From contig NC_056000.1 of NCBI RefSeq assembly GCF_018446385.1, forward strand, positions 35,749,511 to 35,813,510: DNA of 64,000 bases, given 5' to 3'. Every line of letters starts with the position of its first letter. The first letter of the stretch is position 1. Source of the stretch: Zingiber officinale. Taxonomy: Eukaryota; Streptophyta; Magnoliopsida; Zingiberales; Zingiberaceae. The position numbers were made by a program, and so were the translations under genes. Shown here piece after piece: positions 1 through 64,000 of the stretch. The notes under the pieces are model-generated. The model saw nothing but the letters and a program-made list of their open reading frames with translations, was not told where the DNA came from and ran no database searches.

Positions 1-2172
1 ATTCCATTAAATATTAATTTCCATAATTGGTTCCCAGTACTGACGTGGCGAGGCACATGGCCTTCTTGGATATGGGAGCAACCACCACCGACTAGACAAA
101 ACCTTTTATAGAAAGCTAATATTTAATTTCCTAAAATAACTTTAGGTTAACCAAAAAGAATAATCAAATCACAAGAAAAAAATAAAACAAAAGAACACAA
201 CTTCGAAAAACATATTCGAAATACTAGAACGTAAGCCTCTTGTATTTGGTATTATTTCCATAAATAACTAGTATGATGCGGAAATAAAAATTACTAGTTA
301 TACATTGTAGAAAAACCTCTTGATCTTCTATCGTATTCCTCTTCTAACCTCGGACGTTGTGTGGGCAACGATCTACCGAGATGAGAAACCACCAACCACC
401 TTCTTCTCCTCCAAGCAAGGTTCGGCCACAAAGGAAGAACTTCACCAAAGAAGAAAACCAAAATACTAACCAAGCTCCAAGAGATGCTAACTTTCTCTCC
501 TTCTTCTTCTTCTTCTCCAAGTAGTATCCGGCCACCACAAGAACTCCAAGAGGGATGAAGTATTCGGCCACCACAAGAGGAAGAGAGGGAGAGGATGATG
601 GTCGGCCACAACACCAAGGAAAAGAGGGAGAGAAAACAATAGAGGTTGTTTCATGAAGCCACCCTCACCCCTTCTTTTATATTCCTTGGCCTAGGCAAAT
701 TAGGAAATTTAATTACAATAAAATTTCCTCAATTTCCTTGTCATGATTTAATTGAAAAAATAAAATAAAATTTCCCCAATTACAATCTCATGGTCGGCCA
801 CATCATTGGAGAACAAATTGGACAAGTTTTAATCAACAATTAAAACTTCCTAATTTGTTTCCGGAAATTTTAAAAAATAAAATTTCTCTTTAAAAATCTC
901 TACATGGTTAATAAAAAGAAATTTTCATAATTTTAATTTTACAATATGTGAATAATTTTTAAAGAGAAAATAAAATATCTCACCAATCTACAAATAAGGA
1001 AAGAGATCAAATCTCTTTCTTTAATCTTTTGTAAATTTTACAAGAGAGATAATTTTAATTTAAATTCTCTTTAATAAATTATTTCTTCCACATAATAAAA
1101 ATTAAAATTAAAAATTCTTTTTAATTTTATTTTGGCCGGCCCTACTAGCTTGGGTTCAAGCTAGGGTCGGCCACCCAATCTTATACCTAGCTTGTTTCCC
1201 AAGCTAGCTTGGCCGGCCCCTATTGGGTGGGTATAGAAGGTGGGGGTATAGGTGAGTATAGAACTCTATAACTAAGAGGCTACGATAGGGACCGAGAGGA
1301 GGAATTGGTTTTGGTCTCCCGATAAAATTAAGCATCCCGTGTTCGCCCCGAACACACAACTTAATTTTATCAATGATAATTCATTCCACTAGAGAACTAT
1401 CATTGAACTACCGCACCAATCCCAAATTATATTTTTGGGCTCCTTCTTATTATGAGTGTGTTAGTCTCCCTGTGTTTAAGATATCGAATGTCCACTAATT
1501 AAGTGAGTCACTGACAACTCATTTAATTAATATCTAAGTCCAAGAGTAGTACCACTCAACCTTATCGTCATGTCTGTCCACCTGCAGGGTTTAACATGAC
1601 AATCCTTATGAGCTCCTCTTGGAGACATTATCAACCTAGTATCTCTAGGACACAGTTTCCTTCTATAATCAACAACACACACTATAAGTAATACCATTTC
1701 CCAACTTATCGGGCTTATTGATTCATCGAACTAAATCTCACCCATTAATAAATTAAAGAAATAAATATCAAATATATGTTCTTGTTATTATATCAGGATT
1801 AAGAGCACACACTTCCATAATAACTGAGGTCTTTGTTTCTTTATAAAGTCAGTATAAAAGAAACGACCTCAAATGGTCCTACTCAATACACTCTAAGTGT
1901 ACTAGTGTAATTATACAGTCAAGATAAACTGATACCTAATTACACTACGACCTTCTAATGGTTTGTTCCTTTCCATTTTGGTCGTGAGCTACTGTTTATA
2001 ATTTATAAGGTACTGATAACATTATCTTCTGCATGTGACACCACAAGTTATGTTATCTACAATATAAATTAATTGAACAACTACAAACAAATGTAGATAA
2101 TTTGACCAAATGTGATTCTTTATTCAAGACAAATGTTTACAAAAGCTTAGGCTTTCAGTATACATTCCAACA
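1..2172 (-). mobile_element. Copia-type LTR, partial (runs off the window start)
   Basis: Read on the minus strand, the outer LTR edge lies at 2172 and starts TGTTGGAATGTATACTGAAA, the TG-type start of a widespread plant Copia LTR family. The AT-rich body that follows has no coding capacity. The part near 300-650, with polypyrimidine stretches and short open frames, resembles the transcribed part of the same long LTRs as I remember them. No inner LTR edge or primer-binding site is seen, so the element continues beyond position 1. It is an old-looking, non-coding fossil, and its outer edge interrupts the UIEF-like gene fragment immediately to the right. Confidence 0.6.
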
Positions 2173-2241
2173 ATTTTTTCATCAACTGTTTAATAATTTG
2201 AAGGAAAATAAAACTTTCCTGGCAAGAATATATTCACTCAC

Positions 2242-2850
2242 AGGAGGCCTTAGAGGTCTTTTCCTTTTAGCAGAACTTTTCTTCGACATTTTAATAATAT
2301 CATCCTCAATAAATGTGCGAATCGTATTAGGACTATGTTATTCAGATAGAATAACTTCAGATGCAACGGAAAAAGTTCTCGGCATACCTAAGCTCATGTT
2401 CATCTTCTTCTCAGTCATTGCAATTGCCTCTTTTGTTAACGCCTTTGTTACCATCTGCACATCCAAAACTATGAAATTAAGAAGCAATGCCCCTCCAAAA
2501 TATATAATATGTAGGATCAACCATAAAAAAGAAATTACTCATCAACGAAACAATTGATAAAATGAATTAACTCAAAGAAAAAGTCGAAAGTTTTAAGTTA
2601 GGAATCTCCAAGTATCAATAACAAGAAAAGAAACTGTAACACCAAAACAAACTAGGGCCAAATGCATTGCAATAGAATTGAAAGAAAACTCACCAGATCG
2701 CAGAGAGGTTGCTGTGAAAGATTGAAAGGAGGGAGGAATTCCTGAAGATCCGTCGATTTTAGTGACATGAATTCTAGGGGTCCATCTGCTACGAGTCGTG
2801 AAGGGGTGATGGGTTTAGGGCTTGGAGAGGAAAGGAGAAGGGGCGGCAGG
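2242..2850 (-). pseudogene. 5' fragment of a UIEF-like (UAP56-interacting export factor) gene
   Basis: Three gene-like pieces lie in order on the minus strand. A pyrimidine-rich 5' UTR at about 2694-2850 ends in the donor GTGAGT. A first coding exon at 2388-2454 follows the acceptor TGCAG and opens with ATG, encoding MVTKALTKEAIAMTEKKM then NMSL, before the donor GTATGC. A second exon at about 2242-2303 encodes DDIIKMSKK followed by a basic stretch. Together they give the UAP56-binding signature (N/D)MSLDDII, known from ALY and UIF/UIEF mRNA-export adaptors; plant UIEF1/2 begin in a very similar way, as I recall. The base pair before the second exon does not form a clean AG acceptor in the expected frame. 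A Copia LTR cuts the gene off at 2172, so this is a non-functional 5' fragment. The identity is good for the motif and moderate for the family. Confidence 0.5.
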
Positions 2851-3039
2851 TTTTGGGCTTGGAGAGGAAAGGAGAAAAAAAATGTGAAGTAGGTGAAGAG
2901 ATCGACGAAAATGCTTAGGGATTGAGAAGATAAAGGGGAGAATGCGGAGGCAAAAAATTTCGAGGAGAGGGAAAGAAAAAACGCGGCGGCAAAAAAATGG
3001 CGAAGGGAAAAAACGGCGAAAAAAAAACAACTGTATTCA

Positions 3040-3327
3040 ATAACACTTAATAGACAACGGTTTTCAAAAACCGTTGTCGTAATCTCAAAAATATATGCAC
3101 ATAGACAACAGTTTTTATAAACTGTTGTTATAGTCTTTAAAAATCGTTGTCGTAGCCCCGAAAAAGCATAAATAGACAACGGTTTTAAAAATCGTTGTCG
3201 TAAACTAAAAAAACTGCTAAAAGACAACGGTTTTTGTTAAAACCGTTGTTAAAAGGCAAAAAGACAACGGTTTGGCATAAAACCGTTGTCGTTTGAGTGT
3301 TGTTAAATGAGAATTTTCTTGTAGTGG
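3040..3327. mobile_element. CACTA transposon terminus with subterminal palindromes
   Basis: The right edge at 3327 reads, on the minus strand, CACTACAAGAAAATTCTC, the classical plant CACTA terminal inverted repeat. Inside it lie at least five copies of a palindromic motif of the form GACAACGGTTTT, A/T spacer, AAAACCGTTGTCGT. Such subterminal repeats bind transposase in En/Spm-like elements. The array ends near 3040, next to the promoter side of the UIEF-like fragment, which may therefore be cargo or target of this element. No matching opposite end was found nearby, so the extent of the element is unknown. Confidence 0.65.
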
Positions 3328-4507
3328 GTATATATTATCATGAAAAAATAGTTTTCTAAAAAAATACTTCATATTTTCAAAGATTGACACAAACTAGAAA
3401 ACTTGCAAAAACTTTTGTGTTTTCTTCTAGTTTGTGCCTAACTATTCAATGATGAGTACTATCAAAAGATAGCCTTCACCAAGGTTTTCCAAAAGCATTT
3501 TAAAAACATTTTCAAAACCAATATCCCACCATGTTCCTTGGGCTTAATGCACATGACTTGTACATTAGCTTTCCCAATGATTGGAAAACACATAACTATG
3601 TGTTTTGATGAACTTAAAACTCAAAAGAATGCACTAAATTAACATCTTAAGTTTTGTTCATCATCCTAACATCTCACTTGTATCTAATGTGTACTAAAAC
3701 ACATACAAGTCACCTTATGGGTCTTTGTAAGATGTAAAATTTGGTTTTGCCCTAATCTAGGGATCATATATATCTATCTAGGCATTTTATGAATATTGAA
3801 CATCCACCTAGGATGTCACTTGTTGATACTTGTTGATAAATGTCATTTGTCCTTAATTTTAAGGAAATAAACATAATTCATGATAATGTGATGGCATACA
3901 TCAAAAAGAAATAATTTTCAAAAGAAAATTTCTTATAACTACATGATGTATGTATGTCATGATATGGTATTTTTATATTTTTCATAGTAAGTTATGAATG
4001 CAAAATACAAATAAATAAATATGATGTCATGACATATAATGGGCAAACAATTATGGCAAGGTTTAGCATAAGTAAAATACTTAGATTACCTATCTAAGTG
4101 TCCTTAAACCTTAGCTAAGTTAAAAATTAAACCTAGATTGCCCTCTAAACGTGCCAAGTAAATGTCAAAACCTAAATTGGCATTTTTAGTTCTCTTGATG
4201 AACTTATGCCAATTGAAATTAAACTTATTCCTCAAATGTTGGCATATTTCGTTCTTCCATCAAGAGTAGCACTAAGAAAATACCAAAATCCCAACTTGAT
4301 ATTTCCTTATGTTTTCCCAATATGTGTCATTTTAAAATAAGATCAATACTTCTCAAATTTGGCACATATTACTCTTTCAAAGAGTAAGTCATAAATTCAT
4401 TTCATTTTCAAAGGTTAATAATAACCTTGAAAATACTCCTTGAGTGTCAATTTTTTCAAAGTTGGGTTAACTACCCTTCTTCTTAGAGTTGACACTCTCT
4501 AACCCAT

Positions 4508-6170
4508 CTATGGGATAGAGAAAATGCTCCTAGGAACCCAAAACCTATTGGTGCTCCTTGGATGCTCTAGGTATTCACTAGGGATAACTTCCCTAGATAC
4601 CTTCCTAGTGACCTTGTGTGGCTTCTTAGAAGCCTTGGTCACCTTTTCTAAGTCAACCCTAGGAATTGCTTCCCTTGTGACATTCTTTGTGACTTTCTTG
4701 GACTTCTTAGAAGTCTTAGTCACATTTGTTGCAAAAATACTTTTAGGGATGACCTCCCTAGTATTTTTAGCTTGCCCACTAGGCCTAGAGTTGGTTCCAT
4801 AGCTATATAGAACCCTATGGTAAGAAATTACATCCTTCTTGGTTTTAGGTTTGTATCCCAAACCCTTATGACCATTGGATGACTTTGATACTTCTAGACC
4901 TAGGTTTTGACTCTTGAACCCTTGTGTCATATTTGTGATTTTTCTAAGAGTCCTCTCTAATTTATCAAGTCTTGACCTCAAGACTTGATTTTCCTTCCAT
5001 AATTCTTCAACCTTAGGTTTTTCACTAAAACCTTGATTTTTCTTCTTCTTAGGCAAATACCTAGAATCCTTAGGGTTCTTGCCTAAATTCCTATCTACCT
5101 TTCTAAACCGAGGTTGAGAGGTTTTAGCATGATAAGCTACATGATTTTCCTTAACTTTATCATGCCTCCTATTTTCATGGTAAATAGCATTGAAATGATA
5201 TAAATTGGAACTATCATGCTTTTTACCATTATTTAAGGGGATAGGCTCAATAAATGATACCTTCCTTTTTACCTTGAAGGCTCCCCTTGAGTTGTGCTTC
5301 CTCCTTTGGCTTTGACCACCTTCTTCCCCTTAGGGCATTGACTTCGGTAATGCCCCTTTTGATTGCAAGAGAACACACAATGTGCTCCTTGCTCTTCTTT
5401 GTTCCGGGAATGGTCTCCTTGGGTTTCTCCTTACCCTTGGGTGCCACTTGACCCTTCTTCTTGGCCAAGTTGGGACACTTGCTCTTGTAGTGCCCATTCT
5501 CCCTACACTCAAAACATATAATATGATTTTTATTATTAATTGAGATATTTTTACCTTCACATGTAGGGATGACACTTGGTCCTCCATGTGATGTGGATGT
5601 AGAGGGTTTCTCTTGATCCGATATTGATGCTCCTCCATTTAATTTAGCTTGACTGGTGGAGGTGAAAGCTTCTTCATCCTCTTCTTCTTTTGACCCAGAT
5701 GTGGAGACTTCTTCTTGCTCCGGGGTCAATGATCTACACTCCCCCTCAATCCTAGAGGTGGAGGCTTCATCATCTTGTACATGGAACAAGGAGTATGCTC
5801 CCTCCTTGTTCCCTTCATTGCATTCCCTCGAAGATGAAGCTTTTTCTTGGACTTCTTCTTCGGAAGTTGAGCATCTTTCAACTTCGGAGTCCTCCTCTTG
5901 CTTTTGATTTTGCTCCAATGAGTCACCCTCTTTGGATTCTTCTTGGATTGGTGCAGTGGAGGGGATCTCATGAATTGATGCCAATTTGCTCCATAGCTCC
6001 TTGGCATCCTTGAACTCTCCAATTTGTGCCAAAATGTGGCTAGGCAATAAGTTGACCAAAAGCTTGGTCACTTTATCATTTGCCTCGCTCCTTTGAATAT
6101 GCTCTTTGCTCCATTTGCTTTTCTTGAGGACTTTTCCCTTGGAGTTCTTTGGAGCTTCGAAACCTTCCAT
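4508..6170 (-). pseudogene. Copia gag-like region
   Basis: The upstream frame (6170-5247) encodes a Copia gag of the UBN2 type. The capsid-like part near its start contains LPSHILAQIGEFKDAKELW, the middle is acidic and serine-rich, and a zinc knuckle CFECRENGHYKSKC (CX2CX4HX4C) lies near residue 215. The downstream frame (5056-4508) has a lysine-rich start and a coiled-coil heptad stretch around EELWKENQVLRSRLDKLE, then basic tandem segments built on KVTK. It belongs to the same element but matches no domain I can name. This is a fossil; no pol domains follow. Confidence 0.6.
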
Positions 6171-6432
6171 AAGAGCAAATCATTGTTCTATCTCCACCAT
6201 TAGGAAGTTTTCGATCCTTGATTTCCAAAGATCGAAGCTTGTAGATGTGTACGGTGGAGCCACCCTTGTGTCAAATCCAAGTCCATCTTGGAATTGCATC
6301 TTGAAGTTGAGCTTCGTGAATTCTTTGACTTTGATGAATTTGCTCCAACTTCTTCACCCTCTAGCTTTACTTGTTTTGTTTACCCCTTCCGGCGATGATT
6401 CCGGTGAAGAGCGACCTCGCTCTGATACCACT

Positions 6433-8144
6433 TGTTGGGACCGAAATGTAGCTAGAGGGGGGGTGAATAGCTCGTCGCGTGCTAGGTGCTCATTGTAGCT
6501 TGTTTCTTCAGAAATACGCAGCGGAAAATACAGAAACAAACTACACAATGATAACAAGGAGGGTTTACTTAGTATTCACCTCACAAGAGGTGACTAGTCC
6601 AAGGATCCACACCTACTCACGCACCCTCCACTATGAAATCACTCCTTTTCGGTAACTACCGAAGGCGGAGAAGCTCTACAAGTTCACACTACAAGAAGAA
6701 AGGGAAAGGATACAAAATACAGCACAAGCTTACAAGGAAACCCTAACCCTAGCTTTCTTCTTCAGCTGTAGATCCGCCTCTTGACTTGGAAAACCCCCAA
6801 AAACCTTCAAGATCTGGTGGTGAGAACTTTGTGGAGAAGCTTTGGAAGCCTTGTGAAGATCTGAGATGAATGCCATAAGTTCTGCTGAAGGAATCGAACG
6901 CTTGCAGCTAAATACGACGCCAACGGTCGGATCCCGATCGATTGCATTGCTCCCAATCGATCGGGGAGGCTTTGGATCGATCCAGAGCGCCTCTGTGCTC
7001 TCGGGAAATGCCTGGATCGATCAACGGATCGATCCAGGGCTTATCGCGACAAATCACAGCTTCTCAATCGATCCACTGATCGATTGGGGCCTCTGGATCG
7101 ATCGGCTGATCGATCCAGCAGGCTTCTGTGCGCTCGCGACTGCCTCCCAATCGATCCACTGATCGATTGGGACAAAGGTTTCTCGCGGGGACTCCCAATT
7201 GATCAGCCGATCGATTTGGCTCCAGCCAATCGATCGGCTGATCGATCCAGTTGCTGGTTTTTACCCAAAACCAAGTCCCAAGCCCCTCAAACCAACATCC
7301 GGTCAACCTTTACCTGTTGGTATATCATGCCTAGCATCTGGTCACCCTTGACCTGCTAGGACTCCCTCACCAAGTGTCCGGTCAATCCCTTTGACCCACT
7401 TGGACTTTTCCTCATCATGCCAAGTATCTGGTCACTCCCTTGACCTACTTGGACTTTTCTTCCTCGTGCCAAGTATCCGGCCAATCCCTTTGACCTACTT
7501 GGACTTTCACCAGATGTCTGGTTAACCTTAATCCATCTGGATTTCCCCGTGCCTGGCTTCACTCACCAGGACTTCCTTTATGCCTAGTTTCACTTACTAG
7601 GACTTTCTTTTGCCTGGCTTCACTCACCAGGACTTTCCATCTGCCTGACTTCACTCACCAGGACTTCCAACTGCCTAGCTTCACTCACTAGGACTTTCAC
7701 CTAGCTTCACTCACTAGGATTTTCTTCTGCCTGGCTTCACTCACCAGGACTTTCACCTAGCTTCACTCACTGAGATTTTCTTCTGCCTGGCTTCACTCAC
7801 CAGGACTTTCACCTGGCTTCACTCACCAGGATTTTCTCACTGCCTAGCTTCACTCACTAGGACTTCCACCTGGCTTCACTCACTAGGATTTTCTCTCTGC
7901 CTAGCATCCCAGTTAAGACTTCCCAATCAAGTATCTGGTCAACCTTGACCTACTTGATTCTTCTTCAACCAAACCTGATCAAGCCTTGATCAGTGGAGAA
8001 TTGCACCAACAATCTCCCCACATGAACAACTGCACCTACATTGTTCATGTGTCGTCTGCATGTATTGGCAAACATCGAAACCATGACCAAGACTCAAGCT
8101 TGGTCAACCAGATCAACCTTGACCTTAGAGATATTGCTCCAACA
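6433..8144 (-). repeat. Copia 5' LTR, about 1.7 kb
   Basis: The LTR begins on the minus strand with TGTTGGAGCAATATC at 8144 and ends ...TTTCGGTCCCAACA at 6433, directly beside the primer-binding site. It is unusually long and holds two blocks of simple internal repetition: GATCGATC-type palindromes at 6940-7250 and a minisatellite near 7300-7910. Only one LTR is present in the window, so insertion age cannot be estimated. Confidence 0.65.
7300..7910. repeat. Minisatellite inside the Copia LTR
   Basis: About a dozen imperfect units alternate a CTGGCTTCACTCACCAGGACT-like core with TTTC or CTGC spacers from roughly 7545 to 7910. The half-palindromic core (CCTGG...CCAGG or CCTAG...CTAGG) changes in step on both sides. 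A related longer unit, with GGTCAACCTTGACC and ACTTGGACTTT cores, occupies 7300-7545. There is no open reading frame across it. It looks like replication-slippage expansion within the LTR. Confidence 0.7.
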
Positions 8145-8911
8145 ACAGTTCATACAGTACTTACTACAATTCTTTTTTTTCCTTATATTTTATATTTTTC
8201 TTTGCGTGCAGAGGAGGTGAGTTTGTATTGGGGATATTTCTCTTTATGTTAACTAGTGTGCTCTATATCTTAGTTGTCATTCAAGCTTAGTAACTCCTAT
8301 TTAATTGTACCCAGCTTCTTTCTGAATTTGTCTGAGCTATTTACTTATGAAAATGTTAACTTTATTCTTCCATTTGTTTTAAAACAACTTTGAACATTTT
8401 ATGCCTTATCTTAAATTTACTTATTTCCAAACCTTTGCCTGGTGTTAGAATCATAATATTAATATTTTTACTGGTTTAACACTTTAGAATTACTTCAAAT
8501 TTGTTTTTTTTTTTTGTTTGAAGCTCTATGTTCCCTTTCTACATTAGAAGTATTTACTTGGTATTCGAAAACAAGGGTGAAATTGATGATATTATCATTA
8601 ATAGGATAAACGAATGGATGCAAGAAATATATTGTGAGGTTCTAACCGTTGGAATCCTTGTAACTTTCCAAAGTACTTCATGAGTAACTCTTCTATTCTC
8701 TCTGATGCTTTATTGGCTTGCTTCATTAATTGTTACATGTTATCCAATTGTTTTCTACTTGGGCAACTGAAGTTTTTTTCCCCATTACACAAGCGTTCTC
8801 TTCTATCTTTTTATTTGACATATAGTGCATAACTAGCGTTATGGGTGAAAATATCTTATTAGTTCTGATCAGTGTTAGAATGTGTTATGCTAGCACTTTC
8901 ATGGTCATAAC
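8145..8911. other. Non-coding or intron-like stretch left of the TRIM
   Basis: This stretch is AT-rich and intron-like. A possible short exon lies near 8547-8632 on the plus strand, between a weak AG and the donor-like GAG/GTTCTA, encoding ...ENKGEIDDIIINRINEWMQEI. I cannot assign it. It may belong with the orphan exon at 9968. Nothing else is recognisable. Confidence 0.3.
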
Positions 8912-9553
8912 TGTTGGGGTTGTAAGATTGCAAACATAGTCCCATATTGAAAACACATGGGAAAGATCATGAGTTTATAAGAAAAAAGATATCTCCATTG
9001 GCATGAGGCCTTTTGAGGAGAGCCCAAGAGCAAAGCCATGAGGGTCTAAGCCCAAAGTGGACAATATCATGCTATTGTGGAGATATCTAAATTCTTTTCG
9101 ATCCTACAATTGGTATCAGAGCCCTGACTGCCAGAAGGTTTAACCGTCGACTGTGCACAAGAGTTATGGTTTGATTGAACCATGTGAGTACAATATTGAC
9201 CTCGAACAAAGAAAGTGGGGGCTCCTATGTTCGGATCAAGAGGACCAGACACCAGGCAGGAAGTCCTAGTAGGTCGGGTGGACCGAGGGGCAGGAAGACT
9301 TGGTGGGTCGAGGATCAGATGTGGGAAGCCTATGGTCCTTTGTTTGAGGGGGGGATTGTTGGGGTTACAAGGTTGCAAACATAGTCCCATATTGGAAACA
9401 CATGGGAAAGATCATGGGTTTATAAGAAAAAAGATATCTCCATTGGCATGAGGCCTTTTGAGGAGAGCTCAAGAGCAAAGGCATGAGGGTCTAGGCCCAA
9501 AGTGGACAATATTATGCTATTGTGGAGATATCTAAATTCTTTTCGATCCTACA
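8912..9553 (+). mobile_element. TRIM (terminal-repeat retrotransposon in miniature), looks whole
   Basis: Two 197-bp direct terminal repeats (8912-9108 and 9357-9553) start TGTTGGGGTT and end GATCCTACA. They differ at only about ten positions. Two bases after the first repeat comes a primer-binding site, TGGTATCAGAGCC (9111-9123), for initiator tRNA-Met. Immediately before the second repeat is a purine tract GAGGGGGGGA. The target duplication ATAAC is exact on both sides (8907-8911 and 9554-9558). The 248-bp internal part has no gag or pol, as expected for TRIMs, which rely on proteins from other elements. Confidence 0.93.
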
Positions 9554-9967
9554 ATAACTATAGAAGAGAGGTCTCCAATATGTGACTTTGCATTTGACCT
9601 TTCAATGTTTGTTGGATAAGTTTTATGGCATTGCCAACCTTAAAGTATCATGCTTTGATTTGAATATGTCACTGGGCTAAATTGAACTCAATGAAGAACC
9701 ATATGATTTATATGATTGAGATCGTTGCAAATTGCCAAATAGCTATGGATGTTATGCAATTTCATTTCCTTCTATACCAGTTGCTAATTTCCAATAACAT
9801 GGTGCATCAATAAGACAACAATAGTGCAAAACAAACTGAATTGTATCATCAATCCGTATGTGTTTCAGTAGGTTAAGATAATTCTTATTCGCTTACATGT
9901 ATATTTTATCTTTTAATGTTTTTATAATTAGTTTATTTTTATCAGCTCCTACAACTTAATTCTGCAG

Positions 9968-10068
9968 ATTTGATTGTCAAGGGAAATTTGTATACTCGGT
10001 CACGTGAAGATGCAGCCAGTAAGTTGCTGGAAAAGGCTTTAAAGATTCAGTTGGGAAGAGGATTTTAG
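9968..10068 (+). pseudogene. Orphan terminal exon of an unidentified gene
   Basis: After a polypyrimidine tract and the acceptor TTCTGCAG (to 9967) an open stretch encodes LIVKGNLYTRSREDAASKLL and then EKALKIQLGRGF, ending in TAG at 10066-10068. The composition and the clean acceptor look like a real last exon followed by a 3' UTR. I do not recognise the protein. It sits directly beside a CACTA end, so capture by that element is one explanation; a host gene truncated by repeat insertion is another. No confident upstream exon was found. Confidence 0.4.
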
Positions 10069-10256
10069 CCGACATATTTTGGATTTCGATTACACAGCTA
10101 TTATTTTCTCATTTTGATGTGTGTAGTTAATTTTCAAAATTTGAAGATAACATTTTCATGGATTGAATGTAGTAAATATTTAATTTTGTATTGGTGGTTT
10201 CTTTATATTAAATAAAGATTGGTTGTTTGTTATTATCACGTTACAACATGAACATT

Positions 10257-10640
10257 AAAGACAACGGTCAGAAACGTTGTAAAAAGTACGTAACTACAAC
10301 AGATTTTTTTTTTGTGAAAAGTGATAAAAGACAACGATTTTATCCGTTGTAAAACATATTAAAATTATATACCACAACGGTTTATATATGTTGTAGGTTT
10401 ATATCTGTTGTTGAAATTATCTACCACAACGGTTTTAAAATGTTGTCGTATCCTTCGTAAACAAATTTTGAGATATAAACAACAAAGGATAAAAATCGTT
10501 GTCGAATGTCTACAAAGACAACGGATTCAAAACTGTTGTCGTAGGGCAATACATTCTACAACGCCCTCAGTTATAACGATTTTTTGACCCTACGACAACG
10601 GATAATATCCGTTGTCGTTTGCAGTTTTTGTTGTAGTGTG
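10257..10640. mobile_element. Second CACTA-type terminus with subterminal repeats
   Basis: Copies of the ACAACGG...CCGTTGTCG palindrome, diverged from those at 3040-3327, run from 10257. They end in TTTTTGTTGTAGTG at 10640, which on the minus strand is a CACTACAACAAAAA terminal repeat. It has the same left-to-right orientation as the first terminus, so the two are not the two ends of one simple element in the present arrangement. No CACTAC start facing it was found. Confidence 0.55.
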
Positions 10641-11093
10641 ACATCACAAGAAAGAGCTTCTACCATGTGGTCGACGATCGTGGAGAAAAATGATAGAGAC
10701 AGAATCGTTAAGGAAACTTTTTTTTGGAAGAGAAACCCAGAGATTAAGGAAGAGGAAAGAGAAACAAAGGGGTTGACGGCGGAAGAAAACAGAGAAAAAT
10801 AAGAAAAATTAAAATATGTAGGAAAGAAGAATAAGGAGAGAGCAAAAAAATAATATGAGAGCAATAAAATCTATTGTTCATTGATAGTTGTCCTAAGGAC
10901 AATACAATATATAATGTTCAAAAATTATTTGGTCAATTAACCAATTAATAAATAACAGAATTATTCTAAGAATTATTCTGATAATTATTCTAATAATTCT
11001 AATAGAATTATTAAAATAATCTAAATACTAATTTGATTTGATTTGGTGATTTGATTCGGTCAATTCTGATAATTTTCTTTTATCTCTTTTACC
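10641..11093 (-). repeat. Copia-like solo LTR or LTR fragment
   Basis: On the minus strand this stretch begins TGGTAAAAGAGATAAAAG and ends TTGTGATGTCA. It contains the string TTGTCCTTAGGACAACTATC and a following T/C-rich leader, typical of a short Copia LTR around its transcription start. No primer-binding site follows, because the CACTA edge abuts it. A short related copy lies at 32862-33003. No target duplication is visible, so boundaries are tentative. Confidence 0.4.
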
Positions 11094-13858
11094 ATTTTGT
11101 CCATTTGCCGGTGAACACGGACAATGAGATCACTGGAGAGGAAGGTGTCAAATGATGGTTGGTTCTGCTGTGGGCTGCATTGCTCAACGGAGAGGCCAGT
11201 GCTTGTAGAGACAAGGGGAGGCGTGCAGCTTTGAAGCTGTATGAGGTATACTAGCGGCAAATTCGTCGTCAGGTGGCTCTGTAGCACCAGCGCTGCCACC
11301 GTCGTTGGATTCCACATGTCGCTGTTAATTCCACCAAGCAACAATATTAGAATAACTAAACTCATTCTCATTCCAGTCTACTATCAAATCCATTCTCATT
11401 CCTATTCCTATGCCCAAACCAAATGCCCCCTAAGTCTATGATACCCAAGTTAAAAGTTATGATTGATCAAAATTTATTCGCTAGTAATTATCAATCAAAA
11501 CGGTCTCAAAACTCTACACTCTACTGCTCCGCATCAAGTCTTAGTATAGTCTCAGGACCTTTAATTCTAAGTCAACTAAAGGACAATGTTAGAGTATTTG
11601 GCAATTAAATTATAGTAAAAGTTATTACACCCACTCCAATAGTCCCTTATAATTTATCCCTAAATTATATAAATGGAGATAAATTACAAAATTAATTTAT
11701 AACCGATTATTAAATTGACCAGAATACTTTGACAGTATTAGATGAGTAAAGAAAGTTATTATTCCACCAAAATGGTCATATTTATTCTTCATCAGTATAT
11801 ATTTTTCATCACTGTAATTTTTTAGACAAAAGAAAAACAATTAAAAGCGCCCTTTTATCCATATCATTAAAATAACTATTTTAAAAATCGAAACAATGCC
11901 ACATCTATAATTTTCTATCTAAAATGTCCTACCTTACTCTTCATTCGAGTTGCTTATAACGAGGATTCAAATCTTAGGTCGGGTATTTTTTAAAATTTAT
12001 GTAGGATTTGGATAACTGGTGATGATGAATGTCATGTTAGGGTCCATTTGCATTTTCTAAATTTATCTGATCACCAATCTTTTGTGTTGGACCGTCCACC
12101 TGACGCAAGGGATGAAATGGCATTTGAATAGACGTGGTAAAGAAAGCGTAAAAAGATGACTCACGCAATCGTCTAAGGATATGGTAGATGCAAACAAAAT
12201 GCTTTACCGTCCTAGGCTAATATTTGCAAACCCAAGGATGAGGGTGGATTGAGATTTCTAAACTTACTGATCAAGGAATCTCCCGATGCGAGGTTTGAAT
12301 AGAAGTGGTAGAGAAAGTGTAAAAAGAGGAAGGGATTCGTCAACGAAAAGGTGTTGTTTTTAGGTTTAAACGAAAATAAATTTTTATTTAAATTAAAATC
12401 AAATTTAATATATTTTTATAAGAGCCCTAACTCCGATTTAAATAGCTTCAAAAAAATAATAATAATAACATTGAACACAAGAAAAAACAGTACTAAAAGA
12501 AAGCTCATCCTAAAACAAGCAGCTAAAATCTAAATTAATTTTTAGCTAATTCTAAAAATTTAAAATAAATAAGAGAAAAAATCAAAATACTAAATCTAGA
12601 GTACGTCAAAGACATCATAACACGCTCATATCAAAGGACATGGGATGACTGTGTCAGCCACTAGAAAGATGATTTTACCTCATTCGGACTCTGAATAGTG
12701 TAATCGAGTTAGGAGGCCATGAGTTAGTCATCTTACTTGTTAGTAATCTCTCTTTCTGTAAGATCAAAAGGAAAATTAGTAGCATTATTTTCTTCTCGTT
12801 AGGGACGAATCTAGAAATAAGAGATGGACTGAGCTTAAATTATATATATATATATATATCACCTAATTTTTTTATTTAATACCATAACTCAACCTCAAAA
12901 TCTAAAGGTAAAATTGATTTAATGAGATTATGCATACGAAATTTAGAATTATAAATTATCTATAACAGAATTTACATCATTTAATATATTGGGTCTATGA
13001 AATTGAATCCATTACATTAGGTGAAATCCTTATATGATATTGGTACTGAGAAATACGATGGAGAAATGTCACAGACCCATCAACATACATATAAGCATAC
13101 GCGATCGGTTGCATCCATTCATAAGTTAACACATCATGTTAGTGTTACGTCAAATTTAAAGGACATAATTAATTAATTAGAAAGCTTATTATTTTGGATG
13201 ACTATGTCGATCGATAAACAAATTCATTCATCCAAATTATATTTTTTTTATTATTTATGTAATAAAATTATTATATGATTTAGATGATTTATGGTGATAG
13301 ATTATTTTTTAGGAATGATTTCCCTCCTAATTTATATTGTGTCACTTGATTTGTTTTCATTTGATTTGGTGTTATAGTAAGCTACATGTAAGGAAATGAA
13401 TCTCATTTCAATGTCTTGATGTGTGTGCCATCACGGTAACTGTAATAGTTATTAGTAATTAATCATAAATTTAGGATATGCTACAGCCCACTACGATCAT
13501 AACATAGATCCATCTCTACTTCTTGTCATAGTGCGAAGGAGAACAGTCTTATTGGAGGACATAAATTAATCATGCTACTGGATGCTCCTACATTAGATGT
13601 CACGGATTGAAAAGAACTCATCCTCAAATTTAGAATAATATCACGTGGCAACCCAGAAAAAAATCGTCATAAAAACTGAAAAAAAAAAATCTAAAACATA
13701 TTTTTCACATAAATATTTTATTGCAAAACAAACGGTGGGTTAATTAGGCAACTGAGTTGCAAAATCTATTTCCATGTTTATTACAAAGCTGGTAATTATA
13801 AATGCCAGAGTAAACAACAGAAACTTGTGACCTATTGGTAGAGGGGATGAAAAGTTGA
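11094..13858. other. AT-rich intergenic DNA with degenerate repeats
   Basis: No convincing gene is seen. Features are a repeat rich in (T/C)ATTCTCATTCC near 11340-11420, and two diverged copies of a roughly 100-bp segment (around 12060-12150 and 12250-12335, sharing TTTGAATAGA, GTGGTA and AGAAAG). There is also a short (TA)n run at about 12841-12859. The last 600 bases form the 3' flank of the aldo-keto reductase gene. Confidence 0.5.
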
Positions 13859-16817
<2,959 letters not shown>

Positions 16818-16885
16818 GGCTTCCGATCGACGAGAGGCTCCAGAGCTGCCTCCTTCAGTGAAGCAAGCTGCCGAAACCCACGGCG

Positions 16886-16891
16886 TTTATA
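16886..16891 (-). promoter_or_regulatory. Probable TATA box of the aldo-keto reductase gene
   Basis: On the minus strand ACTTATAAACGCC lies about 70 bp before the ATG at 16817, a normal spacing for a short plant 5' UTR. No other TATA-like motif lies closer to the start codon. Confidence 0.5.
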
Positions 16892-17230
16892 AGTCAAAAC
16901 AACACCTAACTGTATTAAAATAAAAAAAGGAAAATATTTATTTAAAAAGAAAAATATTTCTTTGACCCATTAAAAGGCCTTAAATGTCAAAACAGCACCT
17001 AACGTTGTTAAAATAAATCGTTTTAATTTAATTATATATAAAAATATTTTTTATTAATTTAATTAAAATTATTTATATTTATTAAAATCACTTAAACATA
17101 CACTAGTATAATTATTATAATAATTTTAAACTGATATTTATCAAATTTAAATAAAATTAAATAAATTGATAAATAATTTTTAATATAAAACATATTCTTA
17201 TATAATAAGTTGAATTAAAAAGAAACACGA
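16892..17230. other. Short promoter-side spacer of the aldo-keto reductase gene
   Basis: The spacer is AT-rich. Two diverged copies of AAACA(A/G)CACCTAACTG(T)A occur at about 16906 and 16990, probably a small local duplication. It ends with the target copy CACGA (17226-17230) of the Gypsy insertion. Confidence 0.4.
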
Positions 17231-18153
17231 TGATCCTGTCCGAACCAGAAGTCAACAGACGCTGGGCACGTGGCGCTCCAAGGCTCGCTGATGTAGATCT
17301 CCAACTAGTGTCGAGATGCTCCGGCTATCCTGCACAGAAGTCGAGCCGGGAAGGGGATTCCCAGCGACGACCCTCCGACGCTCAAGTCAGGTAAATCACG
17401 ATGAACAAGGTGGCTCCAGAAGTCTCAGAGTACGTACCAGAATCCTCTCGCCGGTGAAACCTGAGGTTCTTTATATAGAGCGGTGTCAAGTTTGGGCACG
17501 CGTACCAAAGTGCATAAGTGTCCTCTGTCCTTTCCTAGGTATGCGGCTGTCAGAAAGCTTACCTGACCCATATCGCTACAGTCAGAGCATGCCCTCGATG
17601 GGACAGCGGAATCCCCTGCCACAAGATCTGGAGCTCGCTACAGTCAGAGCATGCCCTCGATGGGACAGCGGAATCCCCTGCCACAAGATCTGGAGCATGG
17701 CACACACGTGAAACTTACAGCTTGTCAGATGAAGAAATCCTCTGGCCTTTTCCCGTGCTCCAAACTTGTAGTCCGGGCGGACAGATACCCAAACATCCGA
17801 CCAGACATTAGCAGTGGTTTACTTGTGCTTTGTGGAGACTAACAAACAGGGGTGCTTTATGACTGTGGTCGGTCAAAAGGTCAGCTCGGTCCCTGACCTT
17901 TTTAACTGAGCGTCGGAACCCCGATTTGACAGGGTTCTTCCCAACTATAAGTGCGAGCCGGCTGGACCCCTTCGGGTATTCGATTCCATCGGCCGGCCGG
18001 CAATTCAGTCGGACCGGCCGTCTACAGCCGTCCGTCCGGTCGGACCACACTCTCCTCTGGGCGGGTGACTGTTCCGGTGACTTGTTCCGGTGACTTCCAC
18101 GGCGTTGACTTGGCAAGAAAAAAGGTGGGGGGCCCGCTCTTACTACCGGATCA
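17231..18153 (-). repeat. 3' LTR of the young Tat element (923 bp)
   Basis: It is identical in layout to the 5' LTR except for two private tandem duplications: about 62 bp around 17572-17695 and 13 bp (TGTTCCGGTGACT) near 18070-18092. These account for its whole extra length of 75 bp. Because both LTRs are copied from one template at insertion, the duplications probably arose afterwards. Confidence 0.88.
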
Positions 18154-18519
18154 CTTGCCTCCCCTTCAAGTCTAGTCGAAGGAGGCGAATAGTCCGACTG
18201 ACTGGACTGTGAGTCTAGCCGAACGGCTCATTCATGATGGTATTCTCCGCCCGGTCAGTCGTAGAGATGTCCTTGAATGAGTCAGTGATGGCCTTCACCG
18301 GATCTCCTCGCGTTCTGCGCCAATCTTCGCCATCAAGGTTGATCATACCTTCATTAAATGCTCCGAACGATTGACTGCCACGTGGAGCGATGCCATCGGA
18401 ATACGGAGGCGGTAGCGTGATATTTTGATGTGACCGAAGCAATTCGAAATATACAGCTAGATGTATGCTTTGATTCCCGTGACCTGGATCCGACGGTGGA
18501 GGCCGCCCGGCCCTCACCC

Positions 18520-18526
18520 TATAAAT
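18520..18526 (+). promoter_or_regulatory. TATA box upstream of the antisense ORF
   Basis: CCCTATAAATTCTTC lies on the plus strand about 250 bp before the likely ATG at 18776, followed by a T/C-rich leader. This is the textbook arrangement for a plant core promoter and points away from the 3' LTR into the extra ORF. Activity is inferred, not shown. Confidence 0.45.
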
Positions 18527-18775
18527 TCTTCATTTCCTCCTCACCTTCACACGCCTCCGTCACCTCTACTGTTGCTCTCTGCGCTCTGGAGCTCCGGCGA
18601 TCTCGCTTCTGCCCTTTGACGCTATCCGGCGCCTTTCTTCGATCCCTCTTCCCCCAGTAAGATTTTAGATCTTTCCTTTTTCCTTTCCGATATCTAATTC
18701 GCACTTCTGCTCTAGTTTTTGAAACTCCATTTCCTCGTCTTTGAAACTTCCTTTTTGATTTCTTCTGTCCCGATC

Positions 18776-20964
18776 ATGGCCAGTTCTTCTCATCCCGAAG
18801 AACAATCCTTATGCCCATGGTATACTACCATGCGATCTCGTTTCGAACCACGGGATTTTGATATTTTGGCTGACAATTTCGAAATCCCCGAGGATATCGA
18901 AGTTCGCCTAGCTGGTCCTGCCGCTCGGCCTCACAGACCACCGCGCGGCGGTTTCTGTGTCTTTCGCGACCAATTCATCGCCGGTCTGCGGTTCCTCGTA
19001 CATCCTTTTATAGTAGACGTCTATAACTATTTTAGCGTGCCGCTCGGAAGTTTAGTACCAAATACCTTTCGTCTGCTCTGCGGCGTTGTCGTTTTGTTTA
19101 AGATTCACAACATCCCCCTCCGACCGGAGGTCTTCTTTTACTTCTATTATCCTAAGCAAGCCGAGCCGGGCACCTTTATGTTCCAAGCTCGGCCCGGTCT
19201 GGTCTTCTTCAATAAACTACCCACTTCCAATAAACATTGGAAGGACTATTATTTCTACCTCCGCATGCCCAGTCAGCCAAACTTTCCGACCCAGTGGCAA
19301 GTCAGTCTACCTCCCCCTCCCGAACTGAAGAAATTCAAGACCCGACCGGATTATCTTCACGCCGCAAATGTACTAGCCGGTCTACGGCTTGACATCAACA
19401 AGCTTCTTCACGAGGGAGTGATGTACATTTTTGGCTGAGTCCTATCAGGACCCCACCAGCTTCGGTAAGAACTTTGCTTTGGCACTTGCTTTAATTGCTA
19501 AGCGATTTCTTTTCTCTTCCTATGACATCGTCATGGACTCGTGATGGCTGCGTTCTAAAGAGAAAGGCATCTTGGAGGCCGTGACCAAGGAAATGGGTAT
19601 TCGGTCGGTTCTCACGAAGAGAAAGCGGCACCAGTGAATCGGAGCTCGAGCCTCTCAGCGAGGGGACAGCGGAGCTACCTCCAGGGAACCAACGGCCCCG
19701 AGGAAGGGTCCGTTCGGGAGGAGGATCAGCCAATGCAAAAGAGACGCCGAGTGGAGACACCGCTACGCTCGGCTACCTCCGCGGTCCAACCCTCTGACCG
19801 GGCCGCCTCGACTGCGAAAGGGAAGGCGCCTGTGCCCGAGACCATTTCGTCCGACCGGACGCCTTCTGACTGGGACGAGCTGACTGCTCCGGTCGAGGCC
19901 ACTCCGGTCGAGGCCACTCCGGTCGACACTCTCCCCCCTGCTCGCCGTTCAGTCCAACGTTCGACCATCCATTCGCGATCTTCTGCGCCAGCTTCTGATC
20001 CCGGTCGGGCGATCCCTGGTCATGGCCGCACAGTACGGGCTACTCTTCATCTCCCTACTGAAGAGTTGCTGCCAGAAGCTGACCGGACAACCGTGCCCGA
20101 GCACACTATTACTTTGAAAGGGCCCCTCGCCGAGATGTGGGCCGACGCTCGGGCGCGCGTAGCACTGATCCCTCTCCAGAACTTAGCCAACAGCCACATG
20201 CAAGCGGCTACGGGGGTAAGTTCTTCGTTGTTTTTTGTTTTTTGTTTTGCCTAAAATATTTCCGCTCGGCTTCTAACAACTGCGCCTTCTCGTTTCAGAG
20301 GTGGGTGGAAGAGATAGCAGTTTCCAGCCGTCTGGCTATGGCGGACGAGGAGATAAGGCAACTGCGGGCGGCAGGTGGTCCGAGCGGCTCCCAATGACCT
20401 TCCTACTCTGAGCTGCAAAAAGAGCTGAAGAAAGCTCAAACTCTGCTGGCTGCTGAGCAGAAGAAAACAGCTGACCAGGCCCACGCCCTAGCCGAGTCCG
20501 AGCGACAGGTCAAGTCGCTTGACACAAAGATAACTCTTGTCACCACTCGGAAGAACACATCCATCTCCGATCTGGAGAAGAAAAACGTGGAGGCCCGGGG
20601 CCTGGAGTCGAAGATAAAAGAGCTGACGGAGCAGCTCGATCGGGAGAAGGCAGGCCGCTCGGCTGATGCGGAGAAGATCGAACGTCTGAATGAGGCCCTC
20701 ACAAGCTCCCAGGCAACCTTCAAAGAATACCAGGATGCCGAGCCGAGCCGAGTCGCCGCTCTCCGACAAAGCCACATCCGATCGCCCGAGTTCTCGGAGA
20801 AAATTTGCGAGCGGATGTACTCGGCTTTCGACTTGGCCATTACGGCTACTATGACCTATCTGAAGTCGAAGGGCCTTCTTCCGGAGTCCACCAATATTCC
20901 GGCCGGTGATCAGGTGGAGCTTCTGAGCAACATTCCGAGGGACCTCTACGACTACATCGAGTAA
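18776..20964 (+). CDS. Antisense extra ORF (aORF) of the Tat element, 'putative gypsy type transposon' family
   Basis: This gene-like unit is antisense to gag-pol. The first part (18776-19438) starts MASSSHPEEQSL and contains FCVFRDQFIAGLRFLVHPF and a compact aromatic-rich domain, matching the plant family annotated as 'putative gypsy type transposon'. A middle part (about 19634-20218) is basic, then Ser/Pro/Ala-rich. A last part (to 20964) is a long coiled coil with heptads such as ESKIKELTEQLDREKAGR, ending in DLYDYIE. GT-AG-like introns are visible, for example about 20216-20298. Antisense ORFs between integrase and the 3' LTR are known in Tat/Retand-type elements, with unknown role. It is a fossil-class element part with a few breaks. 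Confidence 0.65.
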
Positions 20965-21281
20965 TTCTTGTAATTTAGCCGCTCGGCTGATCATGAACCT
21001 TTTTGTATTTAGGCCACTCGGCCTAAGGTTTTAATTTTAATGAAATGCTTTCCTTTCGTGTATTTTATCTTCTTGCACTGTCCCCTTGCTAACACTTGTG
21101 CTGTCCGCTCATCTCCTGTCACATCACACCTTTGGAGAATCGCTGGAGTATTTTCTCCAGCTCTTCCGTTCGGCCGCACATAATTCTGTGTTGCTACCAA
21201 GAATCGCTGGTTATGAGACGATCCGAACCTCTCGATGTTCAACCTCGGAGCTCGACGGTTGGCCTGCTCGGATTATTTATA

Positions 21282-22100
21282 GACGCCGACTCGTCTCTTG
21301 ATCTTTAACGACGGTGCTCGTCGGCGCGGATATTTATAGCCGGTCGGCGCGGCTCTCGATCTTTAACGACGGTGCTCGTCGGTCTTCCGCTCGGAGGGTT
21401 TATAGACGCCGGCTCGTCTCTTGATCTTTAACGACGGTGCTCGTCGGCGCGGATATTTATAGTCGGTCGGCGCGGCTCTCGATCTTTAACGACAGTGCTC
21501 GTCGGTCTTCCGCTCGGAGGGTTTATAGACGCCGGCTCGTCTCTTGATCTTTAACGACGGTGCTCGTCGGCGCGGATATTTATAGCCGGTCGGCGCGGCT
21601 CTCGATCTTTAACGACGGTGCTCGTCGGTCTTCCGCTCGGAGGGTTTATAGACGCCGGCTCGTCTCTTGATCTTTAACGACGGTGCTCGTCGGCGCGGAT
21701 ATTTATAGCCGGTCGGCGCGGCTCTCGATCTTTAACGACGGTGCTCGTCGGTCTTCCTTTCGGAGGGTTTATAGACGCCGGCTCGTCTCTTGATCTTTAA
21801 CGACGGTGCTCGTCGGCGCGGATATTTATAGCCGGTCGGCGCGGCTCTCGATCTTTAACGACGGTGCTCGTCGGTCTTCCGCTCGGAGGGTTTATAGACG
21901 CCGGCTCGTCTCTTGATCTTTAACGACGGTGCTCGTCGGCGCGGATATTTATAGCCGGTCGGCGCGGCTCTCGATCTTTAACGACGGTGCTCGTCGGTCT
22001 TCCGCTCGGAGGGTTTATAGACGCCGGCTCGTCTCTTGATCTTTAACGACGGTGCTCGTCGGCGCGGATATTTATAGCCGGTCGGCGCGGCTCTACGGTT
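21282..22100. repeat. 123-bp tandem array (about seven units) in the young Tat element
   Basis: Units start at 21282, 21405, 21528, 21651, 21774, 21897 and 22020, exactly 123 bp apart and nearly identical. Each unit is made of two related halves that share GATCTTTAACGACGGTGCTC. In the element's sense direction each unit carries CTATAAATAT and TCTATAAAC, both TATA-like. The array lies between integrase and the antisense ORF. It is not coding and not CRISPR-like, because units abut without unique spacers. Confidence 0.92.
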
Positions 22101-22134
22101 TAACGTCTGGGCTAGACGGCCGTCAAGGCTAATT

Positions 22135-22440
22135 TTGACACTTCCGTTCGGCGTAGCTCTTTGCCTTTCCCCCAGCTTGGATAATGCCCTCCTGGCCGCA
22201 CGGCTCAGGATCTACTTCATCGAGTATTTTGGCTCAGCTAATATACCTCCGTCCGAATGGCACGGGGCCTTCAATCTTCGAGCGTTTGGCTCGACCCATT
22301 TACCTCCGGCCGAACGGCGCGGGGCCTTCGTTCCTCGAGCGCTTGGCTCGACCAATTTACTTCCGGCCGAACGGCACGGGTTATTTGCTTACAAGTCTTA
22401 ACCACATAAACCTCCCGGCCGATCGGCTCGGGGGCCTTCG
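22135..22440. repeat. Second, shorter tandem array (about 63-bp units)
   Basis: About four diverged units share CCGGCCGAACGGC(A/G)CGGG and CGAGC(G/A)(T/C)TTGGCTCGACC. They lie between the 123-bp array and the end of the polyprotein region. The same kind of array is seen in the older copy near 61.95-62.17 kb, so it is a family trait. Confidence 0.7.
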
Positions 22441-22548
22441 CGCTACGATGATAATGCCTTATATTCGCTCCTTTGACTTTTCATCTCTGCATTTCAAGTA
22501 TTTAGTCGAAAAATGGAATACACAGGGTGATTTACAGTGATACACCTT

Positions 22549-25500
22549 TCACCCCGCCCGGTAAGGCTGGAGGTGGTTCGCGCTCCACGGCCTATCTAGC
22601 TGCCGTCCGTCCTCATCCTCCAGATAATACGCGCCCGAGCGGAGCTTTTCGATGATTTTGAAAGGGCCTGCCCATGGCGCTTCAAGCTTGCCGACGTCGC
22701 CGACCGGCTTGACTTTCTTCCAGACAAGATCGCCGACTTGGAACGATCTGGGAATTACGCGCCGGTTGTAGTTTTGCTTCATCCGCTGACGGTACGCCAT
22801 CAGCCGAACGGACGCCTTTGCCCTCTCCTCTTCTACCAAGTCCAGCTCCATGTTTCTTCGTTCGGTGTTGTCATCATCATAGTTCTGGATCCTGGCTGAC
22901 TCAACGCCGACTTCGACCGGTATGACAGCCTCACCGCCATATATCAAATGGAACGGTGTGACTCCCGTCCCTTCTTTTGGCGTCGTTCGGATAGCCCACA
23001 AGACGCTCGGCACTTCATCCGGCCAACTCCCTCCCAAATGGTCGAGCCGAGCGCGCAGAATACGAAGAATTTCCCGGTTGGCGACTTCAGCTTGACCGTT
23101 GCTCTGAGGATAGGCCACGGACGTGAAATGTTGCTCAATGCCGTAGCTTTGGCACCAATCCTCCAACATCTTCCCTGTGAACTGCCGCCCGTTGTCGGAC
23201 ACCAGTCGGCGAGGGATGCCGAACCGACAAATGATGTGCTGCCAGATGAATTTTTTAACCATTTGCTCAGTGATCTTTGCCAGCGGCTCGGCCTCCACCC
23301 ACTTGGAGAAATAGTCTACCGCCACTAGTAAAAATTTCCTCTGCCCGGTCGCCATCGGAAATGGACCCACAATATCCATTCCCCACTGATCGAACGGACA
23401 TGAGATGGTTGATGCCTTCATCTCCTCTGCCGGTCGGTGGGAGAAGTTGTGATACTTCTGGCATGAAAGGCATGTAGATACTGTCCGAGCGGCATCTGCT
23501 TGTAAAGTTGGCCAAAAGTATCCGGCCAAGAGGATCTTCTTGGCTAACGAGCGTCCGCCTGGATGACCTCCACATGATCCTTGATGTACTTCCGTAGGAT
23601 GAGTCCTCCGAGCTTACACATTTTAGCAGAGGACGCGAGAAAGCTTTCTTGTAAAGCTGATCTCCGATGAGTGTAAACCGACCGGCTCTTCTTCTGAGGA
23701 GCCGGGCTGCATATTCATCGGATGGTGTGGTGCCCGAACGGAGGAATTCTATAATAGGTGTCCTCCAGTCACTTGGAAACGCGAGGCCTTGCATCCGGTC
23801 GACATGCGCCACCATCAGCGTTTTTTCAATTGGCTGCTGAATGGCGACCGGCGTTATTGAGCTCGCGAGTTTGGCCAACTCATCGGCCGCCTGGTTCTCC
23901 GTTCGGGGAATCTTCTGAATAAGCACTTCTCGGAAAGTAGCTTTGAGTTTTTCAAAGGCCTCAGCGTAGAGTTTAAGCCGAACACAGTTGATTTCAAAGG
24001 TGCCGGAAAGTTGCTGAGCGGCCAACTGTGAATCCGAATAGAGAGTCACCCGACCGGCTCCCACATGCCGTGCTGCCTGTAATCCGGCTATAAGGGCCTC
24101 ATACTCTGCCTCATTGTTGGTGGCCTTGTAGTCCAGCCGGACGGATAGGTGCATCTTTTCTTCTTGCGGTGAGATAAGTAATATCCCAATCCCGCTTCCG
24201 AGTCGAGTGGAAGACCCATCCACATATATCCTCCACAGAGCTTCCGGCTCGGGCCTCTGCACTTCGGTCACAAAATCAGCCAAGGATTGGGCTTTAATCG
24301 CCGAGCGGGGCTGGTACTGGATGTCAAACTCGCTTAATTCTGTCGTCCACTTGATAAGCCGTCCGGACGCTTCTGGATTCAACAGGACTCTTCCGAGTGG
24401 ACTGTTCGTCCGGACAATGATTGTGTGAGCCAAGAAATACGGTCGAAGGCGCCGAGCGGCTAGAACCAAAGCAAAGGCCAACTTCTCGAGCCCGGTGTAG
24501 CGAGATTCAGCATCTTTCAAAATATGGCTCAGAAAATACACCGGTTGCTCTTCACCGCTCGCCCTCACAAGTGCTGAGCCTACAGCATGCTCAGTTGACG
24601 ATAGATACATATAAAGTGACTCACCCCCGATCGGCTTGACAAGTATAGGCAGAGAATTCAGATATGTTTTCAACTCTTCAAATGCTCGGTCACACTCTTC
24701 GTTCCACTGGAACTTAGTAGCCTTGCGCAGGATCTTGAAGAATGGCAGGCTCCGGTCGGCAGTTTTGGAGATGAATCTGGACAAAGCAGTTATCCGACCG
24801 GTCAACCGTTGCACTTCCCTTGTGTTTCTGGGAGGAAGCATGTCTTGCAGAGCTTTCACCTTGCCGGGGTTGGCTTCGATTCCCCGCTCGGTCACTACGT
24901 ATCCCAAGAAACGTCCTCCCTTTGCTCTGAACAGGCACTTCTGGGGATTCAGCTTGACTCCGTATTTGCGCAGCGTTCGGAATGTCTCTTCCATGTCTTT
25001 AAAGAGATCTGCCGCTAGGACGGATTTAATAAGAATGTCGTCCACATAAACTTCCAGATTCCGCCCTATTTGCTCCCTGAACACTTTGTTCATCAAGCGT
25101 TGATAAGTGGCCCCGGCATTCTTCAATCCGAACGGCATCACGTTGTAACAGTAAGTGCCGTCGGCAGTCACGAAGCTAACCTTTTCCTGATCTTCGCGGG
25201 CGAGCGGTACCTGGTGATAGCCCTGGTAGGCGTCGAGCATGCAAATTAATTCACAGCCGGCCGTAGAGTCCACCAGCTGATCTATCCGGGGCAGAGGATA
25301 AAAATCTTTGGGACATGCTTTGTTTAAGTCCCGAAAGTCAATGCAAACTCTCCACTTGCCGCCCGGCTTGGAGACCAATACCACGTTGGCTAGCCAGCTC
25401 GGGAACTGCACCTCGCGTATGTGGCCGGCCTCCAGAAGTTTCTCTACTTCCGCCCGGATTATGGCATTCTGCTCGGCGCTAAAATCTCTTTTTTTCTGCT

Positions 25501-27670
25501 TCACTGGCCGAGCGTCAGGTCGGACATGCAACTCATGCTGCGCTAGGCTCGGCGAAATTCCGGGCAACTCGTGTGTCGACCAAACAAAGACATCATGATT
25601 TTGCTGGAGGCATTGGATCAGCTTCTTCTTCTGTTTTTCCTCTAGATCCGAGGCGATGAAAGTGGTGGCCTCCGATCGGGTCGGATGGATCTGAACTTCC
25701 TCCTTTTCATCATAAATTAAAGCAGGAGGTTTCTCGGTTATGGCGTGTACCTCGATTCGGGGGGCCTTCCGAGCGGAAGAAGCTTCTGCTCGGATCATCT
25801 CTATATAGCATCGCCGAGCTGCTAGCTGATCTCCACGCACTTCTCCTACTTTGTCTTCCACGGGGAACTTTATCTTCTGGTGGAAGGTTGAAACAACCGC
25901 TCGGAATTCGCCGAGCGCCGGTCGTCCCAGAATGACATTGTAGGATGATGGAGAGTCGACCACCACGAAGTTTATTGTCCTGGTCCTCCTGAGCGGCTCT
26001 TCCCCCAGTGAGGTGGCCAGCCGGATCTGTGTAAACCCGTAGAGCGGGGTAGTCATGGGCAGCAGCTCGGCTCGATCAATTTGCAGCTGATCGAACGCCT
26101 TCTTGAATATGATGTTGACCGAGCTCCCTGTGTCAACGAATATGCGATGAATAGTGTAATTTGCTATTACCGCTTTAATGAGCAACGCGTCGTCATGGGG
26201 CACTTCTACTCCTTCCAAGTCTCCAGGCCCGAAAGTGATTTCCGGTCCACTTGCCCGCTCTTGGCTACAGCCGACCGTGTGGATCTGCAGCTGCCGGACG
26301 GCCGCCTTTCGGGCTCGGTTGGAATCTCCTCCGGTCGGTCCGCCAGCAATAACGTTGATCTCGCCCCGGGAAGTATTGCTCCTATTTTCCTCCTCCCGAG
26401 TGGGCGGTCGGGACCGTTCTCTGGACGTCCGGCGACTCTCCTGTCTTGGGGATCTATGCCGATCGGACGTCTGGTGATGTCGCCTCTCTATGCGGGTCCG
26501 GTCGGCTTCCTGGGTCCTTTGCCTCCTGTCGAGGGGAGGAGACCGTCGTTCGGCTCTCCGGGGAACGGGATTAGTCACGAAGGGAAGACTTCGACAATCC
26601 CTCGTGTTGTGCGTATCTGACTGGTGGAAGGAGCAGAACATAGGGGTCCACCTCTTCTTTGGCTTGGGCCGAGCGGCAGCCACTTCTTGTACGTGCGATC
26701 TGGCGCGGGGGGATCGAATTGCTTCGGCCCTCGGTCCTCTGGGTGGTTGCTGAGCGGCGTGCTGCTTCCGCTCGGCATGAACAGGTGCACGCTCGGTTGG
26801 AGTTTCCTTTTTCCGAGCGGCTTGCGCTTCTTCCACGTTTATGTATTCGTTGGCCCGATGTAGCATGTGATCATAGTCTCGGGGCGGCTTTCGGATGAGC
26901 GACCGGAAGAAGTCCCCATCCACAAGGCCTTGTGTGAAGGCGTTCATCATCGTCTCCGATGTGGCCGTTGGGATGTCCATCGCCACTTGGTTGAATCGCT
27001 GGATGTAAGCTCGAAGCGATTCTTTTGGTTCTTGCTTGATGGCGAACAAGCTAACACTTGTTTTCTGATAACGCCGACTGCTATCGAAGTGGTGGAGGAA
27101 GGCCGTTCGGAAGTCCTTGAAGCTTGTGATGGATCCGTCCGGCAGCCTACGGAACCACCGTTGAGCCGATCCAGAGAGAGTGGTAAGAAAGACGCGGCAC
27201 TTCACTCCATCGGTGTATTGATGGAGCGTGACTGTATTATCAAACTTACCCAGATGATCATCCGGGTCCGTTGTTCCATTGTATTCGCCGATCGTCGGAG
27301 GCACGTAGTGCTTGGGCAGAGGGTCTCGTAAAATATCTTCCGAGAATTGGCGATTGGTCCGCTCGGGAGATGAGTCTGCCCGGGGGGCTTTCCCTTTTCT
27401 GTCATCCCGCCTTGGCATTTCATCTGAAGAGGAGCCTCTATCTCTTCGAGCTGGTGCGGCTTCAGGAGTGCGAAACAAGGCTCGGTGGAATGCGACGGTG
27501 GCTTGAGGTGCTTCCGCTCGGCCACCAGACGCAGATGTCGCTTGTTGCTCCGCCCGCTCGGCGGATGCTTTTTGTTTTTGCTCCATGAGTTTGGCGGCCC
27601 TTATCTCGACCAGGGCGTCGAGTTCCTCTGTTGAAAGCGTCACCGTGTGTTGTCGTCCAGCCTCGTCCAT
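22549..27670 (-). CDS. gag-pol polyprotein region of the young Tat element
   Basis: It starts at the ATG at 27670 (MDEAGRQHTVTLSTEELDAL), about 45 bp after the primer-binding site. Domains in order are gag (RWFRRLPDGSITSFKDFRTAF), a Cys/His stretch (FCSFHQSDTHNTRDC), aspartic protease (FVDTGSSVNIIF), RT (MPFGLKNAGATYQRLMNK and VYVDDILIKS), a Gypsy RNase H, and a second, archaeal-type RNase H (WRIYVDGSSTRLGSGIGILL). Integrase follows with a zinc-finger part (CLSCQKYHNFSH), the core (MDIVGPF, SDNGRQFTG) and YPQSNGQAEVANRE. The double RNase H is the hallmark of the Tat lineage. Two long reading frames cover the region (27670-23267 and 23529-22549). It is nearly whole. Confidence 0.9.
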
Positions 27671-27715
27671 TGTCCCCGATCGGATGCAGGAGCGTTCCCA
27701 CAGACGGCGCCAATT

Positions 27716-28563
27716 TGATCCTGTCCGAACCAGAAGTCAACAGACGCTGGGCACGTGGCGCTCCAAGGCTCGCTGATGTAGATCTCCAACTAGTGTCGAG
27801 ATGCTCCGGCTATCCTGCACAGAAGTCGAGCCGGGAAGGGGATTCCCAGCGACGACCCTCCGACGCTCAAGTCAGGTAAATCACGATGAACAAGGTGGCT
27901 CCAGAAGTCTCAGAGTACGTACCAGAATCCTCTCGCCGGTGAAACCTGAGGTTCTTTATATAGAGCGGTGTCAAGTTTGGGCACGCGTACCGAAGTGCAT
28001 AAGTGTCCTCTGTCCTTTCCTAGGTATGCGGCTGTCAGAAAGCTTACCTGACCCATATCGCTACAGTCAGAGCATGCCCTCGATGGGACAGCGGAATCCC
28101 CTGCCACAAGATCTGGAGCATGGCACACACGTGAAACTTACAGCTTGTCAGAGGAAGAAATCCTCTGGCCTTTTCCCGTGCTCCAAACTTGTAGTCCGGG
28201 CGGACAGATACCCAAACATCCGACCGGACATTAGCAGTGGTTTACTTGTGCTTTGTGGAGACTAACAAACAGGGGTGCTTTATGACTGTGGTCGGTCAAA
28301 AGGTCAGCTCGGTCCCTGACCTTTTTAACTGAGCGTCGGAACCCCGATTTGACAGGGTTCTTCCCAACTATAAGTGCGAGCCGGCTGGACCCCTTCGGGT
28401 ATTCGATTCCATCGGCCGGCCAGCAATTCAGTCGGACCGGCCGTCTACAGCCGTCCGTCCGGTCGGACCACACTCTCCTCTGGGCGGGTGACTGTTCCGG
28501 TGACTTCCACGGCGTTGACTTGGCAAGAAAAAAGGTGGGGGGCCCGCTCTTACTACCGGATCA
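27716..28563 (-). repeat. 5' LTR of the young Tat element (848 bp)
   Basis: TG...CA bounded; the inner edge sits two to three bases from the primer-binding site. The minus strand has a TATA box (TATATAA, about 27956-27962) some 240 bp before the inner edge, suited to starting the genomic transcript. Comparison with the left LTR gives the age estimate. Confidence 0.9.
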
Positions 28564-28568
28564 CACGA

Positions 28569-30154
28569 TTTGCTAAAAAAAATGCTTGAATAAAATTATT
28601 TTCTATACGAAATTACAATGTGATGCCTTTTTAACTCTTTAAAAGCAAAGAGTGCTTCTCTGTTTTGTGTTTTTGTTTTTTTTAATGATTTTTTTACCCG
28701 AGCCTACTATCCGACATTTAAAATTTGAATTCCAGAAATACTATATTATAAGGATTTTCTGTCAGTGGGATGATAAATCTAACAGTGTTCATTTAGATAA
28801 GTCTTTATAAGTTTTTCTTAATTTATTTTTATAAATTAATTGTTTCGAAATTATCTAGATAATAAAAATGGTGCAACGGTCAAATATTCTGACATATGAA
28901 CAAATAGTCAATTTAAAAAAAAGTTGGATTATAAAAACAGACTTGTATAGAATTTTTTTTTTAAAAAAAAACCCCCGTGCAACTTTAGTAGCTAATCAAT
29001 TATCCACGGTTTGAATCTTGATCTGGATACTGAATTATCAAAAATCCAAATAAATTATAGATTTTTAAAAACTATCAAAAAAAAATGTATAGATTTTACG
29101 TGATCGAGACGGCCACAAAATTGCAGACGAGCTGGCCATAGAGCCAGCTGTGACGTCACGACAAGTGATAGTGAAATCGAGGCTTATCCCTTATTCAATC
29201 AACTCAATTGTAATTTAATGATTGTCTTTGCCACATAGAGATAGACCATAGAAAAAGAATATTTGCAACCAGAGGTACAGTGATAGAATACCTTCTCAAT
29301 TTTTTATGCATCTAAGAATTAAATTTTAATTTTTATAAATTAATTAATTAATTTCTTTTAATAGATGATTAAACTAAAAATACTGAATTGATGTATCATA
29401 TGTTACTTGCCTTAATAATTGATAAAAAAATTTATAAAATTAGATCATCTTTAAGATCCAACTTGGAAATTGAATGCTCTCATCATTGTCTATGAAATAA
29501 TGGAATGGAACCGTTCTCCAAGAACAAATAAACAACCGAAAAGAAGAAGAAGATATTTAAAAGAAAATTTTATTTATTTTAATAAATTGCTCTATTAAAA
29601 TTTTTATTTTATGATGTTAGTCGCGAACATTATCCTCGTGTAATATTTTTATGGGTAAAAACAAAAGGATGCCCAAATTATGTAAATGCGCTCATTTAAA
29701 AAAAAATAAAAGAATGCTCCATTGAAAATTTTATAATCAGATATCCCTTTCTAACGGCGTTGTAACTGTTTTTCTAATGGCGTTGTAACCACTATCTATC
29801 TGTAGTTGTTAATTATTACAACGTGTAAAACTTACTAAATAACTACTATAATGATTTTAAAATAATTTTGATTAATTTAAAATAATTTCTTAATAAAGTT
29901 TAAGCAATTTGATCAAGTAAAAGGTATTTTGATATAATAATGTTATATAGTAGCTACCATTAGCTGTTATAATGAGTAGAAAATAAGGATAATAATGGTC
30001 AGATTGAGGTCGAATTCTATATCTTTCATTCTTATATCAATCGATTATCAAATATCTGATCTCATACTCATACTCATTAAAAGTTTAGATATCTTCTATA
30101 TTAATAATTATTTTTCTTTTCATTAAATTATCATAAAGTATATTAAAATTAACA

Positions 30155-30238
<84 letters not shown>

Positions 30239-30635
30239 AATTAGGTATTCAGATCTGATATCGATACCCTCCTCCATTCGATATATATTATTTAATCTGG
30301 TAATATTGAATTTTTTTTATCAGAGAAGATATTATCATCCTTAATAGAAACTAGCTACTATAATATAAAAAATTAATTATTCATTTTTAATCAAAATGAT
30401 ATTCACAAATTACTTTTATATTAAAATATTCATTACAACTTTACTAATTTAACTTGATAAAAATTATTTAAATTTTATCAAAAATAATTTTAAAATAATT
30501 ATAATTAAATCATAAACCATAAATTGTAAAATTACTTGAAAATAGTGGTAACAACTGTTAAGTATTTTTTATAATGATTATAATAGTTATCAGTAGTAAC
30601 TGTTGAATATAAGGATGTAATTGGACCAAACGATT
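28569..30635. other. AT-rich intergenic DNA
   Basis: No gene is recognised. It contains two close copies of TAACGGCGTTGTAAC-like sequence near 29755 and 29790, and frequent A/T runs. A long (TA)n tract lies inside it and is listed separately. Confidence 0.5.
30158..30234. repeat. (TA)n microsatellite, about 38 repeats
   Basis: An uninterrupted alternating AT tract of about 77 bp. It is likely to be length-variable and a possible assembly weak point. Confidence 0.95.
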
Positions 30636-30639
30636 TGTA

Positions 30640-31200
30640 AATTATTCGATATTCGGTTCGATAAAAAACTCGTTCGAGTTCGTTTGTTGATCTTATCGAG
30701 CCGAGCTCGAGCTCGATTTCGAGCCGAGCTCGAGCTCGATTTCGAGCTCGACAGTTTTATCGAGCCAAGCTCGAGCTTAAGGATATTCGGCTCATGAGCT
30801 CGTGAACATGTTCGTTTGTAGGCTCACGAGCTAAAAAAATGAATAGTCTTAAAACGAACCTTAAAACGAGAAAAAAAAAAAAAGAGTTCTAAAACGAGTC
30901 AAAAAAACGAGTTCTAAAATGAACCTTAAAATGAGTTTTAAAACAAGCAAAAAAAAATGAGCTCTAAAATGAGACCGGAAATGAGCCCAAGCTCGCTTAA
31001 CGAATTAGGATCGTTAACTATGATAATCGAGCTAATAACGAGCCGACCTCGAACTGTTCGCAAGCTTGATAATTCCAAAACGAGTCGCTCGAGCCTTGTA
31101 ATAAAAGTTCGATTCGAACTCGAGCTCGAGCCCGAATATAACTTAAACGAGCCAAGCTCGAACCTAATATTGTTCGACTCGGTTCGGCTAGTTTACCCCC
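30640..31200. repeat. Dispersed repeat rich in GAGCTCGAGCTCG
   Basis: Palindromic GAGCTCGAGCTCG runs, with TTCGTTTGTTGA and CATGTTCGTTTGTAGGC motifs, alternate with AAAACGAG and AAAATGAG stretches. Plant genomes carry a common interspersed repeat of this style. No termini or target duplication are clear, so the class is left open. Confidence 0.5.
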
Positions 31201-31497
31201 TAGTTGAATATGAGGTATTTTGGAAAAAAAATTTCTGAGACTCCTTTTGATTTTTTTTTTAAAAAATAAGAGTATTTGCATAATTTCCCTATTTTTATGA
31301 TAATTTAAAATTTATTTTCTCCAGGTCATGTTTTATTAAAAATATTAATAAATTTATTATTTTATACAATTTTGATGATTTTAGAAACATAAGGGACTTT
31401 AAAAAAATTATTTTTAGATTCCCATCGTCTTCCGACGACCTCGCACACCGGCGCATCGATCGCCGGCGATGAAGGAAATGGAATCTCGAGACTGGCG

Positions 31498-31605
31498 ATG
31501 AGATCAAGGTGGACCGTTCATCGGCTTTCAATTCTGTTCCTGTTCCTGTTACTGATCTTCGAATCAGAGAAGTGCGATGCGAGGAGAGGAAGGTTTCCTA
31601 CTTGA
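31498..31605 (+). CDS. Small ORF with signal-peptide-like start
   Basis: The ORF encodes 35 residues. A basic start (MRSRWTVHR) is followed by a strongly hydrophobic core (LSILFLFLLLIF) and ESEKCDARRGRFPT, a convincing secretory signal shape. It lies in a local GC-richer island. After its stop an overlapping frame continues to about 31745 (ending ...SAWSKKIGFLK), directly followed by an AATAAA. It could be exon 1 of a split gene, a decayed small secreted peptide gene, or chance. I do not recognise a CLE, RALF, PSK or EPF core. Confidence 0.3.
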   Translation: MRSRWTVHRLSILFLFLLLIFESEKCDARRGRFPT

Positions 31606-31749
31606 GGTTCGGAATGCAGGCTGATGGGGCGATCGCGCCCACCAGGATGGATCACAAGGTCCCTTCGAGGCGGACACCTGAGGAAGGCTTCGGATCTCGG
31701 CGGAGCTCAAGCGCCTGGAGCAAGAAGATCGGTTTTTTGAAATAAAACT

Positions 31750-32709
31750 CCTTTAGCCCCTCTCTTTCATTTTGAAATGATTTTTATAGATCTCGCGTTT
31801 TTTACTTCCGTTTTCTTATTTAAATTCTCATTTGGATCTTAACTCGCTATCGATCGATGATGTACATTTTCAAAATTGATTAGTAACGTAGGGATGCTAA
31901 TTCTTTCGTTTATCTACTAAAGTTCATGCGCATTGATGCAGAAAAACAAAAGTGATTTTTTCTGCTGACACGAACGAATTTGGTCTGTGTGAATGAGATC
32001 GAAGATTATGAACATCCTTTTTGCTACCTGCAATGCAGTCACTGATAACAAATATCACATTTCTGATTTTGTTTGTTGTTCTGATCATAATTTGACATTC
32101 CACAAGTTTATCAAAAACAAAATGGTGTTTTTAATGCTGGTCTGCTTTGCAGTAACTGGTGACATATATCATAGTTCTAAATTTGTCTGTTGTTCTAATT
32201 ACAAGTTAACATGTCACAAGGTTGTCATGGGCAGGAGTCCTTTTTACTACTAGTTCTTGCTAATGCCGTAACATGCCATTTTGTTTCTATACATCCAGTT
32301 GGAACTTTAAGGATGTTTCTTTTTGTTTAGCATGTAGCAAAAACAAGGAAACTTGGTCCTGATTCTTTTGTAGACTACACAAAGGTGAAAGATGAAGGGT
32401 CCATAGAAAGGACGCATATATTGATTTGGATTCGCAGTTAAATGGTGGCAAGTAGAAAATGACAATAGGATGAGACCAATCTTTAGCTGTGGGTCTTGAC
32501 ATATAAATACCACATGTACTGGGGTTCTTTTTTTTGATGTAAAACAATAGATCTCTAATGGAAAAAAGGCAGATTGTACATGGTTTTTCTTTGGTGAATT
32601 TACTTAGTTCAGGTTGTAGAGTATTGTGCATTTGACTCTCAAACAGTATACAGTGCATCTACATAGTTGAGAATGTAATGCTATGGTTACTTGTAACTTT
32701 GGGAGGCAG
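31750..32709. other. Intergenic or intron-like stretch with an internal duplication
   Basis: About 32025-32215 holds two diverged tandem copies of a unit of roughly 120 bp; both contain (G)CAGT(C/A)ACTG and TTTGT(T/C)TGTTGTTCT. No exon can be defended. Confidence 0.4.
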
Positions 32710-32861
32710 AGCCGGTCCTTGTTATTTAAAGGCCGTGGACGAAACTATTATTTATACCCCAATTTTATTCTTCCATCAACCTAAGTAATAATTATTTTAA
32801 TCTATAAAATTTTATTTCTAGAAATGGGATAAGGAAATAAGATTTTTTATCTTAGGACAGT

Positions 32862-33003
32862 TGTAAAAGAGATAAAAGAGAATTACCAGAATTGACCGGA
32901 TCAAATCATCAAATCAAATCAAATTTTGTCTTGAGGGCAAATATCAACAAACAATAAGATTAATTATTACTCTCTTATTTTATCTTCTTTCTATTCTTCT
33001 TTT
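32862..33003 (-). mobile_element. Short LTR-like insertion in the left arm only
   Basis: 142 bp present in the left arm and absent from the right arm, with AGTTG at both junctions. It begins TGTAAAAGAGATAAAAG and includes AATTGACCGGATCAAATCA, closely related to the LTR-like sequence at 10641-11093. It must be younger than the inverted duplication. Confidence 0.55.
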
Positions 33004-33740
33004 AACAAGTTGCTCCTTTTTTATTTATGCATAAATTTCTACAATTCTAATATAGAAATAAGAATGAAACATCAATTTCAAAACTATGGATATAAATTTC
33101 ACACTAGGATTAGAACTTACTGGAACCTACAAACTTTATCAAATATCCCTTTGAAGAATATGATAAAATCTTCTCTGAGAACCTACACGATGATATAATA
33201 AAGTAATTATTGCTACAAACCATTAATGAAGAAGGTCAAAAAAAATTCTATGAGGTAAACAAGACAAATATATTCATAATTAATAATCTTTGCAATAGTA
33301 AACAGTGTTTCAGCATCCACGCCAGCTTCCTTAGCCAAAATGTATAATTTAGGATAAAAAGTTACTTTATTAAATTTGGATATCCACTTTTCATTACACC
33401 ATATATCAGCTTCCCTATTTTTTCTCTCTCATCTAGAATGTTTAGGGAATGAAAGTCATTTCCTAAATTTAGAAATGTACTATTCATAAATGCAAAATTT
33501 AGGGAATAGATAGAGTGGCTGATGCAAAGGTTTTTTAGCTACCCTATCCAAAGTTTAAGATAAAATTTTTAGATGTGGATGCTCTAATATTGAACTCTGC
33601 TATCTTGGTCAGTAGAACATTTAAGTACTGGTAGTACAATTTGCTTTGATATTAAAAAAAATATATGTTAGCAATAAATTTGTGTAAAATACACCAGTTA
33701 AGAAATTTTAACTTTGAAATTATAACATGCAAGTCTTACT

Positions 33741-34259
33741 CTTATATGTCGAGCGCCATCTATTCCCAAACAACAGTAGCTACTGCAAGTCCTATTAACC
33801 TACCTTGCAAGTAAAAACTAGAATGTGTGTTCATGCAGCATCAACTAGTAACTTTTCAAATCCGAAGGAATACATTTCTGATTCCATAGAAATAGAATGT
33901 CATGATTGCCTAAATAATAATGAACTGACCTTCCTAAGGTTCGCTTGCGGTGAGCAAGCAAATTCCAAGGTTAGTAGGTTGATCACAGCCGAAATCTTAT
34001 CATGCTCGCTAGAAAGTGCGAGTTGTTTAATGATACCTTCGATTTGTGGGATGATACCTTCGATCTGTGGTCTCGAATCATTTCAATATAACCAAATCCG
34101 TTCATTATTCACGAACAATCAAGAATCCTCTTCTCGGATAAGTGGGGAAATGGATCGGGATAGGCTTACCTCACGAGCATCATTCTTTTGCTTCTCGTAG
34201 ATCATGTCTCCAAGGTCGAGGAGGGCGTCGACGAGGATCAACGACGAAGAGTCAGCCAT
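33741..34259 (-). pseudogene. VAC14-like gene, exons 1-3 only
   Basis: VAC14 is the ARM-repeat scaffold of the PIKfyve/FAB1-FIG4 complex that makes PI(3,5)P2 on endosomes and the vacuole. Exon 1 (34259-34170) encodes MADSSSLILVDALLDLGDMI and then YEKQKNDARE. Exon 2 (34064-33930) encodes IEGIIKQLALSSEHDKISAV and NLLTLEFACSPQANLRK, a close match to the plant VAC14 N-terminus as I know it. Exon 3 is in the left arm (about 33803-33741), decayed and out of frame. Exon 2 opens with a 21-bp tandem duplication (IEGIIPQ-IEGIIKQ). The rest of the roughly 700-residue protein is absent, so this is a duplicated gene fragment. Confidence 0.8.
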
Positions 34260-34395
34260 ATTTTTTATATATATTAACTTATTAAAAATGGGCCCCTGGG
34301 TCCTCCTCGTCTATGAAATCAGAAATGTATTCCTTCATATTTGAAAAGTTATTAGTTGATGCTGCATGAACACATATTCTAGTTTTTACTTGCAG

Positions 34396-34461
34396 GGCAG
34401 GTTAATAGGACTTGCAGTAGCTACTGTTGGTTTGGGAATAGATGGCGCTCGACATCTAAGA
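34396..34461 (+). pseudogene. Inverted copy of VAC14 exon 3
   Basis: Between the acceptor TTGCAG and a GTAAAA donor the plus strand encodes GRLIGLAVATVGLGIDGARH then LR. It is recognisable as the VAC14 segment G-G-L-I-G-L-A-A-A-T-V-G-L. It is better preserved than the copy in the left arm, but is inverted relative to exons 1-2, so it cannot be part of that gene. Confidence 0.75.
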
Positions 34462-35343
34462 GTAAAACTTGCATGTTATAATTTCAAAGTTAAAGTTTCT
34501 TAACTGGTGTATTTTACACAAATTTATTGCGAACATATGTTTTTTTTTAATATCAAAGCAAAATGTACTATTAGTACTTAAATATTCTACTGACCAAGAT
34601 AGCAGTGTTCAATATTAGAGCATCCACATCTAAAAATTTTTTCTTAAACTTTGGATTTGGTAGCTAAAAATCCTTTACATCAATCACTCTATCTATTCCC
34701 TAATTTTTGCATTTATGAATAGTACATTTCTAAATTTAGGAAATGACTTTCATTCCCTAAACATTCTAGAGGAGAGAGAAAAAATAGGGAAGCTGATATA
34801 TGGTGTAATGAAAAATGGATATCCAAATTTAATAAAGTAACTTTTTATCCTAAATTATACATTTTGGATAAGGAAGCTGGCGTGGATGCTGAAATACTAT
34901 TTACTATTGCAAAGATGATTAATTATGAATATATTTGTCTTGTTTACCTCATAGAATTTTTTTTGATCTTCTTCATTAATGGTTTGTAGCAATAATTACT
35001 TTATTATATCATCGTGTAGATTCTCAGAGAAGATTTTATCATATTCTTCAAAGGGATATTTGATAAAGTTTGTAGGGTTCCAGTAAATTCTGATCCTAGT
35101 GTGAAATTTATATCCATAGTTTTGAAATTGATGTTTCATTCTTATTTCTATATTAGAATTGTAGAAATTTATGCATAAATAAAAAAGAGCAACTGTCCTA
35201 AGATAAAAAATCTTGTTTCCTTATCCCATATCTAGAAATAAAATTTTATAGATTAAAATAATTATTACTTAGGTTGATGGAAGAATAAAATTGGGGTATA
35301 AATAATAGTTTCGTCCACGGCCTTTAAATAACAAGGACCGGCT

Positions 35344-38130
35344 GAGGGACCTGATTTAGGTAGTCTCAAATAGAAAGGCCCAACCTAGGCATTTTCTGAT
35401 ACTAAGGGCCTTAGGTAGAATGCTTCTGTTTTGTACTTTCATGTTCTGTAGCTTGGTTAGAATTTTTGAACCTAAGGATTTGTTTACTTTGGATGGAAGA
35501 TATACACAAAAGATAGACATACATAATGGAGCTTTATATGTAATTCTGCAATCGCTTCTCTTCTCCCTCTTGACGTTCTGTCCAAGTAAATGAACCCTAC
35601 ATGACCTTACTTGTCCAGCAACCTAAATGTGTGCTCTTACAGAATTATGTCATACTTAGATTAAACTTCTGCCAACTAAAGTAGGTTTTTGTTATATTTT
35701 GTGTTTTTTATTATGTACTTCATCTTTCTTTCTTTTAGATTAATCACAGTAGTTTGCACTAAATTTTCATTAGAGTAGCTCTGATTTGTGAAATATACTC
35801 TTTGATTTCAAGTTGTTTGCCCTGAATCTTTCAGATTCTAGTTTATCCTATATGGAAAAAAAGAAATCTTTGCAGATGACCATTAACCTAGACCTCTTAT
35901 GTTTACCCAATTGTATTCGAGGGATCTCTTTCTATTTATCCAACTCTCGCCAAGTAAAACAAGATCGTACTATGATCCATCAAGTTATTGTGTTAATGCT
36001 AGGTTGCTAAAATAGAACTGCAACACTTGCTATTTATGATAAAAAAAATAAAACAATAGAATTGTGACAACCACTAACATAGAATCATAACATTTGCTAA
36101 AATTGAACTATGACTTCTGTTAAAATATAACTGAGACAATTTGTATCTAGTTATAAAAATTAGAACGATAGAACTATGACGTTTGCCTATCATAGGCTCA
36201 TAGCATCCTTTAATTGGTGGTAACTCTTTCATTTTAAAAGGTATTCTAAAAATATTTTTTAGAAATAAAACATTTTATGTAAAACAAATAGATCCTCGAT
36301 TACAAACCTTCTTTATGGATTTCTGCTTGAAGCACACTTATCCTTTGATATTAGAAGTATCCATCGCACGCTACCAAGGTATACATTTTCAAATGCCTCC
36401 ATTCATCGACCGGTATCAGGTACATTTCTTTTTCTTGATTATTTATGCACTTGTTTTCATGTTAAGTGTATCATACTTGATCTGTTAACGCACACATTAC
36501 ACTGCAATATCGAACAACTTGCATCCAAATCTTCTTCTTCAGTTACCACACATCATACTTGCAAATTCTCATCTCTCTTCCTTTTCATGCAGTGTATTCT
36601 TTGGTTGCATCTTATTTCTAGGTCAGCTCTTGTCCAAAAGCAAGGTTTTGGTGGATCAAGATGGTACAAATTTCACTCAGATGCCACTATTTTCCTGCCC
36701 AAATTAAATCTTGTCTCCCATCTCCAGTATGCATATTGTGCTCTTAAAGCAAATGCACCAACCAAACTGAAGCAAACACAGTGCCCTAAAGTCTAAACCG
36801 AGAGGACTCGACACAGTTAACCCTTTTGACAAAAGTGACTAGATGTGCAATTGATTGTTGTGGTAAACTTGTCATGCTTTTGGGCAAAGCTCCTCTGATT
36901 AGGTCACTTCTTTACCTAACTTGTCCTCTGTCTTATCACCTACTGACACCTTGATGTTATGCAACCTTTGCAGGGTTCAGGTGATCATGAGAGTCAAGAA
37001 GTATTTTGATCATTATATATATATTTTTTTGATAATTTAGGTGTCCTGACTAATCTTGAAGCATTTACCAGGTAAATCTAGAGCATAACTTATGTACGTT
37101 CGTCCTATTTAAAATTCAAACATTGGTCCTCTTATTACTTCTTCGAGTGTTTTATATTTCATTGCTTGACATGAGAAAGCTTGATGCCAGCAAATGGTAG
37201 AATGCCGGGCTATGTTTAGTTCGACTTGTTTGGCGAACGATGGATGACAATCAGAGTTGGTGTTTGATGACTCGTAGCTGGTCCAAAGGTTGGACATGGT
37301 CTTGCAATGTTCTTGACACCGATAACTAGTTATCGTATATGATGTAAAGCATTCATCCATGTTTAATTTGGTCGATCGATTTTTGGTAAAAAAAATGAGA
37401 GATCCCTCTTTAATCTGTTTACTTTGCCTCATTCATCCAAGTAAACATCTCATTTTCTCTCTTCCCACTTCATGAATCATGATCATAATAATTTCATGTG
37501 GGGGGCGGGGCAGGCACTCATGTTTCAGTCGTCCTTCAGATGATGATTTAAAGTCTCCTTTCAGAAACAAAAACTCTCAGAATTTTTTATTAATATAAAA
37601 ACAATATATATGTTTATAGTATATATTCCAATTATTAAAGATTTTTGAAATTTATTCCTAACTAAAATATCTTATTTCAAGCATTTAAAGAGTGAATTGC
37701 ATATTCACTGTTGTGGTTTGTTTTGTGATGAATTAGCATGATATAATAATATTATAATATGATCTGAAAAGAATAAAGAGAATATATTTAAAATTTTAGA
37801 AAAATAATATATTTTTTGTCATAAGCTTAATTGGTTCGAATAATATATAAAAAAAATGAAAACGAAATGCTCCATATTCAAAAAATATTAAAAGGATATT
37901 TTATTTTATATCTTTACAATATTTTCTAAAATTGAAAGTAGAGCAAAATTGTTGTTACATGTAAATGATGATTATATTATAATATTTTTTTCAACATAGT
38001 TAAAATTAATTAATTAGATTAAAATTAGTTAAACTAAAAATATTTTTAAGTTATAATGAATAAAATAAAATAAAATGGGTGGGGCATATTGATGATAATA
38101 AAAATAAAGGTTATTTGTTTTTTTTTTACC
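35344..38130. other. AT-rich intergenic DNA
   Basis: Only short open frames are present, without codon bias or recognisable domains. Short dispersed look-alikes of CTATGAC or TTGTGACAAC occur near 36020-36200 (ATAGAACTGCAAC, ATTGTGACAAC, GAACTATGACG). The last 500 bases are the 5' flank of the DUF506 gene. Confidence 0.5.
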
Positions 38131-38133
38131 TTG

Positions 38134-38140
38134 TATATAA
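38134..38140 (+). promoter_or_regulatory. Possible TATA box of the DUF506 gene
   Basis: TTGTATATAATAACG lies about 430 bp before the ATG. It implies a long 5' UTR, which is plausible because 38160-38560 is a GC-richer, transcribed-looking leader. A weaker TTTAAAAA at about 38227 is the alternative. Confidence 0.3.
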
Positions 38141-38569
38141 TAACGTGGCATCATCATGAACGAGATGCAAAGGGATCCCTGTAGCATGCAACGTAGAGGA
38201 TCCGAACAACAAGCTCGCTCGGCTCCTTTAAAAACCCTCGATGAGTCTCCTTTCTCGCCACTCTCCAGTCCTGCTCCTCCGCCAGGATCAATGGAAGAAA
38301 TCGCCAGTTCAACGGCGAATGTCGCCGGAATATCCTCTGTATTTCCGTTGGATTAGTTCATCTGAGCTCAAGATCGAACCTCGTGTTTTGTTGAATCTTC
38401 ATCGCCGTGTTTGAGGATATATTTTTTTTTTCATGTTCGACATTTAGGGTTTCGTGTTTTGGGAGCCGTATCGATCTCGAATCCGAGATTTTGGTCTCGA
38501 TTTTGCGTTTCTCGTTGAGATTTCGTGTTCTTTTTTTTGATCGGAATCGCGCTGCCAAAGCCGTTCCCG

Positions 38570-39653
38570 ATGAAGGTCCAACCGATCGATTCTATGGGAG
38601 AGGTGGCCTTCGCGCCGGCGAAGCCTATCGCGAAGTCCCGCCTGAAGCGGCTCTTCGAGCGGCAGTTCTTGAGGAGCGCGTTGGTGGAGAAAGCTGTGGG
38701 GTCTGGTGACGGGAAGGACCACTCCGACGACGCGGTGAGCTTGGACGCCATGGTTTTCGGTTTCTTCGAGGAGGGGAACCACGAGAAGCCGCCGCGAGGC
38801 CGCTGCAATTGCTTCCACTCCAACTCCGAAGGCAGCGACGACGACGATGCCGACGATGACGATGACGACGACGGCGAACGCAAGAACGCTCCAGGAACTG
38901 CCATTCCCAGCGACGCGATCGAGGCGATTAAGGTGAGTTCCATTTCGCCTTTGCCCTTTTTTCATTTGGCTCCCCAGTTTCGAGTTTCGAGCTTCGAGAG
39001 TCGTTTGATGATTCGAGTAGGGTTTGGTGTTCTGCGCGAGCATGGCGGAGAGAAATCTCTTGGCGGATGCATCGAGAATCCTCGACAAAGCGAGGAACTC
39101 AAAGATCAAGGGAAATTGCACAGCGGTGTTGGCCGCCGGACTTCGATCGCTCGGCTACGATGCGGCCATTTGCAAATCCCGATGGGATAAAAATCCTTCT
39201 TTTCCGGCGGGGGAGCACGAGTACGTCGACGCGGTGGTCGGCGGCGACCGCCTCCTGGTGGACGCGGGCTTCCGCTCGGAGTTCGAGGTGGCGCGGCCCA
39301 GCAAGACGTACCGCGCCATCATCCAGCTGCTGCCGCAGGTGTTCGTCGGCCAGCCCCACCGACTCCAGCAGATCGTGGCCGTCGCCTCGGAGGCAGCCCG
39401 GCAGAGCCTGAAGAAGAACGGCCTCCACGTGCCGCCTTGGAGGCGGCACGAGTACATGAGGACCAAGTGGTTCTCCGCTTACCATCGCGCAGCCGCCGTG
39501 GAAGAAGCTGAAGCCAAGGACATCTCCGAGGAAGCGACGACGGCGGCAATAGAGGTGGTGGGCTCACCGTGGACGACAGTGCCAGCGAGGCCAAAGCCGG
39601 GGGATAAATTTCTCACCGGACTTGCTTTGGCCTTGCAAAAAATAAATACCTAA
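38570..39653 (+). CDS. DUF506 family protein (PDDEXK-like), two exons
   Basis: Exon 1 is 38570-38932 and exon 2 is 39021-39653, with a clean GT-AG intron of 88 bp; together they encode 331 residues. The ATG at 38570 (MKVQPIDSMGEVAFAPAKPI) is chosen because the family starts this way. SRLKRLFERQF, a conserved family block, follows. An acidic run (EGSDDDDADDDDDDDGERKN) sits near residue 95. The DUF506 core is complete: SLGYDAAICKSRWDKNPSFP, GEHEYVDAVV, RLLVDAGFRSEFEVARPSK, RRHEYMRTKWFSAYHR. The fold is classed as PDDEXK-nuclease-like, but activity is unproven. Some Arabidopsis members bind calmodulin and repress root-hair growth. Exons are much more GC-rich than the flanks. Confidence 0.95.
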
Positions 39654-40717
39654 ATATTTTTTTTTTTAGATTTTCGGATTTTATTTTGAGTGATATAATA
39701 TTATAGTGAGAGTTAATATTTTTCCTTATTATCTTAGATTTTATATAAATGCTTAATATTAAGAAAATAAAAGATTTTGAACGAAATCTAATAAATGCAT
39801 ATAATAGATGGCAAAACAAAACTTTTCAAAATAATTTCATAGGCAATTGATACAAAAAAAGCTCTTCGTTTTTTTAGAATATTTTCAACTTCTATTTATT
39901 TTAAATGATACATGTTACTTTAGCTATTAACTCTTTAAGAATATTATATCAATATCAAATTTTACATCAAATTTGTGTAAAATAATCTAAATAAAATAAA
40001 ATAAAAAAGACCATGAATTTTCTACCAGGATCTCAAAGAAGGATCCATGACCTCCAAATTAGATGATAATAATTTTACCCCTGCATCAAGAAATAGAATA
40101 GGAGAGAAAACATAAAACAAACTAGGAGGAGTTTCACACTCTGAAAGCCACTTCCCTACCAGCTCCATTGCCATTGCTGCCTCCCAACAGTTCTGCTAAT
40201 TATGAACCTAAGAGAGGGACCACTTTATTGAGGTATCATCAACAGCAGAGGACTGCAAAGACAAATAATGGTGGAAAAGAAAAGAAGATTCACGTAAAGT
40301 AAACAGAGCAAAAGGAAAAAAAGAAATCTGAATCCTTTTTTCTATCTGTTTCCTAAGTGATGACAATTGAAGGAGCAAGAATGGCTTTTCATGGAATTCC
40401 ATACCTCCTGAAAATGACTGCACTGCTCTTTCCATGTAGAAATTGTGACAAAGATTTAAAGTATTATTGAGTAAATTCGGAGCTCAACTTATGCACACCC
40501 GTGAGGACAGGGTACTTGAATGTTATTCTACAAGGACCTTGAATGATGCATTGGCCATCATTTTATTATTTTCCGAATGAATCAATGTCTAGGAACAGGA
40601 ACCATAATACAATAGATGGCACAAGGCATGCTTATTCAAATTGAGAAAGTTAAGTAGAAGGGGAGGGCAAAAGGAAGGATTATGATCGTCTTCCTTATTT
40701 ATCGGTCTGGTTCCATC
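39654..40717. other. Intergenic spacer between two convergent genes
   Basis: AT-rich 3' flanks of the DUF506 gene (plus) and the tryptophan synthase gene (minus). No additional gene or repeat recognised. Confidence 0.5.
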
Positions 40718-48020
<7,303 letters not shown>

Positions 48021-49718
48021 CACGCCTCGCTTCCTTGCTCCGATCTGCAAGAGAGCGAGTTGAGCAAATGGCTGCTATTTATCAACAACGAACGAAAGCG
48101 ACGGAGGATCTCGTCCATGAAAGGAATCCGGGAGAGGTTTAGGAAGGTGAAGCTCAACCGAAGTTGTTCTGATCCTGACAGGAAACATATTTATGCAACG
48201 CGTCCGACGGTGAACGTGTCGTCGTGTTCAGTTGTTGGCGAGCTGAAACGGTGAATCCTGCTTCTGATATGACATCTAAGTTTCTTCAGTTTTGAGAAAT
48301 GCGGATCTTTCGGCGGCGCGATGCTTTAGATTTCGGGAAGGATGGAATGGACGGCCAGGATTCGAGGAGTGGTCTAAGGAGGCGACACCAGTTGTTCGAA
48401 CATAGACAGGGTGCAGGTTTCGACAGTTGGGGCCCACACGTATGATTTTAATGTTTGGTCGATGCTTTAATTTTCGTGTCTGATGACGAGATCAACGGTC
48501 AGGATTCGAAGACGATTATTATAGTGAACGATAATTACGTTTACCTACACCTCTGACAGTCTTCCAAAATTACGTGAATGAAGGTACTAACGTAAAATAA
48601 CATTGTTGGAAAGTTATCAAAATAATATATTAAAATGATGTTAAATAACAATAATAGAATATATTAAGATAAAAGAGACTTAGATTTTAATAATTTAACA
48701 AATTAAGGTTTGTTTTTTTGTTAGTTTGTTTTTTTTTTTTAAAAAAAAACATTTTTGGAAGGAAGAGAAAAACGAATAAATAAATAAAAAGGTGCCCTTT
48801 TATGATTTTATCAATGTTATTAAAAGTGACCCTATCTATGTTATTTGGAATTATGGTCTGACGCATCTTTTGATCTAAAAATATTAGGCCCATTAGGAAT
48901 GATTTCTAATTTATCCTTCATAGCCAATGAACAATTTAAGTAGAATCGGATCGAACAATTTAAGTAGAACCGGATCGATTACCATTAAAATTTAATGAAA
49001 GTTACTCTAATATGGTATAACTTTAATTAAAGCTCACACACTGTAAAATAATATATCTCAAAAGTGAAATAATTTTGATCAAAACTACACCATCTTAGAG
49101 TAACTTTCAAATCTGCTCCAAGATAGAACAAAGAAGAATATTTCATATATCAAATTATATTATTTTAATGATTTTTAAACGATATGAATAATTAAAAATA
49201 TCTTATTTATATAACGATAAATAGCAAATTCTTATTTACTCAAAGAAATAATAAAGGAAAAAAGGGAAATGAAGACCAAAGTTTGAACTAGTTTTTTTTT
49301 TACCGTTATATTTCCACTTGAATCAAACTAAAAATGGAAGTTGATTGTTTTTCATTCCTTTCTTATATCTTTTCCACAAAACACTTTATCTTGTCTCCTA
49401 AGCATAAACATGACATTAAAGTTCATTTCTATAGAAGTTCTAAATTATAAAAATGCAATAGGTTGAAAGAGTTCAAATTCACACTTCTCTTCTCTCCTCA
49501 TCACACAAAATAATATAGATTGTTAACTGAATCATGTTATGACATGTTCTTCTATTGTGCCATTTGTGTAGCATAGTCTTAAGTTTTTTTGCCATCTCAC
49601 CTCATTATTTTTCTGTCCTTTTTGAATGTTCATCCGTTGGGTTTATCATATCTTTGCGAAAATAAGACCTCAGTTAGGGTTCTTGGAGGAGACATTGTGG
49701 CGAGCAGTGAATATGTCG
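48021..49718. other. Upstream region of the tryptophan synthase gene and spacer
   Basis: 48021-48260 is GC-richer, with a possible minus-strand TATA (CATAAATATG, near 48190) about 170 bp from the ATG. Beyond 48500 it is AT-rich and gene-free. A short duplication (CAATTTAAGTAGAA(T/C)CGGATCGA) lies at about 48932-48976. The last part is the 3' flank of the CDK5RAP3 gene. Confidence 0.45.
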
Positions 49719-52700
49719 TCATGAGCTAGCACTGGCAGCTATGAGTGTGTTGATCTCTCCAATTATGTTGACTGGTCTTCCATCGAACATCGCCGACAAT
49801 GTCGACTCACAAAGCTGTTTTAGTTCCCTTGTTTTCGTGATGGCCGCTTCCTGAAAAGGGCCAAGTTCTTGAATTAAAAGAAAAGGAAGAAATAATTTTG
49901 TTTGTGTTAAGACCAGGAGATAAAAATGGTATGTAAAATGTAATTTAACAAGTTTTGGGGGCTAAATATAAAAAAAGTAAGAAACCTCAGGGTGTAATAT
50001 GGAAGATAAAATATAATTTATCAAATTCTAAATGAAAAAGTTAGCCAATTGTGGAGTAAAATTTTCAATTTTGTCAAAACAGGAATAGCACTCACAAGTT
50101 TAGGCCAGGATGAAGACAATGTGTTCTGTAACTCTACGCGTCTTATTGATAAATCATTCAAACTTTCTCGCAGCTTAACTTCTTGTTGTTTCTTCTCCTC
50201 CAATGTAAGCACCAGTTTGTCTAGAAACCTATATCATTGTAGCAGAAAAATCAATCTAACCAGCAATGGAAAGTACACAAACTACTAGTCGAAGAACTTA
50301 AGGCGAGCTAGTAAATGCTCGCCTTTTGGAATTGAGTGTCATAATCAAGTCACGCATTTTGCGGCCTGTAAGCATTGAGATGGACAACGATATCTGTGTT
50401 ATCATCAGTTGTATTGCATCAAGTGAGTATTGTTGCAAAACAGTGGGAGCTACGGCCTGAACATGTTGCTGTAAGGAAGAACTTTCTTCACTTGTCATCT
50501 CTACCAATCGCTGATTTAGAAAAGATTTCACCTGGTATAATTATTGAACCCAATTACAGACATAGTGTTTAAGTGCAAAGAAACATCAATAATCAATATA
50601 CCAACATGAAATCATCTCCAAAGTAACAAATTATTCGAACGAACTGATATTTAACTACTGGTGATTGAAGAACCAGCAGGAATTTGTTTTGTATCCCCAT
50701 GTCTAGCTATACAAACTTGAATTGTAATAAATTGCTCAGTTATTAACTGCATCAGTTTGTTATGTTATATAAAATTCTGACCATTTGAAAATAGTTTTGT
50801 GAGAAAGAATATGGCAATTAAGTAGTTCTCATCGACAGATCAACTAAATATAGGCCAAACTTCAAGCTTGCTAAAGTGTTCACAATATGTTAGGATCACA
50901 ATAATCTTAGAAAACAGATCAACCAGTTCAATGCCCTAACACTAAAAAAATTGAGAATATTTTCAATATAAATAGAGGGAGAAAATGGAAATTGGAAGTA
51001 GAAACACACAAAATGCAATCACCAAATAACATAGATAAGAAACATGAGTTGTAATAAATAAGGCAGAATACCTCAAATAGATCATCAAGTATCTTATTCC
51101 TATATTCTGTCTCCAAGAATGGACTTCTCTCTTCATCTAATTCACTAGGTTGTGATTTCTCTACTGCAATTTGTTGGGATTCTACTCCCGCATCTGGTAC
51201 GACAGAATCTTCGAGTGTAGCAAATTGTGATTTTTTAAGACCTGCATCCAAGCATATTCCTGACCCTGAATCAGCAGGGACAGCAGCCTCCTCTGCTGTT
51301 TTTAATGATGCTTCATCAACTAGCACAGGTTTACCATTTTCAGATTCTTGATAGTCGGCACTATAATCAACTAGTTCGTAAGAGCCAAAGCCATTATCTG
51401 ATTCTTCAACCTGTTCAACAGTCCCAATATCCCAGTCAATTTGGGCATCATCTACTGAAATATTCCAGTCAATACCACCCATGGAAAGATCAGCATCCAT
51501 TGGTTCTCCAGTTTGGAAATGGCCTACATCTGCCTGCAATATACCGCTAAGAGAATTTTTGACCTCAGCAGACATCAACACATGAACAGATGGTGGATTT
51601 TCATGAAGGTGCCTAAGATTTTGAAGCACATCACCAGGAATTTTCTGCAACACGAGAAAAGATGGCATGAAGACACCAAGCAATCTTATTTAATTGCAGC
51701 AGTATGAAGAGTTAATTTTTAGTTGCGGACCTCTTTCTCTGTATGAACATCTCTAACAAAATCTTGATAATAATTCATAGCCTTCAAAATGGAATCGTTG
51801 TTAAGAACTTGCAAAATTTCACTGAAGATAGAAGGAAGAATCTTGGTAGCCTCTAGAAGTTCCACCCTTACATTCTCCCCCTGCAGAGATGAGAAAAAGT
51901 TTGAATTTTTAAATGGGAAAATCAGTGACAAAAACCTCATTTGTAGGATCAACAAACCATAAAAAGATCAAAGACCAAGATAAAGCAGACAAAAATAACT
52001 GCACATTTATCTTTAAGTTATGAAATATGACCTGTAACCCAAGCTCTTGACAAGCTTCAGAATATTTAGCAGCAGATAGAGAAGCATTTCTCTTAATATC
52101 AGATTCCTTGCGATCTAGTTCGACTAATTGTTGTTGAACTTTTTGCATTTGTCTTTTCAGATATGGACTTCAACCAGAATTCAACCAAAATTAGTGAAAA
52201 AAGTATGCCAAATAATTTACACAGAGTTCATATCCAAAATGCAGCATACATTTCATAGTTAACATTCTGAACCATAATTTGAGCAGCCTCGCCTAGAAAA
52301 ATATGGTCCTTCTCAAAAGAGCGCACAATTGACTCCCATTCTCCCTGCAGGGTGCTGGATTATGCTCTAATCTTAATAAATATGCATTGTTGAAACAAAG
52401 ATTTGTCCATAAAACTTACAGCAGAACCTGACAGTCTTCCAAAAATATTACGATTTTCTGAGGTACAATTTAGAAGAATCTTATATACTTGCTTTACTTC
52501 TAGATACCCTAATCCTGAAAATAAATTTACACAGCTCATTAGAAAGGATAACGAAAATTGAATATACTTTCTCATCATAGTTCAAGTATCACTTAGAAAG
52601 CATCCCAATACTGCTGAGCTTCGGTGTGTGTGTACCTATTTGAAAAACAGTTTAATATACAAGCATTCTACCTTTTTGTCCCCCTCAATCCAAATCTATA

Positions 52701-53649
52701 ACCATTCATCTTATGTTACCCACTGGGAATTAGGGTTATACAAATAGAAACAGTAAATAGGCATAAGGAAATAAATCAGGAGCTTATATACCTTTCTAGA
52801 TAACTATCCTTGACAATTTACTAATTTAGTAATTATTTTACAGTTTTGATGAAGAGTGATGGAACCTTCCAACCTTGAGCTCCAAGCAACACACCCATAG
52901 CCAACAACTTCCAAATATTTGATTTTAACCAACACATTTGAAATTACTATTTTCAGGCTGAAATGAAGCAATATGAACAACACAAAGCTTCCAAATTAGT
53001 TTGAAAATGCATTATATTGTCAGCATGGATAGTTTTAGGGGAATAACCACTAAGGAACTTATTTTGTAGTCCGTATGTTTCAATCACAACGCAGTTATAG
53101 GTAAATCGACACACAACAAAAGCACCTTCTTCCCTAACAATATGATGCTATTTGATGAACACTCCTAAGTTCAAAGAATTAATTTTTGGTAACACAATCC
53201 CTCTGTGGGCACAATTTCAGGATCAAACAATCTGATGCTGATGTCGAATGCTTGAGGAAAGGAAACAAGGATATCAAGCAAGGAGAGTTACCTTCAAGGT
53301 CTAGGGTTTGGAAGAAGGGATCCAAATCCCTAGGCAGTGATGAAAGCGCTGACGAGATACGAGACTTGATCGAACTCAGCCGCTTCCTCCAATCTTGAGG
53401 GATCCTCTTCCGGTCCACCAACCATTCTAAATCAACAGAATTTCATACTTTAAAAAAATTAAAAATACAAGGAAAGCAAAGGGGAACATGGAGCGATTGC
53501 TGAAAGAGAGACCACAACATGGAAATCGAAGGCAAAAAGAAATAAGAAAAAAGAGCAGCAAACAGGAGAGAAATAGACAGAAGGAGACCTCCAAGACGAG
53601 CGCAAGCGATGTCGATGGGAAGATTGTGGATATCAGCACCGTCCTGCAT
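49719..53649 (-). CDS. CDK5RAP3/C53-like protein (ten exons)
   Basis: C53 is a cytosolic receptor that joins UFL1 and DDRGK1 at the ER and drives ER-phagy when ribosomes stall. I read the exons (minus) as 53649-53589, 53426-53292, 52514-52420, 52344-52250, 52167-52032, 51880-51731, 51644-51072, 50531-50323, 50228-50096 and 49850-49719. They join in frame to 572 residues, slightly longer than Arabidopsis At5g06830. Family blocks are [77 protein letters not shown] and [20 protein letters not shown]. The large seventh exon codes for a disordered acidic linker with two Trp motifs, GIDWNIS and QIDWDIG, the shuffled ATG8/UFM1-interacting motifs of C53. The intron after exon 8 seems to start with GC. 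The other introns are GT-AG. Confidence 0.93.
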
Positions 53650-54600
53650 CTTTTGCTGAAGCGGAGCCCAAATACTCAAAAGTTTCAATCTTATACTATT
53701 ATCAATCGAATTCACTTCCTTTTAAAACAAAAAATACGGCTTACAAGAAAATTATTCAAATCTTCGTTCGGATTCTGCCGAGATCGCGAGTACAGGAAGC
53801 TGACCAACGGATTTGGTTGAGATCGACCAGTCGCAATGATTCTGCATAAGGAGACAAGTACCAGGCTGCTGCTACTCTTGGAAGGAGAGCACAATGAAGA
53901 AGAGCAAGATCCGGCGGCCACTGGCGGCGATCTCCGATCGGGAGGGGAGAAAGATGGCTGCGGAACGTATCGCAATCGTGACGTGGTGCCAATATAGACA
54001 AAATTACAATTTTGTCCCAGAACTTCGAAACGTTTTCTTTTGACATCAACAGTTTAACCAAATTGCATTTACCATCTACATTTTTTATTACTTTCTCAAA
54101 TTGATTTGGATTGTTCAAAAAATCTCGAACACAAATTCTAATATGATAGTTATTATTTTTTTATTATGAGAAGAACAGAAAGGGCAATAACTGAAAGAAC
54201 GACCATCATTTATAAAATCTTCCGATGGCGTCTCATTTTCAATTAAAATCAAATGAGTATATTATTTAATATGAATTATCTAAAATATTCTTATATGTAT
54301 AATTGATCATACAGAAGCTAGTAACTATTAGACCAAGATGCACATGAAAAGAAAGGTAAATCATGTAATTTTAAAAATTATTTTTTATTTTAAAAGATAA
54401 GTATATAATAGAAAAAATATAAAAAAAAAATAAAAGCAGGTAAAAGGTACATGTTCGATTTTACTTAGTTCGAAATTTTCGACGACTTCTACTCCAAGAC
54501 CCAAGTCCCACAACAGATAATTCATTAATAACCTATTTCGAAACCGTCAGAAGAGGGGATCGAGTACACAAATAATAATAGAAACAGTGTAACACGCTAT
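53650..54600. other. 5' flank of the CDK5RAP3 gene and AT-rich spacer
   Basis: 53650-53990 is moderately GC-rich and probably the promoter and leader; no clear TATA is seen. From 54000 on the sequence is AT-rich, without recognisable genes. Confidence 0.4.
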
Positions 54601-55640
54601 ACTTTCCTTTTAAGTAATAATTATGTACACAAAGAGAACTTGGTTACCCAACACTTGTGGATAATCGGATCATGCTCGGTGTTGGTCGGCTCCTTGGCAG
54701 TAGTCAGACACAGCAGCATTGTAGTAGAGTAGTAGCAGGAAGCCGAAGCAGTCGGAACGTCAAACGGGCACATAGAAGCTTGTGGAAGAGATGATTTAGA
54801 AGCTAAGCCTTGGTCTAATGCCTCTTTTATAAGGGATGGAAGGCGTCTTCCATAACATTGAAGGCGTCTTCAATGCCAAGTTCAATTCCTTAAAAAGCAA
54901 CTCCTTATCATCAACTACATCTCTACCTTATCTGACCGAAGGTGCCTTTCAAGCACTCGAAGGTGCCTTCCATGAACAAATCTGGAAGGCACTTCGAATA
55001 CTATTCACCCGAGACCTTTTGTGCTCCCTTTGTCCTACAAAAAGTGTTAGTCCAACATAAAAATATTTAACCTGCAAAACAAGGTTAGCACAATAATAAT
55101 AAGATTAATTTATGACTTAGACCCTGTCCTCTAAATCAGGATCTAGTCAGAGTCTCAATTTAGGTTTCCGAAATGAACCTAAATTAGGTTGACGCCTATT
55201 ATCCTCACAACCAGGACGCGTTCTCACTGAGTCACTCTCCTCCAATAATTTACCTCAACTTACTAAATGTCAAGTTGCCTTCTTGACATCCAATATGATC
55301 CATCAAGTCTTTCTACCGGAATCGCACATCTGGACTTCGCCAACCGAGAATTGAACATCCCGATCTCCTACCGGAATCATACATCCGAACTTCCTCCCAT
55401 CGATAATCGAACATCTTGACCTCCTACCAAAATTCTAGATCTGGACTTCCTGCCTAGTGTCAGGTCCTCTTGACTCGTCAAGTTAGTCAACTTTGCACAC
55501 TCTGTAACAAAGTTAGATTACAAACACATTTAACTTTAATTCACTTGTCATTCATCAAAACTCAGGTTTAATCATTAGTGTCAACTGCACCAACAATCTT
55601 CTCCTTTTTGATGCAATGACAACCTATGTTAAAGTTAGAA
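54600..55640 (-). repeat. Old Copia LTR-like remnant
   Basis: GAAGGCGTCTTCCA and GAAGGTGCCTTCCA repeats (54837-54990) lie beside runs of (C)CTACCGGAATC(G/A)(C/T)A(C)ATC. The edge GTCAACTGCACCAACAATCT is much like the LTR near 7.9-8.1 kb. No gag or pol and no clean edges; an old, eroded fossil. Confidence 0.4.
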
Positions 55641-55741
55641 AGAATATGCAAATATAAAAAGAAATGACTTTAAGAGAAAAAATAAAATAGATAAATTTTG
55701 TTCTCTTTGTCATTTTAGGGTTAAGTTTTGAGTAAAGTAGA

Positions 55742-56447
55742 TGATCCGGCGGTAAAAATCCGGAACCCCATAAGGAGTCAACGCTGAGGGGAGGTCAAAG
55801 GATCCAGTGGCTCGCCGGAAAAGGGCGAGCCGACCGGACTCAGAAGAAAGGGAAATTTGATAGTAAAAGGCACCCTGGTAGGGACCAGGGGTCCGACGCT
55901 CAAATAAAGCAGTGCGTAATGACCGAGCGGAAGGAGGTGCCGCCCGGACGGCGCAAAGAATCAAGGCCGTCCGGACGACGTTCATCGCCCGCCCGGCGGG
56001 CCGGGCACCCCAGTCAGACGGTGGTAAAAAGACGGGGACATCTTCTGACAGCCGTCAAATCGTATGGTTGTGCCATACTTCTAGTCTGACAACGGGTGGT
56101 CCTGCCGTCCCATCAAAGAACATGCTCGGACTGTGGCAGCATGGTGTCAGGTAAGCTCTCTGACAAGTGCATACCGTGGTATGGGTTGCTGACACGTACG
56201 CACCTCGGTGGGCGTGCATCAGTTCCTTCTCCGTCCTATATAAAGAGGCTATTACTTCGCCAAAGGTACGCATGATACAAATTTGGCAGCCACTTTCTCC
56301 ACCACTTACCTGACTTGAGCGTCGGAGGACCGTCGCCGGGGCACCCCTCCCGGCTCGGTTTTGTTGCAGGTTCGCCGGAGCACTCGAGGATCCAGCAGAG
56401 AGCGCCACGTGCCCAGCGTCCGCTGACTCTTGGTTCGGACAGGATCA
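55742..56447 (+). repeat. 5' LTR of the older Tat copy (706 bp)
   Basis: TGATCCGGCGG start and TTCGGACAGGATCA end, followed after two to three bases by the primer-binding site. A TATATAAAG box near 56237 precedes the transcribed part. The middle is diverged from the young LTRs and shorter, but the last 150 bases match them closely. Confidence 0.85.
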
Positions 56448-56492
56448 AATTGGCGCCGTCTGTGGGAACGCTCCTGCATTCGAACAAGAACA

Positions 56493-59400
56493 ATGGACGA
56501 GGCTGGACGACAACACACGGTGGCGCTTTCAACAGAAGAACTCGACGCTCTGGTCGAGATGAGGGCCGCCAAACTCATGGAGCAAAAACAAAAAGCATCC
56601 GCCGAGCAACATCTGCGTCTGGTGGCCGAGCGGAAGCACCTCCAGCCACCGTCGCATTCCATCGGGCCTTATTTCGCACCCCTGAAGCCATACCAGCCCG
56701 AAGAGATAGAGGATCTTCCTCAGATGAAATGCCAAGGCGGGATGACAGGAAGGGGAAAGCTCCCCGAGCGGACTCCTCCCCCGAGCGGATCAATCGCCAA
56801 TTTTCGGAGGCTATCCTACGAGACCCTCTGCCCAAGCACTACGTGCCTCCGACGATCGGCGAATACAATGGAACAACAGACCCGGATGATCATCTGGGTA
56901 AGTTCGATAATACAGCCACGCTCCATCAGTACACAGATGGAGTAAAGTGTAGAGTCTTCCTTACCACCCTCTCGGGATCGGCTCAACGGTGGTTTCGGAG
57001 GTTGCCGGACGGATCCATCACGAGCTTCAAGGAATTCCGAACGGCCTTCCTCCACCACTTCGCCAGTAGTCGGCGTTATCAAAAGACAAGTGTCAGCTTA
57101 TTCGCCATCAAGCAAGAGCCGAGAGAATCGCTTCGAGGTTATATTCAGCGATTCAACCAAGTGGCGATGGATATCCCCACGGCCACATCGGAGACGATGA
57201 TGAATGCCTTCACGCAAGGCCTTGTGGATGGGGACTTCTTCCGGTCGCTCATCCGAAAGCCGCCCCGAGATTATGATCACATGCTACATCGGGCCAACGA
57301 ATATATAAATGTGGAAGAAGCGCAAGCCGCTCGGAAAAAGGAAACTCCAGCCGAGCGCGCACCTGTTCATGCCGAGCGGAAACAGCACGCCGCTCAGCAG
57401 CCACCCAGAGGACCGAGGGCCGAAGCAATTCGATCCCCTCATGCCAGATCGCACGTACAAGAAGTGGCTGCCGCTCGGCCCAAGCCAAAGAAGAGGTGGA
57501 CCCCTATGTTCTGCACCTTCCACCAGACGGATACGCACAACACGAGGGATTGCCGAAGCCTTCCCTTTGTGTCCAATCCTGTTCCCAGGAAAGCCGAACG
57601 ACGGTCGCCTCCCATCGACAGGAGACGTAGGACTCATGAAGCTGACCGGACCCGCACCGAGGGGCGACATCAGCAGACACCCGATCGGCACCGATCTCCG
57701 AGGCAGGAGGATCGCCGGGCATCCAGAGAACGGTCACGACCGTCCGCTCGGGAGGAGGAAAATAGGAGCAATACTTCCCGGGGCGAGATCAACGTTATTG
57801 CTGGTGGGCCGACCGGAGGAGACTCTAACCGAGCCAGAAAGGCGGGCGTCCGGCAACTGCAGTCGACTGCAGCCAAGAGCGGGCAAGTGGACCGAAATCA
57901 CTTTCGGACCCGGGGACTTAGAAGGAGTAGAAGTACCCACGCTGCTCATTAAAGCGGTAATAGCAAATTACACCATTCATCGCATATTTGTTGACACATG
58001 GAGCTCGGTCAACATCATATTCCGTATGCTCGATCACCGAATTGATCGAGCCGAGTCCGCCATGACGACCCGCCTACGGGTTTACGGCAACGGTTCAGCC
58101 CGGACAATCCTACCGCCACCTCACTGGAGAAGAGCCAGAGGACCAGGACAATAAACTTCGTGGTGGTCGACTCTCCTCATCCTACAACGTCATTTTGGGA
58201 CGACCGGCGCTCAGCGAATCCGAGCGGTTGTCTCAACCTTCCACCAGAAGATAAAGTTCCCGTGGAGGACAAAGTAGGAGAAGTGCGGGGCAGCTCGACG
58301 GTGCTATATAGAGATGATCCGAGCGAAGCTTGTTCCGCTCGGAAGGCGCCCCGAATTGAGGTACACGCCATAACCGAGAAACCTCCCGCTTTAATTTATG
58401 ATGAAAAGGAGGAAGTCCAGATCCATCCGACCCGATCGGAGGCCACGACTTTATCGCCTCGATCCGGAAGAAAAAGGAGAAGCCGATTCAATGCCTCCAA
58501 CGAAATCATGATGTCTTTGTCTGTCGACACATGAGTTACCCGAATTTCGCCGAGCCTAGCGCAAGATGAATTGCATGTCCGACCGACGCCCCGATGAAAG
58601 GTAGAAAAAGGGACTTCAACGAGCGTAATGCCATTATCCCAAGGGAGGTGGAAAACTCAAGGCCGGCCACATACGCGAGGTGCAGTTCCCGAGCTGGCTG
58701 GCCAACGTAGTCTTGGTCTCCAAGCCGGGCGGCAAGTGGAGAGTCTGCATCGACTTTTGAGATTTAAACAAGGCATGCCCCAAGGATTTTTATCCTCTGC
58801 CCCAGATAGATCAGCTGGTGGACTCTACGGCCGGCTGCGAATTAATTTGCATGCTTGACGCCTACCAAGGATATCATCAAGTGCCGCTCGCCCGGGAAGA
58901 TCAAGAAAAAGTAAGCTTCGTAACGGCCGGTGACACATATTGTTACAATGTGATGCCGTTAGGATTGAAGAATGCCGGGGCCACCTATCAACGCTTGATG
59001 AACAAGGTGTTCAAGGAGCAGATCAGGCGGAATCTGGAAGTTTATGTGGACGACATTCTTATCAAATCCGTCCGAGCGGCCGATCTTTTAAAGGATATGG
59101 AAGAAACCTTCCGAACGCTGCGCAAATATGGAGTCAAGCTAAATCCCCAAAAGTGCCTGTTCGGAGCCAAAGGAGGGCGTTTCTTGGGGTACATAGTGAC
59201 CGAGCGGGGAATCGAAGCAAAGTTAAAGCACCGCAAGACATGCCGCCCCAAGAAATACAAGAGAAGTGCAAAGGTTGACCGGTCGGATAACTGCTTTATC
59301 CATTCATCTCCAATCGCCCGATCAGAGCCCGCCATTCTTCAAGATCTGCACCGCCAAGTTCCAGTGGGATGAAGAATGTGACCGAGCATTTGAAGAGTTG

Positions 59401-61200
59401 AAGACATATCTTAATTCTCTGCCAGTGTTAGCCAAGCCGATCGGGGTGAGTCACTTTATATGTATCTGTCAACAACTGAGCATGCTGTAGGCTCAAGACT
59501 TGTGAGGGAAGAACAGCAGGTGTATTTTCTAAGCCACATTTTAAAAGATGCTGAATCTACACGGGCTCGAGAAGTTGGCCTTTGCTTTGGTTCTAGCCGC
59601 TTGCGCCCGTACTTCTTGGCTCACACCATTATTGTCCGGACGAATACACTCGGAAGAGTGATGTTGAATCCAAGCGTCCGGACGGCTTATCAAGTGGACG
59701 ATAGATTAGTGAATTTGACATCCAATATCAGCCCCGGCGATTAAAGCCCATCCTTGGCTGATTTTGTGACCAAGTGCAAAGGCCGAGCCGAAGCTATGTG
59801 GAGAATATATGTGGATGGATCCTCCACTCGGCTCGGAAGTGGGATCGGAATATTACTACTCTCACCTCGGGAAGAAAAGATGCATCTATCCGTCCGGCTA
59901 GATTACAAAGCTACTAACAATGAAGCGAGTATGAGGCCCTCATAGCCGGATTGCAGGCAGCACGGCATGTGGGAGCAGGTCGAGTGACACTCTATTCGAT
60001 TCACGGTTGGTCGCTCAGCAACTTTCCGGCACCTTTGAAATCAATCGTGTTCGGCTCAAACTCTAGCCGAGGCCTTTGAAAACTCAAAGCTACTTTCCGA
60101 GAGGTGCTTATTCGGAAGATCCCACGAACGGAGAACCAGCGGCCGATGAGTTAGCCAAACTCGCGAGCTCAATAACGCCGGTCGCCATTCAGAACCAATT
60201 GAAAAAACACTGCTGGTGGCGCATGTCGACCGGATGCAAGGCCTCGCGCTTCAAGTACCTCAATTTTTCTATAGAATTATCAGCCATCAGGGGCACGAAT
60301 GACACCGCTGCTCCAACTTCCTGAAGAACTAGGCAATGGTGATGGCTACCTTTCTCAATGTCATGAACTCTTAAGTGTAAGCTTGACTCACACATCCTCC
60401 GTGAAGTACATCAAGGATCATGCGGGGTCATCCGGGGCACTCATTGGCCAAGAAGATCCTCTTGGCGGATACTTTTGGCCAACATTACAAACAGATGCCG
60501 CTCGGAGTATCAACATGCCTTTCATGCCGAAGTATCACAACTTCTCCCACCGACCTACAGAGGAAATGAAGGCATCAACCATCTCATGTCCGTTCGATCA
60601 ATGGGGAATGGATATTGTGGGTCCATTTCAGCGCCGGGCAGAGGAAATTTTACTAGTGGCGGTAGACTATTTCTCCAAGTGGGTGGAGGCCGAGGCCCGG
60701 CAAAGATCACTGAATAAATGGTTAAAAATTCTATGCAAACATCATTTGTCGGTTCGGCATCTCTCGCCGACTAGTGTCCGACAACGAGCAGTTCACGTGG
60801 AAGATGTTAGAGGATTGGTGCAAAAGCTACGGCATTGAGCAACATTTCACGTCCGTGGCCTATCCTCAGAGCAAGTCAAGCTGAAGTCGCCAACCGTGAA
60901 ATTCTTCGTATTCTGCGCGCTCGACCATTTGGGAGGAGTTGGCCGGATGAAGTGCCGAGCGCCTTGTGGGCCATCCGAACGACGCCAAAAGAAGGGACGG
61001 AGTCACACCGTTCCATTTGGTATATGGCGGTGAGGTTGTCATACCGGTCGAAGTCGGCGTTGAGTCACCGGATCCGAGCTATGATGATGACAACGCCGAA
61101 CGAAGAAACATGGAGCTGGACTTGGTAGAAGAGGAGAGGCAAAGGCGTCCGTTCGTGATGGCATACCGTCACGGATGAAGCAAAACTACAACCTAGAGTA
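56493..61200 (+). pseudogene. gag-pol remnant of the older Tat copy
   Basis: Recognisable in order are gag (56493-57500, well preserved), protease, RT (58.7-59.1 kb, with DAYQGYHQVPLAREDQEKVS and VYVDDILIKS), both RNase H domains (59.4-60.2 kb, with IYVDGSSTRLGSGIGIL), and integrase (60.4-61.1 kb, with MDIVGPF and VDYFSKWVEAE). It is heavily broken; no long frame spans two domains after gag. Confidence 0.85.
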
Positions 61201-61479
61201 ATTCCATAGTTCCAAGTCGGCGATCTTGTCTCGAAGAAAGTCAAGCCGGTCGCGACGGCAAGCTTGAAGCTCCATGGGCGGGCCCTTTCAAAATCATCGA
61301 AAGCTCCGCGGCGCGTATTATCTAGAGGACGAGGACGGACGGCTAGATAGGCCGTGGAGCGAACCACCTCCACCGGGCGAGGTGAAAGGTGTATCATGTA
61401 AATCACCTGTATTTCATTTTTCGACTAAATACTTGAAATGCATAGATGAAAAGTCAAAAGAGCGAATATAAGGCATTAT

Positions 61480-63000
61480 CATCGTAACTCGAAGCCGATC
61501 GGCGGGGAGGTTTATATCCGAGCCGGAGCTCGAGCCGATCGGCGGAGGTATCCGAGGTTTATATCCGAGCCAGAGCTCGAGCCAGGCCCGAGCCGATCGG
61601 CCGGAGGTTTATATCCGAGCCGGGAGCTCGAGCGAAGGCCCCATCGGCGGGGAGGTTTATATCCGAGCCGGAGCTCGCGCCGCCGCGCCGATCGGCGGGA
61701 GGTTTATATCCGAGCCGGAGCTCGAGCCGACGGCACCGGCCGGGAGGTTTATATCGGAGCCGGAGCTCGAGCCCAAGGCCCCCGATCGGGCGGGAGGTTT
61801 ATATCCGAGCCGGGAGCTCGAGCTCGAAGACCCTGTGCCGTTCGCCGGGCCGATAGAATATAAGCTCAAATCAAGACCCCGACGGGCCGCATACTAGTGT
61901 GGCGGGAAGGAAACCAAAGCCCCTACTGCCTGTGATGATAGAGGGAGGTTATTGTCTCGAAGGCTGAGTCGGCCGGGTGTATGGTTTTCCGAGCCAAGTG
62001 CTCGACAACGAAGGCCCCGAGCCGCTCGGCCGGAGGTATACGGATCAAATTGGCGCCAAGCGCTCTAAAAACGGAAGCCCCGTACCATTCGGAAGGGGGT
62101 ATATTATCCGAGCCAAGATACTCGACGAAGTGGACCCTGAGCCGTTCGGCCAGGGAGTAATTATCCAAGCTAGACTTGAAAGGAAGGCCAAGGTCGGTCG
62201 ACCGTAGAGCTGCGCCGATCGGCTATAAATATCCGCGCCGTCTAGCCCAGACGTTAAACCGTAGAGCCGCGCCGACCGGCTATAAAAACCGAGCGGACGA
62301 ACCGACGAGCCCCGTCGTTAAAAATCGAGAGCCGCGCCGATCGGCTATAAATATCCGCACCGTCGAGCTCCGACGATAAATATCGAGAGACGAGCCGGCG
62401 TCTATAAAAACCGAGCGGACGAACCGACGAGCCCCGTCGTTAAAAATCGAGAGCCGTGCCGATCGGCTATAAATATCCGCGCCGTCGAGCTCCGACGATA
62501 AATATCGAGAGACGAGCTGCCTATAAATAATCCGAAGTGACGAACCGACGAGCCCCGTCGTTAAAAATCGAGAGCCGCGCCGATCGGCTATAAATATCCG
62601 CGCCGTCGAGCTCCGACGATAAATATCGAGAGACGAGCCGGCGTCTATAAAAACTGAGCGGACGAACCGACGAGCCCCGTCGTTAAAAATCGAGAGCCGC
62701 GCCGATCGGCTATAAATATCCGCGCCGTCGAGCTCCGACGATAAATATCGAGAGACGAGCCGGCGTCTATAAATAATCCGAGCGGACGAGCCGACGAGCC
62801 CCGTCGTTAAAAATCGAGAGCCGCCGACCGGCTATAAATATCCGGCCGAGCTCCGACGATAAATATCGAGAGACGAGCCGACGCCTATAAATTCCGAGCG
62901 GACGAACCGACGAGCCCGTCGTTAAAAATCGAGAGTCACACCGACCGCTATAAATATCCGCGCCGAGCTCCGACGATAAATATCGAGACACTTAAAGTTG
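61480..63000. repeat. Tandem arrays of the older Tat copy
   Basis: Three blocks are seen. About seven short units with GGAGGTTTATATCCGAGCC occupy 61480-61830. About four units with GAGCCG(T/C)TCGGCC(G/A)G occupy 61960-62170. About six units of roughly 120 bp with CGGCTATAAATATCCGCG and CCCGTCGTTAAAAATCGAGA occupy 62200-63000. The last is the counterpart of the 123-bp array at 21.3-22.1 kb and keeps the TATAAATA motif in every unit. Confidence 0.85.
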
Positions 63001-63188
63001 GGACGAGGGAAAATTTCTTGCTAAAATAGAAAGGAGCATAAGATTATCTAATATGCAAGCCAAAAAGTCATTACATAGATAAGCGGGCCGAACGGCTGGA
63101 ATTCAAAAAGTTTCTGAAACGCTCCTCACACATCGAAATCAAAAGAGCGTGGGATGGCGCCCATCACGCCGCCAGATCCTGGGGATAG

Positions 63189-63720
63189 TCACGGCAGACA
63201 GTGACCTTTGGTCTTCAGATAGCCCACCGCCGCCTTGATGGCCTCCTCGAACGTGAGGGATATCTTGTCGGTAAATTTCTCTCCGAAGCCTTCCGAGCGG
63301 AGGAACGCCTTCCTCACTTCGTCCGAGCGGGCCGACTCCCCCTCTTGATACTCCTTGAGCGCGGCATGGGCAGCGTCGCTAGCAGCTTGGAGATCCTTCA
63401 AGTCTCCATCGAATCTTTGGAGATCAGCCGAGCGGCTCTCTTTTTCGGTGGCCAGCAGAGCATCCAGATCCTTGATGCGTTGCTCCAGCCCCCTGATCTC
63501 CACCTTCATGTGGTCCATATCGTTGATGGCCTGTTGCTTCCGAGTGATCGCCGTCTGGATCTCCTTGTCTCGCTGCTTAATCATTGTTTCAAGCCGAACG
63601 ACCTTGCTCGCGGATCGAGGCTCGCTTCCGCTCGGCCTAGCGATTTCTTGCCTTCTCAGCGACCGCCTCGGCCCCCATCGCTTTTTGTTTCTTCGTTCCT
63701 CCTCCAAGCCAACCGATCGC
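63189..63720 (-). pseudogene. Antisense ORF remnant of the older Tat copy (coiled-coil end)
   Basis: The minus strand encodes a long coiled coil (IRGLEQRIKDLDALLATEKE and similar heptads) and a C-terminal part (FTDKISLTFEEAIKAAVGYL) related to the end of the antisense ORF in the young element. It is antisense to gag-pol, as there. It continues past the window end; broken. Confidence 0.6.
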
Positions 63721-64000
63721 TAATGGCGATCTGCTCCACCCAGTCCAAACACGAACAGGTAAAACTTCAAATAAGAGAGAGAAGAGGGGAAGGGTGCCGG
63801 TGGGTTGAAGGTTGTTGTCACCGAGCTGCCCGGGAGTCAACTTAGCTATCCGACCGAGCATCTATCCAAGCTTGTGCAAGAGGGCCCGCTGTGGTGATCA
63901 TCCGTCAGAAACACCCCGATCGGCGGCATGTACGCCTAAAGGGAGGCGCAGCTTTAAGTAAATTCGCCGCCCCGCCTCCGAGATGGCCCGCCACAGAAGA

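Follow-up and report, generated by a model that had tools for sequence, protein, structure and literature searches.

The fold-back at positions 32710 to 35343 of the window (the whole 64,000-nucleotide stretch of the ginger genome that was analysed) is very probably a rearranged non-autonomous hAT element that carries the captured 5' part of a VAC14-like gene, occupies at least seven sites and lies here in head-to-head form. Non-autonomous hAT elements that carry a gene fragment, or Pack-hATs, are of a kind already described (PMC8903248), and the window locus is best classified, from its sequence, as a known transposon class in an uncommon fold-back form. The parts that carry this reading are the element ends, the copies, the target duplications at sister sites, the capture junctions, a hAT transposase remnant in a relative and the comparison of haplotypes.

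Structure of the fold-back

The window allele (C15:35782217-35784856) consists of a unit A and an opposed unit D, the middle being missing. As a sequence-only reading of this DNA had claimed, its two arms are inverted repeats of one another. Five collinear blocks of 154, 112, 536, 118 and 126 nt pair the left arm (32710-33890, plus strand) with the right arm (34310-35343, minus strand) at 99, 98, 96, 96 and 93% complementarity, respectively, lengths and identities that would fall well outside chance. VAC14 exons 1 and 2, said to be enclosed by the arms, were both located in the loop between 33890 and 34310 (exon 1 at 34170-34259, exon 2 at 33930-34064 with a 21-bp tandem duplication, both on the minus strand). 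Exon 3 is indeed present in both arms in opposite orientation, at 33740-33804 (-) on the left, where it is one base shorter, and at 34396-34461 (+) on the right. The captured content, given as exons 1-3, was understated, since both arms also contain exon 4 and the first 85 bp or so of exon 5. The outer 240 bp or so of each arm (insertion not counted) is a transposon end rather than VAC14 sequence.

By sequence comparison, the captured segment (exons 1-4, introns and the start of exon 5) runs on the minus strand between approximately 33098 and 34262. Comparison with the genome's VAC14 genes places the start of exon 5 at about 33099-33182 and the first part of exon 4 at about 33587-33643, both on the minus strand; a MITE-like repeat with many copies sits within exon 4 at about 33312-33586, its right-arm counterpart at about 34617-34890. 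Outside the captured segment lies the left terminal region of the hAT element (32707-33099, plus strand), with its end motif and two parts, query 1-158 and 303-393, that recur at VAC14-free loci. An extra 152 bp at about 32864-33015 interrupts this region; neither the right arm nor the homologous chromosome has it. This insertion has relatives at C2:101843827 and C8:10041829, which suggests a small mobile repeat. On the other side of the loop, a remnant of the hAT right terminal region (about 34263-34309, plus strand) is followed by the right arm, a second, inverted copy of the element's left end.

The outer junctions are asymmetric. On the left, the octamer TTGGGAGG (32699-32706) stands where the 8-bp target-site duplication would be. 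On the right only GAGG (35344-35347) is repeated, and the matches to the two flanks overlap by these four bases and no more; here the terminal repeat is short of its final three bases, and half of the duplication is gone. A Pack-TYPE element lies between a left and a right end, with the target duplication intact, whereas the window copy has two left ends, a truncated right end and a duplication reduced to 4 bp. It is thus a derived compound rather than a standard element.

A dispersed hAT family

The genome of cultivated ginger is available as a haplotype-resolved assembly (PMC8342452), which appears to be the genome searched here (3,090,333,446 bases, 211 contigs). A search with the whole locus returned at least 117 matches (best 40 of 3209 candidates scored), and for the left-terminal query, 32707-33311, the best 40 of 1432 candidates were scored; since limited candidates were scored, copy numbers from both searches are lower bounds. 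The exon region gave 43 matches (36 of 36 candidates scored), 30 of which fall, in our own grouping, into seven insertion sites, each present on both homologues: one on C15/C16 (apparently homologous chromosomes), two on C7/C8, two on C3/C4, and one each on C9/C10 and C17/C18. The others comprise four VAC14 genes, five VAC14-like pieces on C50 (two), C63, C13 and C6, two right transposon ends on C1/C2 and two weak matches on C15. Homologue pairs of sites have common flanks (for instance, L010 and L012 are 95% identical over 5.9 kb), and the flank of the window site has one copy per haplotype. The genome was also screened for an empty site, with the two flanks joined, and only the two alleles turned up. 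Segmental duplication was considered as the source of the copies and is rejected in view of the target duplications and the differing flanks. The C9 unit contains an insertion (L021 3255-3899, oriented as fetched) that matches sequence 5' of VAC14a (L023) and is probably a shared repeat.

Element ends read CAGAGCCGGTCC..., and the units begin with CAGAGCCGGTCCTTGTTATTTAA, a motif that occurs 87 times genome-wide at up to two mismatches, against no occurrence of a reversed control. This terminal motif is one that we take to be hAT-like. The right end is best preserved in L046 and L021 (...GGGCYGGCTCTG), and terminal inverted repeats of the hAT type can be read in both, as CAGAGTCGG...CCGGCTCTG in L046 and TAGAGTCGG...CTGGCTCTG in L021, those of other copies being imperfect. 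Target duplications of 8 bp are found at four of the six sister VAC14-bearing sites. GTTGTAGC is exact around L010 and L012, as is GTTTCAAG around L014. TCTCTAGG is exact between the left side of L013 (C3) and the right side of L022 (C4), the left copy on C4 (L015) reading TCTCTAAG, a match at seven of eight positions. The duplication of L021, TATTAATG/TATTGATG (TATTRATG), likewise agrees at seven of eight, with one change. At the L011/L016 and L017/L018 sites no duplication is readable, the left end having decayed or been replaced. Two family members free of VAC14 are also bounded by exact 8-bp duplications, CTATTCAT and ATATATAC (L045, L046).

L045, which has the same ends, contains the broken end of a hAT transposase (Dimer_Tnp_hAT, PF05699, E 2.5e-8, above cut-off); among the three pieces scanned, one other matched PF05699 below cut-off (E 0.0017) and one had no match. 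Domains of this type are frequent in the genome (6560 first-look candidates, best 150 scored), and the remnant could therefore be a later insertion. Nevertheless, the terminal repeats and the 8-bp duplications point the same way as the L045 remnant, to hAT. Between the shared ends, L045 and L046 hold other internal sequence, with GC-rich tandem repeats in L046, and may represent further gene captures.

Capture of the VAC14 segment

Both boundaries of the captured segment can be placed. On the left, the units open with about 240 bp (query 1-158 and 303-393 of 32707-33311) that are also present at VAC14-free loci; among the matches listed, all 12 VAC14-free rows that cover the second piece end at query 390-393, and the VAC14-like copies on C50 and C6 begin to match at query 391. 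On the right, the units become transposon end only a few bases from the ATG, and the gene-type sequences L023, L024, L025 and L047 (C50) continue into 5' sequence past it. Similarity to the genes ends a few bases upstream of the ATG, and the VAC14 promoter was not captured. As in Pack-TYPE captures, the parent genes lie elsewhere: VAC14a on C1/C2 and VAC14b on C3/C4. PF12755 and PF11916 are matched at all four VAC14 gene places and exons 1-5 are open, from which we infer that both genes are functional. The VAC14 identity of the captured exons was established by DNA and translation comparison with these genes, the short, diverged loop reading frames 33900-34082 and 34119-34310 giving no VAC14 match in Pfam.

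The left unit is 74.5-77.5% identical to the VAC14 genes, 85.3% to the C50 copy and 87-91% to the other sites, which indicates that the capture is old. The MITE-like repeat most likely entered afterwards, since neither the VAC14 genes nor the C9/C10 copies (L020/L021) contain it. The donor may have been a VAC14 paralogue that is now broken. A tree of the units has weak deep nodes, and only its grouping of units from the same site is used here. VAC14-like fragments occur at C50:228350-230100 (L047), C6:1.63M, C13:8.28M and C63:100.7k. The C50 fragment is without hAT ends and resembles the captured piece more closely than do the VAC14 genes, and fragments of its type are a possible donor lineage.

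Two haplotypes with different interiors

At the corresponding position the homologous chromosome also carries a fold-back; its two outer junctions are those of the window allele, but its interior is different. This C16 allele (C16:30394960-30398591; L009 2464-6089, 3.6 kb) is laid out as unit A, a partial unit B in the same direction and an opposed unit C, and its longer arms include exons 1-2. Over 1.45 kb, units A and C agree at 95.4-95.7%, and B resembles each of them at about 90%. Between the haplotypes, the flanks are 97-98% identical and the left units 98.6%, but the right arms, D (window 34310-35343) and C (L009 4646-6089), are only 93.8% identical; in 1033 columns D has 29 private changes and C 28, against 1 and 4 in the left units. 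D and C are thus not simple alleles, and the history of the site needs more than one step: arm conversion or two separate rearrangements may lie behind the divergence. Units B and C of the C16 allele form a palindrome of about 975 bp (L009 4165-5139), 88% alike and almost spacerless.

Instead of inverted copying, the fusion of separately inserted neighbours could have made the fold-back, a route like that of the BB groups in PMC8903248. This route is compatible with the Pack-hAT reading, and we consider it a serious contender while holding it somewhat the less probable of the two. The joining of neighbouring Pack-TYPE copies is described in that report, and unit B, being only about 90% like A and C, implies that more than one element copy was involved. 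Against fusion, A and C (95.7%) group together to the exclusion of units from the other sites, a relation that fits local inverted copying, and the maize hAT neighbour pairs covered in the same report share orientation in 12 of 15 cases (PMC8903248).

The fold-back form was seen at this site only. No inverted arm was found at the other six VAC14-bearing sites in the roughly 6 kb fetched for each, only single units. Likewise, of the 87 end motifs at up to two mismatches, only those of the window site and of its C16 counterpart pair convergently within 10 kb. A foldback family is marked by long inverted arms in the majority of its members, a feature that these elements therefore do not show.

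Could the locus silence VAC14?

The sequence-only reading had proposed that the locus is transcribed into a hairpin whose small RNAs act against VAC14. Its statement that the arms still pair well is borne out by RNA folding, which predicts a long hairpin if the locus is transcribed (-1719 kcal/mol, with 1005 pairs spanning more than 400 nt). Both alleles are predicted to fold strongly, as the inverted repeat itself implies. The step from hairpin to target fares less well. Alignment of the exons with the intact VAC14 genes, the check that had been suggested, confirms their origin and reveals an arm match too poor for near-perfect complementarity. The comparison used the 460 21-mers of exons 1-5 of each gene, one allele per gene (C2, C4). 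None is matched perfectly in either window arm. At up to one mismatch, 0-1 21-mers of VAC14a and 0-5 of VAC14b are matched, rising to 7-19 at up to two mismatches and 35-46 at up to three. No 24-mer is common to the window arms and VAC14 genomic DNA (1.7-10 kb per gene; exons 1-3), and an Rfam scan of 32000-36000 at E up to 1 gave no match.

The C16 allele is the better candidate for VAC14 silencing. Its arms include exons 1-5, and it might act as an effective hairpin, with only that haplotype targeting VAC14. Unit A has 15 perfect 21-mers of 460 for VAC14a and 12 for VAC14b and closely resembles unit C. Unit C has 3 for VAC14a and none for VAC14b, and unit B one for each gene. The perfect matches fall only in short parts of exon 2, however, and the ends are those of a transposon. 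We regard an effective C16 hairpin as very unlikely. A haplotype-specific arrangement, in which C16 small RNAs would tune VAC14 and the window allele, one arm of which is without exons 1-2, could not, is given hardly more than a slight chance; if true, it would constitute a natural on/off pair inside one heterozygous plant.

For the window allele, a natural hairpin RNA or young MIR locus that silences VAC14 has in its favour the long, near-perfect arms and predicted fold, the two-mismatch matches above (up to 19 21-mers), and a 32-nt stretch (33976-34007; 12 perfect 21-mers) identical to exon 2 in VAC14a and VAC14b alike. Trans silencing of relatives by an inverted repeat also has a precedent in VIM4-VIM2 of Arabidopsis Cvi-0 (PMC13213937). 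The 32-nt match, however, lies in the unpaired loop, and the lack of perfect 21-mers and shared 24-mers in the arms, of a captured promoter and of an Rfam match all count against such a locus. Silencing of VAC14 by the window allele is unlikely because the arms contain no perfect 21-mer and no promoter was captured, and we would put very little weight on it, whether as a hairpin or as a MIR locus. That the fold-back is a false inverted duplication, one of the outcomes named in advance as refuting the hairpin proposal, is extremely improbable: the assembly is ONT-based and inverted repeats are error prone, but both haplotypes have the fold-back with matching outer junctions and differing interiors.

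The surroundings give no sign of a host gene with the fold-back in its intron among the ORFs scanned with Pfam, 17 of the 103 listed in 24000-44000, of which only 39021-39653 (+) scored above cut-off. This open frame, 3.7 kb downstream of the fold-back, encodes a PDDEXK_6 domain (E 1.1e-61), and its gene may start near 38519. A 1489-aa open frame at 23267-27736 (-) resembles, by eye, the gag-pol of a Ty3/gypsy retrotransposon.

Proposed history and relation to known systems

The Pack-hAT reading suggests the following history. A non-autonomous element of the hAT superfamily (Pack-TYPE, Pack-hAT) would have acquired a 5' segment of a VAC14-like gene, presumably in a single event, after which the MITE-like repeat would have inserted into exon 4 of the captured segment. 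The element would have spread to at least seven sites with transposase probably supplied in trans. At the window site, a head-to-head rearrangement would have left two left ends pointing outward, by a route that may have been inverted copying during post-excision repair or fusion of neighbouring copies, and the C15 and C16 haplotypes would subsequently have diverged in the fold-back interior. The window copy, which has lost half its target duplication as well as its right terminal sequence, is now probably an immobile, silenced relic, and hairpin RNA, if any, would mainly feed silencing of its own transposon family.

Foldback-type elements such as FARE and FB have very long terminal inverted repeats, the arms forming most of the element. 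The window copy is like them in this respect, but a fold-back is found at only one of the seven ginger sites, and the other ginger copies have short terminal inverted repeats. The Pack-hAT/Pack-TYPE elements of PMC8903248 share with the ginger family non-autonomous hAT ends, 8-bp target duplications, a gene fragment and several copies, and fusion of copies is reported there for Pack-TYPE elements; a head-to-head copy with two left ends, as in the window, was not met in the part of that report considered here (PMC8903248). Like the ginger locus, VIM4-VIM2 of Cvi-0 is an inverted repeat derived from a gene and has haplotypes of different structure. It differs in that small RNAs and target silencing are reported for it, whereas the ginger locus consists of diverged fragments within a transposon and is known from sequence alone (PMC13213937). 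Capture of VAC14 in ginger is reported in none of the titles listed by a literature search.

The locus provides a haplotype-resolved case of hAT gene capture in a plant outside the grasses. It also calls for caution, in that a gene-derived inverted repeat recognized by its letters only may be a transposon copy too dissimilar to silence its parent. Finally, it illustrates the conversion of a hAT element into a fold-back, a proposed first step toward hairpin RNA genes.
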